From positions 1-64,000 of the forward strand of contig CAJVYC010000001.1 of NCBI GenBank assembly GCA_913009205.1: a stretch of DNA of 64,000 nt. The letters are read 5' to 3'. The DNA is from an uncultured Fluviicola sp. (lineage in GTDB: Bacteria > Bacteroidota > Bacteroidia > Flavobacteriales_D > Crocinitomicaceae). Below the pieces are notes generated by a model. The model had not been told where the DNA came from. It did not search any database and worked only from the letters and a program-made list of their open reading frames with translations. The position numbers were made by a program, and so were the translations under genes. Within the stretch, counting starts at the first letter, position 1; every line of letters begins with the position of its first letter. Of this stretch, positions 1-64,000 are shown piece after piece.

Positions 1-2
1 GG

Positions 3-95
3 ATTATATCAAATGATGGTGTAGTTGTTGAATTAACAAAAGAGGAAAATTTTGAAACTCTTTTCCTCGTATTTCGTCAATCATTTTCAACTTGA
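3..95 (+). CDS. C-terminal end of an unidentified protein (cut by window edge)
   Basis: An open frame enters from the left edge and ends at a TGA at 93-95, leaving 30 residues (start IISNDGVVVEL, end FRQSFST). It converges on the B12 operon that ends at 125. The piece is too short to identify, and it could be a chance open frame. No clear terminator separates the two convergent ends. Confidence 0.3.
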   Translation: MISNDGVVVELTKEENFETLFLVFRQSFST

Positions 96-124
96 CTTCA
101 AAAAATTCTTAGACAGATGTTCCA

Positions 125-1072
125 TTACATTTTAACTATTCGTTTTACAAACTTACTCTCTTTCGAGCGAATTGCAACGTAATAGATGCCGGGTTCAAAT
201 TCCGATAAATCAATCTTTTGATCGATAGTAGTGTCAATTAATAACCTTCCTTCAGAATTAAAGACTTGAATACTATACTCTTGATTGCCTTCAATGAATA
301 AAATTCCAGTCGTTGGATTTGGATAAATCGAAACGGACAACCCTTGTTCAATTAATCCTAATTCGGCAGCATGAATAACTCCAACGGCATCGAGATCAAA
401 TCCTCCTGAATCAAAACTGGTTGGATACGGATCGTTGATGATTGTTCCTTGTCCATCGTAGCGCGCATAAGTCGGATCGAGTGTTCCAACAACATCAATT
501 ATTTTGACATGCGTAATTGCATTTACGTCCAATCCTGAAGTTAAAGCCAATTCTTCTATGTCAAATGGAGTTCCATGGCGAGCTCTATACTTTCCTGCAA
601 AATTGTTCACATAACGGCAATTTACCGTGTCGAAGTTTGTCAATTGAACCTGTGTCTGAATTTCACTTGTAGATTCAAAACGATAAAAATTAACACCGTC
701 CGAACTTACTTCGACAAAAGCCAATTCTATATAGTGATCTGTAAAACCATTTTCAAAAACAGCGAAGTCAGGCCCTACTCCATTGTTAATAGGCGCTGGA
801 AATGTCAGAACCACCGAACCGCCGTCTCCAAGAGACACAACTCCTGTTCCATCAGCTTCTCCTGTTGCATCGGAATCTATTCCGTACGTTGTGTTTCCAA
901 CAGAAGGAACGGGTAAATTCATTGGTCCTCGCGTAACAACGGCATTGTTTGCCCAAGCAATAAAAACAGATGAATCCTTATGAATTGCTGTCGATCCAAG
1001 AACTCCCGGTTCTGGCGCAAAACTTTGTCCCCAACTAAGGATCGGAAGGAAAAGGAATATATATTTAATCAT
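125..1072 (-). CDS. T9SS-sorted cell-surface protein, last gene of the cobalamin operon
   Basis: 315 residues. A signal peptide (MIKYIFLFLPILSWGQ) is followed by a roughly 210-residue beta-rich region with the run FAVFENGF and ELAFVEVSSDG, then a linker and a typical T9SS type A tail from about residue 245 (SIYPNPTTGIL, YYVAIRSKESKFVKRIVKM). The product should be exported and attached to the cell surface. Its start overlaps the BtuG-like gene by 8 bases, so it is the fourth cistron behind the cobalamin riboswitch. I do not know an experimentally defined function for the central domain; position suggests binding or display of corrinoids. Certain: secretion and sorting signals. Inferred: the role in B12 capture. 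Confidence 0.85.
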   Translation of the reverse strand: MIKYIFLFLPILSWGQSFAPEPGVLGSTAIHKDSSVFIAWANNAVVTRGPMNLPVPSVGNTTYGIDSDATGEADGTGVVSLGDGGSVVLTFPAPINNGVGPDFAVFENGFTDHYIELAFVEVSSDGVNFYRFESTSEIQTQVQLTNFDTVNCRYVNNFAGKYRARHGTPFDIEELALTSGLDVNAITHVKIIDVVGTLDPTYARYDGQGTIINDPYPTSFDSGGFDLDAVGVIHAAELGLIEQGLSVSIYPNPTTGILFIEGNQEYSIQVFNSEGRLLIDTTIDQKIDLSEFEPGIYYVAIRSKESKFVKRIVKM

Positions 1073-2102
1073 AGAAAAGAACTTTTTTTGGATTCAATCC
1101 AACATGATAGCTTGTTTCATAAACACCTGCAGGATTGTACTTTCTGAGGTAACCGGTGTTTGTATAATTCATTGCGTCTGAAATATAAATCTTATCGTTA
1201 ATAGAATTGTAAGAGACGTTGTAGAGCGTAACAACTTCAGATAAATCAATGAAATTGGCTGATTCGATTATTTCGCTACTTGCATTAAATACGCTTACTG
1301 AATTGGCATCAAAGACAAGAAAATTTGAATTCATTGGTGAAATTCCATTGATGTCAAAAGCAAATGACTCTACAAGAACATCCGTTGTTGAATTGATACG
1401 CTTCAATCTCGATGGAACAGCTCCATAATCACCCCTAGAGACAACATAAACATCGCCTGAAGCATCCGAAACAACTTCCCCTGGATTAATTCCTACCGTG
1501 ATCTTCATCAATTCAGCATTTGTGGCCAAGTTAATTACAGAGAGCGTTGAATCTACATTTGGGAAGTTCAATCCACCCGAATTAGCGACATATAATTTGC
1601 CATTAGCAACTGCCAATCCTTCGGGATTATTTCCAACAGGAATTCGAGATGTCACGATCAATGAGCTAGTGTCAATAACATCTACAAAACCGTCATAGCA
1701 AGTCACGTAAGCATTTCCACCATAAAAAGCGATAGATCTTGGCTGCTTGGCAACTCCTCCACTTTCCATTTGAATTTGCTTAATAGAGGTGAAATCTGAG
1801 GCGGATAACACTTCGATTACACTGGATACATTTACAACGACATAAATTTTCCCTCCATAACGCTTTATATCATTTCCAGTATCTCCAATTTGACGGTTTG
1901 TTCTCGTCACGAAATAAGAGTTGTCAATTACTCCAGAAGAGAAATCAATCCATGAAATTGAGGAGTTGTTTTGTTGATACAATCCTTCGCAAAGAACCAA
2001 AGTTCCATTGCCTAAATTCGGAGCAGTAGCTGGACATTTCGTCTCGTCCTTTTTACAGGAAAAGAGAATAAATCCTATAACTATTAGGCTAATTAAGCGC
2101 AT
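1065..2102 (-). CDS. BtuG-like YncE/YVTN beta-propeller lipoprotein
   Basis: 345 residues. The lipobox is at the N terminus (FILFSC, Cys16), so it is lipid-anchored, probably at the outer membrane. The body consists of repeated blades of YVTN/YncE type, for example residues about 155-180 (IPVGNNPEGLAVANGKLYVANSGG) split into recognisable beta-propeller turns. In Bacteroides the surface lipoprotein BtuG is a seven-bladed propeller that binds cobalamin tightly and caps BtuB. This gene overlaps the BtuB-like receptor gene by 14 bases and shares its riboswitch, which supports the same role here. Family alternatives are other DUF5074/YncE-like surface propellers. The fold is well supported; the ligand is inferred from context. 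Confidence 0.8.
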   Translation of the reverse strand: MRLISLIVIGFILFSCKKDETKCPATAPNLGNGTLVLCEGLYQQNNSSISWIDFSSGVIDNSYFVTRTNRQIGDTGNDIKRYGGKIYVVVNVSSVIEVLSASDFTSIKQIQMESGGVAKQPRSIAFYGGNAYVTCYDGFVDVIDTSSLIVTSRIPVGNNPEGLAVANGKLYVANSGGLNFPNVDSTLSVINLATNAELMKITVGINPGEVVSDASGDVYVVSRGDYGAVPSRLKRINSTTDVLVESFAFDINGISPMNSNFLVFDANSVSVFNASSEIIESANFIDLSEVVTLYNVSYNSINDKIYISDAMNYTNTGYLRKYNPAGVYETSYHVGLNPKKVLFYD

Positions 2103-4113
2103 AACTCAATGAGATTAAATAGTTTCTTCCTGGCATCACAAACGACCGCACATAGGCGTATGATTGATTAAAAACGTTCTTTACGTTTGCCTGTATTTTA
2201 AATTCGTTTTGCTTTTTCAATTGGAAAGTATAATGAACTGCGATGTCCGATATCAAATACCCTTGAACTAAATTCGATTCGGTATTTTCATTCAAAGCGT
2301 AGCGCCCGCCTGTGAAATTGTTAGATAGTCTACAACCGAAATTCTTAATTGTCATTCCAACATCAAAATTAGCCATATGCTCAGGTGTATACGCAATTTG
2401 ATCACCAAAATTCAAAGATCCTTCCGTAATATCAATTGCTTTTTGATACGTATAATTGGCCGTCATTTTATAGTTGGACTTTTTTAATTTCCATTCAAAT
2501 TCGGCAGAAACATCTCCTCCAAAAACATTTACATTCGTTACGTTCTGCATCGACCATACGAATAAGTTTTTAGTTGGGATCGCAACGATCTTATTGTTCA
2601 CTCGGTTGTAATAAAGAGAAGTCCGAATGACCAAATCCTTTTTTATATTTTCAACAGGAATCATGCGAAGCATATAAATGAATTGGTGCGCTGTTTCGGG
2701 CAAAAGTGAAGAATTCCCGACGCTATTGTAGTACAACTCATTAAATGATGGCATTCTAAATGAGTTCTTGTACGTTCCTGTATGCTGATACTGAAAATTT
2801 CTGACTTCTCTTGATTGATAACTAAAAAACGGATTCGCTTTGAACATTTCACGAGAACTTGATCCAAGATTTGTATTTTCATTCACATACTGACCAGAAA
2901 CCATCAAGGTAAAATTTCCAATCAGGGTGTTTTTCACAAATGAAGTCACGGCTTTTGAATGAAAACGAATTGGATTGGACAAGGAAGAATCGCTTGAAAC
3001 GAGATTGCTTGCCGTCTGTTCTATTCCACCTTCAAAAACATAGTTTTGGAATTGCTGTCTTTGAAATTTCAATCCGAGAGTGGCGTTTCTATTGAGATAA
3101 TCGACATTTATTTTTCCCGCAGTATTCAAATACGTCGGGTCGTTGTAATTTAAATTGTTTTGATTGGCATTTCCGTAAACATTAAATCCCACCTTTTTAT
3201 AGATCCAATGGGCTCTGCCGTAAATGAGATTATCATTCGTCTTTAACCTTTCGTCGGCAGTTTCATTGTAAAGAATGACGGCGCCTGGCAAGCCTTGCTG
3301 AATGGTCGAGCCTTTATATCCGACATAGAATCTGCGGCCTTCTTTCGTTTTATATTGGACTTGTGCACCAAAATAAAGATCGCGGTAATCGTTGTTTTTT
3401 CGTTCCCCTTCAAATTCAGTTAAGCCATTCAAGAAGGTATAATTGTAATTTCCATCTGCTTGTCGGAAGCTTCCAAATGCAGAAAACAACCAATTTTTCC
3501 CTTTTAATTTTGAACCGGAAACATAAGTATCTTTTCTGTTGAAAGAACCGTATTTAACTGTTGCTCTTAGTGATGACTTTCTATCGTAATAACGACGAAA
3601 TGAATTCAAACTAATAACGTTCCCTGTAATCTGAGCCGATATAGGCAGAAACAGAGAGCCTAGCGAAACAGAATTGAGGTTCACAGAACTCACTCCATCA
3701 CTTTGAATTTGTCCTAAATTAATTTGGCCAGATTGTGAATTGTGAAGCATTACTCCATCCAAAACAATACTCGTATGCCCGCTTCCCATTGAGTGGTGCG
3801 AAACTGTTTTCAATCCGCCCAATCCGCCGTAAGACTTGACGTTTACACCTGGAAGCTTTGCTATCAAATCACCAGCATCATCAGCGGCAAGTTCTTCAAT
3901 ATCTTTTTTTCCAATTTCGAACTCAATCGGTCGAAGTTTTTTATAGGCTAAGGTCGGAATTGATATATAAATCTCGCCAATATCCTGATGTTTAATATGA
4001 TCAAGATAAACAGCGTTAGAATCAACTTTTGTCGTGTCAATTTGGCCAAAACCAAGAAACGGGAGCGCTAGAAGCACTCCCGCAATAATTTTTTTTTTAT
4101 TTAATGAAATCAT
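2089..4113 (-). CDS. TonB-dependent outer-membrane receptor, BtuB-like (cobalamin)
   Basis: 674 residues with a signal peptide ending near FGFGQ. A plug domain follows at about 60-170 (IEELAADDAGDLIAKLPGVNV, then TSIVLDGVMLHNSQSG), and a 22-strand-type barrel runs to a C-terminal aromatic end (YLISLSYALN). There is no N-terminal CarboxypepD_reg domain, so it is BtuB-sized and not a SusC homologue. It overlaps the preceding DUF4465 gene by 4 bases (ATGA) and lies in the transcript headed by a cobalamin riboswitch, which makes a corrinoid the likely substrate. Uptake would need TonB-ExbBD and a BtuFCD transporter, none of which is in the window. Confidence 0.85.
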   Translation of the reverse strand: MISLNKKKIIAGVLLALPFLGFGQIDTTKVDSNAVYLDHIKHQDIGEIYISIPTLAYKKLRPIEFEIGKKDIEELAADDAGDLIAKLPGVNVKSYGGLGGLKTVSHHSMGSGHTSIVLDGVMLHNSQSGQINLGQIQSDGVSSVNLNSVSLGSLFLPISAQITGNVISLNSFRRYYDRKSSLRATVKYGSFNRKDTYVSGSKLKGKNWLFSAFGSFRQADGNYNYTFLNGLTEFEGERKNNDYRDLYFGAQVQYKTKEGRRFYVGYKGSTIQQGLPGAVILYNETADERLKTNDNLIYGRAHWIYKKVGFNVYGNANQNNLNYNDPTYLNTAGKINVDYLNRNATLGLKFQRQQFQNYVFEGGIEQTASNLVSSDSSLSNPIRFHSKAVTSFVKNTLIGNFTLMVSGQYVNENTNLGSSSREMFKANPFFSYQSREVRNFQYQHTGTYKNSFRMPSFNELYYNSVGNSSLLPETAHQFIYMLRMIPVENIKKDLVIRTSLYYNRVNNKIVAIPTKNLFVWSMQNVTNVNVFGGDVSAEFEWKLKKSNYKMTANYTYQKAIDITEGSLNFGDQIAYTPEHMANFDVGMTIKNFGCRLSNNFTGGRYALNENTESNLVQGYLISDIAVHYTFQLKKQNEFKIQANVKNVFNQSYAYVRSFVMPGRNYLISLSYALN

Positions 4114-5102
4114 TGTTTAATGAATCGATTCGTATACGAACCAGATGCATTAACAAGTTGAATTACATAAACACCGTTTGAATAGTTTGAAACATCCAAT
4201 TGAGAAAACGAAACATGATCTTCAGAATAAAGGATTTCTCCTGTCAACGAAGTAATTGTAAGATTTCCTTGTTCACCCTTAATCATTAATTCATTTGTTG
4301 CAGGATTTGGATACATTGAAACGTTATTCAATTGATTTTCATTAAAGCCTAAACCGTATTTCACACTAACATTGTCGACGGCGAAATAGGTAGGCGTATT
4401 AATAAAACCACCTGTCGTATCTGACGATTCAATTTTAAAAGTAACCGTTGAAACGGGAGCTGAAAACGTCGTTAAATCAACTTTCAACCAATCGTCGGAA
4501 ATGTAATCTTGTGTATTGTCAGCAAAACGATAATCAGCCAAGTAAACTAAGCTCGAATCAAATATATTCCCGAATTCATCTGCACCATACACCCAAACAC
4601 GGTAAAAATCTTCACCATTTGATCCATCAGGAATGTTTCCGTGAATATCTCCACTCACGGATGTTCCAAACTCCTTACCGTATCCTCCTGCATCACCGCT
4701 CAGCATGGAAAGTGCAGAATATGTCGCGTTGGCGATATAAAACGAATCAATCGAAATGTATGAGGTTGTCGCCGAAATAAACCCATTGGAATAAAGCATA
4801 GCGAATGTTTCTGAATTGTCCGCTCCAGATCCTGGATATGCACTGTATTGATTTCCAAAACCAGGTGTAACGACATCGTTCATGTTGGAAATTGAAAATT
4901 CTGACCAATAACCGCCCCAAGCAGTGTCATAAAAATTTGTAAGGATTACATCCCCACCAAGGAATTCAAACTCCCCACCAACTCCACCTGACCCATTGTC
5001 AAATGAGTTTGGTGCTAATCCGAAAGATTCGAAATCGATTGTTTGTGCTTGCGCACTTGCTCCGATAAATAGAGCTGTTGCTAAAACGTAAAGTTTTTTC
5101 AT
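4110..5102 (-). CDS. DUF4465-type T9SS-sorted surface protein, first gene of the cobalamin operon
   Basis: 330 residues. The signal peptide (MKKLYVLATALFIGASAQAQ) precedes a DUF4465-like lectin-style beta domain at about 20-250, with TIDFESFGLAPNSF at its start and the WGGYWSEFSISNM and YFAVDNVSV motifs. A T9SS type A tail follows (MYPNPATNELMIKG ... YTNRFIKQ). It is the first cistron behind the riboswitch, starting about 110 bases downstream of it. DUF4465 proteins recur in B12-controlled Bacteroidota loci, and I recall, without verification, that Bacteroides BtuH may be of this kind. A role as a surface corrinoid binder is therefore inferred. The domain assignment rests on motif recognition only. 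Confidence 0.8.
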   Translation of the reverse strand: MKKLYVLATALFIGASAQAQTIDFESFGLAPNSFDNGSGGVGGEFEFLGGDVILTNFYDTAWGGYWSEFSISNMNDVVTPGFGNQYSAYPGSGADNSETFAMLYSNGFISATTSYISIDSFYIANATYSALSMLSGDAGGYGKEFGTSVSGDIHGNIPDGSNGEDFYRVWVYGADEFGNIFDSSLVYLADYRFADNTQDYISDDWLKVDLTTFSAPVSTVTFKIESSDTTGGFINTPTYFAVDNVSVKYGLGFNENQLNNVSMYPNPATNELMIKGEQGNLTITSLTGEILYSEDHVSFSQLDVSNYSNGVYVIQLVNASGSYTNRFIKQ

Positions 5103-5154
5103 CGTAAAATAATTTAAATAAGTTAAACGTGAAAAAATCAGGTAAGAGAAAATG

Positions 5155-5174
5155 GTACTGCTCGCGATCAGTAC
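5155..5174 (-). promoter_or_regulatory. Hairpin in the riboswitch expression platform
   Basis: A perfect 6-bp stem, GTACTG/CAGTAC, closes an 8-base loop between the riboswitch and the first gene. On the minus strand a U-rich but interrupted stretch follows. It may be the switching stem that controls translation or termination of the operon; no clean U-run supports a simple terminator. Confidence 0.4.
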
Positions 5175-5209
5175 TAAATCCGACTTTAATCTGAAGTCCT
5201 CTTTAATAA

Positions 5210-5388
5210 TTGACTAGGGCAAGTATTCTGACTCATACCTTATCGATTTTGTCTTCCCAACCGTCGGGTGACGGTCAGTGACTTATTAAAATCGACTCTT
5301 AGTATTTACAGCTGCAGATACAGTTTCGGATTTACACCGAATTCCTTTTTTCATTCCCTAAGCAAGCCTAGAGAAACCAAAGTCATGA
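5210..5388 (-). promoter_or_regulatory. Cobalamin riboswitch
   Basis: Read on the minus strand the region contains, in order, a GGGAA segment, GGTGTAAATCC, CTGTATCTGCAGCTGTAA and finally GAGTCAGAATACTTGCC. These correspond to the conserved core and the B12-box of the cobalamin riboswitch (GGTGnAAnTCC, GCAnCTGT, AGTCAGGATACCTGCC). Outer pairing is suggested by CTAGGC near 5370 and GCCCTAG at 5213-5219. It lies about 110 bases before the four-gene TonB operon. With cobalamin bound, such elements normally reduce expression of uptake genes. Boundaries are approximate. Confidence 0.92.
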
Positions 5389-5448
5389 CAAAAGTACAAC
5401 AAATATTATGATTGAAACTAAGAACTTTTACAATTGACTTGTAATAGG

Positions 5449-7893
5449 CTATTCTTTTGGCATTTTCAATATGTTCTTCTTGTTCTTATCAACAGAATAC
5501 GTGTATTGAAGCATAACAGTTCTAGGTTGCTCAATTTTCAATGGGCGAAGAGAATAAACATTGTTCATGATATTCGTTCCAACAACAGCTACCTTATGAT
5601 GATCATTCAATCTGTATGAAAAACGCGCATCAAAAATCCAATTCCCATGTCGGTGTGAATTGTAAAAATCCATGTATTCAATATCCTGAACATATACCAT
5701 TCCATCAGTCAAGTCTTCAAATTCACTGATCACGATATCCATATTTTCAATTTTAGAAAAATACTTAAAACTTCCTCCAATACTGAATTTCTCTTTGATT
5801 GTCACCTCAACGTCAGCCTTTAAATTATGAAGGAACCTGTATTTCAAAATTCCTCTTGATGGATCCAAAGACGTTGTGTTAAAAGTGTAATCCTTTTTAT
5901 AAAACGTAGTATCAGCTCCATAAATGTAATCCGGTGTTAATGACTTTGGAACAATATAGTTGTAGCCTGTCATAAATGTCATTTCAGCATGTTTCCCCAA
6001 TTTGGCTTTTCCAGTAAATGAAAAATCAAGCCCCAAAACTCTAGACTCTCCGGTATTTAAAAATTTAAAGCCTGCAAAGCCTGGTACCGAAGGATCACCC
6101 CAAAAACCAAACATGTATTCGATAGTATTTTGATACTCTTGCCAGAATCCAGCGAGATCTAAATAACCATATACTCCACCAATTTTAATTCCTTGCTTAA
6201 CTCCGATCTCCGCGTTCCAACTGCTTTCAGGTTTTAAATCTGAATTGGGAAATACTCCAAAATTCCCAATCCCAGTTCGTATAAAACGCTCAGTGATTGT
6301 CGGAAATCTAAACCCTTGACCATAAGAAGCTCTCAAATAAGTCTCTTGGTATATCTTCAAACTTGTTCCTGCTCTGAAAATTGGTTTTAAAGCAGTTATT
6401 GAATCATTTAGTTGAAAATACTCTACCCGTCCACCAACTGAAACATTGAGTACTTTTTTAATCTTTTTCTCTAATTGCGTATACGCCGAAACGTTTAGTA
6501 AAGTATTATTTGGACTTCCTGACCCGATGTACATATTCGCTTCAGAATTGACGTATTGCGCTGTGAATCCACCGATAAAGTCAAAGTCAACCAAAGATTT
6601 GTATTGCTTTTTAAACATATAATCACCGTAAAAAGTAGTCGCCTTATTGGATTGATTCGCGGTCATTTGATTGTCCGAATGCAACATCCTACCTCTGAAT
6701 TGATGCTTCCCATTGGATTGAGTCATTAAATTCAAAAATGGATCTAGATGAAAAATCCATTGATTTTGTAGAATCATAGCTCCAGGATAGGCTTGAAAAA
6801 GTTGTGCGGAATCGCCTAACCAAGCAAACGCCATATTGGACTGAGAAACCATTGCGTTTCCATTAATTCCATAATTCATCCCTCTATATTTCTTAGATCG
6901 ATGACGTATATTAAAATTTACTCTTGCTCTTTTACTAACCATTTGAGAGTTTCGGAAATTCGTTATCGAATCAGCAAATTGAGACACTTGAATATTTGAA
7001 TCTTCAACTGGAGGACCAATATATCCATGATCATAGTTTAAGTTTCCACCTACAACTATATCCCAATTTTTAACTTTTCTTGAGTGTAAGAAATTCGCTC
7101 CTGAAATAAGAGGTGTATCATCCCACCAAGTTGCACCTGCAACGTTGGGTTTAGAATAAAACCCTGAATAAACGTTTACTTTTGTTTTTGGTTTATTCTT
7201 AGGGAATGCCGTTCGAATATGAATCGACCCAGATAAGGCAGAACTCCCTGATAAAACCGAAGCAGCACCTTTTATAACTTCTATTTGATGTATGTTTTCA
7301 ACTGGAATAAACCCCCACTCCGGCCGTCCCGAATCTCCAGAAAGCATTGGCATATCATCAACAATTACTGCTACTTTTGATCCCACACCAAAGGTAAATC
7401 CACTCCCACCTCTAATTTGAGGTTCACCATCAAGAATATTTAACCCTGGGGTTTGATCAAGCGCAGTTTCAATGCTTCTAGTATTTCTATTTTCAATCAT
7501 TTCCGGCTTAAGAATCTCCATAGAAACCGTTTGATCTTCTAGGGGCTTGTCAAATTTCCCAACCTTAACCGTAACATCATCTATCTCTTGATAGATAGGT
7601 TCAAGTTTGATATTACGTGTAATTGTATCGCCCTCCAATATTGTTACAAAGAAAGTATCAGTAACCATAGATGTGTATCTGCATATGATTCGACATTTAC
7701 CTTTAGGAAGCTTTAAGAAAAACGTTCCATTATCATCCGTATTATCCCCACGAGTAAAATCAGCTCGATATATTACTGACGCTCCAAATAAAGGGTCGTC
7801 ATTATTATCCGTGACTCTACCTGTTAAAGTTCCCTGTTGAGCATTCGAAATAAATGCTGTGCTAATTATAAATAAAATTAAGAAGTTTCTCAT
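5449..7893 (-). CDS. TonB-dependent receptor with CarboxypepD_reg-like N-terminal domain
   Basis: The start is placed at the ATG at 7893, giving MRNFLILFIISTAFISNAQ as signal peptide; the frame opens at a TTG at 7917, but that lies inside a terminator hairpin and precedes the signal sequence. About 814 residues: a carboxypeptidase-D regulatory-like domain at about 20-110 (GTLTGRVTDNNDDPLFGASV), a plug at about 115-230 (IETALDQTPGLNI, QIEVIKGAASVLSGSSA) and a barrel. This layout is common for siderophore, haem or metal receptors of Bacteroidota. No substrate can be named. It is downstream of, and in the same direction as, the gene at 7959-8903, separated by a strong intrinsic terminator. Confidence 0.88.
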   Translation of the reverse strand: MRNFLILFIISTAFISNAQQGTLTGRVTDNNDDPLFGASVIYRADFTRGDNTDDNGTFFLKLPKGKCRIICRYTSMVTDTFFVTILEGDTITRNIKLEPIYQEIDDVTVKVGKFDKPLEDQTVSMEILKPEMIENRNTRSIETALDQTPGLNILDGEPQIRGGSGFTFGVGSKVAVIVDDMPMLSGDSGRPEWGFIPVENIHQIEVIKGAASVLSGSSALSGSIHIRTAFPKNKPKTKVNVYSGFYSKPNVAGATWWDDTPLISGANFLHSRKVKNWDIVVGGNLNYDHGYIGPPVEDSNIQVSQFADSITNFRNSQMVSKRARVNFNIRHRSKKYRGMNYGINGNAMVSQSNMAFAWLGDSAQLFQAYPGAMILQNQWIFHLDPFLNLMTQSNGKHQFRGRMLHSDNQMTANQSNKATTFYGDYMFKKQYKSLVDFDFIGGFTAQYVNSEANMYIGSGSPNNTLLNVSAYTQLEKKIKKVLNVSVGGRVEYFQLNDSITALKPIFRAGTSLKIYQETYLRASYGQGFRFPTITERFIRTGIGNFGVFPNSDLKPESSWNAEIGVKQGIKIGGVYGYLDLAGFWQEYQNTIEYMFGFWGDPSVPGFAGFKFLNTGESRVLGLDFSFTGKAKLGKHAEMTFMTGYNYIVPKSLTPDYIYGADTTFYKKDYTFNTTSLDPSRGILKYRFLHNLKADVEVTIKEKFSIGGSFKYFSKIENMDIVISEFEDLTDGMVYVQDIEYMDFYNSHRHGNWIFDARFSYRLNDHHKVAVVGTNIMNNVYSLRPLKIEQPRTVMLQYTYSVDKNKKNILKMPKE

Positions 7894-7900
7894 AGCAGTA

Positions 7901-7930
7901 AAAAAGGGTCTAGACAATGCCTAGACCCTT
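7901..7930 (-). terminator. Intrinsic terminator after the T9SS protein gene
   Basis: On the minus strand the stem AAGGGTCTAG/CTAGACCCTT (10 bp, 7-base loop) is followed by a run of U. The U-run ends only 7 bases before the ATG of the next TonB receptor, so the hairpin also forms the 5' leader of any read-through transcript. Confidence 0.88.
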
Positions 7931-7958
7931 CAAATTTAAGTTTTTTTCCTATTCGATT

Positions 7959-8903
7959 CTAATACTTAAGAATTTCGAATTTGTATATTTTATTTTCTGT
8001 AAGGATGTGTACAAAATAAACACCAGGGTTTGCATCAAATGCAATGTTAGATTCAACATCACCAGTTTGAAGAACTTGCCCCATAGTGCTGTAAATAGAA
8101 TAATCACCATCCAATTCAACCAAAGAATTCACTGTAATTGTATTTGAAACGTTATCCATAGAAACAACAACATCATTTTGATCTAACTCAGAAATCCCGA
8201 TTCCACCAGTTGGATTGTAAATCAATTCAACATCATCAATATATAACTCATCACCTGCATCTCCTCCGCCAGGAGTTTCATTTGTAGTAAACGTTACTAA
8301 GATATAATCGTTAACTGTTGCAGGTCCAGAATAATCAAATGCAACAGCGAATCTTCCCCATCCATTTGTAGCTGGGTAATTAACGACTGCAGAACCAACC
8401 AATTCAGCAGCAGAAGCAGCATCTTCAGGATCTTGATAATCATAATTAGTATGAATCGAAGCTTTCATTCTTGCGTTACCAGACCCTCCACTTGGTATGA
8501 ACTTTGCCCAAAAAACAATTGAATCAGGAGTGTCAGTCAATACTTGAGAGAAATCAGTGTCTCCAGTGAAAGTTTTATTGTGGTTAGAAGGATCATTTGC
8601 AGTAGCACTATTCATTTGAATTTGTCCTAATGTCACATTTCCATTCGCAACAATACCAAAAATACTTGTCGAGAACAAGCGGCAAGAAGAGAATCCAGCA
8701 GACCCAGGTCTAATATCAGAAGACTCATCGCATTGATCCCCTGCAGCAAAAGCAAAAGTACCAGCCGCAGTTAAAAAACTATTCCAGTTGTCAGGCTCGT
8801 CATTATTTGCCCAGTTTTCCATGTCTCCGTTTCCAATTTGCTGCTGAGCGAATAATGCTCCAGAAGTTAATGCCAACGCAATAATTAGTATTATTTTTTT
8901 CAT
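7959..8903 (-). CDS. T9SS-sorted secreted protein with PCMD-like carbohydrate-binding fold
   Basis: 314 residues. The signal peptide (MKKIILIIALALTSGALFAQ) is followed by an opening typical of PCMD/carbohydrate-binding-like modules (IGNGDMENWANNDEPDNWN), a beta-sandwich region ending with GDELYIDDVELIY near residue 225, and a divergent T9SS tail (PGVYFVHILTENKIYKFEILKY). The product is expected outside the cell or on its surface. No enzymatic residues were recognised; glycan or nutrient binding is a guess from the fold. It has its own promoter and terminator. Partial co-transcription with the TonB receptor behind it is possible by read-through. Confidence 0.82.
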   Translation of the reverse strand: MKKIILIIALALTSGALFAQQQIGNGDMENWANNDEPDNWNSFLTAAGTFAFAAGDQCDESSDIRPGSAGFSSCRLFSTSIFGIVANGNVTLGQIQMNSATANDPSNHNKTFTGDTDFSQVLTDTPDSIVFWAKFIPSGGSGNARMKASIHTNYDYQDPEDAASAAELVGSAVVNYPATNGWGRFAVAFDYSGPATVNDYILVTFTTNETPGGGDAGDELYIDDVELIYNPTGGIGISELDQNDVVVSMDNVSNTITVNSLVELDGDYSIYSTMGQVLQTGDVESNIAFDANPGVYFVHILTENKIYKFEILKY

Positions 8904-8924
8904 ATCTATGGTTTATTATTTAGG

Positions 8925-8954
8925 CAAATATAGCATTAAACGTTTTCATTCAAT
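8925..8954 (-). promoter_or_regulatory. Bacteroidota-type promoter (TTG-N18-TATATTTG)
   Basis: On the minus strand the -7 box TATATTTG at 8925-8932 matches TAnnTTTG and is preceded by ATTG 18 bases upstream. Transcription would start about 15 bases before the ATG at 8903. Both boxes and the spacing fit the primary sigma factor of this phylum. Confidence 0.65.
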
Positions 8955-9063
8955 ACTTCAAAATGTTAATTGGCAACTCTATTTTTATAATTGATATGGA
9001 TTTTGACCAACGTCATCAAAATTTAGCGCATAACTATAATTAAGTAACTTGCAGAAGTGTTTG

Positions 9064-9210
9064 ATGAAATTCAAAGTTAAATGGTGACGGAATGGTCGTG
9101 ATCAGTTGCTTAACCGTGTGGAATTTTCGAAAAACTTAAAAACAAACACCTCGAGTAAAATCGAATTATTCATTGATGACTTAGACACCTTGATTAAAGT
9201 CGAGGAATGA
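9064..9210 (+). pseudogene. Possible remnant of a short protein gene
   Basis: An ATG at 9064 opens MKFKVKW, then an in-frame TGA at 9085-9087, then 40 further codons ending in KIELFIDDLDTLIKVEE before TGA at 9208. The second part has protein-like composition but no recognised family. CCTCGA and TCGAGG near 9150 and 9201 form a distant inverted pair. Apart from this and the promoter of the opposite gene, nothing was recognised between 8904 and 9235. Confidence 0.25.
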
Positions 9211-9235
9211 GTTCAATTTTAGTATTTTTGATCCA

Positions 9236-9859
9236 ATGATTTCAGATTCAAATAACGTGAAAGCGGGCCTCCCAATTATGGAGCAATTTTACACGATTCA
9301 AGGAGAAGGTTTTCACAGCGGAAAAGCAGCCTATTTTATACGAATAGCAGGATGCGACGTGGGTTGCGTTTGGTGCGACGTAAAGGATAGTTGGAACGCT
9401 GGTGACCACAAATACCAAACAGTTCAATCATTAATTGACAACGTTCTCGAAACCAAAACGAATTTTTGCGTTATCACGGGTGGAGAACCTTGTATGTACG
9501 ATTTAAATGAACTCACCAACTTATTGAAAGAAAACGGAATTGAAGTGGCCTTAGAAACCTCAGGCTGTTATGAACTGAAAGGTCAAATCGATTGGTACTG
9601 CTTCTCTCCTAAAAAATTCAAAGCACCTTTGGAGAATGCTTATTTAAGCGCAAATGAACTTAAGGTTATAATTAGCCATCCATCTGATTTTGAATGGGCA
9701 GAACAACATGCTGCGAAAGTTTCAAAAGAGTGTAAATTATACCTCCAACCGGAATGGTCGAAACAGGAACGGTTTTTGTCTAAGATCATTGACTATGTAA
9801 AGGAAAATCCAAATTGGAACATTTCTTTGCAGACCCATAAATTCATGAACATACCTTAA
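9236..9859 (+). CDS. queE: 7-carboxy-7-deazaguanine synthase (radical SAM)
   Basis: 207 residues, the usual length. The radical-SAM cluster motif CxxxCxxC is C40-C44-C47 (CDVGCVWC), preceded by the QueE signature FYTIQGEGFHSGKAAYFIR and followed by the glycine-rich TGGEP near residue 80. The enzyme converts 6-carboxy-tetrahydropterin to 7-carboxy-7-deazaguanine in queuosine/7-deazaguanine synthesis and acts in the cytosol. It heads a plus-strand run with the OmpA lipoprotein gene 2 bases downstream. A TATTTTTG box at 9223-9230 ends 5 bases before the ATG, which would give an almost leaderless message. Partner genes queC, queD and queF are not in the window. Confidence 0.95.
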   Translation: MISDSNNVKAGLPIMEQFYTIQGEGFHSGKAAYFIRIAGCDVGCVWCDVKDSWNAGDHKYQTVQSLIDNVLETKTNFCVITGGEPCMYDLNELTNLLKENGIEVALETSGCYELKGQIDWYCFSPKKFKAPLENAYLSANELKVIISHPSDFEWAEQHAAKVSKECKLYLQPEWSKQERFLSKIIDYVKENPNWNISLQTHKFMNIP

Positions 9860-9861
9860 TT

Positions 9862-11874
9862 ATGAAATACATATTTATTCTATTCACGCTTTTTTTATTC
9901 ACTAATTGCGCTACATCGCAGGGTTACTCAACAGGTAATAAAAAAGCCATTAAGTATTTTGAGCTCGCTTTGAAGGCTCCACGTGAATCAAAAATTGAAG
10001 GAACGAACACACCAAATTTCCCGGCTGGATTGGAAATTCTAAAGAAGGCTTTAGACAAAGAGCCTAATTTCTGGGAAGCACATGTATTGGCAGGTGAATT
10101 CGAGGAGAACATGAATAATTATGAATCTGCGATTGACCATTATAAAAAAGCGTTAGCGATCAATCCAAACCACACGAGAACAGGAAGCACTTACTTTTAC
10201 TTGGGCAATTTACAACATGCAACAGGTGATTATGACAATGCGATTCGAAACTTGGACATCTTTATGAACAATAGAAGTGCGAGTCCAGAACTTCAAGCCG
10301 TGGCAAGTCAAACAAGACGTAATTGTATTTTTGCGCGTGATGCCATATTAAACCCATTGCCGTTTGATCCTATTAATGCTGGACCTGGTATCAATACGAC
10401 TCAACCGGAATACTTCCCGACAATTACTGTCGATGGAAAAACAATTTTGTTTACTCGAAGAATTAAAGACGGTAGTGTGCGTCAATCCTTCAAGGAGCAG
10501 GAAGATTTCTTTGTTTCTCAATTGATCCAATATCAATGGGCGACTGCTGTTCCAATGCCGACAAATGTAAACACAGTAAACAACGAAGGAGCTCCAACAA
10601 TTTCTGCCGATGGAAGAACCTTGGTGTTTGTAGGATGCCCTGACATAGCGGGAGAGTATGGTGTAAATAGAAAAGGACGCGGAAGCTGCGATTTATTTAT
10701 CACGCGTCGATTAGGAGCCAAATGGACGAATCCTGAAAACCTTCCGGGAATGCTAAACTCAATGCATTGGGAAACACAACCGTCGTTATCTTCGGATGGA
10801 AAAACAATGTATTTCATTCGTGGTTTAAGAGGAAGAAATGGATCGAATGATTCTGATATTTACGTTTCTTACAAAGATGAAAACGACAATTGGGGCAATC
10901 CCATTCGTTTACCGGATCACATTAACACGAAGGAAAAAGAGGAATCAGTTCTAATTCATCCCGACGGTAAAACACTTTATTTCGCCTCTCGAGGTCATAT
11001 TGGAATGGGAGGATCGGATTTGTACGTTACAAGAATGGATGATCAAGGAAACTGGTCCATGCCTAAAAATCTAGGATATCCAATCAACACGAAGTATGAT
11101 GAAAATTCATTAATGGTCTCTCCAGAAGGTGAAGTTGCATTCTTTGCTTCCAATCGAGATGGAGGGTATGGCGATTTAGACATTTACTATTTCACAATGC
11201 CAGAGTCTATGCGTCCGACTAAAACATTGTATTTTGAAGGATTGGTTTACGACATTAAAACAAGAGAGCCGCTTCCTGGGAAATTTCAATTGATTGATTT
11301 AGCAACTGGAAAAGAAGTAATGTCGGCGAAGGCAGATCCCGTGACCGGTGAATTCGTTGTTCCGCTTCCAGTAAATAAAGAATACGCATTAAATGTTCAA
11401 TATTCTGGATATGCATTCTTCACGCAAAACTTCGACATGGAAAATCCTGACAACTTGGAGGCTATTCACTTGGACGTTCCGATGGTACCTTTAAATGGTG
11501 AAAATAGCGAAGGAATTCCATTGGCAAACGTTTTCTTTGATGTGAACAAGGCCACCTTGAGGCCTAAATCCTTTGTTGAACTAAACAAATTGGTTGAATT
11601 CATGATGACTTATCCAAAGGTTAAAATTGAAATTGGTGGTCATACAGATGTTCGTGGATCAAACAACCTTGTTCTATCTCAAAGCAGAGCAAAAGCTGTT
11701 TATTCTTATTTGATTTCGAAGGAAGTTCCAGCTGAACGAATGATCTTCAAGGGATACGGAAGTACAATTCCAATTATTACATTGGCGGAAATTGAATTAC
11801 TGTCAACGGATAAAGCCAAAGAGAAGGCACATCAAGCGAACAGACGTACCGAATACAAAATATTGGCTGAATGA
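9862..11874 (+). CDS. PorE-like TPR/PD40/OmpA lipoprotein
   Basis: 670 residues. A lipoprotein signal (LFLFTNC, Cys16) is followed by TPR units at about 25-150, PD40/WD40-like propeller blades at about 190-430 (ISADGRTLVFVG, SSDGKTMYFIRG, SPEGEVAFFASNRDG), a carboxypeptidase-regulatory-like domain at about 450-540 and an OmpA C-terminal peptidoglycan-binding domain from about 555 (NVFFDVNKATLRPKS, IEIGGHTDVRGSNNLVLSQSRA). This is the four-domain order of PorE of Porphyromonas, which anchors the T9SS to peptidoglycan. Other OmpA proteins of this phylum share parts of it, so a structural cell-envelope role is certain and a T9SS role is likely. No other por/gld gene is adjacent. Confidence 0.85.
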   Translation: MKYIFILFTLFLFTNCATSQGYSTGNKKAIKYFELALKAPRESKIEGTNTPNFPAGLEILKKALDKEPNFWEAHVLAGEFEENMNNYESAIDHYKKALAINPNHTRTGSTYFYLGNLQHATGDYDNAIRNLDIFMNNRSASPELQAVASQTRRNCIFARDAILNPLPFDPINAGPGINTTQPEYFPTITVDGKTILFTRRIKDGSVRQSFKEQEDFFVSQLIQYQWATAVPMPTNVNTVNNEGAPTISADGRTLVFVGCPDIAGEYGVNRKGRGSCDLFITRRLGAKWTNPENLPGMLNSMHWETQPSLSSDGKTMYFIRGLRGRNGSNDSDIYVSYKDENDNWGNPIRLPDHINTKEKEESVLIHPDGKTLYFASRGHIGMGGSDLYVTRMDDQGNWSMPKNLGYPINTKYDENSLMVSPEGEVAFFASNRDGGYGDLDIYYFTMPESMRPTKTLYFEGLVYDIKTREPLPGKFQLIDLATGKEVMSAKADPVTGEFVVPLPVNKEYALNVQYSGYAFFTQNFDMENPDNLEAIHLDVPMVPLNGENSEGIPLANVFFDVNKATLRPKSFVELNKLVEFMMTYPKVKIEIGGHTDVRGSNNLVLSQSRAKAVYSYLISKEVPAERMIFKGYGSTIPIITLAEIELLSTDKAKEKAHQANRRTEYKILAE

Positions 11875-12830
11875 TTCATTTAATTCGTTTAGCGCGACCG
11901 CTAAATTTGCTTATTATCGCTCTGACAATGTACGGTCTGGGTTGGTACCTCAATGACGCCGTTGAATATTCGGAAAACACCGACGTTCAAAGTGTTTACT
12001 TTTTCCTTCTTGTCTTTTCAACAGTCTTAATTGCTGCTGCCGGTAATATCATTAATGATTACTTCGATGTAAAAGCAGACAGGGTAAACAAACCCGAACG
12101 GCTTATTATCGGCAAGCACATTAAACGTCGTGTCGCTATTGTCGCGCATTGGGGATTGAATTTCTTGGCATTTAGTATTGCCATTTTTTTGAGTTGGAAA
12201 CTAGAAACCTACTGGTACGTTTTCATCCATTTGCTATCTATTAATATCCTTTGGTATTATTCATCGTACTTCAAGCGTAAATTGTTTACGGGAAACATTC
12301 TAATTGCTGGTCTGACGGCACTCGTTCCTCTTTTAGTGGGACTGTATTTTTACCAGAGCCATCAGCTGTTAGAGAGTCCAAATCAGAACTATTTTATTTA
12401 TCCTTTCGACAAATTTCGCGGCGATAAGTTCATTGTTTTTCTTTCTTTCGCCTTGGCGGGTTTTGCCTTCTTATTAAACTTCGCTAGAGAAGTCGTGAAA
12501 GATATGGAAGACGTTGAAGGAGATCAATTAATTCGAGCAAAGACAGTTCCAATTGTTTTTGGATTCAACAAATCGAAATTGGCCATTTCTACAATTCTTT
12601 TTTCTGCTATTGCTGCAATTGCGTTTTTCTTCTTGCAATTCAAAGGAATCGAACCCATCGTATTTCTTTTCGTTGGATTTTCGACCTTATTAATTATTAT
12701 CGCGTTTGTTCTCTTGTTAAAAGCGAATGAAAAGGCGAACTATAAAATGATTAACGCTTGTATCAAACTAGCGATGGTCTTCGGGCTCCTCTCTCCTATT
12801 TACTGGAAACTTCTTATCATTTATGGATAA
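11871..12830 (+). CDS. UbiA-family prenyltransferase (geranylgeranylglycerol-phosphate geranylgeranyltransferase-like)
   Basis: 319 residues with about eight or nine membrane segments. The two aspartate-rich motifs of UbiA enzymes are present: NDYFDVKADRVNKP (about 62-75) and KDMEDVEGDQ (about 212-221). The family transfers a polyprenyl chain to an aromatic or glycerol-phosphate acceptor in the membrane. Bacteroidota carry homologues similar to archaeal digeranylgeranylglyceryl phosphate synthase; the sequence resembles that group more than MenA or UbiA proper. It overlaps the PorE-like gene by 4 bases and maf by 8 bases. Acceptor and chain length cannot be read from the sequence. Confidence 0.85.
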   Translation: MIHLIRLARPLNLLIIALTMYGLGWYLNDAVEYSENTDVQSVYFFLLVFSTVLIAAAGNIINDYFDVKADRVNKPERLIIGKHIKRRVAIVAHWGLNFLAFSIAIFLSWKLETYWYVFIHLLSINILWYYSSYFKRKLFTGNILIAGLTALVPLLVGLYFYQSHQLLESPNQNYFIYPFDKFRGDKFIVFLSFALAGFAFLLNFAREVVKDMEDVEGDQLIRAKTVPIVFGFNKSKLAISTILFSAIAAIAFFFLQFKGIEPIVFLFVGFSTLLIIIAFVLLLKANEKANYKMINACIKLAMVFGLLSPIYWKLLIIYG

Positions 12831-13395
12831 ATTAAAGATTGTTCTTGGCTCAAAATCACCTCGACGTCAATCATTGGTAAAAGAACTAGGTTTCGAAGTT
12901 GAAATTCGAATGAAGGAAGTCGAAGAAGTATATCCAGAAACGTTGGCGTTGATTGATGTTCCTGAATTCTTGGCCAAACTGAAGGCAGAACCTTTAAAAT
13001 TGGCATTAAAAGACAATGAGGTTCTTTTGACTTCCGATACTGTTGTGATTCACAATGGCAAGTTGCTGGGAAAGCCAAAAGACCGCGAGGATTCCATTCA
13101 GATGCTAAAACGTTTGTCTAATTCATCACATACCGTAGTTACGGGCGTAAGTCTTATTTCAATTAAAAATTCGCATTCTTTTTCATCGCATACAGAAGTT
13201 TACTTCTCCGAGATTTCGGATGAAGATATCGTTGCTTATGTTGATCAATATACACCTTTCGATAAGGCGGGCTCTTATGGCATTCAAGAATGGCTCGGAT
13301 ACATTGGCGTTAAAAAAATTGAAGGTTGCTACTACAATGTAATGGGACTGCCACTTCACGACACCTACAAAGCGCTTAAAGCTAATTTTATATAA
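12823..13395 (+). CDS. maf: Maf-family nucleotide pyrophosphatase
   Basis: 190 residues, full length. Typical features are the N-terminal LGSKSPRRQSLVKELGF, the LLTSDTVVIHNGKLLGKPKD segment with the catalytic aspartate near residue 68, and DKAGSYGIQEW near 145. Maf proteins hydrolyse dTTP/UTP or modified nucleotides to the monophosphate and so clean the pool. It overlaps the UbiA-type gene by 8 bases and is followed 2 bases later by the DUF2007 gene, so it is translationally coupled in the queE-headed run. Confidence 0.93.
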   Translation: MDKLKIVLGSKSPRRQSLVKELGFEVEIRMKEVEEVYPETLALIDVPEFLAKLKAEPLKLALKDNEVLLTSDTVVIHNGKLLGKPKDREDSIQMLKRLSNSSHTVVTGVSLISIKNSHSFSSHTEVYFSEISDEDIVAYVDQYTPFDKAGSYGIQEWLGYIGVKKIEGCYYNVMGLPLHDTYKALKANFI

Positions 13396-13397
13396 TT

Positions 13398-14132
13398 ATG
13401 GCTGAATGGGTTACAGTTTATAAGGAGCAGAATTTTACGAATGCGCATTTGATTAAATCATTTCTTGAATTTGACGATATTGAGGTTCAATTGTTGGATG
13501 AACTAACGACTCAAACAGGCTCTATTTATTTTGCAGCTTCAGGTGGCGTCCGCATACAAGTTCAAGAACCGGACGTAACAAAAGCATTGCAGATTCTTAA
13601 GGAAAAAGGATATGGTAATCCAGACGTTGACAAGTCAAATCAATTGTTTAATTCCCTTGGTAAATTTTCAAAGAAAATTCCATTCCTTAAAAAAATGCAA
13701 ATTGAGGTTGCTGTCTTCACATTAGCTTCAATTGCAGTCTCCCTCGTGTTGATTGTTATTTTTTTATTGACGAGAGAATCAACAGAAGAGATTATTGTAA
13801 ATCATAGATGGAAAATTGTTGAAGTCAAGCACAACCATCAAATTATTGAAAGGGATTATAGCAATGGTATACTGATCAATTTTGACTCTGATCTTGATCT
13901 GATACGCTTCAAAGAGGATTATTCCATTTACTTCTCCGATTATGGTCAAGGAAGTGCAGAGGCCATATGGAAAGTCGATGGAGATAAAATGACTTTTAAA
14001 CCTTATGACCGGTCTTCAATTCATAAAACTCAAGAGCACATTTTCTTTAAAACTTTTAAAATAAGTATGGAGAAAAAGTATATGATTTTAGATTCACCAA
14101 CAACGAAAATAACTTGTTTACAAGCATATTAA
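13398..14132 (+). CDS. DUF2007 protein with one membrane segment and a C-terminal exported domain
   Basis: 244 residues. Residues 1-72 form a DUF2007 (putative signal-transducing) domain: WVTVYKEQNFTNAHLIKSFLE and GGVRIQVQEPDVTKALQILKEKGY. A single membrane helix lies at about 107-128 (VAVFTLASIAVSLVLIVIF). The remaining 115 residues (WKIVEVKHNHQIIERDYSNG ... ) look like a small lipocalin-type beta domain of the DUF5004 kind, placed across the membrane. The function of DUF2007 is not established. It lies 2 bases after maf and 19 bases before the pseudouridine synthase. Confidence 0.75.
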   Translation: MAEWVTVYKEQNFTNAHLIKSFLEFDDIEVQLLDELTTQTGSIYFAASGGVRIQVQEPDVTKALQILKEKGYGNPDVDKSNQLFNSLGKFSKKIPFLKKMQIEVAVFTLASIAVSLVLIVIFLLTRESTEEIIVNHRWKIVEVKHNHQIIERDYSNGILINFDSDLDLIRFKEDYSIYFSDYGQGSAEAIWKVDGDKMTFKPYDRSSIHKTQEHIFFKTFKISMEKKYMILDSPTTKITCLQAY

Positions 14133-14150
14133 TATGATTCCATTTTTTGA

Positions 14151-15893
14151 ATGGTAAAGCTTGTTTATTTTCTCGTACTTTTATCATCTCAATCTAAAAC
14201 TCCAAACACCATCTTAGCACTCGACAAATACTTCACGCCATTCAAAGCTTCAATCAATGGCTTAAAAGTTCCATCTAAATTTACGTATCCGTTTTTTTAC
14301 GATCCAAACCCATTAAGTGTAATTGCGGCCGAAGAGCTTCAAGCTTACATTCAAAATGAAATGGATTGGGACCATGATTTTGGTTTAGATCCTGATTCGG
14401 ATTCTGGAGCTGGAAAAATGTTCGGTGTTCTAGTGGTTCAAAATAAAGAAGGCGAATTGGGCTATTTATCATCGTTTTCAGGGAAAATTTCCAATTCAAA
14501 TTTGCACTTAGGCTTTGTTCCTCCAGTTTTTGACATGCTTGACCCAAATGGTTTTTTCGTTCGAGATATGGATGAACTAAGCGAGATTAACAGGTTTACA
14601 GCGGAGTTATTGAGCAATCCCGAAGTAGAGATTCGAAAAAAGTTCGCTGATGAATGTATCACTCAGTCCAAAATAGAAATTGAAGCCCACCGGGAGGCAA
14701 TGCGAGTTGCTAAGGCCGATCGAAAGATGCGCAGAATGGAAGGCGATATTGAAATGACAGGTGATGCGTTTAAAATACTTGAAAAGGAACTTTCGAAGGA
14801 AAGCTTGATGTATAAGCATCAATTAAAAACCTTGACCGAAAATTGGAAGGATAAGATTGATGAAGCTCAGTCCAACTTATCGGAAGTAATGAGGAAAATC
14901 AATTTTCTGAAAAAGGACCGTAAAAAGAAATCAAACAACTTACAGCAAAAACTCTTTAGTCAATATGATTTCCTGAATCAAAAGGGCAAATTGAAAAACG
15001 TTGTGACCATTTTTAAGAATACAGCGGTTAAAGTTCCCCCTTCTGCAGCAGGGGAATGTGCGGCACCAAAACTATTGCAGTTTGCGTATCAAAATAATTT
15101 AAAACCGATTGCCATGGCTGAGTTCTGGTGGGGACGCGCACCAAAATCTGAAATTAGAAAACATGGATTCTTTTACCCGTCATGTCGCGGAAAATGCGAA
15201 CCAATTCTCAATCACATGCTGGTTGGTCTTGATGTTGAAGACAATCCGTTATTAATAATACCTGTAGGACTTAAGGCGCCCGAGATCGTTTTTGAAGACG
15301 ACGATATCTTGGTTATTAATAAACCGGAAGGAATGTTGTCCGTGAGAGGAAAAACGGACTTACCTTCAGTTCAAGATTGGGCGCATAGAAAATACCCCAA
15401 CTCCCAAGGACCAATGATTATACACCGCCTAGACATGGCAACATCTGGAATCCTAATCCTTTCAAAGACAAAAAAAGCCAATAAAGAAGTTCAGGCGCAG
15501 TTCATACAACGAACGATTAAGAAACGTTACGTTGCCATTTTGGAAGGGATTATTAAAGAAGACGAGGGCATTATTGATTTGCCGATGCGTCAAGATTTCA
15601 ATGACCGGCCTAAACAGCTTGTTTGTCACGAAGATGGTAAACCTGCGAAAACACGATTCAAAGTCGTTGAGCGCGTAAACAATACGACCAAAGTTCACCT
15701 CTATCCTATTACGGGAAGATCGCATCAACTTCGCGTTCATGCGGCGCATACAGATGGCTTGGGTTGTCCAATCGTCGGTGATGACTTATATGGAACTAAA
15801 GGCGTGCGATTACATTTACATGCTGAGTACATTGAGTTCGATCATCCGATCAGTAAAAAACCATTAAAACTAAAAGTTAAAGCGGAGTTTTAA
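14151..15893 (+). CDS. RluA-family pseudouridine synthase with long N-terminal extension
   Basis: 580 residues, about twice the usual RluA length. The C-terminal 220 residues are a full RluA catalytic domain: HRLDMATSGILILSKTKKAN with the active Asp, KKRYVAILEGI, and the RSHQLRVHAAH motif. Before it are a coiled-coil-prone region at about 165-265 and a conserved-looking cysteine segment at about 295-350 (GECAAPKLL, then FYPSCRGKCEPILNHMLVGL). No N-terminal S4 domain is seen. It should isomerise uridine in rRNA or tRNA; the target is unknown. The start at ATG 14151 follows the DUF2007 gene by 18 bases. Confidence 0.88.
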   Translation: MVKLVYFLVLLSSQSKTPNTILALDKYFTPFKASINGLKVPSKFTYPFFYDPNPLSVIAAEELQAYIQNEMDWDHDFGLDPDSDSGAGKMFGVLVVQNKEGELGYLSSFSGKISNSNLHLGFVPPVFDMLDPNGFFVRDMDELSEINRFTAELLSNPEVEIRKKFADECITQSKIEIEAHREAMRVAKADRKMRRMEGDIEMTGDAFKILEKELSKESLMYKHQLKTLTENWKDKIDEAQSNLSEVMRKINFLKKDRKKKSNNLQQKLFSQYDFLNQKGKLKNVVTIFKNTAVKVPPSAAGECAAPKLLQFAYQNNLKPIAMAEFWWGRAPKSEIRKHGFFYPSCRGKCEPILNHMLVGLDVEDNPLLIIPVGLKAPEIVFEDDDILVINKPEGMLSVRGKTDLPSVQDWAHRKYPNSQGPMIIHRLDMATSGILILSKTKKANKEVQAQFIQRTIKKRYVAILEGIIKEDEGIIDLPMRQDFNDRPKQLVCHEDGKPAKTRFKVVERVNNTTKVHLYPITGRSHQLRVHAAHTDGLGCPIVGDDLYGTKGVRLHLHAEYIEFDHPISKKPLKLKVKAEF

Positions 15894-15939
15894 TTCCGAA
15901 ATAGAAAATCATATATTCACAGAAAAAATTCTAATTAAA

Positions 15940-16395
15940 ATGAGATACCTTCTTCCCATATTTGTGATTGCTTTGGCATTTTCATCCTGCAAAAAGAAGA
16001 AAGCCGAAGAACAAGCTATTGCTGACGAAACAACTATTCAGAATTATATCACTGAGAATGGCTTAAACGCTATCCCCACGGGAACGGGACTTTACTATGT
16101 AATCGATGTTCAAGGAGCTGGACTGCCATGTACAAGTGAATCTACAGTTGTAGTTGCCTACTCGGGTTATTTCTTAAGCGGAACTGTTTTCGATGAAAGC
16201 GAGCCAACTGGCGTTGAATTTGGTTTAGCAAATGTTATTGCAGGTTGGACGGAAGGTATACCTTACTTCAAAGAAGGAGGAACAGGAAAGCTTTTGGTTC
16301 CTTCAGCATTAGGGTACGGACCCGATGGAAATAATACGATTCCAGCAAATTCTGTTTTGATTTTTGATATTGAATTAATTTCTGTCGTTCAATAA
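15940..16395 (+). CDS. FKBP-type peptidyl-prolyl isomerase lipoprotein
   Basis: 151 residues. A lipobox (FSSC, Cys17) is followed by a lysine/glutamate linker and a single FKBP domain (about 45-150) with TVVVAYSGYFLSGTVFDES, VIAGWTEGIPYFKEGGTGKLLVPSALGYG and NSVLIFDIELISV. It is expected to speed prolyl isomerisation of proteins at the periplasmic face of a membrane. It is a monocistronic plus-strand gene, 46 bases after the RluA gene, and the last gene before a strand switch. Confidence 0.9.
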   Translation: MRYLLPIFVIALAFSSCKKKKAEEQAIADETTIQNYITENGLNAIPTGTGLYYVIDVQGAGLPCTSESTVVVAYSGYFLSGTVFDESEPTGVEFGLANVIAGWTEGIPYFKEGGTGKLLVPSALGYGPDGNNTIPANSVLIFDIELISVVQ

Positions 16396-16728
16396 GCTCA
16401 ATTCATTGCGAGTCCTAATTCTGAGCGCTGCAATTAACACACAAGTTTACATTTCTTTTTCAAGTTGAACCTTTCACTTGACCGTTCTATCAATCTATGA
16501 GTTTCAAATTGTTCGAGGATCAATTAGCACATTTTATAATTCTCGCAAAGAGAACATTAGTTCAAGCAAAGATGACTTGGCGGCTTCAAATAGATTCAAC
16601 TTTTCAATTCTAGTATCATTCTGGTGCGCATTGCTCACACAACTCACTTCTACTAAATAATCCTATTTAATTTGATAAGCCCTGGGCTGAAGAGCTGTGA
16701 TAGTAATCTGAATAGAAAAGTATAGAAC
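16396..16728. other. Gene-free stretch between convergent transcripts
   Basis: I see no supported gene here. The short open frames on either strand have no recognisable family, and those with protein-like composition are broken by stops. No clear terminator for the FKBP gene was found on the plus strand before the shared hairpin at 16732-16759. Confidence 0.5.
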
Positions 16729-16760
16729 AAAAAAAATCCACCCCTAAGGATGGATTTTTC
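16729..16760 (-). terminator. Intrinsic terminator of the cold-shock gene
   Basis: The stem AAAAATCCA/TGGATTTTT (9 bp, 10-base loop) lies about 30 bases after the stop of the cold-shock gene, with a run of U on the minus strand. Because the stem is A/U-flanked on both sides it may also stop plus-strand transcription from the FKBP gene. Confidence 0.85.
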
Positions 16761-16791
16761 AATTCATAGATATTTTTATAAATATCAGAGA

Positions 16792-16983
16792 TTAGTCAAC
16801 TTTAACGTTAGTTGCGTTCAATCCTTTTGGACTTTCTTCAACTTCGTAAGTTACTTTGTCTCCTTCTGTAATTTCGTCGATAAGATTATTTGCGTGAACA
16901 AAAACATCTTTACTTCCATCTTCTGGTGTAATAAATCCAAATCCTTTTGAATTATTAAAAAATTTTACTGTACCGTTACTCAT
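16792..16983 (-). CDS. Cold-shock protein, CspA family
   Basis: 63 residues, full cold-shock domain. Both RNA-binding motifs are present: RNP1 KGFGFITP and RNP2 VFVHANN, with [14 protein letters not shown] at the start and the PKGLNATNV end. It binds single-stranded nucleic acid and acts as an RNA chaperone in the cytosol. The gene is monocistronic, with its own terminator 30 bases downstream. A TACTTTTG box lies 22 bases before the ATG, and an inverted repeat lies farther upstream. Confidence 0.95.
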
Positions 16984-17028
16984 AATATATTTTTTATTTG
17001 AGCTTCAAAAGTACTAATTAATTCTTTA

Positions 17029-17091
17029 ATGTTGATAAAAAATGAAAAGTTATACATTTTTTTTTTTTCGACAATCGTTAATTATCAACAT
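17029..17091. repeat. 10-base inverted repeat upstream of the cold-shock gene
   Basis: ATGTTGATAA at 17029-17038 and TTATCAACAT at 17082-17091 are perfect inverted copies separated by 43 bases that include a run of 13-14 T. As RNA they could form a long-loop hairpin either in a long cold-shock leader or at the end of upstream transcription; as DNA they could be a paired operator. Confidence 0.5.
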
Positions 17092-17120
17092 ATTAAGTAG
17101 TAAATACGCCCTATTAAAAT

Positions 17121-17435
17121 CTACACAATCATTTTTTTAAGATTATAAAATCGCCTAAACCACCCTTTAACAGTGGTTTTTAGTAATATTCGCTTCAATA
17201 ATTCAAGATCTTTATCCTTTACCTGCATCAGATGGAATAAATGTTCTCCATCAAAGCAAGTATTTAGGAAATAATTACTGTAATTTTTCTTCTCTTTTGT
17301 AAGAAATCGAATGGTATGGACCCCCGTATTATGTTTTTCGCCATACAAAAAGAGTACTTTATCTGAAAAATCAGAACACAACGACGAAACATAACCGAAC
17401 TCATTTTTAGAGTTCAGGAAAAACTCAATCTTGAA
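17121..17435 (-). pseudogene. Open frame of unknown origin, probably a gene remnant
   Basis: The frame is open over 104 codons but the first usable start is a TTG at 17381, giving 86 residues (SDKVLFLYGEKHNTGVHTIRF, later CFDGEHLFHLMQ). The residues before the TTG (IEFFLNSKNEFGYVSS) look equally coding, so the N terminus appears lost. The KVLFLYGEK and GEHLFH patterns are weakly reminiscent of the C-terminal third of an alpha/beta hydrolase, but this is not a firm match. It lies beside the DUF389 remnant in a degenerate stretch between cspA and argS. Confidence 0.3.
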
Positions 17436-17556
17436 TTACTTGAATTTTAGAACCCCACTCTTTCTAAGTTGAAAGGTTGAATCATTTCCATTGCTTTTAG
17501 AGAATGCTGAATAGTATAGCCTAACTCTTTATACTCAGAATACGTATACTTTAAAT

Positions 17557-17859
17557 CTACCGGCTTATCGAAAAAGAAGCTTTACTGAGTAAATCGAAAT
17601 TGTAAGTAACAATACTAAAACCAACTCCATTGATCGGACCCATCAACTGTAAAATAAGTATCGCACCGATTACGACGGCTGTTGAATTCATGTTTAACCC
17701 AACCAAAGCGACCAAAATCGCAAAGGTTGAAACCTAATTATTCGTTCCTTTAAACACTACCCCAGATTCAATAGTATTGTGAATAACAGCGTGATCTTTC
17801 ACCTTACGATTGAAGCGTAAAGTTCGTATAACCGAATTTAATAATTTATGTGCGTTCAT
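17557..17859 (-). pseudogene. Broken DUF389 membrane-protein gene
   Basis: The frame starts with ATG at 17859, three bases after the argS stop: MNAHKLLNSVIRTLRFN ... HNTIESGVVFKGTNN, then an in-frame TAG at 17734-17736, then STFAILVALVGLNMNSTAVV and IGAILILQLMGPINGVG before the next stop at 17557. Intact DUF389 proteins (multi-pass membrane proteins, several hundred residues) have this same order, with LNxNSTAVIIGAMLISPLMGPI as hallmark. Here the gene has a nonsense codon and loses similarity after about 100 codons. A neighbouring open frame at 17447-17583 (FDKPVDLKYTYSEYKELGY) may be further debris. It was probably once co-transcribed with argS. Confidence 0.82.
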
Positions 17860-17862
17860 TTG

Positions 17863-19776
17863 TTACATTCGTTTAGGTACGTTGATTCCAAGTAATGACA
17901 TTCCAAGTCCTATAACCTTCGCCACATTGCGACTAAGAACCAAACGCATGTCTTTCAATTCTTCTTTCTCCTCTATTAATACAGGGATGCTCTGGAAAAA
18001 GTTGTTGTATAGTTTAACCAATTCAAACATATAATTAGCAATCAAAGCGGGCGAATGATTCTTTGCAGCGTCATTTAGTGCATTTGGAAAACCAGCCAAT
18101 TGCTTCAGAATTTCCTTTTCGACAGGCTGAAGCTCTACATTTTTCAATCCCATAGCTGTATTATCATTATTTTCTGCCTTCGCTAACAAAGACCGGATAC
18201 GTGCATGAGCATACTGTATGTATGGTCCTGTGTTTCCGTTCAATTCAATCGACTCTTGTGGATTGAAAACAATTCTCTTTTTAGGATCTACTTTAAGTAA
18301 GTAATACTTCAGGCCACCCATTCCGATCAATTCAAATAATGCTTCTCGTTCTTTCTCGCTTATTCCATCTAAATGCCCACGTTCTTGTGTCATTTCACGG
18401 GCAGAATCTACAATACTCTCCATCAAGTCATCGGCGTCTACAACGGTACCTTCACGTGACTTCATACGCCCCATTCCCTTGGGTAGTTCCACCATTCCAT
18501 ACGACAAGTGAGAACAGTTTTCTGACCATTCATACCCTAATTTGTTAAGGATTAGAAACAGAACAGAAAAGTGGTAATCTTGCTCATTACCTACTGTATA
18601 TATGATCCCTTGTAAATCTGGATAATCCTTAAATCGATCCACTGCTGTCCCGACATCTTGCGTCATGTAAACCGCTGTTCCATCAGAACGCAAGACCAAT
18701 TTCTCATCCAATCCGTCTTCCGTTAGATCAATCCAAACAGAGCCGTCGTCTTTTCTAAAGAAAACGTCTTTGGCCAATCCTTCATCGACTAAATCTTTAC
18801 CTAAAATAAAAGTATCCGATTCGTAATACAACTTGTCAAAATCGACTCCCATCGCCTTGTAGGTTGACTCGAATCCAGCGTAAACCCAATTGTTCATTGT
18901 TGTCCATAACAAATATGTTTGAGGATCACGGCCTTCCCAACGAATAAGCATTTCTTTTGCTTCTCGCAGAATCGACGTTTGGTTTTTGGCCAACTCTTTG
19001 ATCTTGCCGTCTATTCCTTTGATGGCTTTTTCGTCCTTACCTGTTTTGGATTCATCCAAACGATTGAACTCAGCGCCAACTTCTTCAGTTGTTTCGCTAA
19101 AGTCCTCAGCGTTCCATTGCTCAATAATTGCGTTCGCTTCAATCTGGAAGTGCTTATCGAATTCAACGTAATACTTTCCGACAAGTTTATCACCTTTGAC
19201 TCCTGTATTTCCTGGCGTTTCACGTTCTCCCTTTTCATTCAGAGGTGAGAATTTCTCCCAGGCGAGCATACTCTTGCAAATATGAATTCCACGGTCGTTG
19301 ATAATTTGCGTTTTAATCACCTTGTGCCCATTAGCTTTTAAGATTTCCGCTACGGAATACCCCAAGAAGTTATTTCTCAAGTGGCCTAAATGCAATGGCT
19401 TGTTTGTGTTCGGTGAAGAATATTCAACCATAATCGTCGGCTTCGTATTCGGCTCTCCGAATCCATACTTCTCAATTTTATCCATCTCGGACAAGGCAGA
19501 AATCCAGTAATCCGCATCGATTACAAAGTTCAAGAAACCACCGACAACAGAATAACTATCAATGTTGCCTACGTTTCCTTTAATGAACTCCCCTATCTTC
19601 TCTCCTGCTTCAGCTGGTGAGCACTTTAATACTTTAACAAAAGGGAAAATCACAAGGGTTAAATCCCCTGAAACGTCCTTTCTTGTTTTCTGAAATTGAA
19701 TGAGTTTTTCCTCAACCTGCATTCCAAACAACATTTCTGAATTACTCAGTAAAGCTTCTTTTATCTTTAATTCCAT
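17863..19776 (-). CDS. argS: Arginyl-tRNA synthetase
   Basis: 637 residues. The class I signatures are present: the HIGH-equivalent in NTNKPLHLGHLRNNFLG near residue 120 and the KMSKS-equivalent GMGRMKSREGTVV near 440, followed by the anticodon-binding domain ending at IGLGMSLLGINVPKRM, which is the canonical R-M terminus. An Arg-tRNA synthetase N-terminal domain covers residues 1-95. The slightly long length is usual in this phylum. The enzyme charges tRNA(Arg). Its ATG follows the arginase stop with no gap, so the two are probably co-transcribed. Confidence 0.97.
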   Translation of the reverse strand: MELKIKEALLSNSEMLFGMQVEEKLIQFQKTRKDVSGDLTLVIFPFVKVLKCSPAEAGEKIGEFIKGNVGNIDSYSVVGGFLNFVIDADYWISALSEMDKIEKYGFGEPNTKPTIMVEYSSPNTNKPLHLGHLRNNFLGYSVAEILKANGHKVIKTQIINDRGIHICKSMLAWEKFSPLNEKGERETPGNTGVKGDKLVGKYYVEFDKHFQIEANAIIEQWNAEDFSETTEEVGAEFNRLDESKTGKDEKAIKGIDGKIKELAKNQTSILREAKEMLIRWEGRDPQTYLLWTTMNNWVYAGFESTYKAMGVDFDKLYYESDTFILGKDLVDEGLAKDVFFRKDDGSVWIDLTEDGLDEKLVLRSDGTAVYMTQDVGTAVDRFKDYPDLQGIIYTVGNEQDYHFSVLFLILNKLGYEWSENCSHLSYGMVELPKGMGRMKSREGTVVDADDLMESIVDSAREMTQERGHLDGISEKEREALFELIGMGGLKYYLLKVDPKKRIVFNPQESIELNGNTGPYIQYAHARIRSLLAKAENNDNTAMGLKNVELQPVEKEILKQLAGFPNALNDAAKNHSPALIANYMFELVKLYNNFFQSIPVLIEEKEELKDMRLVLSRNVAKVIGLGMSLLGINVPKRM

Positions 19777-20730
19777 CTATTTCTCCAATTCTATTGTCGT
19801 CGCCTCAAGAACATCAAATGTTACTTCGGCCATTTTGTTAATTTTTTCATCGAGACATGGGTTGACTTCAACAAGTTCCATACAAACCAACTTGTCCAAC
19901 TTTGCTAATTCCGTCATAAAATAAGTCGCTTCAATGGCTGATAAGCCATGATCTACGGGCGTTCCCGTTCCATGAGAAGTTTCTTTTGGATCCATCGAAT
20001 CCACGTCGAACGAAACGTAAATAATTTCGCAATCCTTCAATTGATCCAGCGTCTTTCTAAGAATTTCTTCCTTCCCGCTTTCCCTGATTTGATCAACCGT
20101 ATGATTGGTAATGTTCAATCTTTCAATTATTTTATCCTCAGGTAATTCCGTATCTCTAACCGAAATAAACACCAGATCTTCGGGTGAGATTTTAGGGTCG
20201 TCAATTCCTGTTGATTTCAAAAGGTTCCACATGCGCTTCTCTTCTTCTCCAATCTCGTTGATTTTACATTCTACGTTATCCTCTCCAAGTGCGGTTGCCA
20301 AGGGCATTCCGTGCATATTTCCAGAAGGCGTAGTATATGGTGTGTGCAAATCTCCGTGCGCATCAATCCAAACAACCCCCAATCGCTTGTTCGGATGGGC
20401 TGCCTTGATACCAGCGATTGTTCCGCCTGCCGAACCATGATCAGAAGCAATTATCAAAGGGAACTTTTGAGCGTCCAAAAGGGCTTTAACATTTGAACTT
20501 ACAGATTGGAATACATGAACCAAGCCTTCAATTCGTTTCGCATAAGGAAACTTTACAGTAGTATCCAACAGATGGTTCATGTGTTGTACATGATGAATTG
20601 GAAACTTGCTGAAGTAATCACTTTCTCGCTTTCTTGCAGCCGTCATAACCGCTTCTGGTCCTAAAGATGAACCTCTGGTTCCAGCGGTAATTTCAGACTT
20701 ATTTATTAGGATTTCTATATCTCGTTTCAT
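19777..20730 (-). CDS. Arginase / ureohydrolase family enzyme
   Basis: 317 residues. The three manganese motifs of ureohydrolases are complete: SDHGSAGGT near 95-103, DAHGDLHTP near 124-132 and SFDVDSMDP near 240, with the late ELVEVNPCLD. The enzyme hydrolyses L-arginine to ornithine and urea, or a related guanidino compound; GSSLGPEAV at the N terminus and the length favour arginase over agmatinase. It is directly followed by argS with zero spacing. A TATTTTTG box at 20748-20755 lies about 18 bases before the ATG. Confidence 0.88.
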   Translation of the reverse strand: MKRDIEILINKSEITAGTRGSSLGPEAVMTAARKRESDYFSKFPIHHVQHMNHLLDTTVKFPYAKRIEGLVHVFQSVSSNVKALLDAQKFPLIIASDHGSAGGTIAGIKAAHPNKRLGVVWIDAHGDLHTPYTTPSGNMHGMPLATALGEDNVECKINEIGEEEKRMWNLLKSTGIDDPKISPEDLVFISVRDTELPEDKIIERLNITNHTVDQIRESGKEEILRKTLDQLKDCEIIYVSFDVDSMDPKETSHGTGTPVDHGLSAIEATYFMTELAKLDKLVCMELVEVNPCLDEKINKMAEVTFDVLEATTIELEK

Positions 20731-20885
20731 AGACTCAAATTGCTAAACAAAAATAGTATAATTCAATGGTCTACGATTCTATTTGCCGCTTCTATTTTAG
20801 TGATTTTCAATTTCTCATTTAAAAGCTTATTATCATTAAATTTGCACTTTGGTAACCTTTTGCTTGAATCTCGTTGAATAGATAT

Positions 20886-21575
20886 ATGAAAAATGCCCTT
20901 CAAATACGCTGTAAGCTCCTTGTCTTTTTACTAGGTACCTGCCCTATCAGCTCAAATACACATGCTCAAAGAACGAAAGAGTTCACTGGAATGTTGGAAT
21001 ACAGCATCAATCTGATGGATACCAACCTCAACGTTTCGAACAAAGTGAGTTCAATGATTGTCTATACGAATGATACGATTTCTAGAATGGAAAGCTTCAC
21101 GGGGCAATTGGGCAAACAAGTCACGATCCGTCACATGGAAATGAACAAATCATATTTATTGATTGAAGTGAATGACACCGCAAACTTTGCGATCAAGACC
21201 AATTTGAATATTTCGGATTCGCTCAAAAAAGCAACGCGGTATACCTTTAAAAAGAAAATATTCAAGAAGAAAGTTCTAGGAATGAGAGCGAATCGTATGA
21301 TGGTAGATCATCCTGATTTCAAAGAGCCAATAGAGTTCTTGTACTTGAAAAAGTACTCGCGAGAGTACTTAAATAACTTCCCGAGCATCCCCGGATTATT
21401 GGTTCAATACAGCATCTCAACACCTAACGGTATTATGGATTATAAACTGGAAAAATTCAGTAAATACCAAGTAGATCATGATCTATTTGGTATTCCTTCC
21501 AACTTCAAAAAGGTAACCATTGATGAGTTCATGGACGAGATGCTGGAAATACGCAGTCTTACTAACGATAACTAG
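20886..21575 (+). CDS. Exported protein of unknown function (DUF4412/GLPGLI-like)
   Basis: The start is placed at ATG 20886, giving 229 residues, because a TTG at 20874 adds only four residues ahead of a normal signal peptide (KLLVFLLGTCPISSNTHAQ). The mature part (EFTGMLEYSINLMDTNLNVSNKV, MIVYTNDTISRMES, later KLEKFSKYQVDHDLFGIPSNFKKVT) resembles periplasmic beta-rich proteins of the DUF4412/GLPGLI type that Bacteroidota often place before envelope genes. Its role is unknown. A TAAATTTG box at 20837-20844 is the likely -7 element. ftsK starts 133 bases later. Confidence 0.75.
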   Translation: MKNALQIRCKLLVFLLGTCPISSNTHAQRTKEFTGMLEYSINLMDTNLNVSNKVSSMIVYTNDTISRMESFTGQLGKQVTIRHMEMNKSYLLIEVNDTANFAIKTNLNISDSLKKATRYTFKKKIFKKKVLGMRANRMMVDHPDFKEPIEFLYLKKYSREYLNNFPSIPGLLVQYSISTPNGIMDYKLEKFSKYQVDHDLFGIPSNFKKVTIDEFMDEMLEIRSLTNDN

Positions 21576-21708
21576 CGTCAATCTCAGAGTAATTTAAGGT
21601 ATTTCTTATCTCTTTTTAATTTTCAAGTTCAACAACTAACATTTCGCTGTTTATACTTACATTTTCACGGCATCAAAGCCTTGATAATCCTCTCTATCTT
21701 CGTAAGAT

Positions 21709-24255
21709 ATGAGTGGTGATAATGAATACATAGAAAAGGGCGGCTCTGAGGGAATCGACAAACCAACAAAAAAAAAGCCTGCTGCGAATAAGAAACCGAG
21801 AAAGAAGAAAAAGAAGTCTTCTGCTTTTGGTCAATTCTTAAATAAAATTGATCGCAAGAAAGTTAAGTCAACATTAGGAGTGATCAGTATTTTGTTTGCG
21901 ATATACATTGTTCTTGCGTGTTTCTCTTATTTGTTCACTTGGAAAGTTGACCAAGATAGAATAATGGACAAAGGCTTCTTCGAGTTTTTATTTGATGGAA
22001 ATGAAGAACCCGTTGCCAATTGGCTGGGAAAATTCGGAGCATGGATTTCTCATCTTCTTATTTATAAATGGTTTGGAATTGCATCCTTTGGGTTTGCATT
22101 GGTTCTATTTGTCGTTGGAATTAAAACCTTATTTAATCACACCCTTTTACCGATTGGAAAGACAGTCGCGGTTTCTGCCTTATCAATTGTTTGGGTAAGC
22201 ATGTTCCTTGGTTATTTCTCGAGTACGGTCAATTACCTGGGAGGAACGTTTGGGTTTCAAATTAATGAATGGCTTACGCTTACACTTGGAAGCTTCGGTT
22301 CTATGATTCTAATTTCTTGTGTTGGATATATGTTTGCTTTAATTTTATTCAATGTGACATTTGCTAAAATCATCGCCTTCTTTCGGAAAGATGAAGTTGA
22401 AAAAACAGAGGAAGCCACTCAAAATGGTCTCTCAGGTATTTTGAGCGAAGAAGATTTAGAAGTTGGAAATACGCTTGGAGAAGACGAAACATCACAAGAC
22501 GAGGTTTCAGAGCGCGTTCATTTCATGGAGGATCATGAAGAAGAAGGGATTGAAGAACAAGAACATGAATCGGAAATTATTGATTTACCTCAAGATGTTC
22601 AGGATGAATTGGAAATCACGGTTCCTGTTGAAGAAGACACGATTGAAGAAGATGAAGACTTTTCGGTTACTGTAGCTGAAGCTCCTGAAGAAGATGAGGA
22701 ACTTTCTAAATCGGAAATGAATAACATTCAAAAAGAATACGGTGATTACGATCCAAAACTAGACTTGTCAAGCTACAAGCTACCTCCTATTGATTTACTG
22801 AGAGATTTTGGAAAAACAGCAATTGGAACTGTTGACAAAGCGGAGTTAGAAGCGAACAAGAATAAGATTGTAACAACGCTTCAAGATTATAAGATTGAAA
22901 TTAAGAGGATTATGGCGACTGTCGGTCCAACCGTAACTCTGTACGAAATTGTACCTGCTGCTGGTGTTCGGATTTCTAAGATTAAAAACTTAGAGGATGA
23001 TATCGCCTTGAGTTTGGCGGCATTGGGAATTCGAATTATCGCACCAATTCCGGGGAAAGGAACAATTGGTATTGAAGTACCGAACAGCAAACCTGAAATG
23101 GTAAGTATGCGTTCGCTGATTGCTTCCAAAAAATTCCAAGAATCCGATTTTGAATTGCCAGTCGTTATGGGGAAAACCATTACGAATGAAACGTATACGT
23201 TTGACTTAACGAAGATGCCTCACCTTTTGGTGGCCGGAGCAACAGGTCAAGGTAAATCTGTTGGATTGAACGCTATTTTGGTTTCTATCCTTTATAAGAA
23301 GCATCCTGCTCAAGTTAAATTCGTTCTTGTTGATCCGAAAAAGGTGGAGCTTACGCTTTACAACAAAATTGAACGTCACTTTTTGGCGAAATTACCCGGT
23401 GAAGAAGACGCAATAATCACGGATACAAGTAAGGTAGTCAACACGATGAACTCGCTTTGTATTGAAATGGATGAACGTTACGAGCTTTTAAAACAAGCCC
23501 AAGTAAGAACAATCAAGGAATACAATGTGAAATTCATTGCGCGGAAATTGAATCCAGAAAACGGACATCGGTATTTACCGTACATCGTTGTTCTGATTGA
23601 TGAGTTCGCCGATTTAATTATGACAGCTGGAAAAGAAATTGAGCAACCAATTGCACGGATTGCCCAACTAGCCAGAGCGATTGGGATTCATTTAATTGTT
23701 GCGACACAACGGCCTTCTGTAAATGTTATTACAGGAATGATCAAAGCCAACTTCCCTGCGCGTATTGCATTTAGAGTATTGTCTAAAATTGATTCAAGAA
23801 CAATTTTGGACGGTTCAGGTGCAGATCAATTGATTGGTCGTGGAGATATGCTTGTGAGTAATGGTCAGGAAACTGTCCGACTGCAATGTGGATTTGTCGA
23901 CACCCCTGAAGTTGAAGAAATTTGTGCTTTCATTGGAGATCAGCGTGGCTATCCGGATGCGCTACTTTTACCTGAATACGTTGGCGAAGCGGCAGAAAAT
24001 GCTGGCGAAGTAGCGAATGATGATTTGGATGCTTTGTTCCCCGATGCAGCGCGGATTGTTGTGATGCATCAACAAGGTTCTGCCAGTTTGTTGCAACGTA
24101 AGTTAAAGCTTGGTTACAATAGAGCGGGTCGAATTGTCGATCAATTGGAAGGTGCAGGAATTATCGGCCCATTTAAGGGAAGTAAAGCGCGTGATGTGCT
24201 TTATGCTGATGAGAATACGCTAGAAGAATATTTAAATAGTAAAGGATTGATTTAA
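21709..24255 (+). CDS. ftsK: DNA translocase FtsK
   Basis: 848 residues. A lysine-rich N terminus precedes four or so membrane helices at about 55-225, then a strongly acidic linker at about 230-350, the alpha/beta motor domain with Walker A GATGQGKSVG near 510 and Walker B VLIDEFADLI near 630, and a gamma winged-helix domain at about 785-848 (LGYNRAGRIVDQLEGAGIIGP). It pumps chromosome dimers at the septum and activates XerCD recombination. Length and order are normal. The gene stands alone in its transcript. Confidence 0.96.
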   Translation: MSGDNEYIEKGGSEGIDKPTKKKPAANKKPRKKKKKSSAFGQFLNKIDRKKVKSTLGVISILFAIYIVLACFSYLFTWKVDQDRIMDKGFFEFLFDGNEEPVANWLGKFGAWISHLLIYKWFGIASFGFALVLFVVGIKTLFNHTLLPIGKTVAVSALSIVWVSMFLGYFSSTVNYLGGTFGFQINEWLTLTLGSFGSMILISCVGYMFALILFNVTFAKIIAFFRKDEVEKTEEATQNGLSGILSEEDLEVGNTLGEDETSQDEVSERVHFMEDHEEEGIEEQEHESEIIDLPQDVQDELEITVPVEEDTIEEDEDFSVTVAEAPEEDEELSKSEMNNIQKEYGDYDPKLDLSSYKLPPIDLLRDFGKTAIGTVDKAELEANKNKIVTTLQDYKIEIKRIMATVGPTVTLYEIVPAAGVRISKIKNLEDDIALSLAALGIRIIAPIPGKGTIGIEVPNSKPEMVSMRSLIASKKFQESDFELPVVMGKTITNETYTFDLTKMPHLLVAGATGQGKSVGLNAILVSILYKKHPAQVKFVLVDPKKVELTLYNKIERHFLAKLPGEEDAIITDTSKVVNTMNSLCIEMDERYELLKQAQVRTIKEYNVKFIARKLNPENGHRYLPYIVVLIDEFADLIMTAGKEIEQPIARIAQLARAIGIHLIVATQRPSVNVITGMIKANFPARIAFRVLSKIDSRTILDGSGADQLIGRGDMLVSNGQETVRLQCGFVDTPEVEEICAFIGDQRGYPDALLLPEYVGEAAENAGEVANDDLDALFPDAARIVVMHQQGSASLLQRKLKLGYNRAGRIVDQLEGAGIIGPFKGSKARDVLYADENTLEEYLNSKGLI

Positions 24256-24433
24256 CCCCCTATTTATTGGAATCCAAATTGCAGTCGAATTTAGGAAGGT
24301 TCATAAAAGGAATTGCTCTAATGAATATAGTGTGGAGCTTTTTATCAATTGGATTGTCTTGTCTTTTGATAACGGTCAACGCATAACGAAAAGACTGATC
24401 AAACAATAAGGCTGGCTTGTGTATTAAGAAAAC

Positions 24434-25234
24434 TCACCCGACAGCTATTGTATTCTCTTGCGCCTTTAAAAACAAAATCACCTCACTATTAAACTCTGCT
24501 GGTTTCTCGACATTCACAACATGTCCACAGTTTTTTATAACGTGCAATTGTGCGCTTAAATGTCCTGAAATAATTTTCTTGATAGAAGGTAAAAACAAAT
24601 GGTCCTGCTCCCCCATTATATAAAGTGTGGGAATTTCCAGGTCGTTCAATCTAAAAAGTCGCAATATCGGTTTTAGCTGTGCGGTCAATTTGTACCATCT
24701 CATAAATTCTTTTTGGTAGAGCTTTTTCGCCTCTTTCACAAACAACAAACGCGATTCTTTGTGGTTCTTCTTCGGCATAATAATAAAAGCAAACAGCTTA
24801 TATAAAAAAATATAAGGCACAACAGATTTAAAAAAATTGCCAAATCCCATCAATAACTTTGAACGCGTATTTAGTTTTAGAATAGCCCCTGCCATAACCA
24901 TACTTTCAACGAGTTTAGGATTTCTCTCGGCCAAATCCCGTATTAAAATGGTCCCCAGTGAGATCCCAATAAAGTGAGATTTTTCAATTTCAAGATGCGT
25001 CAAAACCTCAACAATGTCATTTGAGATTACTTCAAAGGTATATTCCTGTTTGTTGTTTTCTTTAAAAACAGACTTGCTATTTCCGTGTCCTCTAAGATCT
25101 ATCAATAAAATATTAAACTCACTCTTAAACGACCTGATTTGGTTGAACCAGATGGAACTACTTCCTCCAGCACCATGAACAAATGTCACCCACTTTTCAG
25201 TATTTTCATTTCGATAAACCGAGTAACTTAACAT
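24434..25234 (-). CDS. Alpha/beta hydrolase
   Basis: 266 residues with the classic fold: oxyanion-side FVHGAGGSSSIW near residue 18, DLRGHGNS near 47, nucleophile motif GISLGT near 91 (Ser), a late acid in YIMGEQDHLFL and catalytic His in NCGHVVNVEKP. No signal peptide, so it is cytosolic. The substrate is unknown; such enzymes range from esterases to menaquinone-pathway lyases. A TACCTTTG box (25257-25264) and a half-copy of the shared operator (TTAAACAA at 25272-25279) lie upstream. It faces away from the flavin-reductase fusion gene across 389 bases. Confidence 0.88.
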   Translation of the reverse strand: MLSYSVYRNENTEKWVTFVHGAGGSSSIWFNQIRSFKSEFNILLIDLRGHGNSKSVFKENNKQEYTFEVISNDIVEVLTHLEIEKSHFIGISLGTILIRDLAERNPKLVESMVMAGAILKLNTRSKLLMGFGNFFKSVVPYIFLYKLFAFIIMPKKNHKESRLLFVKEAKKLYQKEFMRWYKLTAQLKPILRLFRLNDLEIPTLYIMGEQDHLFLPSIKKIISGHLSAQLHVIKNCGHVVNVEKPAEFNSEVILFLKAQENTIAVG

Positions 25235-25271
25235 AACCTACAAACATAGTTCATCTCAAAGGTATAACTCG

Positions 25272-25279
25272 TTAAACAA
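25272..25279 (-). promoter_or_regulatory. Half-site of the shared TTGTTTAA operator
   Basis: TTAAACAA followed by AATGATTAC lies close upstream of the likely promoter of the alpha/beta hydrolase. The second arm at N16 spacing (25248-25255) is absent, so this may be a weak or chance site. Nothing else was recognised between 25280 and 25560. Confidence 0.35.
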
Positions 25280-25583
25280 AATGATTACGTAGATTTTAAT
25301 AGACCTTATAAATTGATGATCAATTAGTTAAATTTAAATCGGTTGTATTCATTTGATGCTTCATTCTTTAATTTGATGTTTCCATAAATGATAGGTACAG
25401 ACCTGTTTTAATCTCGTTAATTCGTGTAAAACAATGTAAATAAGTACATTCAAAACAGAATGATATTATTAATAGCCATTAAGAAGCAAGTGCAAAACCT
25501 TAATATCAGAATATTGTTTTACAGTAAGGACTTGGTAATCTATGTAACGATCAAGTAGCTTATTTGCTAAAATAGAAGTATAC

Positions 25584-25615
25584 TTGTTTAACAAAACAAG
25601 TAAATGATTGAACAA
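25584..25615 (+). promoter_or_regulatory. Candidate operator 1: TTGTTTAA-N16-TTGAACAA
   Basis: The left arm (25584-25591) overlaps a -7-like TATACTTG at 25579-25586, and the right arm is at 25608-25615, 8 bases before the ATG of the flavin-reductase fusion gene. A TTGCTA block lies 14 bases upstream of the left arm. A tighter palindrome CTTGTTT/AAACAAG (25583-25600) is nested in it. Position over the promoter fits a repressor or light/ligand-responsive regulator site. Confidence 0.65.
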
Positions 25616-25623
25616 AACAGATT

Positions 25624-26655
25624 ATGCTAGTTAAAAAAGAAGAAATCTCTTCTTGGGATTCTAAATACCGCTTAAAATTTATTAATTCTTTATCTGGATA
25701 TAAAGGTGTACATCTAATAGGTACAAAGGGAAAGAAGGGCACTACCAATTTAGCCATATTCAATTCTATCGTTCATATTAGCTCTGAGCCGGCTCGAATT
25801 GGATTCATTATGAGACCACTCACCGTGCGAAGAGATACTTATGAAAACATTATCGAGACGGATTCTTTTACTATAAATCATGTCCATAAATCGTTTTTAG
25901 AACAAGCACATTTTACCTCAGCCAATTTCAACTCCGATGAATCGGAATTTGATTTTTGTAATCTCAAAGAAGAATACATAGAAAACTTCAACGCTCCTTT
26001 TGTTTGTGAGAGCACAATTAAATTCGGGTTGAAATTAATTGAAGACATGGAAATAAAAGAAAGTGGGTGCCGTCTTATTGTTGGCGAAGTCCAAGTTATC
26101 AGCACTAAAGAGGAATATATTGAAGAAGATGGACAATTGGATTTAGAGAAAGCCAATGATGTTTCTGTTACTGGTTTGAATCAATATTCATCAGTAAAAA
26201 AATTAACAAACATTTCTTACGCTCGAAAAGAAGCGCTTCCTAACTTTAATCAAAAGAAGCGTCCAGACAATGTTGTTTTCGATGAAGAAAGTCAATCTTA
26301 CAACGCTAACATTTTGCCTTACGGAACAAACATAGGAGCTCCAAGCATCAACCTTAGCAGCGTTTCTGTATGGAAAAGTCGAGGAATTAATAGTTTCAAT
26401 CATGTTCTTAAAAGTAAAATTGAAGGAATTAAAGATGAATATGAAACACTCGTTAAAACCTATGAGCTGAATGAATTGATCTACAATGCTAAATATAGTT
26501 TTGAGCCAATCATAGGAGAAGTCTACCATTTATATGAGAAGGACAACACGGATGAAAATTTCTTATCAATAATTCCTCCGCACACATGGAAAAGAAAACA
26601 CCTTGGTTCGTTTAAGTTGAGCAGTGAAAAAGTTTGGAGTGAAATAAATGACTAA
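25624..26655 (+). CDS. Flavin-reductase-like domain fused to DUF2452
   Basis: 343 residues in two parts. Residues 1-215 form a flavin reductase-like FMN-binding split barrel: HLIGTKGKKGTTNLAIFNS, ARIGFIMRP, SFTINHVHKSFLEQAHFTS, APFVCESTIKFGLKLIEDM. Residues 228-343 are a DUF2452-like domain: PDNVVFDEESQSYNANILPYG, NIGAPSIN, WKSRGINSFNH, NELIYNAKYSFEPIIGEVYHLY, HLGSFKLSSEKVW. I recall these as separate, neighbouring genes in related bacteria, so this is probably a fusion. The protein is cytosolic and may bind FMN. It overlaps the next gene by 8 bases and has a shared operator at its promoter. Confidence 0.8.
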   Translation: MLVKKEEISSWDSKYRLKFINSLSGYKGVHLIGTKGKKGTTNLAIFNSIVHISSEPARIGFIMRPLTVRRDTYENIIETDSFTINHVHKSFLEQAHFTSANFNSDESEFDFCNLKEEYIENFNAPFVCESTIKFGLKLIEDMEIKESGCRLIVGEVQVISTKEEYIEEDGQLDLEKANDVSVTGLNQYSSVKKLTNISYARKEALPNFNQKKRPDNVVFDEESQSYNANILPYGTNIGAPSINLSSVSVWKSRGINSFNHVLKSKIEGIKDEYETLVKTYELNELIYNAKYSFEPIIGEVYHLYEKDNTDENFLSIIPPHTWKRKHLGSFKLSSEKVWSEIND

Positions 26656-27031
26656 GATGACAGATTTAAAGAAACAAATTCGCCCCGAAATTCCAAGTAT
26701 TACAAAAACGGAGAATTTCAACGCAGAAGAAAAATTTCAAAATGAAATTCTTCGGCCTATTATAAAGCTTCAGCATGAGCTTATCGTGTGCTATTTTGAG
26801 TATCATCTCGAACAGAACAAGATAAAGATGAATGAACTCAGCACCATTCAAAAAAAGGATTTAACTCGAAAATTATTTAAAGGAGACACACGACTTAAAA
26901 CCGAATTACGCGGCTTTATCATTGGTTTGTTTACGGTTGAAGAATACAAAGAGTATTTGAGCTTGCCCTCGCAACTCAACAAAAGAATAAACAACATGAT
27001 TCAACAGAGGGTTGATTCATGCTATACTTAA
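26648..27031 (+). CDS. Small cytosolic protein of unknown function, coupled to the flavin-reductase fusion
   Basis: 127 residues, mainly helical by composition (FQNEILRPIIKLQHELIVCYFEYHLEQ, split by NKIKMNELSTIQKKDLTRKLF; then TELRGFIIGLFTVEEYKEYLSL). No signal peptide or cofactor motif is visible. I recognise it as a conserved Bacteroidota hypothetical protein found next to flavin-reductase/DUF2452 genes but know no function. It overlaps the preceding gene by 8 bases. A second ATG at codon 4 (26657) is an equally plausible start. Confidence 0.7.
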   Translation: MTKMTDLKKQIRPEIPSITKTENFNAEEKFQNEILRPIIKLQHELIVCYFEYHLEQNKIKMNELSTIQKKDLTRKLFKGDTRLKTELRGFIIGLFTVEEYKEYLSLPSQLNKRINNMIQQRVDSCYT

Positions 27032-27045
27032 AGGAAACGTTTTTT

Positions 27046-27077
27046 TTGTTTAGCCTTTTGTAGTATATATTAAACAC
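27046..27077 (+). promoter_or_regulatory. Candidate operator 2: TTGTTTAG-N16-TTAAACAC
   Basis: The arms are at 27046-27053 and 27070-27077, with the same 16-base spacing as the sites at 25584 and 29547 and one mismatch per arm at the outer position. A TATATTTG -7 box follows at 27085-27092, and the small membrane protein gene starts at 27136. Confidence 0.55.
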
Positions 27078-27135
27078 TTTTTCTTATATTTGTCATAATA
27101 CTTTAAAACAAATCCCCTTATCTAAGATCAAATTT

Positions 27136-27303
27136 ATGAAACTACTTGAAAAATACTATCCTGTTCTACTCGCATTCATAAGTTTTGTTCTTTCTGTATC
27201 TCTATGGTTTAGTGGTCAAAAAGAAGAAGGAATGTTTGTTGGAATATGGGTACCGTCAATTCTTAGTTTAGCAATATTTATTAGACTAGTTAAAAACGAC
27301 TAA
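27136..27303 (+). CDS. 55-residue membrane protein
   Basis: The frame runs ATG to TAA: MKLLEKYYPVLLAFISFVLS, then VSLWFSGQKEEGMFVGIW and VPSILSLAIFIRLVKND. It has two hydrophobic segments, about 8-26 and 34-50, joined by a short charged loop, so it should be a hairpin inner-membrane protein. Composition and framing are clearly coding. It lies behind operator 2 and a TATATTTG promoter box and is followed after 2 bases by another small membrane protein gene. No family name can be given. Confidence 0.65.
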   Translation: MKLLEKYYPVLLAFISFVLSVSLWFSGQKEEGMFVGIWVPSILSLAIFIRLVKND

Positions 27304-27305
27304 AT

Positions 27306-27452
27306 ATGGGAAATATTACACTTTTTATAGTCGGATTCTGCATTTTCTCTGTTTATATTTTTTTTCTATTAAAAATGATTAATAAACAGCATGGAATTCA
27401 AAAAAATGATGAACAAAATTCTCAAAAACTTAAAGACAATAATGTCTTATAA
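27306..27452 (+). CDS. 48-residue single-pass membrane protein
   Basis: MGNITLFIVGFCIFSVYIFF then LLKMINKQHGIQKNDEQNSQ: one N-terminal membrane helix (about 4-22) followed by a polar, glutamine/asparagine-rich tail. It starts 2 bases after the stop of the 55-residue gene, so the two form a pair. Its stop codon lies inside a perfect 24-base palindrome. It is too small for family assignment and could be a regulatory or complex-stabilising small protein. Confidence 0.55.
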   Translation: MGNITLFIVGFCIFSVYIFFLLKMINKQHGIQKNDEQNSQKLKDNNVL

Positions 27453-27464
27453 TTATAAGACATT
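27441..27464. repeat. Perfect 24-base palindrome at the end of the small-protein pair
   Basis: AATGTCTTATAA is followed immediately by its exact reverse complement TTATAAGACATT. It covers the last codons and stop of the 48-residue gene. As RNA it forms a 10-bp hairpin with a 4-base loop but without a following U-run, so it may stabilise the 3' end or bind a dimeric protein. Confidence 0.7.
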
Positions 27465-27539
27465 AATAGGAAAATGTTTGTTAAGAAGATCAGTTGAAAA
27501 AATAGAATATTAAATCCAATTCTAGTTTGGACGCGAAAT

Positions 27540-27978
27540 GCAACCGATCATTACAAGCCAGGATTTCATCACTAAGTACAGGGTAGAATTTAACAATGAC
27601 TATCGGAGCAACTATTGCATTGGCTGGAGTGTATTTTGGATTTAATTGTGTGACACACAGTAGGATTTACAAAAATTTGACTTCAAGTGCTGAGGGATGT
27701 TTCCATAATTCTGATCCAATACATAGAGAATTCACTTTTAAGTTCAGACCTAATTCAGAGATATTGGTCTTGAACATAGCGCCAATATCAGTTACAAACT
27801 CTTCGATCATTTCAGTTTAAATGCTGGAATTGCCCATTCAATTGGACACTTCAAGGAAAATGAGTTTTACGCAACACTTGTTTATGCTTGAGGAATATTG
27901 ACAACCTCTCAGCCTAAACCGTGTTACGAAGCGAATAACTTCCTTTATCTCAAGGCGGGAATTGTTTATAAGGTTTAA
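27540..27978 (+). pseudogene. Probable frameshifted remnant of an outer-membrane beta-barrel gene
   Basis: Protein-like stretches occur in changing frames: IALAGVYFGFN from 27596, then FDHFSLNAGIAHSIGHFKEN with NEFYATLVYA, a stop, and NNFLYLKAGIVYKV ending at TAA 27978. Alternating aromatic/glycine residues and the LKAGIVYKV end resemble a beta-barrel C terminus. No continuous frame exists, and no start is clear. The rest of 27465-28150 shows nothing else that I can identify. Confidence 0.4.
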
Positions 27979-28150
27979 GTAGACAACTTAAGTAAAGGAT
28001 TTGATTTCTAACCGCACCTAAAAACCATACTGGCGAAATACTTTTTGTTCTTCCTTAATTCTGAAAAATCCTTATTAACTTTGAAAAAAAAAGTCGTAGT
28101 GTAAAGTCTGAGAGAGTCGCAAAACGCTATATCGAAGCAAAAACAAAAGA

Positions 28151-28933
28151 ATGAATAGAATTCATCATATAGAAAATGAGATTTCAGAATTAAGAAATCA
28201 ATTACAGAATCATAAACTTTATAAAAACCTACAGACCATAGATGACATCAGGGTTTTTATGGAGAATCACGTATTTGCTGTCTGGGACTTTATGTCACTT
28301 TTAAAATGCCTTCAAATAGAATTGACAAATGTTCAAACTCCTTGGATTCCATCTAAAAATACAACTCTTACTCGATTCATAAATGAAATCGTACACGGAG
28401 AAGAAAGTGACATCAATGAATTAGGAGAACCTAAAAGTCATTTTGAAATGTATTTGGATGCAATGACTCAAGCTAGTGGAAAAACAAACGAGATTAACAA
28501 TTTCATAAAACTTATTGAATCTGGAAAATCAATTGAATACTCATTAAACGAAATCAATATAGATAAAAGAGTCGCTGATTTCGTCAAATTTTCTTTTTCA
28601 ATTATTGAAACCAACAAGGCTCACCTTGTAGCTTCTGCTTTCACATTTGGACGAGAAGATGTTATCCCAGATATGTTCATTGAAATTCTGAAATCGACTG
28701 ATTCGGAAAACACGACATTCAGCAAATTGACATATTATCTTGAAAGACATATAGAATTAGATGGGGAAGAACACGGACCACTATCTCTTAAGATGATTTC
28801 AGAACTATGCGGTAATGACGAGCAAAAATGGAGTGACACGTTAATAGTCGCAAAACAATCACTGATGAAGAGAATTGGCCTTTGGGATGCAATTAATGAA
28901 ATAATACTAAAGCCAGAATATAGCATGGTATAA
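28151..28933 (+). CDS. DUF3050 family protein (haem-oxygenase-like fold)
   Basis: 260 residues without signal peptide. DUF3050 features: helical start [90 protein letters not shown]. The histidine/glutamate pattern ([22 protein letters not shown]) matches a haem-oxygenase-like helical bundle that may hold a di-metal centre. The reaction is not known to me. It stands alone between two stretches of decayed genes, suggesting that it is under selection. Confidence 0.85.
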
Positions 28934-29072
28934 AAGATATTAAAACAACCTTTTATACAGATTGTTTCTTGACAAAGTTTTGGGTGCGCCTTACTCGAAA
29001 GATTCCCAGAATAGCAAAAACCGATCCCCCCGTAAAGGAAAAACCGGCTTCAATGACTTTTTTATTACTCTT

Positions 29073-29156
29073 TTATAAAACGACTTCATTCTTCGTTTTA
29101 AAATTTACGATGTAATTACCACTAGCCAAACTTTCTACGGAGAAGATTGAAGCTAC
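29073..29156 (-). pseudogene. Remnant of a T9SS C-terminal sorting tail
   Basis: On the minus strand a frame reads FSVESLASGNYIVNFKTKNEVVL then stop. This is the usual T9SS type A tail pattern (LxxGxYIVxxxT) without its basic last residues. No upstream body of the protein is present. It is short, so chance resemblance cannot be excluded. The remainder of 28934-29162 shows nothing else identifiable. Confidence 0.35.
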
Positions 29157-29162
29157 TTCCGT

Positions 29163-29375
29163 TTGCGCTTATTACAAAAGTCCAAAAGTGAAGATGCTCA
29201 TATGAAAGCCAGTATGATTTTCACTTCCAACGATGTCATAATTAATCTTGGAGTAATAGCTGCTGGCATCCTCTTGTTTGGGGTTAATTCGAACTACCAT
29301 GATCTAATTATTGTAGCATTTGTATTTATTATAGTTATTCGAGGCGCTTTTAGGATATTAAAGCTTGGAAAATAG
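29163..29375 (+). pseudogene. C-terminal fragment of a cation diffusion facilitator transporter
   Basis: The frame reads HMKASMIFTSNDVIINLGVI, AAGILLFGVNSNYHDLIIVA, FVFIIVIRGAFRILKLG. This matches the end of CDF-family transporters (NMRAxWLCSRNDVIxNxGV, then a helix with PDxIVG). Only about 65 of roughly 200 residues remain: two membrane helices, without the N-terminal metal-binding half. No proper start precedes it. It is most likely a dead gene, although MKASMIFTS could serve as a start for a small membrane protein. Confidence 0.75.
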
Positions 29376-29546
29376 AATGGTAACAACACGTCCAGCTCGC
29401 AATGCGGAATTCTTTTTCTAATGGCCTACAAAGCTAAATAATTCAACAATTGCCTGACTCAATCAATAAAGCGCCTTTTAACGGTCGAGCTTTTTTATGT
29501 TTATTTAACCAAATAGATTCGTTTTTTGCTAGAGTAAATATATAAT

Positions 29547-29578
29547 TTGTTTAACTTTACTGTAAAATCATTAAACAA
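29547..29578 (+). promoter_or_regulatory. Candidate operator 3: TTGTTTAA-N16-TTAAACAA
   Basis: This copy is a perfect inverted repeat, extended to 9-base arms (TTTGTTTAA 29546-29554, TTAAACAAA 29571-29579). The left arm overlaps a TATAATTTG box at 29541-29549, the right arm ends 2 bases before the ATG of the TetR gene, and TTGCTA lies 15 bases upstream of the left arm, as at operator 1. Confidence 0.7.
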
Positions 29579-29580
29579 AA

Positions 29581-30210
29581 ATGGAAGCTCAGGAAATTTT
29601 ATCGGCCTATTCAGAATATGTGATTGAACACAACTCCCGTCCAAAATCAATGGCAGTATTTGCCAAGAAACTGGAAATTAGCGAGTCTCACATTTATAAA
29701 TATTATGCGAATTTCAAAAAGATAGAATCTGAAATCTTTAAGCATCTCATTGATAATGCAATTGAATTAGCAGACAAAAACGCAGAAAATTCAGAACATC
29801 AGGATTCAAGGGAATCGTTGCTTACGTTTTACTTTACCCTTACAGAAATTTTAAAGGCGAACCGTTCACTCGTTGTATTTATGATCCCTGGAGACCGTAC
29901 TTCAATTTCACAATTGCACGTTCTTAAATCTGCAAAATCCAGTTTTTTAAATTTCATAAAAAAGTTAGATTTAGAAACTCCAGCATTGTCTTTTATTCCC
30001 GATAATAAAATAAAGGACAAAGCACTGGAAACAGCTGCATGGATGCAATTCTGCTCTATCCTACTCTATTGGTTAAAAGATACTTCTCCAGACTTTGAAA
30101 AGACAGATGTTTTCATTGAAAAAAGCCTCAAACTCTCCTTTGATTTAGTTGAATCGAACGTTATGGAAAGTATGGTGGATTTAGGAAAATTCATGTTTGG
30201 GAAATCATGA
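29581..30210 (+). CDS. TetR-family transcriptional regulator
   Basis: 209 residues. A TetR-type helix-turn-helix lies at about 8-55 (SKPKSMAVF-like segment SRPKSMAVFAKKLEIS, then ESHIYKYYANFKKIESEIF), followed by a helical ligand/dimerisation domain. The ATG begins 2 bases after the right arm of a perfect inverted repeat, so autoregulation is plausible. The gene overlaps the UbiB/ABC1 kinase gene by 4 bases (ATGA). The ligand is unknown. The C-terminal domain resembles TetR proteins paired with ABC1 kinases in other Bacteroidota, a recollection I could not check. Confidence 0.88.
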   Translation: MEAQEILSAYSEYVIEHNSRPKSMAVFAKKLEISESHIYKYYANFKKIESEIFKHLIDNAIELADKNAENSEHQDSRESLLTFYFTLTEILKANRSLVVFMIPGDRTSISQLHVLKSAKSSFLNFIKKLDLETPALSFIPDNKIKDKALETAAWMQFCSILLYWLKDTSPDFEKTDVFIEKSLKLSFDLVESNVMESMVDLGKFMFGKS

Positions 30211-31538
30211 AATCATTAGATCACATTCCTCAGACAAAAATTCAACGCGCGAGTAAACTATTGAAAATCGGTGCTCAAGTGAGTACAAATTACGTTAAAT
30301 ACCTTGGCAATCGCGTCGTTTCTAACGAAGATAAATCACGAAAAAAGTTAAACGAAGCGAATGCTACAGACATCTATGATGGATTATCAGAACTCAAAGG
30401 AAGTGCTCTAAAAATGGCACAAATGATGAGTATGGATGACGGAATTTTGCCAAAAGAATACGTGGAAAAATTCTCCTTAGCGCAATTCAGGGTGCCACCC
30501 CTTTCAGGTCCTTTGGCGCGCAAAACATTTAAAGGTGCAGTTAATTCGTATCCTGAAGAAGTGTTTACCCAGTTTAAGACAGAAAGCAGTTATGCCGCAA
30601 GTATTGGTCAAGTTCACGAAGCTTGGATCGACGAGAAGAAGTATGCTGTTAAGATTCAATACCCTGGTGTTGCAAAAAGTATTGTCAGCGATTTACGTTT
30701 GGTGAAACCGATTGCATTGCGCATATTAAAGTTGAAAAAGGAAGATGTCGACGACTACTTTAATGAGGTGCAAGAAAAATTATTAGAAGAGACGAACTAC
30801 ATCCATGAAAAAGAAAGTCTTATAGAATCTCGATTGTTGTCAAAACACCTAAAAAACATTGTCATTCCAGAAGTTAACGAATCCCTTTCAAGTCGAACTA
30901 TACTGACAATGGAATGGATGGATGGATGGCACTTGTCCGAATATGTTGAACAAGAATCAAATCAAGAAAAACGAAATCAGATCGCACAGGCTTTGTGGGA
31001 TTTTTTCCAATATCACATTCACGTGCATCACAAAGTTCACGCAGACCCACACCCTGGAAACTTTAAGGTGAATAAGGATAATAAACTTGTCGTCTTAGAT
31101 TTTGGATGCATGAAAGAAATTCCACTTGATTTCTATCAATCTTTCTTTAAACTCGCTGAAATCGAAAACATCAACAACGATACAGTGTTTCTTGACGTAC
31201 TTAAAGAGCTGCAATTGATTAACGATTCTGACACAGAAGAAGATATAGAAGTAATCAAATCAACATTCAGAACATTGTTGACTATAATTAACAAGCCGTA
31301 CCAGTTTGAAACATTTGATTTTAGCGATCCTGAATATTTCAAGCAGTTGCTAATGCTCGGAAACGAACTCATAGATGACAAAGCACTTAAGAATTTGAAA
31401 GGGAAAAGAGGTTCTCGTCATTTTCTTTACGTGAATCGTACTTTGATCGGATTGTTGGGATTGATGAATCAATTGCAGGCCGGAGAGGTTGTAGTTCAAA
31501 ATTACAAATCACATGCTCCTATAATGGTTGAGGGCTAA
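30207..31538 (+). CDS. AarF/ABC1/UbiB kinase-like protein
   Basis: 443 residues. The family motifs are in order: ELKGSALKMAQMMSMDDGILP (variant of KxGQ), the alanine-rich loop YAASIGQVHEAW, invariant lysine in YAVKIQYPG, HADPHPGNF and VLDFGCMKEI (metal-binding DFG-like). Such atypical kinases/ATPases support isoprenoid-quinone synthesis or lipid handling; many lack a tested substrate. No membrane helix is evident at the C terminus, unlike E. coli UbiB. It is translationally coupled to the TetR gene by a 4-base overlap, so the regulator probably controls it. Confidence 0.9.
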   Translation: MKSLDHIPQTKIQRASKLLKIGAQVSTNYVKYLGNRVVSNEDKSRKKLNEANATDIYDGLSELKGSALKMAQMMSMDDGILPKEYVEKFSLAQFRVPPLSGPLARKTFKGAVNSYPEEVFTQFKTESSYAASIGQVHEAWIDEKKYAVKIQYPGVAKSIVSDLRLVKPIALRILKLKKEDVDDYFNEVQEKLLEETNYIHEKESLIESRLLSKHLKNIVIPEVNESLSSRTILTMEWMDGWHLSEYVEQESNQEKRNQIAQALWDFFQYHIHVHHKVHADPHPGNFKVNKDNKLVVLDFGCMKEIPLDFYQSFFKLAEIENINNDTVFLDVLKELQLINDSDTEEDIEVIKSTFRTLLTIINKPYQFETFDFSDPEYFKQLLMLGNELIDDKALKNLKGKRGSRHFLYVNRTLIGLLGLMNQLQAGEVVVQNYKSHAPIMVEG

Positions 31539-31666
31539 TACTTTCTGTGTAAAGTAGCCTAAAACGAACAAAATCTACCTACAAATGAATATTTGAGCTG
31601 TTTAAAAGGTCTAAAATGATTAATTTGGTAACAACTTAATTACTAATCACTTAAAGCCGAATTAAA

Positions 31667-32497
31667 ATGGAAACAACAGAACAAATTAAAAAAGTTAAAG
31701 AATTAACAAATCAATTGCTTGATTCTCCAAAAATGATCAATGACAAACTTCCTTGGAATAGCTGGACTTCACAAGTTGAAGACTCTGAAAACAGGATTGC
31801 GGGATGGATAGGAAAAATATTCCATATCGGAGCGTTACTTATTCTTTTAGCTCTTCTTTGGCGTACTCTTGAACCATTATGGATTAATGACGGTGCCTGG
31901 TGGATAAACGCAGAAACAACCGCAATAATAGGAGGCCTTTTAGGTGTCATTCTGTGGGCACTTGCTGCTTTCCCGATCGCTCAAATCATTAGAAAAACTA
32001 GTGATAGCATAAGCTCTTCAAACAGCGGAATAGTTCGCCTTGTTTTTTTGGAGCTACCTATTGCCTTAATTAAGTTAAGTGGATATATTATAGCAATGCT
32101 TGGTTTATTCGCGGCAGTATCAGCTGTTTTAAGTTTTGTAACAACACTTAACATTCCCGGCAGTATATACGTAGGTGACCTCTTTAACGCTTTAAAGGAA
32201 ATGGGCTCCCTAGCAACTACCGCATTATTTGAGTTGCTAAATGAATTTGCAGGCATAAACGCTGGCGGAGCGTATAACGAAATGCTACAGACCTCACCAA
32301 TGGCTGATGCTGGATTGTTATCAGATTATGCTTGGACAACGCAAGGAGGTCTGGCTGTTTTTGTTTCATTTATAGCGGTTTTAGGAACATTAATTAATTT
32401 ATACATTAATGTAGTTATCTATAATTTCTTGTATGGACTAATCTCTACATTAGTTGCCTGGATTAAAGCCCCATACTTGCCTTTTAAATCGTTATAA
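31667..32497 (+). CDS. Multi-pass membrane protein of unknown function
   Basis: 276 residues. A soluble N-terminal segment (TEQIKKVKELTNQLLDSPKM, WTSQVEDSENRIAGWIGKIF) precedes about six hydrophobic segments: roughly 48-65, 83-105, 120-160 (two), 225-245 and 248-265. Glycine-rich and serine-rich loops are unremarkable, with no transporter signature. It lies 129 bases after the UbiB-type kinase and ends at a strong terminator, so it could share that transcript. I do not recognise a family. Confidence 0.75.
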   Translation: METTEQIKKVKELTNQLLDSPKMINDKLPWNSWTSQVEDSENRIAGWIGKIFHIGALLILLALLWRTLEPLWINDGAWWINAETTAIIGGLLGVILWALAAFPIAQIIRKTSDSISSSNSGIVRLVFLELPIALIKLSGYIIAMLGLFAAVSAVLSFVTTLNIPGSIYVGDLFNALKEMGSLATTALFELLNEFAGINAGGAYNEMLQTSPMADAGLLSDYAWTTQGGLAVFVSFIAVLGTLINLYINVVIYNFLYGLISTLVAWIKAPYLPFKSL

Positions 32498-32525
32498 TTT
32501 CTAAAAATAATATATCTAAAAATAG

Positions 32526-32560
32526 AAAGCCGTCTCATTAAATTGAGACGGCTTTTTTTA
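32526..32560 (+). terminator. Intrinsic terminator
   Basis: The stem AAGCCGTCTCA/TGAGACGGCTT (11 bp, 6-base loop) is followed by seven T. It ends the transcript of the membrane protein gene 30 bases after its stop. Confidence 0.93.
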
Positions 32561-32582
32561 TAGAGAATTATATTCGAGAGAG

Positions 32583-32979
32583 ATTTCTATCGTTTTAACC
32601 CTTGTTTTGGCTTTTTCACTTTCTTTTGATTCTTGCGCGCAAGGCGTTTGGAACATTCGATACATCGATATAGATTCAGTTGGTTCTTCTGATATTGATC
32701 AAGAGTGCGTTACAAACAATACGATTAATTGAGAAGAGACCAAATTGGCTTTAAGTCTTCAAAATGAATACAACTTGATGATCAAAACCAATGCGACAGC
32801 TGAGAAAAAAATAAATGAGGATGAGATTGTTTCAATTTTAAAAAAGAAGTATACACTTGATTAAAGCGGATAAAATCTTCCTAAAAAAGTACATGACAGA
32901 ATTGCTCAAAAAGCAAAATCAAACAATAAAAGAGTTTGCCGAATCTGAAAAGTGGAAAATCGTTTTGGACGGAGAATAA
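32583..32979 (+). pseudogene. Broken gene for a small exported protein
   Basis: One frame gives a signal-like start without ATG (ISIVLTLVLAFSLSFDSCAQ), then VWNIRYIDIDSVGSSDIDQ, an in-frame TGA, EETKLALSLQNEYNLMIKTN and a stop. The coding character then moves to another frame: KADKIFLKKYMTELLKKQNQ, IKEFAESEKWKIVLDGE, TAA at 32977. The start codon is lost, with one nonsense codon and one frameshift. No family was recognised. It explains most of the gap 32561-33033. Confidence 0.6.
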
Positions 32980-33033
32980 TAATCAAATTCTAGTATCTTC
33001 TCAATACTTATTGTACATTTGACTATAAGTAAT

Positions 33034-33747
33034 ATGAAAAAATCAGAAGTATACAATTCAAATTCGATCGATCACTTTTTCCGAGGAGCATTCTCCGTTG
33101 ACATATTGCTGATTACCTACCACGATAAAAAACTGAAAATTCTACTTCAAGAAAAGAAGGAAATTCCTTTTCAAAATGAATGCGGATTACCAGGCGAACT
33201 AATATTACCCAATGAGGATGTGGATGAAGCCATGGAAAAATTAATGACATCTCTTGTCGGTCAATCTAATTTTTACAAAAAGCAATTAACCACTTTCTCT
33301 AATATAAATCGTCATCCGCTAGGCCGTATAGTCACTTTTGCATATTATGGATTAATACCCTTCGAGCGTTTAAATCAAAATCTTTCAAGTGAGCTAAAAT
33401 GGTGTGAAATCTCGAAACTTCCGAAACTCATCCTCGACCATAATGACATTGTCGATAAGGTTCTTCAACACTTTCGAGAAGATCTATTAAGCCACGCAAT
33501 CGTTTTTCACATCCTTCCTCAGAAATTCATACTTTCAGATGTTATCCAAGTGTACGAGCAAACTTTAGATGAAACATTTGACGTAAGGAATTTTCGGAAG
33601 AAAATATTATCGAGTGGAACAATCAAACCGCTAGGCGAATTCCGAAAAAGCAAGAGCCATGGAGGACGACCAGCAGAACTTTACGAATTAAACACAAATA
33701 AGAAAAAGATTGTAAAGGATCGAATTCGGTTTGATCATTTTAATTGA
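33034..33747 (+). CDS. NUDIX-domain winged-helix transcriptional regulator (NrtR-like)
   Basis: The start is set at ATG 33034 (237 residues), since the frame otherwise opens at a TTG at 33019. Residues about 15-145 are a NUDIX-like domain (VDILLITYHDKKLKILLQEKK, ECGLPGELILPNEDVDEAMEKL) whose catalytic box is degenerate, as expected for a sensor. Residues about 155-237 are the NrtR-type winged helix (LPQKFILSDVIQVYEQTLDE, FRKKILSSGTIKPLG, GGRPAELYELN). Relatives bind sugar phosphates or ADP-ribose and control sugar or NAD genes. gapA follows 83 bases later with a palindrome between. Confidence 0.88.
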   Translation: MKKSEVYNSNSIDHFFRGAFSVDILLITYHDKKLKILLQEKKEIPFQNECGLPGELILPNEDVDEAMEKLMTSLVGQSNFYKKQLTTFSNINRHPLGRIVTFAYYGLIPFERLNQNLSSELKWCEISKLPKLILDHNDIVDKVLQHFREDLLSHAIVFHILPQKFILSDVIQVYEQTLDETFDVRNFRKKILSSGTIKPLGEFRKSKSHGGRPAELYELNTNKKKIVKDRIRFDHFN

Positions 33748-33795
33748 CAATGACTGTCAGACAAGTTAGAATACAAATAAATAGAATTATAAACG

Positions 33796-34826
<1,031 letters not shown>

Positions 34827-34847
34827 ATTTAAAGAAACACTCAAAGA

Positions 34848-35255
34848 ATGGAAGAATTAACTCTAACTACACCAGCGCTATTGTTCTCGGCAATATCATT
34901 GATTATGCTGGCCTATACAAATCGGTTTTTAGCGTATGCCTCGGTGATCCGCAACTTACATGATAAATACCTCGAAAAGCATGATGATTTATTAATTCTG
35001 CAAATCAAAAATCTTAGGCTAAGACTTAACCTAACCCGCTGGATGCAAATATTTGGTATTTCAAGTCTTCTTTGTTGCGTTCTCACAATGTTTCTTATTT
35101 ATATAAATCAGGATTCAGTTGCTGTTTGGGTTTTTGGTTTTGCATTGCTCTTACTCATAATTTCTTTGGCGCTTTTAATCAAAGAGATACATATTTCAGT
35201 GTATGCGCTAAAACTTCATTTGAGTGATATGGAAGAGCATTTAAAGAAAAAATAA
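34848..35255 (+). CDS. DUF2721 family membrane protein
   Basis: 135 residues. It opens with a membrane segment at about 8-28 (TPALLFSAISLIMLAYTNRFL), has a charged loop with IKNLRLRLNLTRWMQ at about 52-68, two further helices at about 70-90 and 95-115, and ends in the amphipathic EIHISVYALKLHLSDMEEHL. This is the DUF2721 layout. The function of the family is unknown. It lies 21 bases after gapA and may be read from the same transcript. Confidence 0.85.
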   Translation: MEELTLTTPALLFSAISLIMLAYTNRFLAYASVIRNLHDKYLEKHDDLLILQIKNLRLRLNLTRWMQIFGISSLLCCVLTMFLIYINQDSVAVWVFGFALLLLIISLALLIKEIHISVYALKLHLSDMEEHLKKK

Positions 35256-35399
35256 ACCGTTATAAATCAATATGTTGCCTGTTTTAAAAACTTCCGCAAC
35301 CCAATATTAACGGTCTGAAGACCCTTTTCTCACTGATTATTTCTTAATTTGCACTTTTGCAATGCAACTCTAGTTTATTAAAAAATACGCTTTTAGATT

Positions 35400-36308
35400 A
35401 TGTGGAAAACTGTTCTTCTTTTACTTGCAACTTTGATTGCCGTTCCTGTATTTGCTTACCTATATGACACCCCTCCAAATTTGGAACAATTGCGTGTTTT
35501 GTGGCCAGTGGTTTACACCTATATTGGATTATCCGCAGCCTGCTTTATCGTCAGTAGCATTGTGGACAACTACAGTCAAGTTGATAAATTGTGGAGTGTA
35601 GCGCCACTTATTTACGCTTGGGAAGTAGCTTATCTATCGCATTGGGATGAACGGATGATTTTGATCGCCAGTGTAATCAGCATTTGGGGAATCCGACTCA
35701 CTTACAATTTTGGTCGTAGAGGAGGCTATTCATGGAAATTCTGGACCGGTGATGAAGATTATCGCTGGGCTGTTTTACGTGCGAAACCTGAATTCCAAGC
35801 CCCGTGGAAATGGATTTCATTCAACTTCTTTTTCATCTCTTTCTATCAAATGGGATTGGTTATGCTGATCATGTTTCCAATGATCAAAGGTGTGAATGGA
35901 ACAGAGCTCTTTTGGGCGGATTACCTGCTGGCCCTTCTCGTTGTTGGGTTTGTAATCATGGAATATTTTGCAGATCATCAACAGTACAAGTTTCAAACAG
36001 AAAAACACAGAAGAATCGATGCCAATGAAGAATTAGGCGAATACGAACATGGATTTGTAAATACCGGCTTGTGGAGCATCATACGGCATCCTAACTATGC
36101 TGCGGAACAAAGTGTTTGGATTGTGATCTATTTCTTTTCTGTCACCGCCACTGGAGTTTGGATCAATTGGTCTGTTGCAGGTTCCATTTTACTGGTTTTA
36201 CTTTTCATAGGAAGTTCGAATTTCAGCGAAGAAATTTCAGCATCTAAATATCCAAAATACAAAGAATATCAGAAGAAAGTAGCTCGTTTCATTCCATTTT
36301 TAAAGTAG
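35400..36308 (+). CDS. DUF1295 / steroid-5-alpha-reductase-like membrane protein
   Basis: 302 residues with about seven helices. The C-terminal half carries the family signature: GFVNTGLWSIIRHPNYAAEQ near 218-237 and the ending SASKYPKYKEYQKKVARFIPF. The earlier YSQVDKLWSVAPLIYAW and RLTYNFGRRGGYSWKFW GDEDYRW segments (separate motifs) are also typical of DUF1295. Related enzymes reduce enone lipids or methylate prenyl-cysteine; no substrate can be assigned here. It is monocistronic, 144 bases after the DUF2721 gene. Confidence 0.88.
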   Translation: MWKTVLLLLATLIAVPVFAYLYDTPPNLEQLRVLWPVVYTYIGLSAACFIVSSIVDNYSQVDKLWSVAPLIYAWEVAYLSHWDERMILIASVISIWGIRLTYNFGRRGGYSWKFWTGDEDYRWAVLRAKPEFQAPWKWISFNFFFISFYQMGLVMLIMFPMIKGVNGTELFWADYLLALLVVGFVIMEYFADHQQYKFQTEKHRRIDANEELGEYEHGFVNTGLWSIIRHPNYAAEQSVWIVIYFFSVTATGVWINWSVAGSILLVLLFIGSSNFSEEISASKYPKYKEYQKKVARFIPFLK

Positions 36309-36555
36309 TCGGAATTGTTCACTTACTCCAAGTCCAGTGCTTTCATCGTAATGTAAATTAAATGTACTTGCAGTTGACCTAACTCCTAAGGAAAAAGTGC
36401 TTTATCAGCAGCCTTTATATTTCACCGCCGGCTCTTGGAGCTGCTATAAACTTAGAAAAGGTAAGAGAAACAATAATGTGATTGTTTTTCTCATATTTGG
36501 TTAGTATTGGCTGATTACTACTTAAACGTTTGTAAGAAACAAATTATTACTTCAA

Positions 36556-36584
36556 ACAAAAAATGCAGCTCGAAAGCTGCATTT
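36556..36584 (-). terminator. Intrinsic terminator of fabI
   Basis: The stem AAATGCAGCT/AGCTGCATTT (10 bp, CGAA-type tetraloop) with a U-run on the minus strand lies directly after the fabI stop. The preceding 36309-36555 contains nothing that I can identify. Confidence 0.9.
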
Positions 36585-36589
36585 AAGAT

Positions 36590-37402
36590 TTAGTTACTGA
36601 ATTTCTCAATGACTTCCTGAGTCACTCCGGTATTGGAGAATCCGCCGTCATGAAATAAATTCTGCATGGTAACATATTTTGTCAAGTCAGAGAACATTGC
36701 TATACAATAGTCTGCACAAGCCAAAGCTGATGCATTTCCTAATGGTGACATTTTTTCTGAGTAATTAATAAATTCATTGAATCCTTTCACACCACTTCCC
36801 GCTGTAGTCATTGTTGGTGATTGAGAAATTGTGTTGACACGAACATTGTCAGAAATACCGTAATGGTATCCGAAACTTCTCGCAATTGATTCTAAATACG
36901 ACTTGTTATCAGCCATATCGTTATAATCTGGAAAAACGCGTTGAGCCGCAATATACGTCAGAGCTACAATTGACCCCCAATCATTCATTGCATTCAATTT
37001 CTTAGTTGTTTGCATTACTTTGTGAAAAGACAAAGCAGAAACATCTAGTCCTTTCATAGTCCAATCATAATTTTCATCCGTATAGTGTCTTCCTTTACGA
37101 ACATTAACCGACATTCCAATGGAGTGTAAAACGAAATCAATCTTACCTCCTAAAATTTCAACGGCTTGAGAAACTAAGTTTTCTAAGTCTTCAATACTCG
37201 TCGCATCTGCTGGAACAACAGTACTTCCAGTTGCCTCAGCAAGTTTATTGATTTCACCCATTCTCATTGCGATAGGTGCATTCGTTAAAACAAACGTCGC
37301 TCCTTCTTCATGAGCACGTTCTGCCACCTTCCAAGCTATAGACTGTTCGTTCAATGCTCCGAAGATTATTCCTCTTTTTCCTTTAAGTAAATTGTTCGCC
37401 AT
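36590..37402 (-). CDS. fabI: Enoyl-[acyl-carrier-protein] reductase (NADH)
   Basis: 270 residues, SDR type. The divergent cofactor motif GKRGIIFGALNEQSIAWKVAE at residues 8-28, the FabI VLHSIGMS segment, and the catalytic pair in YNDMADNKSYLES (Tyr and Lys six residues apart) are present, followed by NTISQSPTMTTAGSGVKGF. It reduces trans-2-enoyl-ACP in the last step of fatty-acid elongation. A TAAATTTG box lies about 24 bases before the ATG. Own terminator; monocistronic. Confidence 0.96.
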   Translation of the reverse strand: MANNLLKGKRGIIFGALNEQSIAWKVAERAHEEGATFVLTNAPIAMRMGEINKLAEATGSTVVPADATSIEDLENLVSQAVEILGGKIDFVLHSIGMSVNVRKGRHYTDENYDWTMKGLDVSALSFHKVMQTTKKLNAMNDWGSIVALTYIAAQRVFPDYNDMADNKSYLESIARSFGYHYGISDNVRVNTISQSPTMTTAGSGVKGFNEFINYSEKMSPLGNASALACADYCIAMFSDLTKYVTMQNLFHDGGFSNTGVTQEVIEKFSN

Positions 37403-37450
37403 TATAATATAGTGCTTTAAGTATGCAAATTTAAAATAATTAAGTAGTTA

Positions 37451-38227
37451 TTAGTCCATATCAATCACCAATCCATCGTAAGCAACGAATACGTTTTCAG
37501 GAAGTGATTTCTCAATTTCTTCCTGTGTTCCGAATAAGTGGGAAATATGGGTCAAGTAGGCTCTCTCTGGTTGAATGTCTTCAATAAATGCTAAAGCTTG
37601 ATCCAGATTGAAATGCGATATGTGCTCTCTCTTTCTTAAGGCATTAACAACCAAAACCTTTGATCCTCTTATTTTGTCGCGCTCTTCTGGAGCAACCGTC
37701 TTTGCATCTGTGATATAGGTGAAATCCTTGAATCGATATCCAAAAACAGGCATTTTATGATGCATCACTTGAATTGGAAGAACTGGAAATCCTTCAATAG
37801 TGAATGCTTCATTCTGAATTAGATTGATATTGACTTTTGGAACACCTGGGTAACTATTTGCCGAGAACACATAATGAAATTCTTTGTGCAAAGCTTCTTG
37901 AACAGGCAAGGAACAAAACACTTCCATATCTCTTTTCTCTGCAAAATTGAATGCACGCACGTCATCCATTCCGGCAACATGGTCTTTGTGTTCATGCGTA
38001 AATAAAATCGCTTTTAAGGTCTTCACTTTGCCTCTAAGCATCTGCTGCCTAAAATCCGGTCCTGTATCTACAACATAATTTTCATTATTGAACGAGACCA
38101 TTATTGAGCTTCTTAAACGATTGTCCTTAATGTCATCCGACAAACATACGCTACAAGAGCAGGCAATTACGGGAACTCCTTGTGACGTGCCCGTTCCTAG
38201 AAATGTGATTTTCAAGTTATCATTCAT
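37451..38227 (-). CDS. MBL-fold metallohydrolase, PhnP-like
   Basis: 258 residues. Metal motif FTHEHKDHVAGMDDVRAF near residue 78, GTGTSQGVPVIACSCSVC at the N terminus with paired cysteines typical of the PhnP branch, VVDTGPDFRQQML, and late YLTHISHLFGTQEE histidines. PhnP-type enzymes are phosphodiesterases acting on cyclic phosphates; the true substrate of this Bacteroidota subgroup is unknown. It is cytosolic. It sits 48 bases upstream of fabI, on the same strand; fabI has its own promoter-like box. Confidence 0.88.
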   Translation of the reverse strand: MNDNLKITFLGTGTSQGVPVIACSCSVCLSDDIKDNRLRSSIMVSFNNENYVVDTGPDFRQQMLRGKVKTLKAILFTHEHKDHVAGMDDVRAFNFAEKRDMEVFCSLPVQEALHKEFHYVFSANSYPGVPKVNINLIQNEAFTIEGFPVLPIQVMHHKMPVFGYRFKDFTYITDAKTVAPEERDKIRGSKVLVVNALRKREHISHFNLDQALAFIEDIQPERAYLTHISHLFGTQEEIEKSLPENVFVAYDGLVIDMD

Positions 38228-38416
38228 TTGAATTCCAAAAATACATACTTAAATTACAATTTAAATACGATAAATTGAATTCCTTTTCAAAAAGCAACGA
38301 ATTGAATCTTGATCTATGACTAAAAGTGAACTATTTAATTGGAACAGAAAATAAGAAATAATATTTTATTTCAAGTATTCTCTAAACATCTGCCAGTTAG
38401 TGTATTCCCTTTTTAA

Positions 38417-38558
38417 AAAGCATAGGGTTGTCAGAAGTGGAAACAATGTAAATATTGTCATATTCAACAACAATACCGAAGTCTCAATAGAATGGTAAAC
38501 CTGCTTTCACTTTTGTAATAGCAGATTTTTTATGAAGATTACCCAACCCAGTACCATC
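38417..38558. repeat. Copy A of a 142-base direct repeat
   Basis: It matches 39214-39355 without gaps with two mismatches (offset 797). Weaker, still ungapped similarity extends about 45 bases further left, including a shared CTAAACATCT. On the minus strand it includes a duplicate of the last codons of the DUF423 gene plus sequence downstream of it. In another minus-strand frame it reads GLGNLHKKSAITKVKAGLPF, stop, DFGIVVEYDNIYIVSTSDNP, which may be a decayed C terminus of another protein. Confidence 0.92.
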
Positions 38559-38752
38559 TGTTATTGTATATGTTGAGGGGCAAAAGTTTAAAGCATAAAA
38601 AAAGCCACTCGTTAAAGTAGCTAATTCTATTGCTTAATAGTTAAATTGTTAAAAAGCCCTGAGACAACAAAAAAGAGAAGAAAGCAACACCTGTTGCAAA
38701 GATTAAATTTATGACTTAATTTTCACTATCTCTTTTGAACATTTGTTTGAAG

Positions 38753-38775
38753 ACTTACAATACTTAGTTGTAAGT
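38753..38775. other. Hairpin ACTTACAA/TTGTAAGT in a gene-free stretch
   Basis: 8-bp perfect stem with a 7-base loop between the duplication and the small lipoprotein gene; a shorter GCAACA/TGTTGC stem lies near 38685. Neither has a U-run. No gene was recognised in 38228-38416 or 38559-38855. Confidence 0.35.
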
Positions 38776-38855
38776 ATAGTAGGCTTATCATTTGAGCAAT
38801 GTGGCACTTAATTTTTGCAAATTATGTTAGAATGTTTTAAGAAAAAATCTATTTT

Positions 38856-39119
38856 CTAATTATCACATTCGTGTTTTTTGTCTTTGTAAAGTTTTTCTAG
38901 CTCTTCCATTTCAGAAGGTTTTGGGTTGGCTTCATCTAAAGCTTCTTCGAACTTCTTTTCCATTTCATTGGCTTCTTTTCTACATTCACGTCGTTCATCA
39001 CCCTCCATAGAATCACATTCGCATTCTTTTTCTGCAAGCGCTTCGACTTGAGATTCTAAACCTCCGCAAGAAAATAATAGAAAAGTACTGCTTAGTAGAA
39101 TAAAAATATATTTTTTCAT
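38856..39119 (-). CDS. Small charged lipoprotein
   Basis: 87 residues. A lipobox (FLLFSC, Cys18) ends the signal peptide; the mature part is about 70 residues, rich in Glu and Lys with four further cysteines (KECECDSMEGDERRECRKEA, KDKKHECDN), so disulfides in the periplasm are likely. No family is known to me. The gene lies between the two copies of the 142-base repeat, on the same strand as the DUF423 gene upstream, and could be a mobile or recently inserted passenger. Confidence 0.72.
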   Translation of the reverse strand: MKKYIFILLSSTFLLFSCGGLESQVEALAEKECECDSMEGDERRECRKEANEMEKKFEEALDEANPKPSEMEELEKLYKDKKHECDN

Positions 39120-39213
39120 TTCGATTTTGTTAGTTTATACAAGTATAATCATTTTTTATTTTTGCTAGATAGTATTATCTAAACATCTATTGCTTAGCCC
39201 GTTCACTTTATGT

Positions 39214-39355
39214 AAAGCATAGGGTTGTCAGAAGTAGAAACAATGTAAATATTCTCATATTCAACAACAATACCGAAGTCTCAATAGAATGGTAAACCTG
39301 CTTTCACTTTTGTAATAGCAGATTTTTTATGAAGATTACCCAACCCAGTACCATC
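39214..39355. repeat. Copy B of the 142-base direct repeat
   Basis: Near-identical to 38417-38558. Its right 52 bases (39304-39355) encode the last codons and stop of the DUF423 gene (VLGWVIFIKNLLLQK), so this copy is probably the original; the left 90 bases are non-coding downstream sequence. The two copies flank the small lipoprotein gene. Confidence 0.92.
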
Positions 39356-39687
39356 AGCAGTCCTCCGATTGGTGTAATTGGTCCTAAAAATTTCAGGGAA
39401 AGTCCCATTGGTCCTTGCATTACCATGAGGTAAATCGAAAGACTAAAAACTGCAACTCCTAATAGGATAAATCGAATAACCCATTTTGAGTTAATCAGCA
39501 ATCGATCAGCATTCACACCTAAAATGATCAGTGCAAATCCATGATATATTTGGTAACGGACTCCTGTTTCAAACGACAAGACTTGACTGGAATCAACTAC
39601 TTTTTTTAGACTATGAGCTCCAAATGCTCCTAAAATGATTCCAATCAAAATCAATACTGCACCGGTTACAACAATTTTCTTATTCAT
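39304..39687 (-). CDS. DUF423 family membrane protein
   Basis: 127 residues with four membrane segments. The DUF423 hallmarks are GIILGAFGAHSLKK near the start, FETGVRYQIYHGFALI, and the ending LGPITPIGGLLMVLGWV. Function of the family (YwdK/YgdD-like) is unknown. It overlaps the deacetylase-like gene by 8 bases. The 3' end of this gene lies within the duplicated 142-base block. Confidence 0.92.
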   Translation of the reverse strand: MNKKIVVTGAVLILIGIILGAFGAHSLKKVVDSSQVLSFETGVRYQIYHGFALIILGVNADRLLINSKWVIRFILLGVAVFSLSIYLMVMQGPMGLSLKFLGPITPIGGLLMVLGWVIFIKNLLLQK

Positions 39688-40948
39688 TTTTCAAATTTAA
39701 TGTGAAGTCCAAAACTTGAGACCACCCCTTCCATTTCCCATACTCACCAATCGTTTCATTGTGCCAAAGAAAAATAAAATCACCGCCGAAATTTTGAATT
39801 TCAGCGTATAGTTTTTGAATTCTACGCTTACTTTCTTCAGGAGTTAAGGACATATATTCCAAAAGCGTTCCATCCATATAGGCAAAGGGATGAAGCGTCA
39901 ATTCGGTAACCTCATTTCGTTCCAAATCAAACCAATTGTGTGCTCTTGCAGTTCCTGATCGAAACCCAACATTCTCAGCGAAACCCATGGAGTAATCATT
40001 TCGAATTCCTGCATCGATTAAGTCCCTGTATGATTTTGGCAGTTGAAACCTCAAAAAATGCTGCCGTGAACGAACAATACTCGAACCCGTAATTGATTCC
40101 AAACCGTCCCTTTCTGACATCACCTGGGAAGCATTAAGAAATGATCCATATGAGGGATGAATGTTTACTTCAACTGATTGTGCAACTCTCTTAATTAATT
40201 TCCGATGTTGTATATTTTCAATCGGAACATTTCTATCCTTAGAACCTTCGCTTGCTATCAGCCAAAAAACCTTAACACCCGAAAACTGTTTCCCAACCTC
40301 AATTATTTTATCGAATGTATCGTAAGGATCTTTCTCTCCATTTTCGACAGATTTACGCTTCGTAATTCGCTTCGCATCAAGTTTGACAACATCCTTTAAT
40401 TTTGATAATGCCCTTCGTTTCCCAGACTTAAGCTTGAAAGCATAGGTATTGTCTATATCGAAAGTTGGAATGATTTCAACTTTACTTTTCACCACCTCCA
40501 CTTTCAATAGGTCTACAATGATATAGCTTGCCCATCTGTCACAAACCGCCTGTTCAACCCATTCGTATTTTTTCAAAATGCTATGCGAAAATGGAAACCG
40601 ATCGTGATCGTCGTAGGAGCAGCAGTTGTACTCTTCCATTCTCGTCAAAACATAAAAAACAGAAGCTACAAGGTCTTTATTTCCATTAAATGAAAGGCAA
40701 TCAACTGATTCAATTTTGACCTTATCTAAGTTCCCATTCCAAATTCCAGTCTCATTAAGTAATCCAGAAGGAGTAAACGAAATCCCATCAGAGCACATCT
40801 GCTTTGAGTAATTTAATTTAGCCCCCTGAAAATCATTAAAAGTATCAATGGATTCAACCAAAGTGTATTCCACTCCCCTCATTTTGAAAATGAAATCAAA
40901 TGTGTATTGAATACGGGCTGATATGTCGTCAACAAGTACGAGAACCAT
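39680..40948 (-). CDS. Polysaccharide-deacetylase-like protein with DUF7033-type N-terminal domain
   Basis: 422 residues, no signal peptide. Residues 1-150 carry the N-terminal module common in Bacteroidota (DISARIQYTFDFIFKMRGVE, VFYVLTRMEEYNCCSYDDHDRFPFS). From about 165 there is a NodB-like barrel (IIPTFDIDNTYAFK with the first metal Asp, VEVNIHPSYGS with His, HFLRFQLPKSYRDLIDAGI, later LTLHPFAYMDGTL and FLWHNETI). Such proteins are found with surface-glycan genes; deacetylase activity is inferred from the fold. It overlaps DUF423 by 8 bases and follows radC after 22 bases. Confidence 0.8.
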   Translation of the reverse strand: MVLVLVDDISARIQYTFDFIFKMRGVEYTLVESIDTFNDFQGAKLNYSKQMCSDGISFTPSGLLNETGIWNGNLDKVKIESVDCLSFNGNKDLVASVFYVLTRMEEYNCCSYDDHDRFPFSHSILKKYEWVEQAVCDRWASYIIVDLLKVEVVKSKVEIIPTFDIDNTYAFKLKSGKRRALSKLKDVVKLDAKRITKRKSVENGEKDPYDTFDKIIEVGKQFSGVKVFWLIASEGSKDRNVPIENIQHRKLIKRVAQSVEVNIHPSYGSFLNASQVMSERDGLESITGSSIVRSRQHFLRFQLPKSYRDLIDAGIRNDYSMGFAENVGFRSGTARAHNWFDLERNEVTELTLHPFAYMDGTLLEYMSLTPEESKRRIQKLYAEIQNFGGDFIFLWHNETIGEYGKWKGWSQVLDFTLNLKNE

Positions 40949-40970
40949 TAATTATAAACTACTAATTGGG

Positions 40971-41663
40971 TTAATCATAAAGAATTCCTTCATCTACAAA
41001 GCTAAAGTAATTATTTGCAGTTATGATAAGGTGATCTAAAACTTGAATATCTATTAATCCACCAAACTTAACAAGCGACTTTGTAAGCTTTATATCTGAG
41101 GAACTTGGCTTTAATTGACCACTGGGGTGATTATGAGCCAAGATAACTGCACAAGCCTTATGTTGCAGCGCTTGAGAAAAAATTATTTTTCCATCAGCGA
41201 CAGTTCCAGAGACCCCACCTTTCGACAACTGTTCATAGGCCAAAATATTATTCGCTCTATTCAAATACAAGACATAAAACTCTTCATGCTCCAAATCAGT
41301 AAAGAAGGGAACAAGAAAATTATAACTATCGCCTGAACATCTTACCGATGGTTTCCCCTTGGATTTGGTGCGCCTTCTTCTTCGCGAAATTTCCATAACA
41401 GCCAAAATTTCTATTGCTCTAACCTCTCCGATTCCAGGATATTTTTTCAAATCATTGACGGACCTTCGAGACAATGCTTCCAAATCGTTGTTTACATCTT
41501 CAAGAATAGAACGTGCTACTTCAACAGCACTCAATTCCTTCGTTCCGCTTCCCAATACTATTGCCAATAACTCTGCATCAGAAAGGGCGTTCTTGCCTTT
41601 TGTTAGCATTTTTTCTCGTGGACGGTCATCTTCCGCCCAATACTTAATAGGGGTTCTTTTCAT
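40971..41663 (-). CDS. radC: RadC family JAB/MPN-domain protein
   Basis: 230 residues. An N-terminal helix-hairpin-helix-like region (LSDAELLAIVLGSGTKELSAVE, LKKYPGIGEVRAIEILA) precedes the JAMM metal motif HNHPSGQLKPSSSDIKLTKSL near 180-200. The family was named for DNA repair, but its activity remains unclear; it looks like a metalloprotease or metal-dependent nuclease fold. Length is normal. It is divergent from the GH3 gene and leads the minus-strand run into the deacetylase-like gene. Confidence 0.93.
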   Translation of the reverse strand: MKRTPIKYWAEDDRPREKMLTKGKNALSDAELLAIVLGSGTKELSAVEVARSILEDVNNDLEALSRRSVNDLKKYPGIGEVRAIEILAVMEISRRRRRTKSKGKPSVRCSGDSYNFLVPFFTDLEHEEFYVLYLNRANNILAYEQLSKGGVSGTVADGKIIFSQALQHKACAVILAHNHPSGQLKPSSSDIKLTKSLVKFGGLIDIQVLDHLIITANNYFSFVDEGILYD

Positions 41664-41836
41664 GAATAGGTTCGGTTATGATTTTACTCTTCTCCAATTA
41701 AGTTATTATTTTTATTTCGATTTTCCATCCTTTTTATGGTATGGTTATTGACAATCATTTTGTGTACAATTACACGCGAAATTAAATTATCTGTAAAGTA
41801 TCAGAAGTACCTTTAGATCAAAGAAAGACACCCCAT

Positions 41837-42937
41837 ATGAAGCATTTAATTTTATCAATTCTAATTTCATTCTCCTTTGTTTCCAATGCCCAAAAGGATT
41901 CAACCTTCTCCCTTGACATCTATTTATCGGAGAATCTGTATTTAGATGCTGCCGTCGATAGTATATTTTCAACTTTAAATGTCAATTCAATTGTCGCTCA
42001 GTTATTGATGCCTGCAGTAGGTCGCCTTGGACAACATAAGGACACCATCAAATCGTATATTGAAAGCCAATTAATTGGCGGCGTTTTGTTGTTAAACGGT
42101 ACCAAGGAACAGTTCAAAGATTGGACATCTACCTACGAGAAAATGAATTCTGAAATTGGCAATCTTCCTTTCCTTTATTCTGCCGATGCTGAACCGAGCT
42201 TAGTAAATCGAAAAATGATTGGATCCAAAAAAGTTCCAAGAGCAAACGCAATTAAAAGCCTAGAAGAAGTGACTTCGGTGACAAAAACGATTTCTAATGA
42301 CCTCAACGATGTTGGAGTCAATTATAATTTCTCCCCTGTTGTTGATGTTGCTAAAAATACAACTGTGGGTTACAGAGGGTTCAATTACAAACCTGAAAAT
42401 GTTATTCCATTCTCGGCAGCATTCATAGAGCAAACACAAAAACAAAATATCGTAGCTACAGCAAAGCATTTTCCAGGCCATGGACTTATTACTGGCGACA
42501 CGCACAAATCACTTCAAATAATTGACGGCGAATTAAAAGAACTTAAAAACTATCCTCCACTAATTGATGGTGGCGTATTATCTGTCATGATCGCCCATAT
42601 TGCCGTTAAAAACAATGAATTGTTTGGGACTAGTGGACTTCCATCTACACTTTCTGAAAATATGGTAAAGAACCTTTTAAGAGACAGTTTAAATTTCAAA
42701 GGATTGATTGTCACTGACGCAATGAACATGGGAGGTGTAGCCAAAGTTCCACAAGCTGCAATGAAAGCACTTGATGCCGGTTGCGATATAATCTTAATGC
42801 CTTTAAACGTGCGTAAAGCGCACAAAAACATACTGGAAAAATATTTGTCTGATGAGAAGTACAAGGTTAAGGTAGAAACGGCTACTAAAAGAGTTATCAG
42901 AATGAAAATCTGCCTTGGCTTAATCGAAATAAACTAA
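41837..42937 (+). CDS. Exported glycoside hydrolase family 3 (beta-N-acetylhexosaminidase-like)
   Basis: 366 residues. A signal peptide (MKHLILSILISFSFVSNAQ) makes it periplasmic or secreted, unlike the cytosolic NagZ of Gram-negative enterics. GH3 features: SIVAQLLMPAVGRLG, the loop motif AKHFPGHGLITGDTHKSL with the His/Asp acid-base dyad near 213-227, IAHIAVKN and nucleophile motif LIVTDAMNMGGV (Asp near 295). Only the N-terminal (beta/alpha)8 domain is present. It may trim peptidoglycan or chitin-type sugars. Monocistronic. Confidence 0.9.
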   Translation: MKHLILSILISFSFVSNAQKDSTFSLDIYLSENLYLDAAVDSIFSTLNVNSIVAQLLMPAVGRLGQHKDTIKSYIESQLIGGVLLLNGTKEQFKDWTSTYEKMNSEIGNLPFLYSADAEPSLVNRKMIGSKKVPRANAIKSLEEVTSVTKTISNDLNDVGVNYNFSPVVDVAKNTTVGYRGFNYKPENVIPFSAAFIEQTQKQNIVATAKHFPGHGLITGDTHKSLQIIDGELKELKNYPPLIDGGVLSVMIAHIAVKNNELFGTSGLPSTLSENMVKNLLRDSLNFKGLIVTDAMNMGGVAKVPQAAMKALDAGCDIILMPLNVRKAHKNILEKYLSDEKYKVKVETATKRVIRMKICLGLIEIN

Positions 42938-42963
42938 TTCATTAGCGCATTATAAAAGGTAGC

Positions 42964-42993
42964 TTGCTTTTCCGATAGTATCTGTTAACTTTG
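42964..42993 (+). promoter_or_regulatory. Promoter of the VTC gene (TTG-N19-TAACTTTG)
   Basis: TTG at 42964-42966 and TAACTTTG at 42986-42993 match the Bacteroidota promoter with 19-base spacing. The -7 box ends only 5 bases before the first ATG, implying a leaderless or nearly leaderless message. Confidence 0.6.
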
Positions 42994-42998
42994 AGCCA

Positions 42999-43766
42999 AT
43001 GCCAATGTCACAATTACACAATATTATTCAAGACTTTAGACCCATTGGGTTAGATGAAATGGATAGTGGCACAAAATTAATGAACAGAGTTGATACGAAA
43101 TTCGTCTTAAACGTTGATCATTTAATTGAAATCTTACCCCAGTTAAAAGAAGAGTATCGAATTCTTGAAATTCAAGGAGTTCGTTTCCCATCGTACGAAA
43201 GCGAATACTTCGACGACAAAAAACTTACCTTCTACATTGACCACCATAGAAAGAAGGTAGACCGATACAAAGTGAGGTACCGAAAATACATCGAATCGAA
43301 CATTGCTTTTTTAGAGGTAAAACACAAGAAAAAAGGACGAACGGACAAACAAAGAATTAAAGTTGATGACTTGCCGGGAAGGATGTCTAAGGAAGACCAT
43401 GATTTTGTAAAAAGCACTGGAGTTCCATTGGATAATTTAGAATTGGTCTTGACAAATAAATTCAGTCGGATAACATTTGTTGGAATTAACCACAACGAAA
43501 GATTGACTTTTGATATCAATTTAAGCTTTTTCAAAGATGACAAGGAAATTGTTCTTTCGAATCTTGTTATTGCCGAATTAAAACAAGCGAGAGTTATTAG
43601 AAACTCACCGTTTTACGCTATTATGAAAGGATTACTTGTTCGCCCATTTAGAATAAGTAAATATTGTATTGGAATAATCGAACTTTATGGAAGAGAGAAC
43701 GTAAAGTATAATCGATTCAAAAAGAAACTCTTAAAAATAAATAAACTACGAAATAATGTCGCTTAA
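42999..43766 (+). CDS. VTC-domain protein (polyphosphate-polymerase-like)
   Basis: 255 residues forming one VTC domain. Basic tunnel residues are evident: MNRVDTKFVL near residue 28, KVDRYKVRYRKYIESN near 86-101, AFLEVKHKKKGRTDKQRIK near 103-121, LVIAELKQAR and RPFRISKYCIGI. In yeast, VTC4 makes polyphosphate from ATP with such a tunnel. The first ATG (42999) and one two codons later (43005) are both possible; the promoter position suggests the first or a 6-base leader. It overlaps the DUF4956 membrane gene by 11 bases. Confidence 0.88.
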   Translation: MPMSQLHNIIQDFRPIGLDEMDSGTKLMNRVDTKFVLNVDHLIEILPQLKEEYRILEIQGVRFPSYESEYFDDKKLTFYIDHHRKKVDRYKVRYRKYIESNIAFLEVKHKKKGRTDKQRIKVDDLPGRMSKEDHDFVKSTGVPLDNLELVLTNKFSRITFVGINHNERLTFDINLSFFKDDKEIVLSNLVIAELKQARVIRNSPFYAIMKGLLVRPFRISKYCIGIIELYGRENVKYNRFKKKLLKINKLRNNVA

Positions 43767-44421
43767 CATCCCTTCTCTTGCTTCTGTAAGTGAGCTTTTT
43801 AACCTGTCCTGGTTCAATGATGACTTCTACACGCTCGTATTGAGGCTAGTGATCAACATGTTCTTCTTAACTTTATTGATACGTTTTTTATATTACCCAC
43901 ATACGAAACGTAAAGACTACCTATTTACATACTATCTAATAGGAACAATTACATTCTTCGTTTGTTTTGGTCTGAAGAAACTCGACATTGATACAGGAAT
44001 GGGACTAGGCCTTTTTGCGATCTTCGGAATTATACGTTACCGTACAGATCCAATTCCAATTAAGGAAATGACCTACTTGTTTCTAATCATTGGTGTAAGT
44101 GTTGTCAATTCGCTTGCCTCAAACAAAATTAGTATGGCAGAAATGGCCTTAATTAATGGAACGTTAGTAGGCGTGACATTCGTTCTTGAACGATTGTGGT
44201 TACTGAAGCACGAAACGAGAAAAACAATTGTCTACGAACGAATTGACTTGATCAGACCAGAGCAATATCAAGAGCTGAAAAATGATCTTGAAGAAAGAAC
44301 TGGATTAAAAATTAACCGAGTTGAAGTTGGGAAAATTAACTTCCTAGACGATACTGCTCAGATAAGAATTTATTACTTCGCTGATGCTCAAGAATTCTCT
44401 GACTACAGCAATAATAACTGA
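43756..44421 (+). CDS. DUF4956 membrane protein, partner of the VTC protein
   Basis: 221 residues. Four or five membrane segments lie in residues 25-150 (LVINMFFLTLLIRFLYY, LIGTITFFVCFGLKK, GMGLGLFAIFGIIRYRTDPI, YLFLIIGVSVVNSLA), followed by a soluble C-terminal domain of about 70 residues. GLFAIFGIIRYRTDPIPI is the DUF4956 hallmark. The 11-base overlap with the VTC gene means coupled translation; together they probably form a membrane-associated polymer-synthesising or exporting unit, which is an inference from recurring neighbourhood. Confidence 0.88.
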   Translation: MSLNIPSLASVSELFNLSWFNDDFYTLVLRLVINMFFLTLLIRFLYYPHTKRKDYLFTYYLIGTITFFVCFGLKKLDIDTGMGLGLFAIFGIIRYRTDPIPIKEMTYLFLIIGVSVVNSLASNKISMAEMALINGTLVGVTFVLERLWLLKHETRKTIVYERIDLIRPEQYQELKNDLEERTGLKINRVEVGKINFLDDTAQIRIYYFADAQEFSDYSNNN

Positions 44422-44442
44422 AATTTACGTTACCATTGAGTC

Positions 44443-45474
44443 ATGAAAAGACTCCGAATCTTATTATTACCATTTGCACTTCTTTACGGTTTGGTAGTTG
44501 CCATTCGTAATATCCTCTATAATAAAGGGTTTTTGTCAAGTTATATCATCCCTAAGAAATCAATTGTCGTTGGGAATTTATCTGCTGGCGGAACGGGAAA
44601 AACGCCATTGGTAGATTACATTCTCAATCATTTTAAAGAATTGAACATATCTACCTCTGCCCTTAGCCGTGGCTATGGACGCAGTACGATAGGTGTGCTC
44701 ATTGGTAATTCAGAATCAACCAGCGAGCAAATCGGAGACGAACCCCTCCTCTATCAAAACCACCACGGAGATCAAGTCAATGTTGTTGTTGCTGAAAAAC
44801 GTCAAGCTGGCGTAGAACGAATTCTAAAAAACTTCCCTGAAAACAAACTGATTGTTCTTGACGATGCCTTTCAACACAGAGCGGTCAGAGCAGGTTTAAG
44901 TATTTTAGTTACGCAATTCAATGACTTGTATTGCGACGACTTCATGCTTCCGGCCGGTAATTTACGAGAATTCAAAAGTGGAGCAAAAAGAGCTGGTATC
45001 TTGGTAATTTCAAAATCTCCGCTAAACTTGGACAATGAAGCCAGAAAAGTAATCATTGAACGAATTAACTTTCCTGGAAAACACGTTTTCTTTTCATCAA
45101 TTGCCTATGGCGATCTTGTTCCCTTCAATTCTACAGTAATTGCAAAGGCTAAAAGGATTTTATTGGTCACTGGGATTGGCAACCCTAAACCTTTGTTCGA
45201 CCAACTATCAAGATTTAGTCAAGTCGAGCATTTAGCCTTTAAAGACCACCATAATTTTACCGCCTCTGACATTGAGCTAATTCATGATAAATTTGGTAAA
45301 TTTGCTGGTGATGAGAAGATTATTGTCACTACCGAGAAAGACTTTATGCGATTGAAAAAGTTCAATGAAGTATTTGAGGCTTCTCACGCTTGGTTTTATC
45401 AACCAATAAAAATTGAAATCGATCAACAAAAAATATTTAATAATCTACTAGAAGAGTATGTTGGAAAAATTTAA
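44443..45474 (+). CDS. lpxK: Tetraacyldisaccharide 4'-kinase
   Basis: 343 residues. The P-loop of LpxK is VGNLSAGGTGKTPLVDYI near residue 45, followed by SRGYGR, GDEPLLYQ and the LDDAFQHR motif near 145 with the catalytic Asp. A membrane-binding N-terminal helix is present (RLRILLLPFALLYGLVVAI). It phosphorylates the lipid A disaccharide at the inner membrane. It starts 21 bases after the DUF4956 gene and overlaps the purine nucleoside phosphorylase gene by 17 bases. Confidence 0.95.
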   Translation: MKRLRILLLPFALLYGLVVAIRNILYNKGFLSSYIIPKKSIVVGNLSAGGTGKTPLVDYILNHFKELNISTSALSRGYGRSTIGVLIGNSESTSEQIGDEPLLYQNHHGDQVNVVVAEKRQAGVERILKNFPENKLIVLDDAFQHRAVRAGLSILVTQFNDLYCDDFMLPAGNLREFKSGAKRAGILVISKSPLNLDNEARKVIIERINFPGKHVFFSSIAYGDLVPFNSTVIAKAKRILLVTGIGNPKPLFDQLSRFSQVEHLAFKDHHNFTASDIELIHDKFGKFAGDEKIIVTTEKDFMRLKKFNEVFEASHAWFYQPIKIEIDQQKIFNNLLEEYVGKI

Positions 45475-46270
45475 AGAAGCACACGATTACATCAAATCAC
45501 AAACTTCTGTTGAGCCGTCAATAGGAATCATTCTTGGAACTGGGCTTGGTGGACTTGTCAACGAAATCGAGATTGTCGATGAGATTGAATACAAAAACAT
45601 TCCTCATTTCCCATTATCAACGGTTCAAAGTCATTCAGGAAAACTAATTTTCGGAAAACTAGGCGGAAAACAAGTAGTTGCAATGCAAGGGCGTTTTCAT
45701 TTTTACGAAGGATACACAATGAAAGAAGTGACCTTCCCTGTTCGAGTAATGAAATTCTTGGGAATCGAACGCTTGTTTGTGAGTAATGCTTCAGGTGGTG
45801 TGAATCCAGATTTTGAAATAGGTGATGTTATGATCCAAACAGATCACATAAACCTTTTCCCAGCGCATCCTCTTACAGGAAAGAATTTTGAGGAATTAGG
45901 TCCTCGCTTTCCAGATATGAGTCAGCCTTACGATAACAAAATGATTGCACTTGCGAAAGAAATTGCAGACGAATCAAACATTAAAGTCCAAACGGGAACA
46001 TACGCTGGTTTAACAGGCCCAACTTTAGAAACTCCTGCAGAATACAGTTACGTTAGAGCTATTGGCGCTGACACAGTTGGAATGTCAACAGTTCCCGAGG
46101 TAATCGTTGCAAGGCACATGAGCATTCCTTGTTTTGCGATTTCAATTATTACAGACCTTGGAGTTCCAGGGAAAATACAAGAAGTTAGCGTTGAAGATGT
46201 TATTGCGGTTGCAGGAAAAGCTGAACCTTCAATGACAACAATTATGCGTGAACTAATAGCGAGAGTTTAG
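45458..46270 (+). CDS. Purine nucleoside phosphorylase, trimeric type
   Basis: 270 residues. Signatures: GIILGTGLGGLVNEIE, VQSHSGKLIFGKLGG with the phosphate-site SHSG, MQGRFHFYEGY, SNASGGVNPDFEIGDVM, and ETPAEYSYVRAIGADTVGMS. It splits inosine/guanosine with phosphate to base plus ribose 1-phosphate in purine salvage. Cytosolic; length is normal. It overlaps lpxK by 17 bases, and gatB follows after 2 bases, so all three are co-transcribed. Confidence 0.95.
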   Translation: MLEKFKEAHDYIKSQTSVEPSIGIILGTGLGGLVNEIEIVDEIEYKNIPHFPLSTVQSHSGKLIFGKLGGKQVVAMQGRFHFYEGYTMKEVTFPVRVMKFLGIERLFVSNASGGVNPDFEIGDVMIQTDHINLFPAHPLTGKNFEELGPRFPDMSQPYDNKMIALAKEIADESNIKVQTGTYAGLTGPTLETPAEYSYVRAIGADTVGMSTVPEVIVARHMSIPCFAISIITDLGVPGKIQEVSVEDVIAVAGKAEPSMTTIMRELIARV

Positions 46271-46272
46271 TT

Positions 46273-47733
46273 ATGACCCCTGAAATTAGAGCAAAATACG
46301 AAGTGGTGATTGGGCTAGAAGTCCATGCACAAATGCTTACAAAAACGAAGGCGTACTCCAATGATGTGAATGAATTTGGAGCAATTCCAAACACAAACGT
46401 CAGTCCAATAACACTAGGTCACCCAGGTACGCTTCCAAAAATGAACAAAAAGACGATTGAATATGCCATTCGTCTTGGAATTGCTTGTGGATGTGACATT
46501 ACAGAGAATCAAAATTTCGACCGTAAAAATTACTTCTACCCCGATCTTCCCAAAGGATACCAAATAACACAAGACCATACGCCTATCTGTAAGAATGGAC
46601 AGATCTATATCAAAGACGAGAAAGAAGGTGAGAAACCGATTAAACTGACTCGAATTCATATGGAGGAAGATGCTGGGAAAAGCATGCATGACGTGGATCT
46701 TTATGACACTTTAGTGGATCTAAACAGGGCTGGAGTTCCTTTATTAGAAATCGTTTCAGAACCAGACATGAGAACGTCACAAGAAGCTTACGACTATCTA
46801 ATGGAAGTACGAAAGCTTGTTCGTTACCTTGACATCTGCGATGGAAACATGGAAGAAGGTTCAATGAGGTGTGATGCAAATATTTCAGTTATGCTTGTTG
46901 GTTCGAAGGAATTTGGAACCAAAGTCGAAGTGAAAAATATGAACTCGATGCGTAACGTTCAAAAGGCCATTGAATTTGAAATTGAACGTCAAATTGAAAT
47001 GGTTGAGAACAACGAGACTATTTATATGGAAACACGGTCGTATGATGCGCTGAAGAATATTACAATTGGGATGCGTTCTAAAGAAGCAGCCAACGACTAT
47101 CGTTTCTTCCCTGAACCAGATCTTCAGCCAATTACTGTTTTACTAGCTGACATTGAAATTATTCGAGCTGAAATGCCGGAGCTCCCAAGAGATCTTTTTA
47201 TTAAATACACAAGTAATTATGGTCTTTCAGATTATGACGCTTACAACTTAACAGATTCGCGTGAAATCGCACTTTTTTATGAAAAAGTAATCTCATTTAC
47301 CAAAAACTATAAAAGCGCAGCAAACTGGGTTATGGGTGATGTCAAATCCCATTTAAATCAAAATGGATTAGAAATTAGCGAATTCCCTATTGCAGCAGGC
47401 CAATTGGCAGAGCTAATTAAAATAGTAGATGAAGGTAAGGTTTCATCTACGGTTGCGTCTAAGAAGGTATTCCCCGAAATGTTAAAGTCGAATGAAAAGT
47501 CACCTCTTCAAATTGCAGAAGCTTTAAACTTGATTCAAGACTCGAATGAAGATTCAATTTTAACATTCATTGAAGACGTTATAAAGCAACATCCTGATGA
47601 GGTTGAACGTTATAGAAATGGTGAGAAACAATTGATTGGTTTCCTTATGGGACAATTAATGCGTGCATCAAAAGGGAAAGCAGACCCGAAAGCGGCCAAT
47701 CAATTAATGCATCAAACATTAGAGAAATTATGA
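46273..47733 (+). CDS. gatB: Asp-tRNA(Asn)/Glu-tRNA(Gln) amidotransferase subunit B
   Basis: 486 residues. VIGLEVHAQMLTKTKAYS, the strongly conserved NFDRKNYFYPDLPKGYQITQ, HMEEDAGKS, DLNRAGVPLLEIVSEPDM and EVKNMNSMRN identify GatB; a GatB/YqeY tail domain occupies the last 150 residues. With GatA and GatC it converts mischarged Glu-tRNA(Gln) or Asp-tRNA(Asn) to the amide form. gatA and gatC are not adjacent. Its stop overlaps the start of a TlpA-type gene (ATGA). Confidence 0.97.
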   Translation: MTPEIRAKYEVVIGLEVHAQMLTKTKAYSNDVNEFGAIPNTNVSPITLGHPGTLPKMNKKTIEYAIRLGIACGCDITENQNFDRKNYFYPDLPKGYQITQDHTPICKNGQIYIKDEKEGEKPIKLTRIHMEEDAGKSMHDVDLYDTLVDLNRAGVPLLEIVSEPDMRTSQEAYDYLMEVRKLVRYLDICDGNMEEGSMRCDANISVMLVGSKEFGTKVEVKNMNSMRNVQKAIEFEIERQIEMVENNETIYMETRSYDALKNITIGMRSKEAANDYRFFPEPDLQPITVLLADIEIIRAEMPELPRDLFIKYTSNYGLSDYDAYNLTDSREIALFYEKVISFTKNYKSAANWVMGDVKSHLNQNGLEISEFPIAAGQLAELIKIVDEGKVSSTVASKKVFPEMLKSNEKSPLQIAEALNLIQDSNEDSILTFIEDVIKQHPDEVERYRNGEKQLIGFLMGQLMRASKGKADPKAANQLMHQTLEKL

Positions 47734-48908
47734 TAAATAAGATTTTTGGTCTGTTCTTACTGTTGGCCTTGGTTTCTTGCGAAGAAACAAAGCCGGAGTC
47801 GCAAAATGTACAGGACAGTGAAAAACTAGAAGACAATTTTACAATTGCTGGAAATATTAATGGTGGAGGAAACTTAACATTTCATCTGGAAGCTTTAACT
47901 GAACAAGGACCTGCTAAGGTTGCAGAAGTGAAAGCCGACGGTAATGGGAAGTTTAAAATGACGGGAAACCTACCTGGAATGGGCTTATACCAGCTAAGAA
48001 TGGGTGAATCAAATGAGAAAATCATCCCTCTTACTGTGGTTCCTAATGATAATTTAAATATTAACGCGACCGTAGATAATTTCATTGTTTCACCCGAACT
48101 TAGCGGTACAGATTGGGCTTCAACAATGTCAAAATACATGAAAATATATTCTGATTTCCATTTTGCTCAAGTAAGCTTAATGGAACAGAAGGATGAAATT
48201 TCAAATCTTGAATTGACGAAACGATTTAAGGCCTTAAAAGTACCTGTTGACTCATTCGCCATAGCTGAAATGAGAGCAAATCCAGGGAATGCTTTCAATA
48301 TTGTACTCTCTGATGCTGCTACACCAAACATGGGTTTTATTGATTGGGATCCAGAAAATATCGATGTTCTCAATAGAGTTTGTGATGCTTTTAACAAGAA
48401 ATATCCAGAAACAGTAGCTGCACTTTCTTTATCGAACAAGACGTATCAAATCGAAATGAATTACAGACAGCACGTGAAGAATACTTCAGGTACACTTCCT
48501 GCTCCAGAAATCGCATTGAACAATCCAGACGGAGTTGAATTAAAGCTTTCTTCCTTAAAAGGTAAATACGTGTTGATTGACTTTTGGGCATCGTGGTGCG
48601 GACCATGCAGAAGAGAAAGCCCAAACGTTGTGCGCCTTTACAATAAATATAAAGACAGAGGCTTTACAATATACTCAGTCTCTTTGGATGACAATATGGA
48701 AGCGTGGAAAGCAGCAATTAAATCCGACGGACTTGCTTGGCCAAATCACGTTAGCGATCTGCTTAAATGGAACTCTCCTCTCCCTCAACTTTATGGTTTT
48801 ACTGGAATTCCACATACCGTTCTTATCAACAAAGAAGGAAATGTAATCGGTGTTGGATTGAGAGGTGAAAGTTTGGAACAAAAATTGAATGAGGTTTTCT
48901 CAAAATAA
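47730..48908 (+). CDS. TlpA-like thioredoxin lipoprotein with DUF4369 domain
   Basis: 392 residues. Lipobox LALVSC (Cys15), a DUF4369-type beta domain at about 35-130, a helical middle, and a thioredoxin/AhpC-TSA domain from about 245 with WASWCGPCRRESPNVV (CxxC near 287-290) and the cis-Pro loop GFTGIPHTVLINKEG. It should act in the periplasm as a disulfide reductase, for example for cytochrome maturation or envelope stress. A paralogue follows 6 bases later. Its start overlaps gatB by 4 bases. Confidence 0.92.
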   Translation: MINKIFGLFLLLALVSCEETKPESQNVQDSEKLEDNFTIAGNINGGGNLTFHLEALTEQGPAKVAEVKADGNGKFKMTGNLPGMGLYQLRMGESNEKIIPLTVVPNDNLNINATVDNFIVSPELSGTDWASTMSKYMKIYSDFHFAQVSLMEQKDEISNLELTKRFKALKVPVDSFAIAEMRANPGNAFNIVLSDAATPNMGFIDWDPENIDVLNRVCDAFNKKYPETVAALSLSNKTYQIEMNYRQHVKNTSGTLPAPEIALNNPDGVELKLSSLKGKYVLIDFWASWCGPCRRESPNVVRLYNKYKDRGFTIYSVSLDDNMEAWKAAIKSDGLAWPNHVSDLLKWNSPLPQLYGFTGIPHTVLINKEGNVIGVGLRGESLEQKLNEVFSK

Positions 48909-48914
48909 AATAAT

Positions 48915-50021
48915 ATGCGATTATTAACAATACTAGTAATTTCTGTCATTCCTTTTCTTTCCGGAGCTCAAGGCATTTCAGTTGATTTAACAGGAATGAT
49001 TTTCAATTCTGGAGAAGATTCAATTCATATCTCTCAGTTTTATGGAGATCACTATGAAGATATTCGAGGAGTCAAATTTGATAAAGATGGAAATTTCAAT
49101 CTTTCAGGTCAATTGGATAGCGAGGATTATTATGTATTAAGATTTGGAAACAACCACATTAATTTAATTCTTAGAAATAAGTCAGCTATTAAGGTTTATG
49201 GTGATGGCTCCGACATAACTCAATTCGTGAACATCTTAGGGTCTGAAGAATCCAAGAGCATGAACGAATACTTAGTCATTGAGAAGAATTGGAAACAAAA
49301 ACTTGATTCGGCAAACACATTGGTTGCAAATGATCCTGGTAAGCGAAGTGCAGTGAACAATCAAATGACGAAAGATTACAAAAGTTTCCAAGGCTTACAA
49401 AAGTCTTTTGTTTCGCGTCATGCAAATAGCCCAGCGCTTCTACCCGTTTTAAAATCAATCGACATGAACAATGATTTCGCAAGCTATGAAGCAATTGTAA
49501 ATCAACTTTCAATTGGATTTGGTGGATCGCCAACGGTAAAAGAATTAAAATTAAAATTTGATGTTATAAAAACGGATAGGACTAAAAACGATCCAATGGC
49601 TCCTGGAAAACCTGCTCCTGATTTTACCGAAGCTTATGCAAACGGAGATTCTTTGTCTCTATCTGATTTAAAAGGAAGCGTTGTTCTTTTAGACTTCTGG
49701 GCTTCATGGTGCGGACCGTGTAGAAGGGAGAATCCAAACGTTGTGAAACTTTACAAAAAATACAAAGAGGATGGTTTCACGGTACTAAGTGTTTCATTGG
49801 ACAAAACAAAAGCACCTTGGTTAGCAGCAATCGAAAAGGATCAATTAATATGGCCATATCATGTAAGTGACCTTGGAGGTTGGAAGAGTAAAGTCCCTAA
49901 AACATACGGCGTAAGAGGAATTCCTTTTACAGTTCTTATTGATAAAAAAGGAAACATCATTCGTACAAAACTAAGAGGTCCAGAGCTTGAATCCGAATTA
50001 GCTCGTATATTTGGTCATTAA
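48915..50021 (+). CDS. TlpA-like thioredoxin, tandem paralogue
   Basis: 368 residues, the same layout as its neighbour but with a plain signal peptide (MRLLTILVISVIPFLSGAQ) in place of a lipobox. A DUF4369-like domain (about 25-120), a helical spacer and a thioredoxin domain with WASWCGPCRRENPNVV near 258 and GVRGIPFTVLIDKKG follow. The catalytic core is clearly paralogous to that of the upstream gene, while the N-terminal halves are much diverged. It probably is soluble in the periplasm. Its stop overlaps the lpxH start (TAATG). Confidence 0.92.
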   Translation: MRLLTILVISVIPFLSGAQGISVDLTGMIFNSGEDSIHISQFYGDHYEDIRGVKFDKDGNFNLSGQLDSEDYYVLRFGNNHINLILRNKSAIKVYGDGSDITQFVNILGSEESKSMNEYLVIEKNWKQKLDSANTLVANDPGKRSAVNNQMTKDYKSFQGLQKSFVSRHANSPALLPVLKSIDMNNDFASYEAIVNQLSIGFGGSPTVKELKLKFDVIKTDRTKNDPMAPGKPAPDFTEAYANGDSLSLSDLKGSVVLLDFWASWCGPCRRENPNVVKLYKKYKEDGFTVLSVSLDKTKAPWLAAIEKDQLIWPYHVSDLGGWKSKVPKTYGVRGIPFTVLIDKKGNIIRTKLRGPELESELARIFGH

Positions 50022-50773
50022 TGACAAACAATTCAAAAAAAATCTATTTCGCTTCTGATTTTCACTTAGGTGCTCCTGATTATGAATCAAGCTTGGTTCG
50101 AGAAAAGAAAATTGTTTCCTGGCTGAATCATATTGAAAAGGATGCCGCGGAGATTTTTCTCGTTGGTGATATTTTTGATTTTTGGTTTGAATACAAAAGA
50201 GCCATTCCTAGAGGTTTTGCAAGGTTACAAGGTAAAATTGCAGACCTAACCGATAAAGGAATCCCCGTTCATGTTTTTACCGGAAACCACGACATGTGGA
50301 TTTTCGACTACCTTCCAAAAGAGCTCGGCGTTCAATTGCACAGAGAACCAATCGAGCGTGAATTCTTCGGCAAGAAGTATTTCATTGGTCACGGTGATGG
50401 TTTAGGCCCCAGTGACAAAGGCTATAAATTCCTTAAGAAAGTATTCGCTAATAAATTTTGCCAATGGTGTTTCGCTCGCCTCCATCCTAACTTTGGGATT
50501 TGGCTGGCCGATAGATCGTCAAAAACAAGCAGAGCTAAATCTGGAGATATGGATGAGAAATACCACGGAGACGAAAATGAATGGTTGTTTCAATTTTGCC
50601 AAGAAACCTTAAAAACGATGCATTACGATAATTTCATCTTTGGTCACAGACATTTGCCTATTGAAAAGAAAGTTGGCGAAAATTCAACGTATTACAATTT
50701 AGGAGAGTGGATCAATTACTGCACCTATATGGTTGTTGATGAAAACTCTGTTTCACTGGAAACCTGGAAATAG
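50021..50773 (+). CDS. lpxH: UDP-2,3-diacylglucosamine diphosphatase-like phosphoesterase
   Basis: 250 residues, calcineurin-like. Metal motifs are complete: SDFHLGAP near residue 13, VGDIFDFWFEY near 46, TGNHDMW near 88, GHGDGLGP near 124 and FGHRH near 207. LpxH cleaves UDP-2,3-diacylglucosamine to lipid X in lipid A synthesis, consistent with lpxK nearby. Bacteroidota LpxH homologues diverge from E. coli, so the exact branch is less certain than the fold. It is the last gene of the long plus-strand run. Confidence 0.88.
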   Translation: MTNNSKKIYFASDFHLGAPDYESSLVREKKIVSWLNHIEKDAAEIFLVGDIFDFWFEYKRAIPRGFARLQGKIADLTDKGIPVHVFTGNHDMWIFDYLPKELGVQLHREPIEREFFGKKYFIGHGDGLGPSDKGYKFLKKVFANKFCQWCFARLHPNFGIWLADRSSKTSRAKSGDMDEKYHGDENEWLFQFCQETLKTMHYDNFIFGHRHLPIEKKVGENSTYYNLGEWINYCTYMVVDENSVSLETWK

Positions 50774-51022
50774 TAGCTTTGGCCTCGACCAAGTTGAATA
50801 GATTAATCTGCAAAACTCGTTTATCATCGCCTAAATGAAAAAAGTAATACTATCCTTAATCGAACTCCATTACTTTTACGTGTTGAAAAACCAATTGTTC
50901 TCAATAATTCATCGTTAAAAGTTGACAACCGTCATTGAACCGTCTAAATACCTTCATACATTGTTGTACTTATAGACTATAAACGAAATAAAAACCAATT
51001 GGACACGACCTGAATTTAAAGC

Positions 51023-51305
51023 ATGCTTTATGCTGCGAATGCGAATTTTTTCGAGTTGAAAGATAAAACCGATCTAATTCACAAAATTGCATCTGATGCT
51101 GATTATAAGATGATTCATCGTAAATTAGAAAAGGACACCGATTATCAGAGGATCCAAAAAATTCTATATAACATAGAGAAATTTAATTATTCAAAAGTCA
51201 ATTACATTAACTCATAGCTAACATCAAAACCTTTTTTTTGCGGATGGCGAATTTGATAGTCAGGAAGAAAATATGTTGCATGCACTGAAAAAACTAGTGA
51301 ACTAG
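51023..51305 (+). pseudogene. Frameshifted TerB-like gene
   Basis: The first frame reads MLYAANANFFELKDKTDLIH, KIASDADYKMIHRKLEKDTD, YQRIQKILYNIEKFNYSK and stops at about 51217; a second frame then gives NLFFADGEFDSQEENMLHAL KKLVN, stopping at 51303-51305. The ADGEF..EEN acidic loop with LHALKKL is the metal-binding repeat of TerB-type helical proteins, so the two halves belong to one gene broken by a frameshift near 51211-51235, close to a run of eight T. The N terminus may also be incomplete. The stretch 50774-51022 shows nothing else. Confidence 0.6.
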
Positions 51306-51311
51306 GAATTA

Positions 51312-52661
51312 TTACATTCCTGGCATTGCTCCACCTGCACCTTTCATCTGCTTCATCATGTTGCGCATGTTCTTAGGATTGCTCATCATTTTCATCATCT
51401 TCTTCGTGTCAACAAATTGTTTCATCAATTTGTTCACCTCTTGAATGTTTGTTCCACTTCCTTTTGCAATTCTATTTTTACGCGTACCATTAATTAAATC
51501 GGGCTTTGATCTTTCTTCTGGTGTCATTGAGTAAATGATCGCTTCGATGTGTTTGAATGCGTCATCTTCAATTTCGACACCTTTCATTGCTTTTCCCATT
51601 CCAGGAATCATTCCCATTAAATCCTTAACATTACCCATTTTCTTCACTTGTTGAAGTTGGCTTAAGAAATCGTTAAAGTCGAACTGGTTTTTCTGAATTT
51701 TCTTTTGAAGTTGTCGTGCTTCTTCTTCATTGAATTGTTCCTGAGCACGTTCAACAAGTGAGACAACATCTCCTTTTCCAAGGATTCTGTCTGCCATTCG
51801 TGCAGGATAGAAAACATCAAGTGCTTCCATCTTCTCCCCAGTACCAACAAACTTAATTGGCTTGTTAACAACCGATTTAATTGACAATGCAGCCCCACCT
51901 CTAGTATCCCCGTCTAATTTTGTTAGAACAACTCCATCAAAATTAATTCGCTCATCAAATGCCTTTGCCGTGTTAACGGCATCTTGACCTGTCATTGAAT
52001 CAACAACAAATAAAGTTTCCGTGGGTTGAATTGCATTTTTAACGTCAGCAATCTCGGTCATCATTTGCTCATCAACGGCTAAACGACCTGCGGTATCAAT
52101 AATAACAACGTTAAATCCGTTTGCTTTTGCATGCTGAACAGCGGCTTGAGCAATTTTAACGGGATTCTTTTCTTCTTTGTTTGAATATACTTCAACCCCC
52201 AATTGCTCACCTAAAACGTGCAATTGATCAATCGCAGCAGGACGGTAAACATCACAAGCTGCTAATAATGGATTCTTTCCTTTCTTTGTTTTGAGATAAC
52301 TCGCTAGTTTTCCTGAGAAAGTCGTTTTACCCGATCCTTGAAGTCCAGACATCAAAACGATTCCAGGATTTCCTTTCACATTAATTTCAACTTCATTCCC
52401 TCCCATAAGCTCAACGAGCTGCTCATGACAGATTTTAATCATCAATTGCCCTGGAGAAATTGAAGTCAATACGTTTTCCCCCATCGCCCTCTCCTTAACG
52501 GTAGTCGTAAATTCCTTCGCCGTTTTAAAGTTGACATCAGCATCTAATAATGCACGTCTCACCTCTTTTAATGTCTCAGCAACATTAATCTCAGAAATTT
52601 GTCCTTGTCCTTTTAAGACTTTGAAAGCTCTTTCGAACTTATCCGTTAAATTTTCAAACAT
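51312..52661 (-). CDS. ffh: Signal recognition particle protein Ffh
   Basis: 449 residues. N domain at 1-90; G domain with GLQGSGKTTFSGKLA near 107, DTAGRLAVDEQ near 190, TKLDGDTRGGAALS near 248 and GTGEKMEALDVF near 275; then a methionine-rich M domain (MMKMMSNPKNMRNMMKQMKG) that binds 4.5S RNA and signal sequences. Full length. It targets nascent membrane proteins to FtsY and SecYEG. It stands alone in its transcript. Confidence 0.97.
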   Translation of the reverse strand: MFENLTDKFERAFKVLKGQGQISEINVAETLKEVRRALLDADVNFKTAKEFTTTVKERAMGENVLTSISPGQLMIKICHEQLVELMGGNEVEINVKGNPGIVLMSGLQGSGKTTFSGKLASYLKTKKGKNPLLAACDVYRPAAIDQLHVLGEQLGVEVYSNKEEKNPVKIAQAAVQHAKANGFNVVIIDTAGRLAVDEQMMTEIADVKNAIQPTETLFVVDSMTGQDAVNTAKAFDERINFDGVVLTKLDGDTRGGAALSIKSVVNKPIKFVGTGEKMEALDVFYPARMADRILGKGDVVSLVERAQEQFNEEEARQLQKKIQKNQFDFNDFLSQLQQVKKMGNVKDLMGMIPGMGKAMKGVEIEDDAFKHIEAIIYSMTPEERSKPDLINGTRKNRIAKGSGTNIQEVNKLMKQFVDTKKMMKMMSNPKNMRNMMKQMKGAGGAMPGM

Positions 52662-52750
52662 AGTTATATGATATTCGGCCTACAAAACTACGAAAAAGGC
52701 TTCGCTTTCTATAGGTCTGCGGCTTACTTTTTTAGGTTGAAGTTTGCTTA

Positions 52751-54361
52751 TTATTCTGATTCAGCCAATTCACCCCTTTCAACTTTCGTCTCTGGATCAA
52801 TTAGAGCTATTTTGACATTGAAATAACCATAAACAACTGTCATCACGGGGCTTATTAAATTAAAGAAACAATACATCCAGTATTCACCTGTTGCTACGCC
52901 TAGAACAGTTGATTGAGCCGCTCCACATGTATTCCATGGAAAAAGAACAGATGTCACTGTTCCTGAATCTTCCAATGTACGACTCAAATTTTCTGGTGCC
53001 AATCCTCTTTCACGATACGTATCCGCGAACATTCTTCCTGGAACAACGATTGCCAAATATTGATCTGATGCCGTTGCATTAAAAAACACACATGTCCCTG
53101 CTGTAGTCGCAATAAGTGATCCTGTCGATTTAGCCAAAGAAACTACGGCTGTTGTGATTCTTTGGAGCAGTCCACAAGCTTCCATAACGCCACCAAAAGC
53201 CATTGCACAGATGATTAACCAAATAGTATTCATCATTCCAGACATTCCTTTGGATCCGAATAACTTATGAATTCCACTGTATGTGTCTGAATCACTGATA
53301 AGCAACTCATGGTAATATTGCGAATCCATTGCTAAGGAAGGTATCATCGGTTGATATACTTCTTTTTCTGGAAATTCCTCAACCAATACGGCAAACACCT
53401 CATGATCTGCACCCAAAAGAGAAACCTCTCCAAACATAGCATCTACAGCCGCTTTGTAAGAATCATAAACGTAATTCCCCGTATTCCCTCCTAATTCTTT
53501 AATCAAATCAGGTTGAAAAATTACCGCTACCACAGCTCCCATTATTGCACCGATGAATAATGAAGGGACAGCGTCTACTTTCTTAATAATTAAGAAAATA
53601 ACAACTGCTGGAACAATAAATAAAACAGGCGATATATAAAATTTCGATTCCAATAAGTCTAAAATCCCTTGAACCCCTTCTTCACTTGGCTTCGACTCAA
53701 TTGTGAATCCCCAAATAAGAAAAATGACCAATGTGATTGTAATTGATGGAATTGTGGTTAAAGCCATATAGCGGATATGAGTAAACAAATCCGTCCCTGC
53801 CATAGCTGGAGCTAAATTCGTCGTGTCCGAAAGGGGTGACATCTTATCACCAAAATAAGCCCCTGAAATAATGGCACCTGCTACTACCCCTTGATGAATT
53901 CCAAGAACAGAACCAATACCAAGTAAGGCTAATCCAACCGTTGCTATAGTGCTCCATGAGCTTCCAGTAGCAACTGCTACGATCGCACTAATGGCGCAAG
54001 CCGCAACTAAAAAGAAAGTAGGGTTTAATATTTTCAATCCGTAATAAATCATGGATGGTATCACACCCGAAATCATCCAGGTTCCGGCTAAAGCACCAAT
54101 CAATAAGAGAATAAGCAAGGCTGGAAGCGCTGATTTAATACTCTTAACAATTCCACCTTGAAGTTCATTCCAAGAATAATTTAAACGAAACCCAATTACT
54201 GTTGCAACAGCTGCAGCGATTAATAAGGCAATCTGATTTGGTCCGTAAGTCGCGTCATCATTATAAATACGGACATTTATTATCAGTAAACCAATCAAGA
54301 CAAGGATTGGAATTAGAGCAATTAAAAAACTTGGTTTGCGGTAAGCTTTATCAGATATCAT
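52751..54361 (-). CDS. nhaC: NhaC-family Na+/H+ antiporter
   Basis: 536 residues with about 12 helices. Family motifs: ATGSSWSTIATVGLALLG, VAGAIISGAYFGDKMSPLSD, TTNLAPAMAGTDLFTHIRYM and, near the C terminus, FNATASDQYLAIVVPGRMF with PWNTCGAAQ. It exchanges Na+ for H+ at the inner membrane; MleN-type malate/lactate antiport is an alternative in this family. A soluble insertion of about 60 residues lies at roughly 290-355 (LGADHEVFAVLVEEFPEKEV). Monocistronic. Confidence 0.93.
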   Translation of the reverse strand: MISDKAYRKPSFLIALIPILVLIGLLIINVRIYNDDATYGPNQIALLIAAAVATVIGFRLNYSWNELQGGIVKSIKSALPALLILLLIGALAGTWMISGVIPSMIYYGLKILNPTFFLVAACAISAIVAVATGSSWSTIATVGLALLGIGSVLGIHQGVVAGAIISGAYFGDKMSPLSDTTNLAPAMAGTDLFTHIRYMALTTIPSITITLVIFLIWGFTIESKPSEEGVQGILDLLESKFYISPVLFIVPAVVIFLIIKKVDAVPSLFIGAIMGAVVAVIFQPDLIKELGGNTGNYVYDSYKAAVDAMFGEVSLLGADHEVFAVLVEEFPEKEVYQPMIPSLAMDSQYYHELLISDSDTYSGIHKLFGSKGMSGMMNTIWLIICAMAFGGVMEACGLLQRITTAVVSLAKSTGSLIATTAGTCVFFNATASDQYLAIVVPGRMFADTYRERGLAPENLSRTLEDSGTVTSVLFPWNTCGAAQSTVLGVATGEYWMYCFFNLISPVMTVVYGYFNVKIALIDPETKVERGELAESE

Positions 54362-54400
54362 AAATGGGGAATATTCTTTAGCGCCTTAAAAGTAAGGAAA

Positions 54401-56683
54401 TTATGACCGTTTCTTCCCTTTTTTAGGATGGTAAAAAAGGAAGATTAAAACTGGCAACAAAGTCAAATCGGCTATCAGAGCTACTAAAAGGGCTAGACAA
54501 AGCATAACGCCCAAATAGAATGTTCCCAAGAAGCTCGAAAACACTAACAATGCAAATCCTGAACACAGAATCAGCGTTGTAAGAATCATTGCTTTTCCGG
54601 TTGTCAAATAACTGCGTTTCAACGCGTACATTTTAGTTCTGCCTTTCATGAGCTCGAACTTAAACTTCCCGAGAAGGTGTATGGTATCATCGACAGCAAT
54701 CCCAAATGCAATGGTAAAAATAATAGCTGTTGATATTTTCAACTCGACTCCCAAATACCCCATAACACCTGCAATAAAAACGAGCGGGACAAGATTCGGA
54801 ACAATGCTAATCAATAAGATGGATACTGATCTGTAGATAATCCCCATCAATAAGGCGACAATTAAAATTGAAACCAATAATCCCTTAACAAGACTTGTTG
54901 AAAGGTAACTGAGGTTTTTATCAATCAAATGCGCAGTACCCGTTATTTTATAATCAATTTTTCCATTCAATGTTTTGGTCTCCAAATACTCGCGCAAATA
55001 CTTATCCATTTCGGTGACTCTGATGTTCCCCAAATCTCCAATCGTTCCGCTAATCCTGGTCATTTGTTCGGTTGAATCAACCATTAATCGATAAATGCCT
55101 TCGGCGCTCTTACTTTTAAAACCGCGTTTAAGATCCCGCCACTTACTGCTCTGTTTTGGCAATGTATAATACTCAGGCAATCCTGAATACATACTTCGGT
55201 GGCCAATTTTAATGGCAGTAACTAACGAATTTTTGATTGTTAAACTGTATTCGTTTTTCAAATAGTGCTCAACGGTATCGATAGTTCTTAGAACATCTTT
55301 ATCCCAGACGTTAATTGATGTGTCCTTTATAGTTATCGCAAGTTCAACAGGTCGTATTCCACCATAATGGGAATCCAAATAATTAAAATCTTGCTTTAAT
55401 GGCTCACTGTCACTCAAATCGTCCATCAATAAATTGTTCGTCTTAATCTGAAACAATCCATAAACGCAAATCCCCATTACAGCGGCACTAATTACCAAAA
55501 CCCTCCCACGACGGCGAAGTGCAATGATGAACCATTTTTCCAATCTCTTTTTCCAGAAATGATCTTTTTTCTGTTTGCGAACACGCTCCGGCCCTGGAAA
55601 GAAAATGAACAATGCAGGCAAAGTGATAAATGTTAAAACAAAAGCAATCAGCACTCCAATACCCATTACAACACCAAATACCTGTATGGGTTGAACGCGA
55701 ACAAAAACCAAAGAGAAGAATCCAATTGAAGTCGTGACTGACGTTAACAACGTTGCCATTCCAACTTCTTGAACAGATAATTTTATTGCATCCAAAGGTG
55801 TATCCTCCGTTCTTAAAGCATCCAAATAACGAGACACAAGGTGTATCACATCAGACATCGAAACAACAAACATTACAGATGGAAGAACGGTAAGTATGAT
55901 ATTAATTGGCTCTTTGAACAGCCCCATCATACCTATTAACCAAAGCATTCCAGTGAAAATCACAATCTGAGGAATTAAAACTCCCCAAATCGATCTAAAA
56001 GCAATGACTAGAAATAACATGACAAGAACAGCACTCAATGACAAAAACAGTAGAATCTCTTTCAACATCTTATCGATATAGTACTTCTGTCCAATTGTTC
56101 GTCCAGCGATTCGCATCCTCTGAAAATTATACTGATCCGCCTTAGCATTTAGATTATCAATCAGTTTATCACTCTTCTTTTTTGATAAAAAATCTTCGTG
56201 CTTTACAAACAAACAAATCGATTTCCCGTCTTCAGAAATAAAAGAATTAACAAGTTCGGGCTTGCTGAATATATTTATGGAATCTCTCTTTAAATCTAAG
56301 CTTTCGAAATCAATCAGTGGACGTGATGAAACTTTTGCTCGAATAAAGAGCTCTTGCATATTTGTTATTGAAGCCACCGAATCGACATTATCGATTTCTT
56401 TCAATTCTTCGGTGAACTTATCAATCTTCTTTAAAAAATCTTTGTCAAATACTCCTTTATCTCTCTGAATTGCTAAAAGAAGGAAGTCATTGTCCGATTG
56501 AAATTTCTGTCTGTACTCCAGAAAGAACTCTGTTTCAGGGTCACTTGTAGGATAAAATTTCTCGAAATCATAATCCAACTCAACCCTAGAGGCTTGATAT
56601 ACAAAGAAGAGTGTAAGAACCAGAAGCCCCCCTAATACTAATTTAGAATACTTTCTAAATGCTTTTTCACCAATGTTTTTCAA
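54401..56683 (-). CDS. MMPL/RND-superfamily exporter
   Basis: 760 residues. Twelve helices in two sets, each preceded by a large periplasmic loop; after the first helix VSRVELDYDFEKFYPTSDPE-like loop sequence appears (VELDYDFEKFYPTSDPETEF). Motor-like helices contain GIAVDDTIHLLGKF in the second half and VSMSDVIHLVSRYL in the first, both typical of MMPL proteins. Such pumps move lipids, hopanoids or hydrophobic compounds with the proton gradient. No membrane-fusion partner is adjacent, so substrate is open. Confidence 0.9.
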   Translation of the reverse strand: MKNIGEKAFRKYSKLVLGGLLVLTLFFVYQASRVELDYDFEKFYPTSDPETEFFLEYRQKFQSDNDFLLLAIQRDKGVFDKDFLKKIDKFTEELKEIDNVDSVASITNMQELFIRAKVSSRPLIDFESLDLKRDSINIFSKPELVNSFISEDGKSICLFVKHEDFLSKKKSDKLIDNLNAKADQYNFQRMRIAGRTIGQKYYIDKMLKEILLFLSLSAVLVMLFLVIAFRSIWGVLIPQIVIFTGMLWLIGMMGLFKEPINIILTVLPSVMFVVSMSDVIHLVSRYLDALRTEDTPLDAIKLSVQEVGMATLLTSVTTSIGFFSLVFVRVQPIQVFGVVMGIGVLIAFVLTFITLPALFIFFPGPERVRKQKKDHFWKKRLEKWFIIALRRRGRVLVISAAVMGICVYGLFQIKTNNLLMDDLSDSEPLKQDFNYLDSHYGGIRPVELAITIKDTSINVWDKDVLRTIDTVEHYLKNEYSLTIKNSLVTAIKIGHRSMYSGLPEYYTLPKQSSKWRDLKRGFKSKSAEGIYRLMVDSTEQMTRISGTIGDLGNIRVTEMDKYLREYLETKTLNGKIDYKITGTAHLIDKNLSYLSTSLVKGLLVSILIVALLMGIIYRSVSILLISIVPNLVPLVFIAGVMGYLGVELKISTAIIFTIAFGIAVDDTIHLLGKFKFELMKGRTKMYALKRSYLTTGKAMILTTLILCSGFALLVFSSFLGTFYLGVMLCLALLVALIADLTLLPVLIFLFYHPKKGKKRS

Positions 56684-56753
56684 TTACCAATCGTTTTATG
56701 GATAGCAAATATACTCCTTTGCTGCAAAGTTGGTGTCCATTCATCACATTAGC

Positions 56754-56784
56754 TTGGCTTGGACACCGAAAATTATTAAGTTTG
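56754..56784 (+). promoter_or_regulatory. Bacteroidota-type promoter (TTG-N20-TAAGTTTG)
   Basis: TTG at 56754-56756 and TAAGTTTG at 56777-56784 match both elements and the spacing; the T9SS protein gene starts 17 bases downstream. Confidence 0.6.
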
Positions 56785-56800
56785 AGCAAATTAAATTATT

Positions 56801-57829
56801 ATGAAAAAAATACTACTATCCACTTTTCTATTCGCGTCTGTATCTGCTAACGCTCAAATGACCTCAGCAAACGAACCCGCGATTGGAGAAACGTCTACTA
56901 TGTTTTTATGTGACTCTTTATCTGATAACCTTAATGCTATATCAGGTTCTGGTGTTACTTGGGACTATACAGGTCTAAATGGATATCAAGGTGAGACAAG
57001 AGTTGTTGATGTAGTTGATCCAGCTTCTACTCCTTTCGCAGCAAGTTACCCTGCGTCTACAAAAGCATTTCAAGTTGAAAACACATTAACTACGTATTTC
57101 ACTTCAACAGCTTCTGAACGAGTTTCTCAAGGATTTCAATTCAATGAAGCTAGTTTCGGAGATGTTCTTGCAACTTATACAAACGATGAACAAACAATGG
57201 TAACATATCCATTCGCTCTTGGTGGTTTAATTGTAGATGCTTACGATGGAAATGTTGATTACACTTTTAATGGATTCCCCGTTTCTGAAACTTTAACTGG
57301 TACTGCATATTCATGGGTTGACGGTCAAGGGACTTTGGATTTGCCAAATGGTATTTCTCTTCCAAACGTAATTCGTTACAAATCAATTGATACCGCAGCA
57401 ACAATCGTTCCTTTACTTGGAGCTGCAGAATTAATGAAAACTCAATATGAGTATTACGACTACACTGATCAAAACCTTCCTATTTTCATTCACACAACAA
57501 TTAGCTTGGCATTGCCAGGGGGTGGACTTCCATTAGCTGAATTGTCATTGGTTCTTTCAAAATACGAAGCAAATTACGCTTCGATTGATGATATCAATAA
57601 ATTCACATTCAATGTATTCCCTAACCCTGCTAAAGATATGATTTCAGTGAAAGGTAACTTCTCTGCAGAAGCAACAGGATCAATCATTGACCAAAGTGGT
57701 AGAGTTTTAGAAACAATAAATATTCAAAGCGGACAATCAATTAATATTTCTGATTTAGCGACTGGATCTTACTTCTTCACTATCCAAGACAGCGGATTTA
57801 TCACCACGAAAACAATCGTTAAGAAATAA
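56801..57829 (+). CDS. T9SS-sorted secreted protein
   Basis: 342 residues. Signal peptide MKKILLSTFLFASVSANAQ, then a roughly 240-residue beta-rich region of unrecognised family (GVTWDYTGLNGYQGETRVVD, ASERVSQGFQFNEASFGDVL, AYSWVDGQGTLDLPNGI with NVIRYKSIDTAATIVP) and a T9SS type A tail from about 268 (FNVFPNPAKDMISVKG ... GSYFFTIQDSGFITTKTIVKK). Related proteins are common in flavobacteria with a DUF-type beta domain and no known role. It has a good promoter and a terminator, so it is a one-gene unit, likely well expressed. Confidence 0.88.
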   Translation: MKKILLSTFLFASVSANAQMTSANEPAIGETSTMFLCDSLSDNLNAISGSGVTWDYTGLNGYQGETRVVDVVDPASTPFAASYPASTKAFQVENTLTTYFTSTASERVSQGFQFNEASFGDVLATYTNDEQTMVTYPFALGGLIVDAYDGNVDYTFNGFPVSETLTGTAYSWVDGQGTLDLPNGISLPNVIRYKSIDTAATIVPLLGAAELMKTQYEYYDYTDQNLPIFIHTTISLALPGGGLPLAELSLVLSKYEANYASIDDINKFTFNVFPNPAKDMISVKGNFSAEATGSIIDQSGRVLETINIQSGQSINISDLATGSYFFTIQDSGFITTKTIVKK

Positions 57830-57851
57830 GTATTTTCGATTTATAAAATAG

Positions 57852-57892
57852 AAGCTCCTATTTCTCATTCATTGAGCAATAGGGGCTTTTTA
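57852..57892 (+). terminator. Intrinsic terminator
   Basis: The stem AAGCTCCTATT/AATAGGGGCTT (one G-U pair) with a 15-base loop is followed by a run of T. It lies 23 bases after the T9SS protein gene. Confidence 0.88.
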
Positions 57893-57951
57893 ATGATCAG
57901 GGTGTTACGCTCGACAACGTTTCTTTATTATATTCGTGCAACGATTCGTCT

Positions 57952-60234
57952 ATGAGAAAATTTTATCTATTAATTGTCCTGTTTTTATCTTTCAATTCGT
58001 CCGCTCAAATCAATGAGGGCTTGAATCCAGAGGAAAGAGCTTATTTATTTCATGTTGTTAAAAAGAGTCCCATTCTGGATAATAATTTCGGTCGCTACTT
58101 TGATTACCAAGGGCCAGAAATAACTTTCCCAAACAGAACAATTAATTACGACTCAATAGAGATCTTAATTATCAACCAACCCGATTTACTTGTTATTCGT
58201 AAGGAGGAAATTGCAAAATCAGCGAAAGGACTTATCGCGGAAGCGGCAAATAAAATGGCAATTTGGGAACTAAACAAAGCCCTTTTAGCAAAGCGATCAG
58301 TTGCGGGCAAATTAAAGCAATATCAAAATGAGTTCAACCGATTCAATGATTTTCTAAAAGAAGAACTTCCTGCTAGTGCGTATCGAATGAAAGACGGTGT
58401 AAATGAACCTCACCCTAAAATTTATACTATTATAAACCCCGGTTTATCTGCAGATGAAAAGGTAGCTCAAATCAATGTAATGCGCTTTTTAACGATTGAT
58501 GAGCAGTTGCTTACATTGAGTGCAATCAACCATGCAATTAACGCATATACGGGAGAACGCGCGCTAGAAATCTACCTTCATTTAGGTGGAAAAGTAGAAC
58601 ATTTTTCAAACGTATTGATTGCTGCAGGCGATGGAAGCGGTACTTCTGGACTTCTTGAAGAACGTGAAAAAGACGAGCGTGGACGTTGGAATAAAGGGTT
58701 GCCAAAAGCTGTAGGTTTGTTTCCATATCAATTAACGATTGATCGAAAAGTGGTTAAACGAAAAACCATTGAAAAAATAGAGACAAGAAGAATGGCGGAA
58801 GAAGTATTTTTCACGCCAGGAAATAATTTGCATACCAATATCCACTTGGATGTTTGGGGATACAATTCCGAAAAACAAACGACAGTCGTTATTGAAAAGA
58901 ATGGGTTGACTTATCACCTATTTGGTTCTGGTGAAACGCGTTTTCTTTCTCCAGATTCTTCTTTCGCAAATGGCGCAACATTCCAGTCAATTATAAACGA
59001 TTTAAAATTCAATAAGATTGCGGATTTGACTGATAAAATTTCAGGAAAGCGTGGATATGATTATTGGATTGAATATAACAAGAAGAAACAAGACGCGACA
59101 GAAATGAAGCTTCAGAAGAAAGAAAAAGAATATGCTGACTTGGGCTACACGCCAATATCTACGAATAAAAAAGCTTCAAGAAGTGTAAAGAAATCGAAGA
59201 GAAAAGCGATTAAATCTGGCGCTGGTGGATTTGATGCTACACCTACGACCAACTCGCAAAGATCAGATAGAAAGAAACTTCAAAATCAAATCGTTCATTT
59301 ATTCGGACTCTTTGAAGCGTACAAGGCCAAAATCAAACAATTAAAAATCGAGAAAGAAAAAGCAATTGATAAAAGAGCGATTCTAGAACGTAGGCTGGAC
59401 GAGTTCAAACAGTGGATGGGCAGAGATTGGGCAACTTACGAAGAGAAAGATGGCTTTTACATGTTTGAGGATTCAAGTACCTTCGATATTCTTACGCAAG
59501 AATTTCAATTTAAGCCAACAAAGGAGGCTGAAGAATTTGAAGTTCGTTTGATTGCAATTCCAGAATCATGCCTTTCTAAATCAGCGGATGAGGTAATGCT
59601 TCACATTAATGTAATGGATGCAAAACCAAATTACGATGCGAGAATTAACTTAGAGTTGAATGATGTTTTTGCTTCTGATAAATGGGAGTTGCCGCGTTCC
59701 CTATTTTCACTTGAGGACAGTGTTTCCGTTCAAGTATTTTTTGAAGGGCTATTGAATAAAAAGACAAAGTTTAGCATGACTGCCCGTGGTCAAGGAATAG
59801 GCAAATGGAACGGAAGTCAAACCATCAAAGATTACAAACCAGTGGAGCTTTCAAGCTATCCTGGAAACGTATCTAAAACGAAGATGGATTCCACTTTTTT
59901 AAGATTGCGTAAATCTGAAGTTATGATTAAGTTAAATAGATCTATCAGTATGGAAATCAATTCATATACTGATCAAGTGAAGTCAAACATCACACCTCCA
60001 AATTCGGAAATTGAAGTTGCAATGAAGAAATATGGACTATCTAAAAATGAAGTTTTATCAGCGCTTAGAACAGCAGAAATAATGAGAGTATTGAAAGCAG
60101 AATTGAATGTTTTAGCGGGTCAGTATTTATCTCGTGAGCAAGCCAAAATTGTGATTGATCGATTTAACAAAGCTTGGGAAAAAATACGAATTAGCGTTGG
60201 ACGAACTTCATTCAAGCTCTCCGGGTTGATTTAG
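57952..60234 (+). CDS. Large exported protein of unknown function
   Basis: 760 residues. A signal peptide (KFYLLIVLFLSFNSSAQ) leads into a domain at about 25-380 (NPEERAYLFHVVKKSPILDN, IYTIINPGLSADEKVAQINV, then HTNIHLDVWGYNSEKQTTVV). A lysine/serine-rich linker at about 390-435 and a coiled-coil-prone stretch at about 440-490 (KLQNQIVHLFGLFEAYKAKI) separate it from a beta-rich C-terminal region. No T9SS tail and no lipobox are visible, so it is probably periplasmic. I recognise no family. It converges with the helicase gene, overlapping by 27 bases at the 3' ends. Confidence 0.8.
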   Translation: MRKFYLLIVLFLSFNSSAQINEGLNPEERAYLFHVVKKSPILDNNFGRYFDYQGPEITFPNRTINYDSIEILIINQPDLLVIRKEEIAKSAKGLIAEAANKMAIWELNKALLAKRSVAGKLKQYQNEFNRFNDFLKEELPASAYRMKDGVNEPHPKIYTIINPGLSADEKVAQINVMRFLTIDEQLLTLSAINHAINAYTGERALEIYLHLGGKVEHFSNVLIAAGDGSGTSGLLEEREKDERGRWNKGLPKAVGLFPYQLTIDRKVVKRKTIEKIETRRMAEEVFFTPGNNLHTNIHLDVWGYNSEKQTTVVIEKNGLTYHLFGSGETRFLSPDSSFANGATFQSIINDLKFNKIADLTDKISGKRGYDYWIEYNKKKQDATEMKLQKKEKEYADLGYTPISTNKKASRSVKKSKRKAIKSGAGGFDATPTTNSQRSDRKKLQNQIVHLFGLFEAYKAKIKQLKIEKEKAIDKRAILERRLDEFKQWMGRDWATYEEKDGFYMFEDSSTFDILTQEFQFKPTKEAEEFEVRLIAIPESCLSKSADEVMLHINVMDAKPNYDARINLELNDVFASDKWELPRSLFSLEDSVSVQVFFEGLLNKKTKFSMTARGQGIGKWNGSQTIKDYKPVELSSYPGNVSKTKMDSTFLRLRKSEVMIKLNRSISMEINSYTDQVKSNITPPNSEIEVAMKKYGLSKNEVLSALRTAEIMRVLKAELNVLAGQYLSREQAKIVIDRFNKAWEKIRISVGRTSFKLSGLI

Positions 60235-61647
60235 AAAAAACTCATCCGAGAAATTCACTAAAAAAACTTTATCAACGGCTCTCGTTAAAGCTGTGTATAA
60301 CCAACGATAATAGTCAGGACCTAAAATATCATCATTGATAAAACCTTGGTCAATAAATACGTTTTGCCATTGCCCCCCTTGTGATTTATGACACGTCACC
60401 GCATACGCATATTTAACCTGAAGTGCGTTAAAGTAGGGATCCTTTAAAATTGCCTCGTAGCGTTCTTTCTTGTTCTTTTTATGGATGTAATCTTGTTCCA
60501 CTTCGAAAAAGAGTTCTTTCATTCTATTTCTCGCCATTGAAGGCCCTTCACTTAGCAACGATTCTGTGTGAATAATCAACTCCACATCTCCTGCCTCTTC
60601 ATAATCGACGAAATTGACAATTAATGTGGCAAACTCAAATCCGTACAATTCTTCCATTTTCAGAATCCGTCGAACTGTAAACAACTCACCGTTGGCGATA
60701 AATCCCATTTTCGAATCATCGCCCATCCAAAAATAATTGTTTTTTACCACCATCAGGCAATCACCGCTGCAGAGCTTCTCTTCAAACCATAAAATCCGTC
60801 CTCGAATTTGCTGATTGTATTCGTTTGCTCTTTTGTTAGAACGCGTAATTAAGATCGTGTCCTCTACTCCATACTTGTTCATGCTTGATTCAAGCTCGTC
60901 TTGCAACTCCAATCCATTCAATCGAATTAAGTCACCTCCTGGCTTTAAATCAAACTTTGGATAATCTACCCAATCTGTATTTCTTAGTAACGTGGCATTG
61001 CGCAAAACTTCAGAATCTTCTGCCTGCCTCAAGACTTCTGTCAATTTAAAGAAAGAACAATTAATCGCGGGAAAATGATTTTCCAGGTATTCAATATTCA
61101 ACGCTGGTGAATGATCGCTTCCGACGGGTGCCAATTGACCTTCATCGCCCATCAATATTAGCTTACAACCAGCCCCCGAATAAACAAACTCAAATAAGTC
61201 TTCAAGTAAATTTCGAGCGCTTACACTTCCGTCCGATTGCATTGAAAAATCCCCGATCATTGAAGCTTCGTCAACGATAAAGACAGTGTTTTTAAATAAA
61301 TTGGGTTGCAAACTGATTGGAGATCCTAAATCTGTCTTTGATTTTCTTCTGTAAATTTGTTTGTGAATAGTAAAAGCGTCTGTCTTTGATTTTAAACTGA
61401 AAACTTTTGCCGCTCGTCCAGTTGGTGCCAAAAGTTTCACCTTCACTTTGTATTCTTGTAACGCTTGAACAAAGGCTCCAAGAACAGATGTTTTGCCCGT
61501 CCCTGCATATCCGGATAGAACAAAAAGCTCTTTTGTGTCTCCTTTTCGCAAAAAAGCTTCCAATTCCCAAAATAATTCGGATTGATGTTGTGTTGGAATT
61601 AAACCAAATTTATTTTTTATTTTTTCCTGAAAGGGGCTTGTATTCAT
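60208..61647 (-). CDS. RecD/Pif1-like ATP-dependent DNA helicase
   Basis: 479 residues, superfamily 1B. Walker A LSGYAGTGKTSVLGAF near residue 44, motif Ia LLAPTGRAAKVF, Walker B VFIVDEASMIGD near 126, LILMGDEGQLAPVGSD near 162, and the C-terminal UvrD_C_2 motif YAVTCHKSQGGQWQNVFID near 425 with TALTRAVDKVFLV. It lacks the long RecD2 N-terminal extension, so it is a compact RecD-like helicase of the type common in Bacteroidota. A role in recombination or repair is inferred. Convergent overlap with the 760-residue gene. Confidence 0.92.
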   Translation of the reverse strand: MNTSPFQEKIKNKFGLIPTQHQSELFWELEAFLRKGDTKELFVLSGYAGTGKTSVLGAFVQALQEYKVKVKLLAPTGRAAKVFSLKSKTDAFTIHKQIYRRKSKTDLGSPISLQPNLFKNTVFIVDEASMIGDFSMQSDGSVSARNLLEDLFEFVYSGAGCKLILMGDEGQLAPVGSDHSPALNIEYLENHFPAINCSFFKLTEVLRQAEDSEVLRNATLLRNTDWVDYPKFDLKPGGDLIRLNGLELQDELESSMNKYGVEDTILITRSNKRANEYNQQIRGRILWFEEKLCSGDCLMVVKNNYFWMGDDSKMGFIANGELFTVRRILKMEELYGFEFATLIVNFVDYEEAGDVELIIHTESLLSEGPSMARNRMKELFFEVEQDYIHKKNKKERYEAILKDPYFNALQVKYAYAVTCHKSQGGQWQNVFIDQGFINDDILGPDYYRWLYTALTRAVDKVFLVNFSDEFFLNQPGELE

Positions 61648-61790
61648 GGATTAAGGCTAGTTCGATAAAGGTATTAAGATTTATGATAACGTTTCATTGA
61701 TTGAATGGTAAAAAAAAACTATTGTATGACGTTTGGTGGAATTTAAAAAATAGTAGTTTTGTTAACCTCTTAAAATGTAAATAAGAAATT

Positions 61791-62696
61791 ATGATTGACA
61801 ATGTTTCTCTGTTTTTTAAAAAATATTTCGTTCCAACTGTATTTGTTGTACTTGGAATTGCAATTATCGTTCTTGGTATAGCCAAAGATCAAGGCGCAAT
61901 ATTTATGTTCTCAGCTGTTTTAATGTTTGGAGCAGGAGCTATCAGTATACTTTATAGCTTGGGAAGGCTAAAACCACGTCTCGTCTACATAATAGGTGCT
62001 GTAATGGGCTTAATTGCTGTTTTCACACTGTACATGTCTTGGGATAGCGTTGCAACAACACAGCAATACAATGAGAGAAGCATGAAATGTCAACTTAAGG
62101 CAAAACAGAACTTAACAGACATTTCGTACATTCAAAAATCTTACAAAGAAAAGAATGGTGTTTATTTGAAAGATTGGGAGTCACTTATTGAGTATGCGAA
62201 AACAGGAACTGTTCCTGAATACGTTTCAGAAGGTGTCGTTCCAAGTGTTCGTTTAAACGTTGAAGAAAGAGATTACTTGTATGGAGATGATCGTGCTCTT
62301 GATAAGAACATGACAGAAGTAGAGGCTTACCGTCTTTCACTTTGGAAAGAAGGACCGAGATACAATCAATACTTTTCAAATTTCGTACGAGACACGAATC
62401 AAGTGAGTCTTTTAAAATCAAAATTCGAAACACGTTCTTACCGTGAAGCAAGAATTAAAGATGAACTTGGAAAGTTTTATGTTGATTCATTACCATTAAT
62501 CCCTTACACAAATGGAAAATATATTTGGAAAATGGAAGTTAGAGATTCTATCTTTTTCAATGATATGACTGGACCCTCAATCTTCATTTCAGGATCACTT
62601 CCTTATGCAAAAGAAGAAGGGTCTGCTCGAAAAATATTTATGACTCTTGGTAAACTTACTACATTCGAGCATACGGGGTCTTGGGAAACTGAGTAA
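61791..62696 (+). CDS. Membrane protein with three helices and a periplasmic domain
   Basis: 301 residues. Three hydrophobic helices lie at about 14-32, 37-56 and 62-82, then a soluble domain of about 210 residues (NLTDISYIQKSYKEKNGVYL, YVDSLPLIPYTNGKYIWKME, GPSIFISGSLPYAKEE). The KNGVYLKDWESL segment resembles the region following pilin-like helices, but no pilin processing site is visible. It lies 2 bases before the DUF3822 gene and heads a DUF3822-rsmD operon; I recall this order as common in Bacteroidota. Function unknown. Confidence 0.82.
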   Translation: MIDNVSLFFKKYFVPTVFVVLGIAIIVLGIAKDQGAIFMFSAVLMFGAGAISILYSLGRLKPRLVYIIGAVMGLIAVFTLYMSWDSVATTQQYNERSMKCQLKAKQNLTDISYIQKSYKEKNGVYLKDWESLIEYAKTGTVPEYVSEGVVPSVRLNVEERDYLYGDDRALDKNMTEVEAYRLSLWKEGPRYNQYFSNFVRDTNQVSLLKSKFETRSYREARIKDELGKFYVDSLPLIPYTNGKYIWKMEVRDSIFFNDMTGPSIFISGSLPYAKEEGSARKIFMTLGKLTTFEHTGSWETE

Positions 62697-62698
62697 TC

Positions 62699-63463
62699 AT
62701 GAGAGGAAGTCATCTCGCTATTGAGATAGCATCAAACGCAGTTCGATTTGTTTCAATGAGAAACGAAACGGTTCTATCAAGGTTGGATCAAACAATTTCT
62801 GCTAAAACAGATTCTGAATCAAAAGAAGCGCTCAAAGCAATTTTCGAAGCAAACTCCTTTTTACAAGGTGATTTTGATGAAGTCACTGTGGCTTGGTGTA
62901 TTGATAAATCATCGCTAGTTCCCAATGCTGTTTTTAATGAGTCTAAGCCACTCGATATATTTCAATTGTGCTTTGGTAAAGACTCCAGAAAAAGCGAAAT
63001 CGATTACAACCGTATTTCAGAACTAAGCGTAATAAACGTTTACGAAGTTCCAAACTGGATCAAATCATTTTTCGTTATTCGATTTCCGAGAGTTGTCATT
63101 CAACACGCAGGAACACATATCGTAAGAAAAGCTCTTAATGAAAATGCATTCAAATTAAAAGCTACCATTGTTTGCTTTGAAAACTACTTTCGCTTAACAC
63201 TGGTGAAACACAATGCGCTTGAATTTTATTCCTCGTTTAGCTATCAATCCTCTGAAGACATTATTTATCATTTAAACTTTGCCTTACAGCAAAAAGAGTT
63301 TACAAATGAGAAAGGTGCGATTGAATTGGTTGCGGCAGTAGGATCAGAATCCAACCTCATCGATTCCATAGAAAAAGGATTGTTGAAAATTGGAGACTTA
63401 AAGAAAATGGCGGTATCAAAAGACAATGATCATCTTGCTAAATCCCAAATACTGTGCGTATAA
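62699..63463 (+). CDS. DUF3822 family protein
   Basis: 254 residues, no signal peptide. DUF3822 features include the N-terminal HLAIEIASNAVRFVSMR strand pair and VTVAWCIDKSSLVPNAVFNE, IKSFFVIRFPRVVIQHAGTH, SSFSYQSSEDIIYHLNFALQQ. The fold resembles actin-like ATPases of the PilM type, judged only from the alternating strands and glycine positions. It is almost always beside rsmD in this phylum, and here overlaps it by 10 bases. Function unknown. Confidence 0.85.
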   Translation: MRGSHLAIEIASNAVRFVSMRNETVLSRLDQTISAKTDSESKEALKAIFEANSFLQGDFDEVTVAWCIDKSSLVPNAVFNESKPLDIFQLCFGKDSRKSEIDYNRISELSVINVYEVPNWIKSFFVIRFPRVVIQHAGTHIVRKALNENAFKLKATIVCFENYFRLTLVKHNALEFYSSFSYQSSEDIIYHLNFALQQKEFTNEKGAIELVAAVGSESNLIDSIEKGLLKIGDLKKMAVSKDNDHLAKSQILCV

Positions 63464-64000
63464 TCAGAGGTAAATTCAAAACGAGATACTTTAGAATTCC
63501 CAAAAGCTTTCCTTCCCGCCCAACAACTGATTTTGCAAAAGAGGGCTTGTTCAACATTCTTGAACATCAATATTCCTTAGAAAATTTAAGAATCCTTGAT
63601 CTCTGTGCTGGATCTGGAAATATATCGTTTGAATTTTTATCAAGGGAAGCAGGAACAGTCATTGCAGTTGATAAGAACTTCAATTGCTACAAGCACATGA
63701 AAACGATGTCTCATAAATACGAGTGTGAGCAAGATATCACTGTCATAAAATCAGACTTAGTTAGGTTCTTGAATCAAACAAATGAAAAATTCGACCTGAT
63801 TTTTGCAGATCCTCCTTATGCGTATGAAGAGCATGAAGAAATTGCAAATCTGGTTTTTGAACGTGAACTATTAGTCGAAGGTGGTCTCCTCATAATTGAA
63901 CATGGCAAACAAACATCTCTAAAAAACACAACTCATTTCAATTTTGAACGTATGTATGGAGGAGTACATTTTAGTTTCTTTCAAATAAATGATGATGATG
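63454..64000 (+). CDS. rsmD: 16S rRNA (guanine966-N2)-methyltransferase RsmD (runs off window)
   Basis: The frame opens with GTG at 63454 inside the end of the DUF3822 gene and stays open to the window edge, 182 codons. RIIRGKFKTRYFRIPKSF and RPTTDFAKEGLFNIL match the RsmD start (RPTxDxxRExLFNIL), ILDLCAGSGNISFEFLSREA is the SAM-binding motif I, and FADPPYAYEE is the catalytic NPPY-type motif (DPPY). Nearly the whole protein is present. It methylates G966 of 16S rRNA. No better ATG start exists nearby, so the GTG start is preferred. Confidence 0.93.
   Translation, partial: MRIIRGKFKTRYFRIPKSFPSRPTTDFAKEGLFNILEHQYSLENLRILDLCAGSGNISFEFLSREAGTVIAVDKNFNCYKHMKTMSHKYECEQDITVIKSDLVRFLNQTNEKFDLIFADPPYAYEEHEEIANLVFERELLVEGGLLIIEHGKQTSLKNTTHFNFERMYGGVHFSFFQINDDD

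Follow-up and report, generated by a model that had tools for sequence, protein, structure and literature searches.

CarH proteins of Thermus thermophilus, Bacillus megaterium and Myxococcales are AdoCbl photoreceptor-repressors that combine a MerR HTH with a B12-binding region. Their operators are described as overlapping promoters and using a TnnACA half-site (PMC9304148, PMC8156234), and the studied CarH proteins as binding three to four tandem 11-bp direct repeats, nnnnTnnACAn. In the light state of Thermus CarH, the histidine H132 is described as capping the cobalt as its upper ligand (PMC4557120). The class II LitR proteins of Pseudomonas (PplR1, PmlR2) are reported to control PhrB, FolE, the cryptochrome-like CryB and the regulator itself, through paired-arm promoter operators of the form T(G/A)TACA-N12-TGTA(C/T)A; of the B12 domain they are described as retaining the four-helix part alone, with PmlR2 relying on a LOV partner (PMC9758184). 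Among flavobacteria, a MerR gene heads the myxol cluster of Nonlabens spongiae together with crt genes, and is presented in the passages that deal with it without function, operator or light response (PMC11855829). Searches of an open-access library gave no paper recognisable as describing a Bacteroidota LitR/CarH operator.

The window analysed here is a 64 kb stretch of DNA from an uncultured Fluviicola sp. It contains three 32-base inverted repeats with 16 bases between the arms, first pointed out in a sequence-only reading and matched exactly at all three positions (Table 1). Both arms of operator 3 are perfect, while operator 2 has the lowest score and the poorest symmetry, with a C closing its right arm. 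The half-site TnnACA and the promoter overlap are shared with CarH, and paired arms and a regulon of photolyase, folE and cryptochrome type that includes the regulator's own gene are shared with class II LitR. In contrast to the tandem repeats of the studied CarH proteins, the sites form an N16 inverted repeat, and this operator architecture is new relative to them. The arm order also differs from that of the N12 class II operator, reading TGTTTA-N18-TAAACA in the same frame.

Table 1. Coordinates of the putative operators, the genes behind them and the candidate regulator
Feature	Position	Strand	Remarks
Operator 1	25584..25615	+	TTGTTTAA-N16-TTGAACAA; PWM 23.7; ends 8 bp before the ATG at 25624
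Operator 2	27046..27077	+	TTGTTTAG-N16-TTAAACAC; PWM 21.4; ends 58 bp before the ATG at 27136
Operator 3	29547..29578	+	TTGTTTAA-N16-TTAAACAA; PWM 35.3; ends 2 bp before the ATG at 29581
Target gene 1	25624..26655	+	flavin reductase-like (PF01613) fused to DUF2452 (PF10504), 343 aa
127-aa ORF	26648..27031	+	no family above cut-off; starts within the last 8 bp of the flavin reductase gene
Target gene 2a	27136..27303	+	55-aa hydrophobic protein; no family above cut-off
Target gene 2b	27306..27452	+	48-aa hydrophobic ORF directly behind 2a; presumed gene
Target gene 3a	29581..30210	+	TetR-fold protein, PF17931 C-terminal domain
Target gene 3b	30207..31538	+	UbiB/ABC1 atypical kinase-like; 4 bp overlap with the TetR-like gene
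LitR/CarH homologue	G000:C5:104378-105256		MerR DNA-binding and B12-binding domains; crtI and other carotenoid genes follow directly

A weight matrix of 36 columns was trained on 82 sites, namely 90 collected sites less the three of the window and five in loci L021, L037, L046, L093 and L109; five of the 82 come from this genome. Matches scoring at least 8 are expected at 2.33 per Mb of first-order Markov sequence. A pattern search found no zero-mismatch copy in the window besides the three sites, and the runner-up window position reached a score of only 2.3. Training sites also occur in 12 of the 30 LitR loci from the order and in one tiny-protein locus (L260), but in no named LitR locus and in no rhodopsin or TetR locus. 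Only sites outside long ORFs and at most 150 bp from a gene start were collected, so that the distances between site and gene start (median 12 bp; at most 60 bp in 81 of the 87 sites selected with the 150-bp limit) lean towards promoters.

One conceivable reading is that the repeats are chance AT-rich palindromes. At relaxed stringency there are 26 matches at up to three mismatches in the window against 14.8 expected, and 47 forward matches at up to two mismatches in the genome against 31 in the reversed control. Under strict matching, however, the 120 genomes of the order hold 208 motifs compared with 18 in the reversed control. In the 2.82 Mb of this genome, palindromes of the form TTGTTYAR-N{2,30}-YTRAACAA number 12 against three in the control; the spacer is exactly N16 in eight of the 12, and the fixed-spacing pattern gives eight against none. 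Together with the link to gene starts, this density is not random, and a chance origin has a negligible probability. Four matches (C18:42439, C3:82018, C1:394807 and C1:417215) fall within ORFs and were discounted as chance; the first, one of the eight N16 matches, sits in an ORF of 1545 codons with a score of just 11 and is therefore probably fortuitous.

Elsewhere in this genome, operators stand before the gene of a LitR/CarH homologue that is followed by carotenoid genes, before folE and PTPS, before a run of SDR-SRPBCC-DUF2805-flavin reductase genes, before a glutathione peroxidase (GPx) gene with a photolyase further downstream, before a cryptochrome/photolyase cluster and before fasciclin genes. 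A weak site (10.9) lies over the start of dxs, and the genome's own rhodopsin gene has no operator. The site C32:651 (score 15.5) lies 121 bp before the gene for a secreted-type protein of 1230 aa and may belong weakly to the set; C7:124873, with a score of 9.2 and the next ORF in its direction 606 bp away, was not counted. The labels crtB, crtD and crtZ are our own and given by similarity: crtI-type and CrtID models of NCBIfam pass their cut-offs, crtB and crtD matches stay below theirs, and crtZ has no NCBIfam match. The operators adjoin carotenoid, photolyase and folE genes, a linkage expected of a LitR/CarH photoregulon. By computation, the set is conserved, and it is linked to the gene of the regulator as well as to genes related to light. 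The earlier suggestion of one regulator acting on a scattered accessory set within 5 kb is supported as far as the single regulator is concerned, but not for the confinement to 5 kb, because the regulon is genome-wide.

The sequence-only reading had named the local TetR protein as the obvious candidate and a LitR/CarH-type B12 photoreceptor as the alternative. Repression of the TetR operon and of the two neighbouring targets by the local TetR-family protein, bound at the repeats, would fit the place of operator 3, a usual one for autoregulation, as well as the palindromic motif and the TetR-like C-terminal domain of the window protein. The strict motif, however, is equally frequent in genomes with a homologue of this protein (mean 1.78 per genome, n = 32) and without one (1.72, n = 88), and the motif-richest genomes (G050 with 11 sites, G057 with 10 and G029 with nine) have no TetR homologue. 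The protein has matches in 31 relatives; 17 of the 20 loci fetched lack an operator, and in the remaining three it stands before an SDR gene of the same operon. No match to the DNA-binding domain PF00440 was found in any of six proteins of the window TetR-like group, and sites at LitR, crtI, folE and photolyases would be left unexplained. TetR as the binder is rejected by both co-occurrence and locus tests, and we regard it as very improbable; the TetR-like protein is probably a target rather than the regulator of the repeats.

The sites follow LitR instead, in favour of what had been the alternative. Genomes with LitR carry on average 1.97 strict motifs, compared with 0.39 in those without (120 genomes), and a strict-pattern site is absent from 23 of the 102 LitR-positive genomes. 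One genome (G078), whose assembly is 83% complete, holds three sites and no detected LitR. At the named LitR loci, none of which overlaps the training set, the matrix matches 22 of 24 against 0.43 expected. The operator lies at the LitR start codon in 15 of these 24 loci and before the gene after LitR in 16, between +872 and +1014 counted from where the match begins. Among the 30 LitR loci of the order, 11 have no matrix site; of the 18 loci free of training sites, only seven have one. Proteorhodopsin genes of relatives are preceded by an operator at 14 of 30 loci, at 35-134 bp, and 15 other rhodopsin loci besides that of this genome have none.

The overlap of motif and promoter that had been proposed from the sequence is supported. 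A box TAnnTTTG recurs in 22 of the 90 sites, with its TTG forming the beginning of the left arm; near forms of this box are seen at sites 1 and 3, and the left arm of operator 1 has its TTG in common with the -7-like box TATACTTG. The further claim of a shared promoter stands only in part: a TTGCTA block is present 14 bp before the arm at site 1 and 15 bp at site 3, but it recurs only twice more among the 90 aligned sites, at differing distances, and is not supported as a conserved -33 element.

The common TTG invites the thought that LitR is merely a target and that the motif serves another regulator, for instance a second MerR protein or a sigma factor that is induced by light and works through the TAnnTTTG-like overlap. 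An ECF-sigma-like ORF between operator and crtI in several relatives (the gene after LitR is an ECF sigma gene in three of the 24 named loci) and the two LitR paralogues encoded in some genomes would be in line with this. A fixed-spacing 32-bp palindrome is, however, unlike a sigma promoter signature, and the link to LitR at 22 of 24 loci together with the near-control density in genomes without LitR is best explained by LitR itself. Moreover, crtI directly follows LitR, with no sigma gene in between, in 16 of the 24 loci, and all 16 carry the operator. We consider a different regulator quite unlikely, and LitR very probably is the protein for which the repeats serve as putative operators.

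The LitR protein of this genome scores 59.3 bits with MerR_1 (PF13411; cut-off 21.6) and 34.6 bits with B12-binding_2 (PF02607; cut-off 23); its PF02310 match of 30.7 is just below the Pfam cut-off of 32.1. Its best PDB matches are 3whp (E 5e-17) and 5c8d, named CarH (E 6e-17), and residues 5-223 align with CarH structures. PF02607 matches only one other frame in the genome, of 900 codons, which is probably methionine synthase. The protein resembles CarH in its domains and in its adjoining carotenoid genes, and its locus resembles the Nonlabens-type arrangement. It nevertheless reaches only 88.1 bits with the NCBIfam CarH equivalog NF052513, far below the cut-off of 400.

Given such a protein, the same LitR and operator might answer to a signal other than AdoCbl photolysis, such as B12 status, redox state or a partner photoreceptor of the class II kind. 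The position of H132 is a Gln in this LitR, a further difference from CarH, and LitR/CarA relatives independent of B12 have been described (PMC9758184, PMC8156234). Among 26 LitR proteins from the 30 loci of the order, our own included, this position is Gln in 17 and His in two. The motifs GEHHEI, GELW and HEH, on the other hand, preserve the equivalents of the lower-axial H177 and of the Trp/Glu-His cap (W131, E141-H142); across the order, the W...EH pattern is found in 26 of 26 proteins and the His-Glu pattern in 24, in one of them at a different place. The genome encodes a cobalamin adenosyltransferase (PF01923, E 2e-62), and the targets are light-related, with photolyases, cryptochromes, carotenoids and, in relatives, rhodopsin. 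We therefore hold a signal other than AdoCbl photolysis to be unlikely.

We conclude that the repeats are very probably operators of the LitR/CarH homologue, acting as a B12-type photoreceptor-repressor, and that its targets include FlavRed-DUF2452, the tiny membrane proteins and TetR-UbiB. The 127-aa ORF is probably co-transcribed with the flavin reductase gene, the 55-aa hydrophobic protein is probably a membrane protein, and the TetR-like and UbiB genes appear to form one operon. The refuting conditions set in the sequence-only reading, random density and loss of the arms in orthologous promoters, turned out in favour of a functional operator. For the tiny membrane protein, an operator lies 14-151 bp upstream in 12 of 28 matches, including all nine best (this genome and eight others), and is absent from the tenth-best (L247); the three closest homologues have stronger sites than operator 2, at 57-58 bp. 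For FlavRed-DUF2452, in contrast, this genome alone has an operator, one of 30. In the related genus g24 the fusion (68-74% identical) adjoins the LitR gene in all four genomes. In three of them (G014, G040, G102) that contig also encodes the tiny protein further upstream, and the contig of the fourth (G096) starts at this point. The order SDR-TetR-UbiB behind a single operator occurs in G042, G047 and G017. For the window TetR-like protein, a COQ9-like TetR-fold partner of UbiB was considered besides a TetR regulator. PF08511 (COQ9) gives a weak match (22.3 bits, cut-off 20.5) for this protein only, one of the six, and a low-confidence single-sequence structure model (mean pLDDT 61) resembled both TetR regulators and human COQ9, with no match at E < 0.001.

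By analogy with CarH, the AdoCbl-loaded regulator would occupy TTGTTTAA-N16-TTAAACAA in the dark, covering the end of the -7 element and the presumed transcription start and so keeping RNA polymerase off. Light would cleave the cobalt-carbon bond, release the protein from DNA and switch on the scattered regulon: carotenoid synthesis, photolyases and cryptochromes, the pterin genes folE and PTPS, genes for peroxide and redox functions and for fasciclin proteins, and the three window targets FlavRed-DUF2452, tiny membrane proteins and TetR-UbiB. LitR binding, dark repression and B12 plus light as the signal are thus what we infer. The chances are about even that a B12-based photoreceptor-repressor of this type extends throughout Flavobacteriales, with phased 32-bp inverted repeats fused to a -7 box as a new operator design, altered light-state chemistry in the absence of H132, and joint control of carotenoids, photorepair and proteorhodopsin. 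If so, the supply of B12 would govern how rhodopsin phototrophy responds to light in marine and freshwater flavobacteria. The model offers a concrete candidate regulator and operator for the open question raised by Riedel et al., and a 32-bp signature with which a light regulon can be sought in Bacteroidota. It would link DUF2805, DUF2452, the 55-aa membrane protein, TetR-UbiB and fasciclin proteins, whose roles are poorly understood, to light stress, and the operator type could serve optogenetics in Bacteroidota.

A search for 11-bp tandem repeats hidden within N16 gave no significant ACA excess at the 11-bp position over 89 sites (10 against 6.9, sd 2.0). In the site set used for that search, ACA was in excess at positions 13-15 (nine against 1.7). 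Some promoters hold tandem copies of the whole operator, 33-35, 41-45, 53-55 or 61-64 bp apart.

The three 32-base inverted repeats of the window, at 25584-25615, 27046-27077 and 29547-29578, exactly match their earlier description in position, arm sequence and 16-base spacing. With up to three mismatches allowed, the window holds 26 pattern matches against a mean of 14.8 in shuffled sequences, two of 100 of which scored as high. As this excess over chance is only modest, specificity was examined by other means. The genome as a whole (2.82 Mb in 37 contigs) holds 12 copies of the palindrome TTGTTYAR...YTRAACAA at spacings of 2-30, compared with three of the reversed control, and the spacing equals 16 in eight of the 12. 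A weight matrix built from 82 training sites, none from the window, scores the three repeats at 23.7, 21.4 and 35.3 and all remaining window positions at 2.3 or lower; Markov sequence would yield 2.33 matches of at least 8 per Mb. The genome-wide excess at spacing 16 and the matrix scores indicate that the repeat set is real and not limited to 5 kb. The sequence-only reading had placed the regulated set within 5 kb, which is not borne out, as further sites occur genome-wide (see table).

Two candidate binders had been proposed for these operators, the local TetR protein and, as the alternative, a LitR/CarH-type photoreceptor. Over 120 genomes of the order, the strict motif with fixed spacing is found 208 times and its reversed pattern 18 times, a non-random density. 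Sites average 1.97 per genome (control 0.14) where a LitR homologue is present (102 genomes, called at E < 1e-20, a threshold of our choosing), versus 0.39 (control 0.22) in the 18 genomes without one. Presence of a homologue of the window TetR protein makes little difference, with means of 1.78 sites in 32 genomes with it and 1.72 in 88 without. Mann-Whitney tests, both of which ignore kinship, gave 6.6e-5 for LitR and 0.56 for TetR. One genome in which no LitR was found (G078, 83% complete) has three sites, and 23 LitR-positive genomes have no strict-pattern site. Among 20 TetR loci fetched from relatives, 17 lack an operator; in the other three (G042, G047, G017) it lies at the start of the SDR gene heading SDR-TetR-UbiB, and in the window's genome SDR and TetR-UbiB stand at two separate places with one operator each. 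The motif thus follows LitR, and the proposal of TetR as binder fails on both the site counts and the operator-free loci.

The window TetR protein may have a different role. A PF00440 match is absent from all six proteins of its group and it shows a weak COQ9 match, so it may act alongside UbiB in a COQ9-like role and not as a regulator. A low-confidence structure model (mean pLDDT 61) resembles TetR regulators and human COQ9 equally, with no match at E < 0.001. Its TetR-fold gene probably shares one operon (29581-31538) with a UbiB/ABC1 kinase-like gene, possibly a bacterial COQ9-COQ8-like pair under the operator.

In 24 LitR loci from named genomes, found by protein similarity and containing no training site (one, L188, shares its genome with L075), 22 have a matrix match, with 0.43 expected in 185 kb. 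A match lies at -33 to -45 from the start of the LitR match in 15 of the 24; in 16, a match lies between LitR and the following gene, at +872 to +1014. The gene that follows is crtI in 16 loci and encodes an ECF sigma factor in three. Such a pattern would be expected of a regulator that controls both its own gene and the adjacent carotenoid operon. In six loci inspected (L189, L193, L195, L197, L204, L206), the codon at which LitR presumably starts is ATG in four and TTG in two and falls inside the right arm (ATGAACAA or TTGAACAA); operator and translation start therefore overlap, which suggests that the LitR transcript has no leader or a very short one. At order level, 19 of 30 LitR loci have a match, a partly circular count since 12 share sites with the training set, and among the 18 that do not, the figure is seven. 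The weight of the argument lies with the named set, so this circularity leaves the odds for the reading unaffected.

The LitR of the window's genome (C5:104378-105256) carries MerR and B12-binding domains, accounts for one of the genome's two PF02607 matches, and over residues 5-223 matches CarH structures (E 5e-17 and 6e-17). It scores far under the NCBI CarH equivalog cut-off and is therefore named a LitR/CarH-family homologue, not CarH. The CarH Trp, Glu-His and lower-ligand His are conserved. H132, which in Thermus CarH serves as the light-state ligand (PMC4557120), is replaced by Gln here, and that position is His in only two of 26 LitR proteins, this one included, that were taken by sequence pattern from 30 loci. 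A cobalamin adenosyltransferase is also encoded. Just upstream of the intact gene lies a decayed fragment with three stops and 66% identity to the LitR DNA-binding domain (G000:C5:103977-104177; L010:10978-11178), probably the remnant of a second LitR copy; some relatives keep two paralogues.

Operator sites elsewhere in the window's genome (C, contig) and the genes they adjoin
Feature	Position	Adjoining genes
Operator	C5:104323	ends 23 bp before the gene of the 293-aa MerR/B12 protein (LitR), then crtI, a phytoene-synthase-type gene and a second crtI-family gene
Tandem operators, 44 bp apart	C5:99669 and 99713 (L010:6670/6714)	before fasciclin-domain protein gene
Operator	C1:87886	between fasciclin protein gene and DUF6268 protein gene
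Operator	C2:1154	before 6-pyruvoyl-tetrahydropterin synthase gene
Operator	C2:2584	between CDP-alcohol phosphatidyltransferase gene and GTP cyclohydrolase I gene
Operator	C11:72927	before SDR-SRPBCC-DUF2805-flavin reductase
Operator	C14:11061	before glutathione peroxidase; CIA30 protein and photolyase further downstream
Operator	C8:574	before three photolyase/cryptochrome-type genes; amine oxidase further on
Weak site (score 10.9)		over dxs start

The gene content behind these operators resembles the light regulon of Pseudomonas class II LitR, which controls PhrB, FolE, CryB and its own gene (PMC9758184). In a relative (G016), a strict-pattern site directly precedes the dxs start (L078). Proteorhodopsin matches were present in 57 of 120 genomes, and an operator lies 35-134 bp from the ATG in 14 of 30 fetched loci (L133-L162; also L021, L046, L093, L109), two of the 14 being weak (8.1 and 9.9). 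The rhodopsin of the window's genome (L160:1441-2172) has no operator upstream, only a left-arm-like piece. For the 55-aa membrane protein of the window, 12 of 28 homologue matches show an operator at a distance of 14-151 bp upstream; the nine best by E-value, from this genome and eight others, all have it and the tenth does not, and we take this protein to be a conserved regulon member. FlavRed-DUF2452 has its own operator in this genome alone (one of 30); in four genomes of a related genus (g24) it adjoins LitR, with the tiny protein upstream on the same contig in three.

In relatives, other genes are repeatedly found immediately after the operator: secreted fasciclin-domain proteins and TonB-receptor-like proteins, by similarity to proteins of this genome (L035, L084, L088, L112, L123, L128; L020, L022, L073, L082), and a 170-171-aa ORF, mostly before crtI (L023, L037, L039, L041 and others). 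The one such ORF tested, from L023, is an ECF sigma factor, which suggests a LitR-to-sigma cascade.

The operator arms are TnnACA-type half-sites like those of CarH operators (PMC9304148), but inverted and 24 bp apart, in contrast to the 11-bp tandem repeats of CarH. An inner 11-bp repeat was not found within the operator sites. ACA occupies spacer positions 13-15 in nine of 89 sites, with 1.7 expected from column shuffles. A TAnnTTTG box overlaps the left arm at a shared TTG in 22 of 90 sites; the printed Flavobacterium johnsoniae housekeeping promoter consensus includes TANNTTTG (PMC3587595). This shared TTG places the operator over the -7 box and presumably also over the transcription start, an arrangement that fits repression by occlusion. 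Dark repression by B12-bound LitR, lifted by light, would be predicted from the CarH family (PMC8156234, PMC9304148).

Across all loci collected, sites scoring at least 6 form 27 pairs at most 150 bp apart. Three are 132-133 bp apart, and the other 24, within 33-64 bp, fall at 33-35, 41-45, 53-55 and 61-64 bp, about one helical turn per step. Many pairs are homologous, and a simulation on only the 11 distinct distances gave 0.0024. Such approximate helical phasing suggests neighbouring complexes on one DNA face. Loci with these tandem operators include L010, L041, L030, L112, L123 and L128.

No description of a Bacteroidota LitR/CarH operator was recognised in the open-access literature searched. 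At class level, the strict motif is present in 66 of 149 genomes and the reversed control in 22. A perfect 21-bp palindrome, TTGTTCAGATAATCTGAACAA, at G000:C1:216667-216687 has outer arms similar to the operator at a spacing of 5, and is perhaps the site of another regulator.
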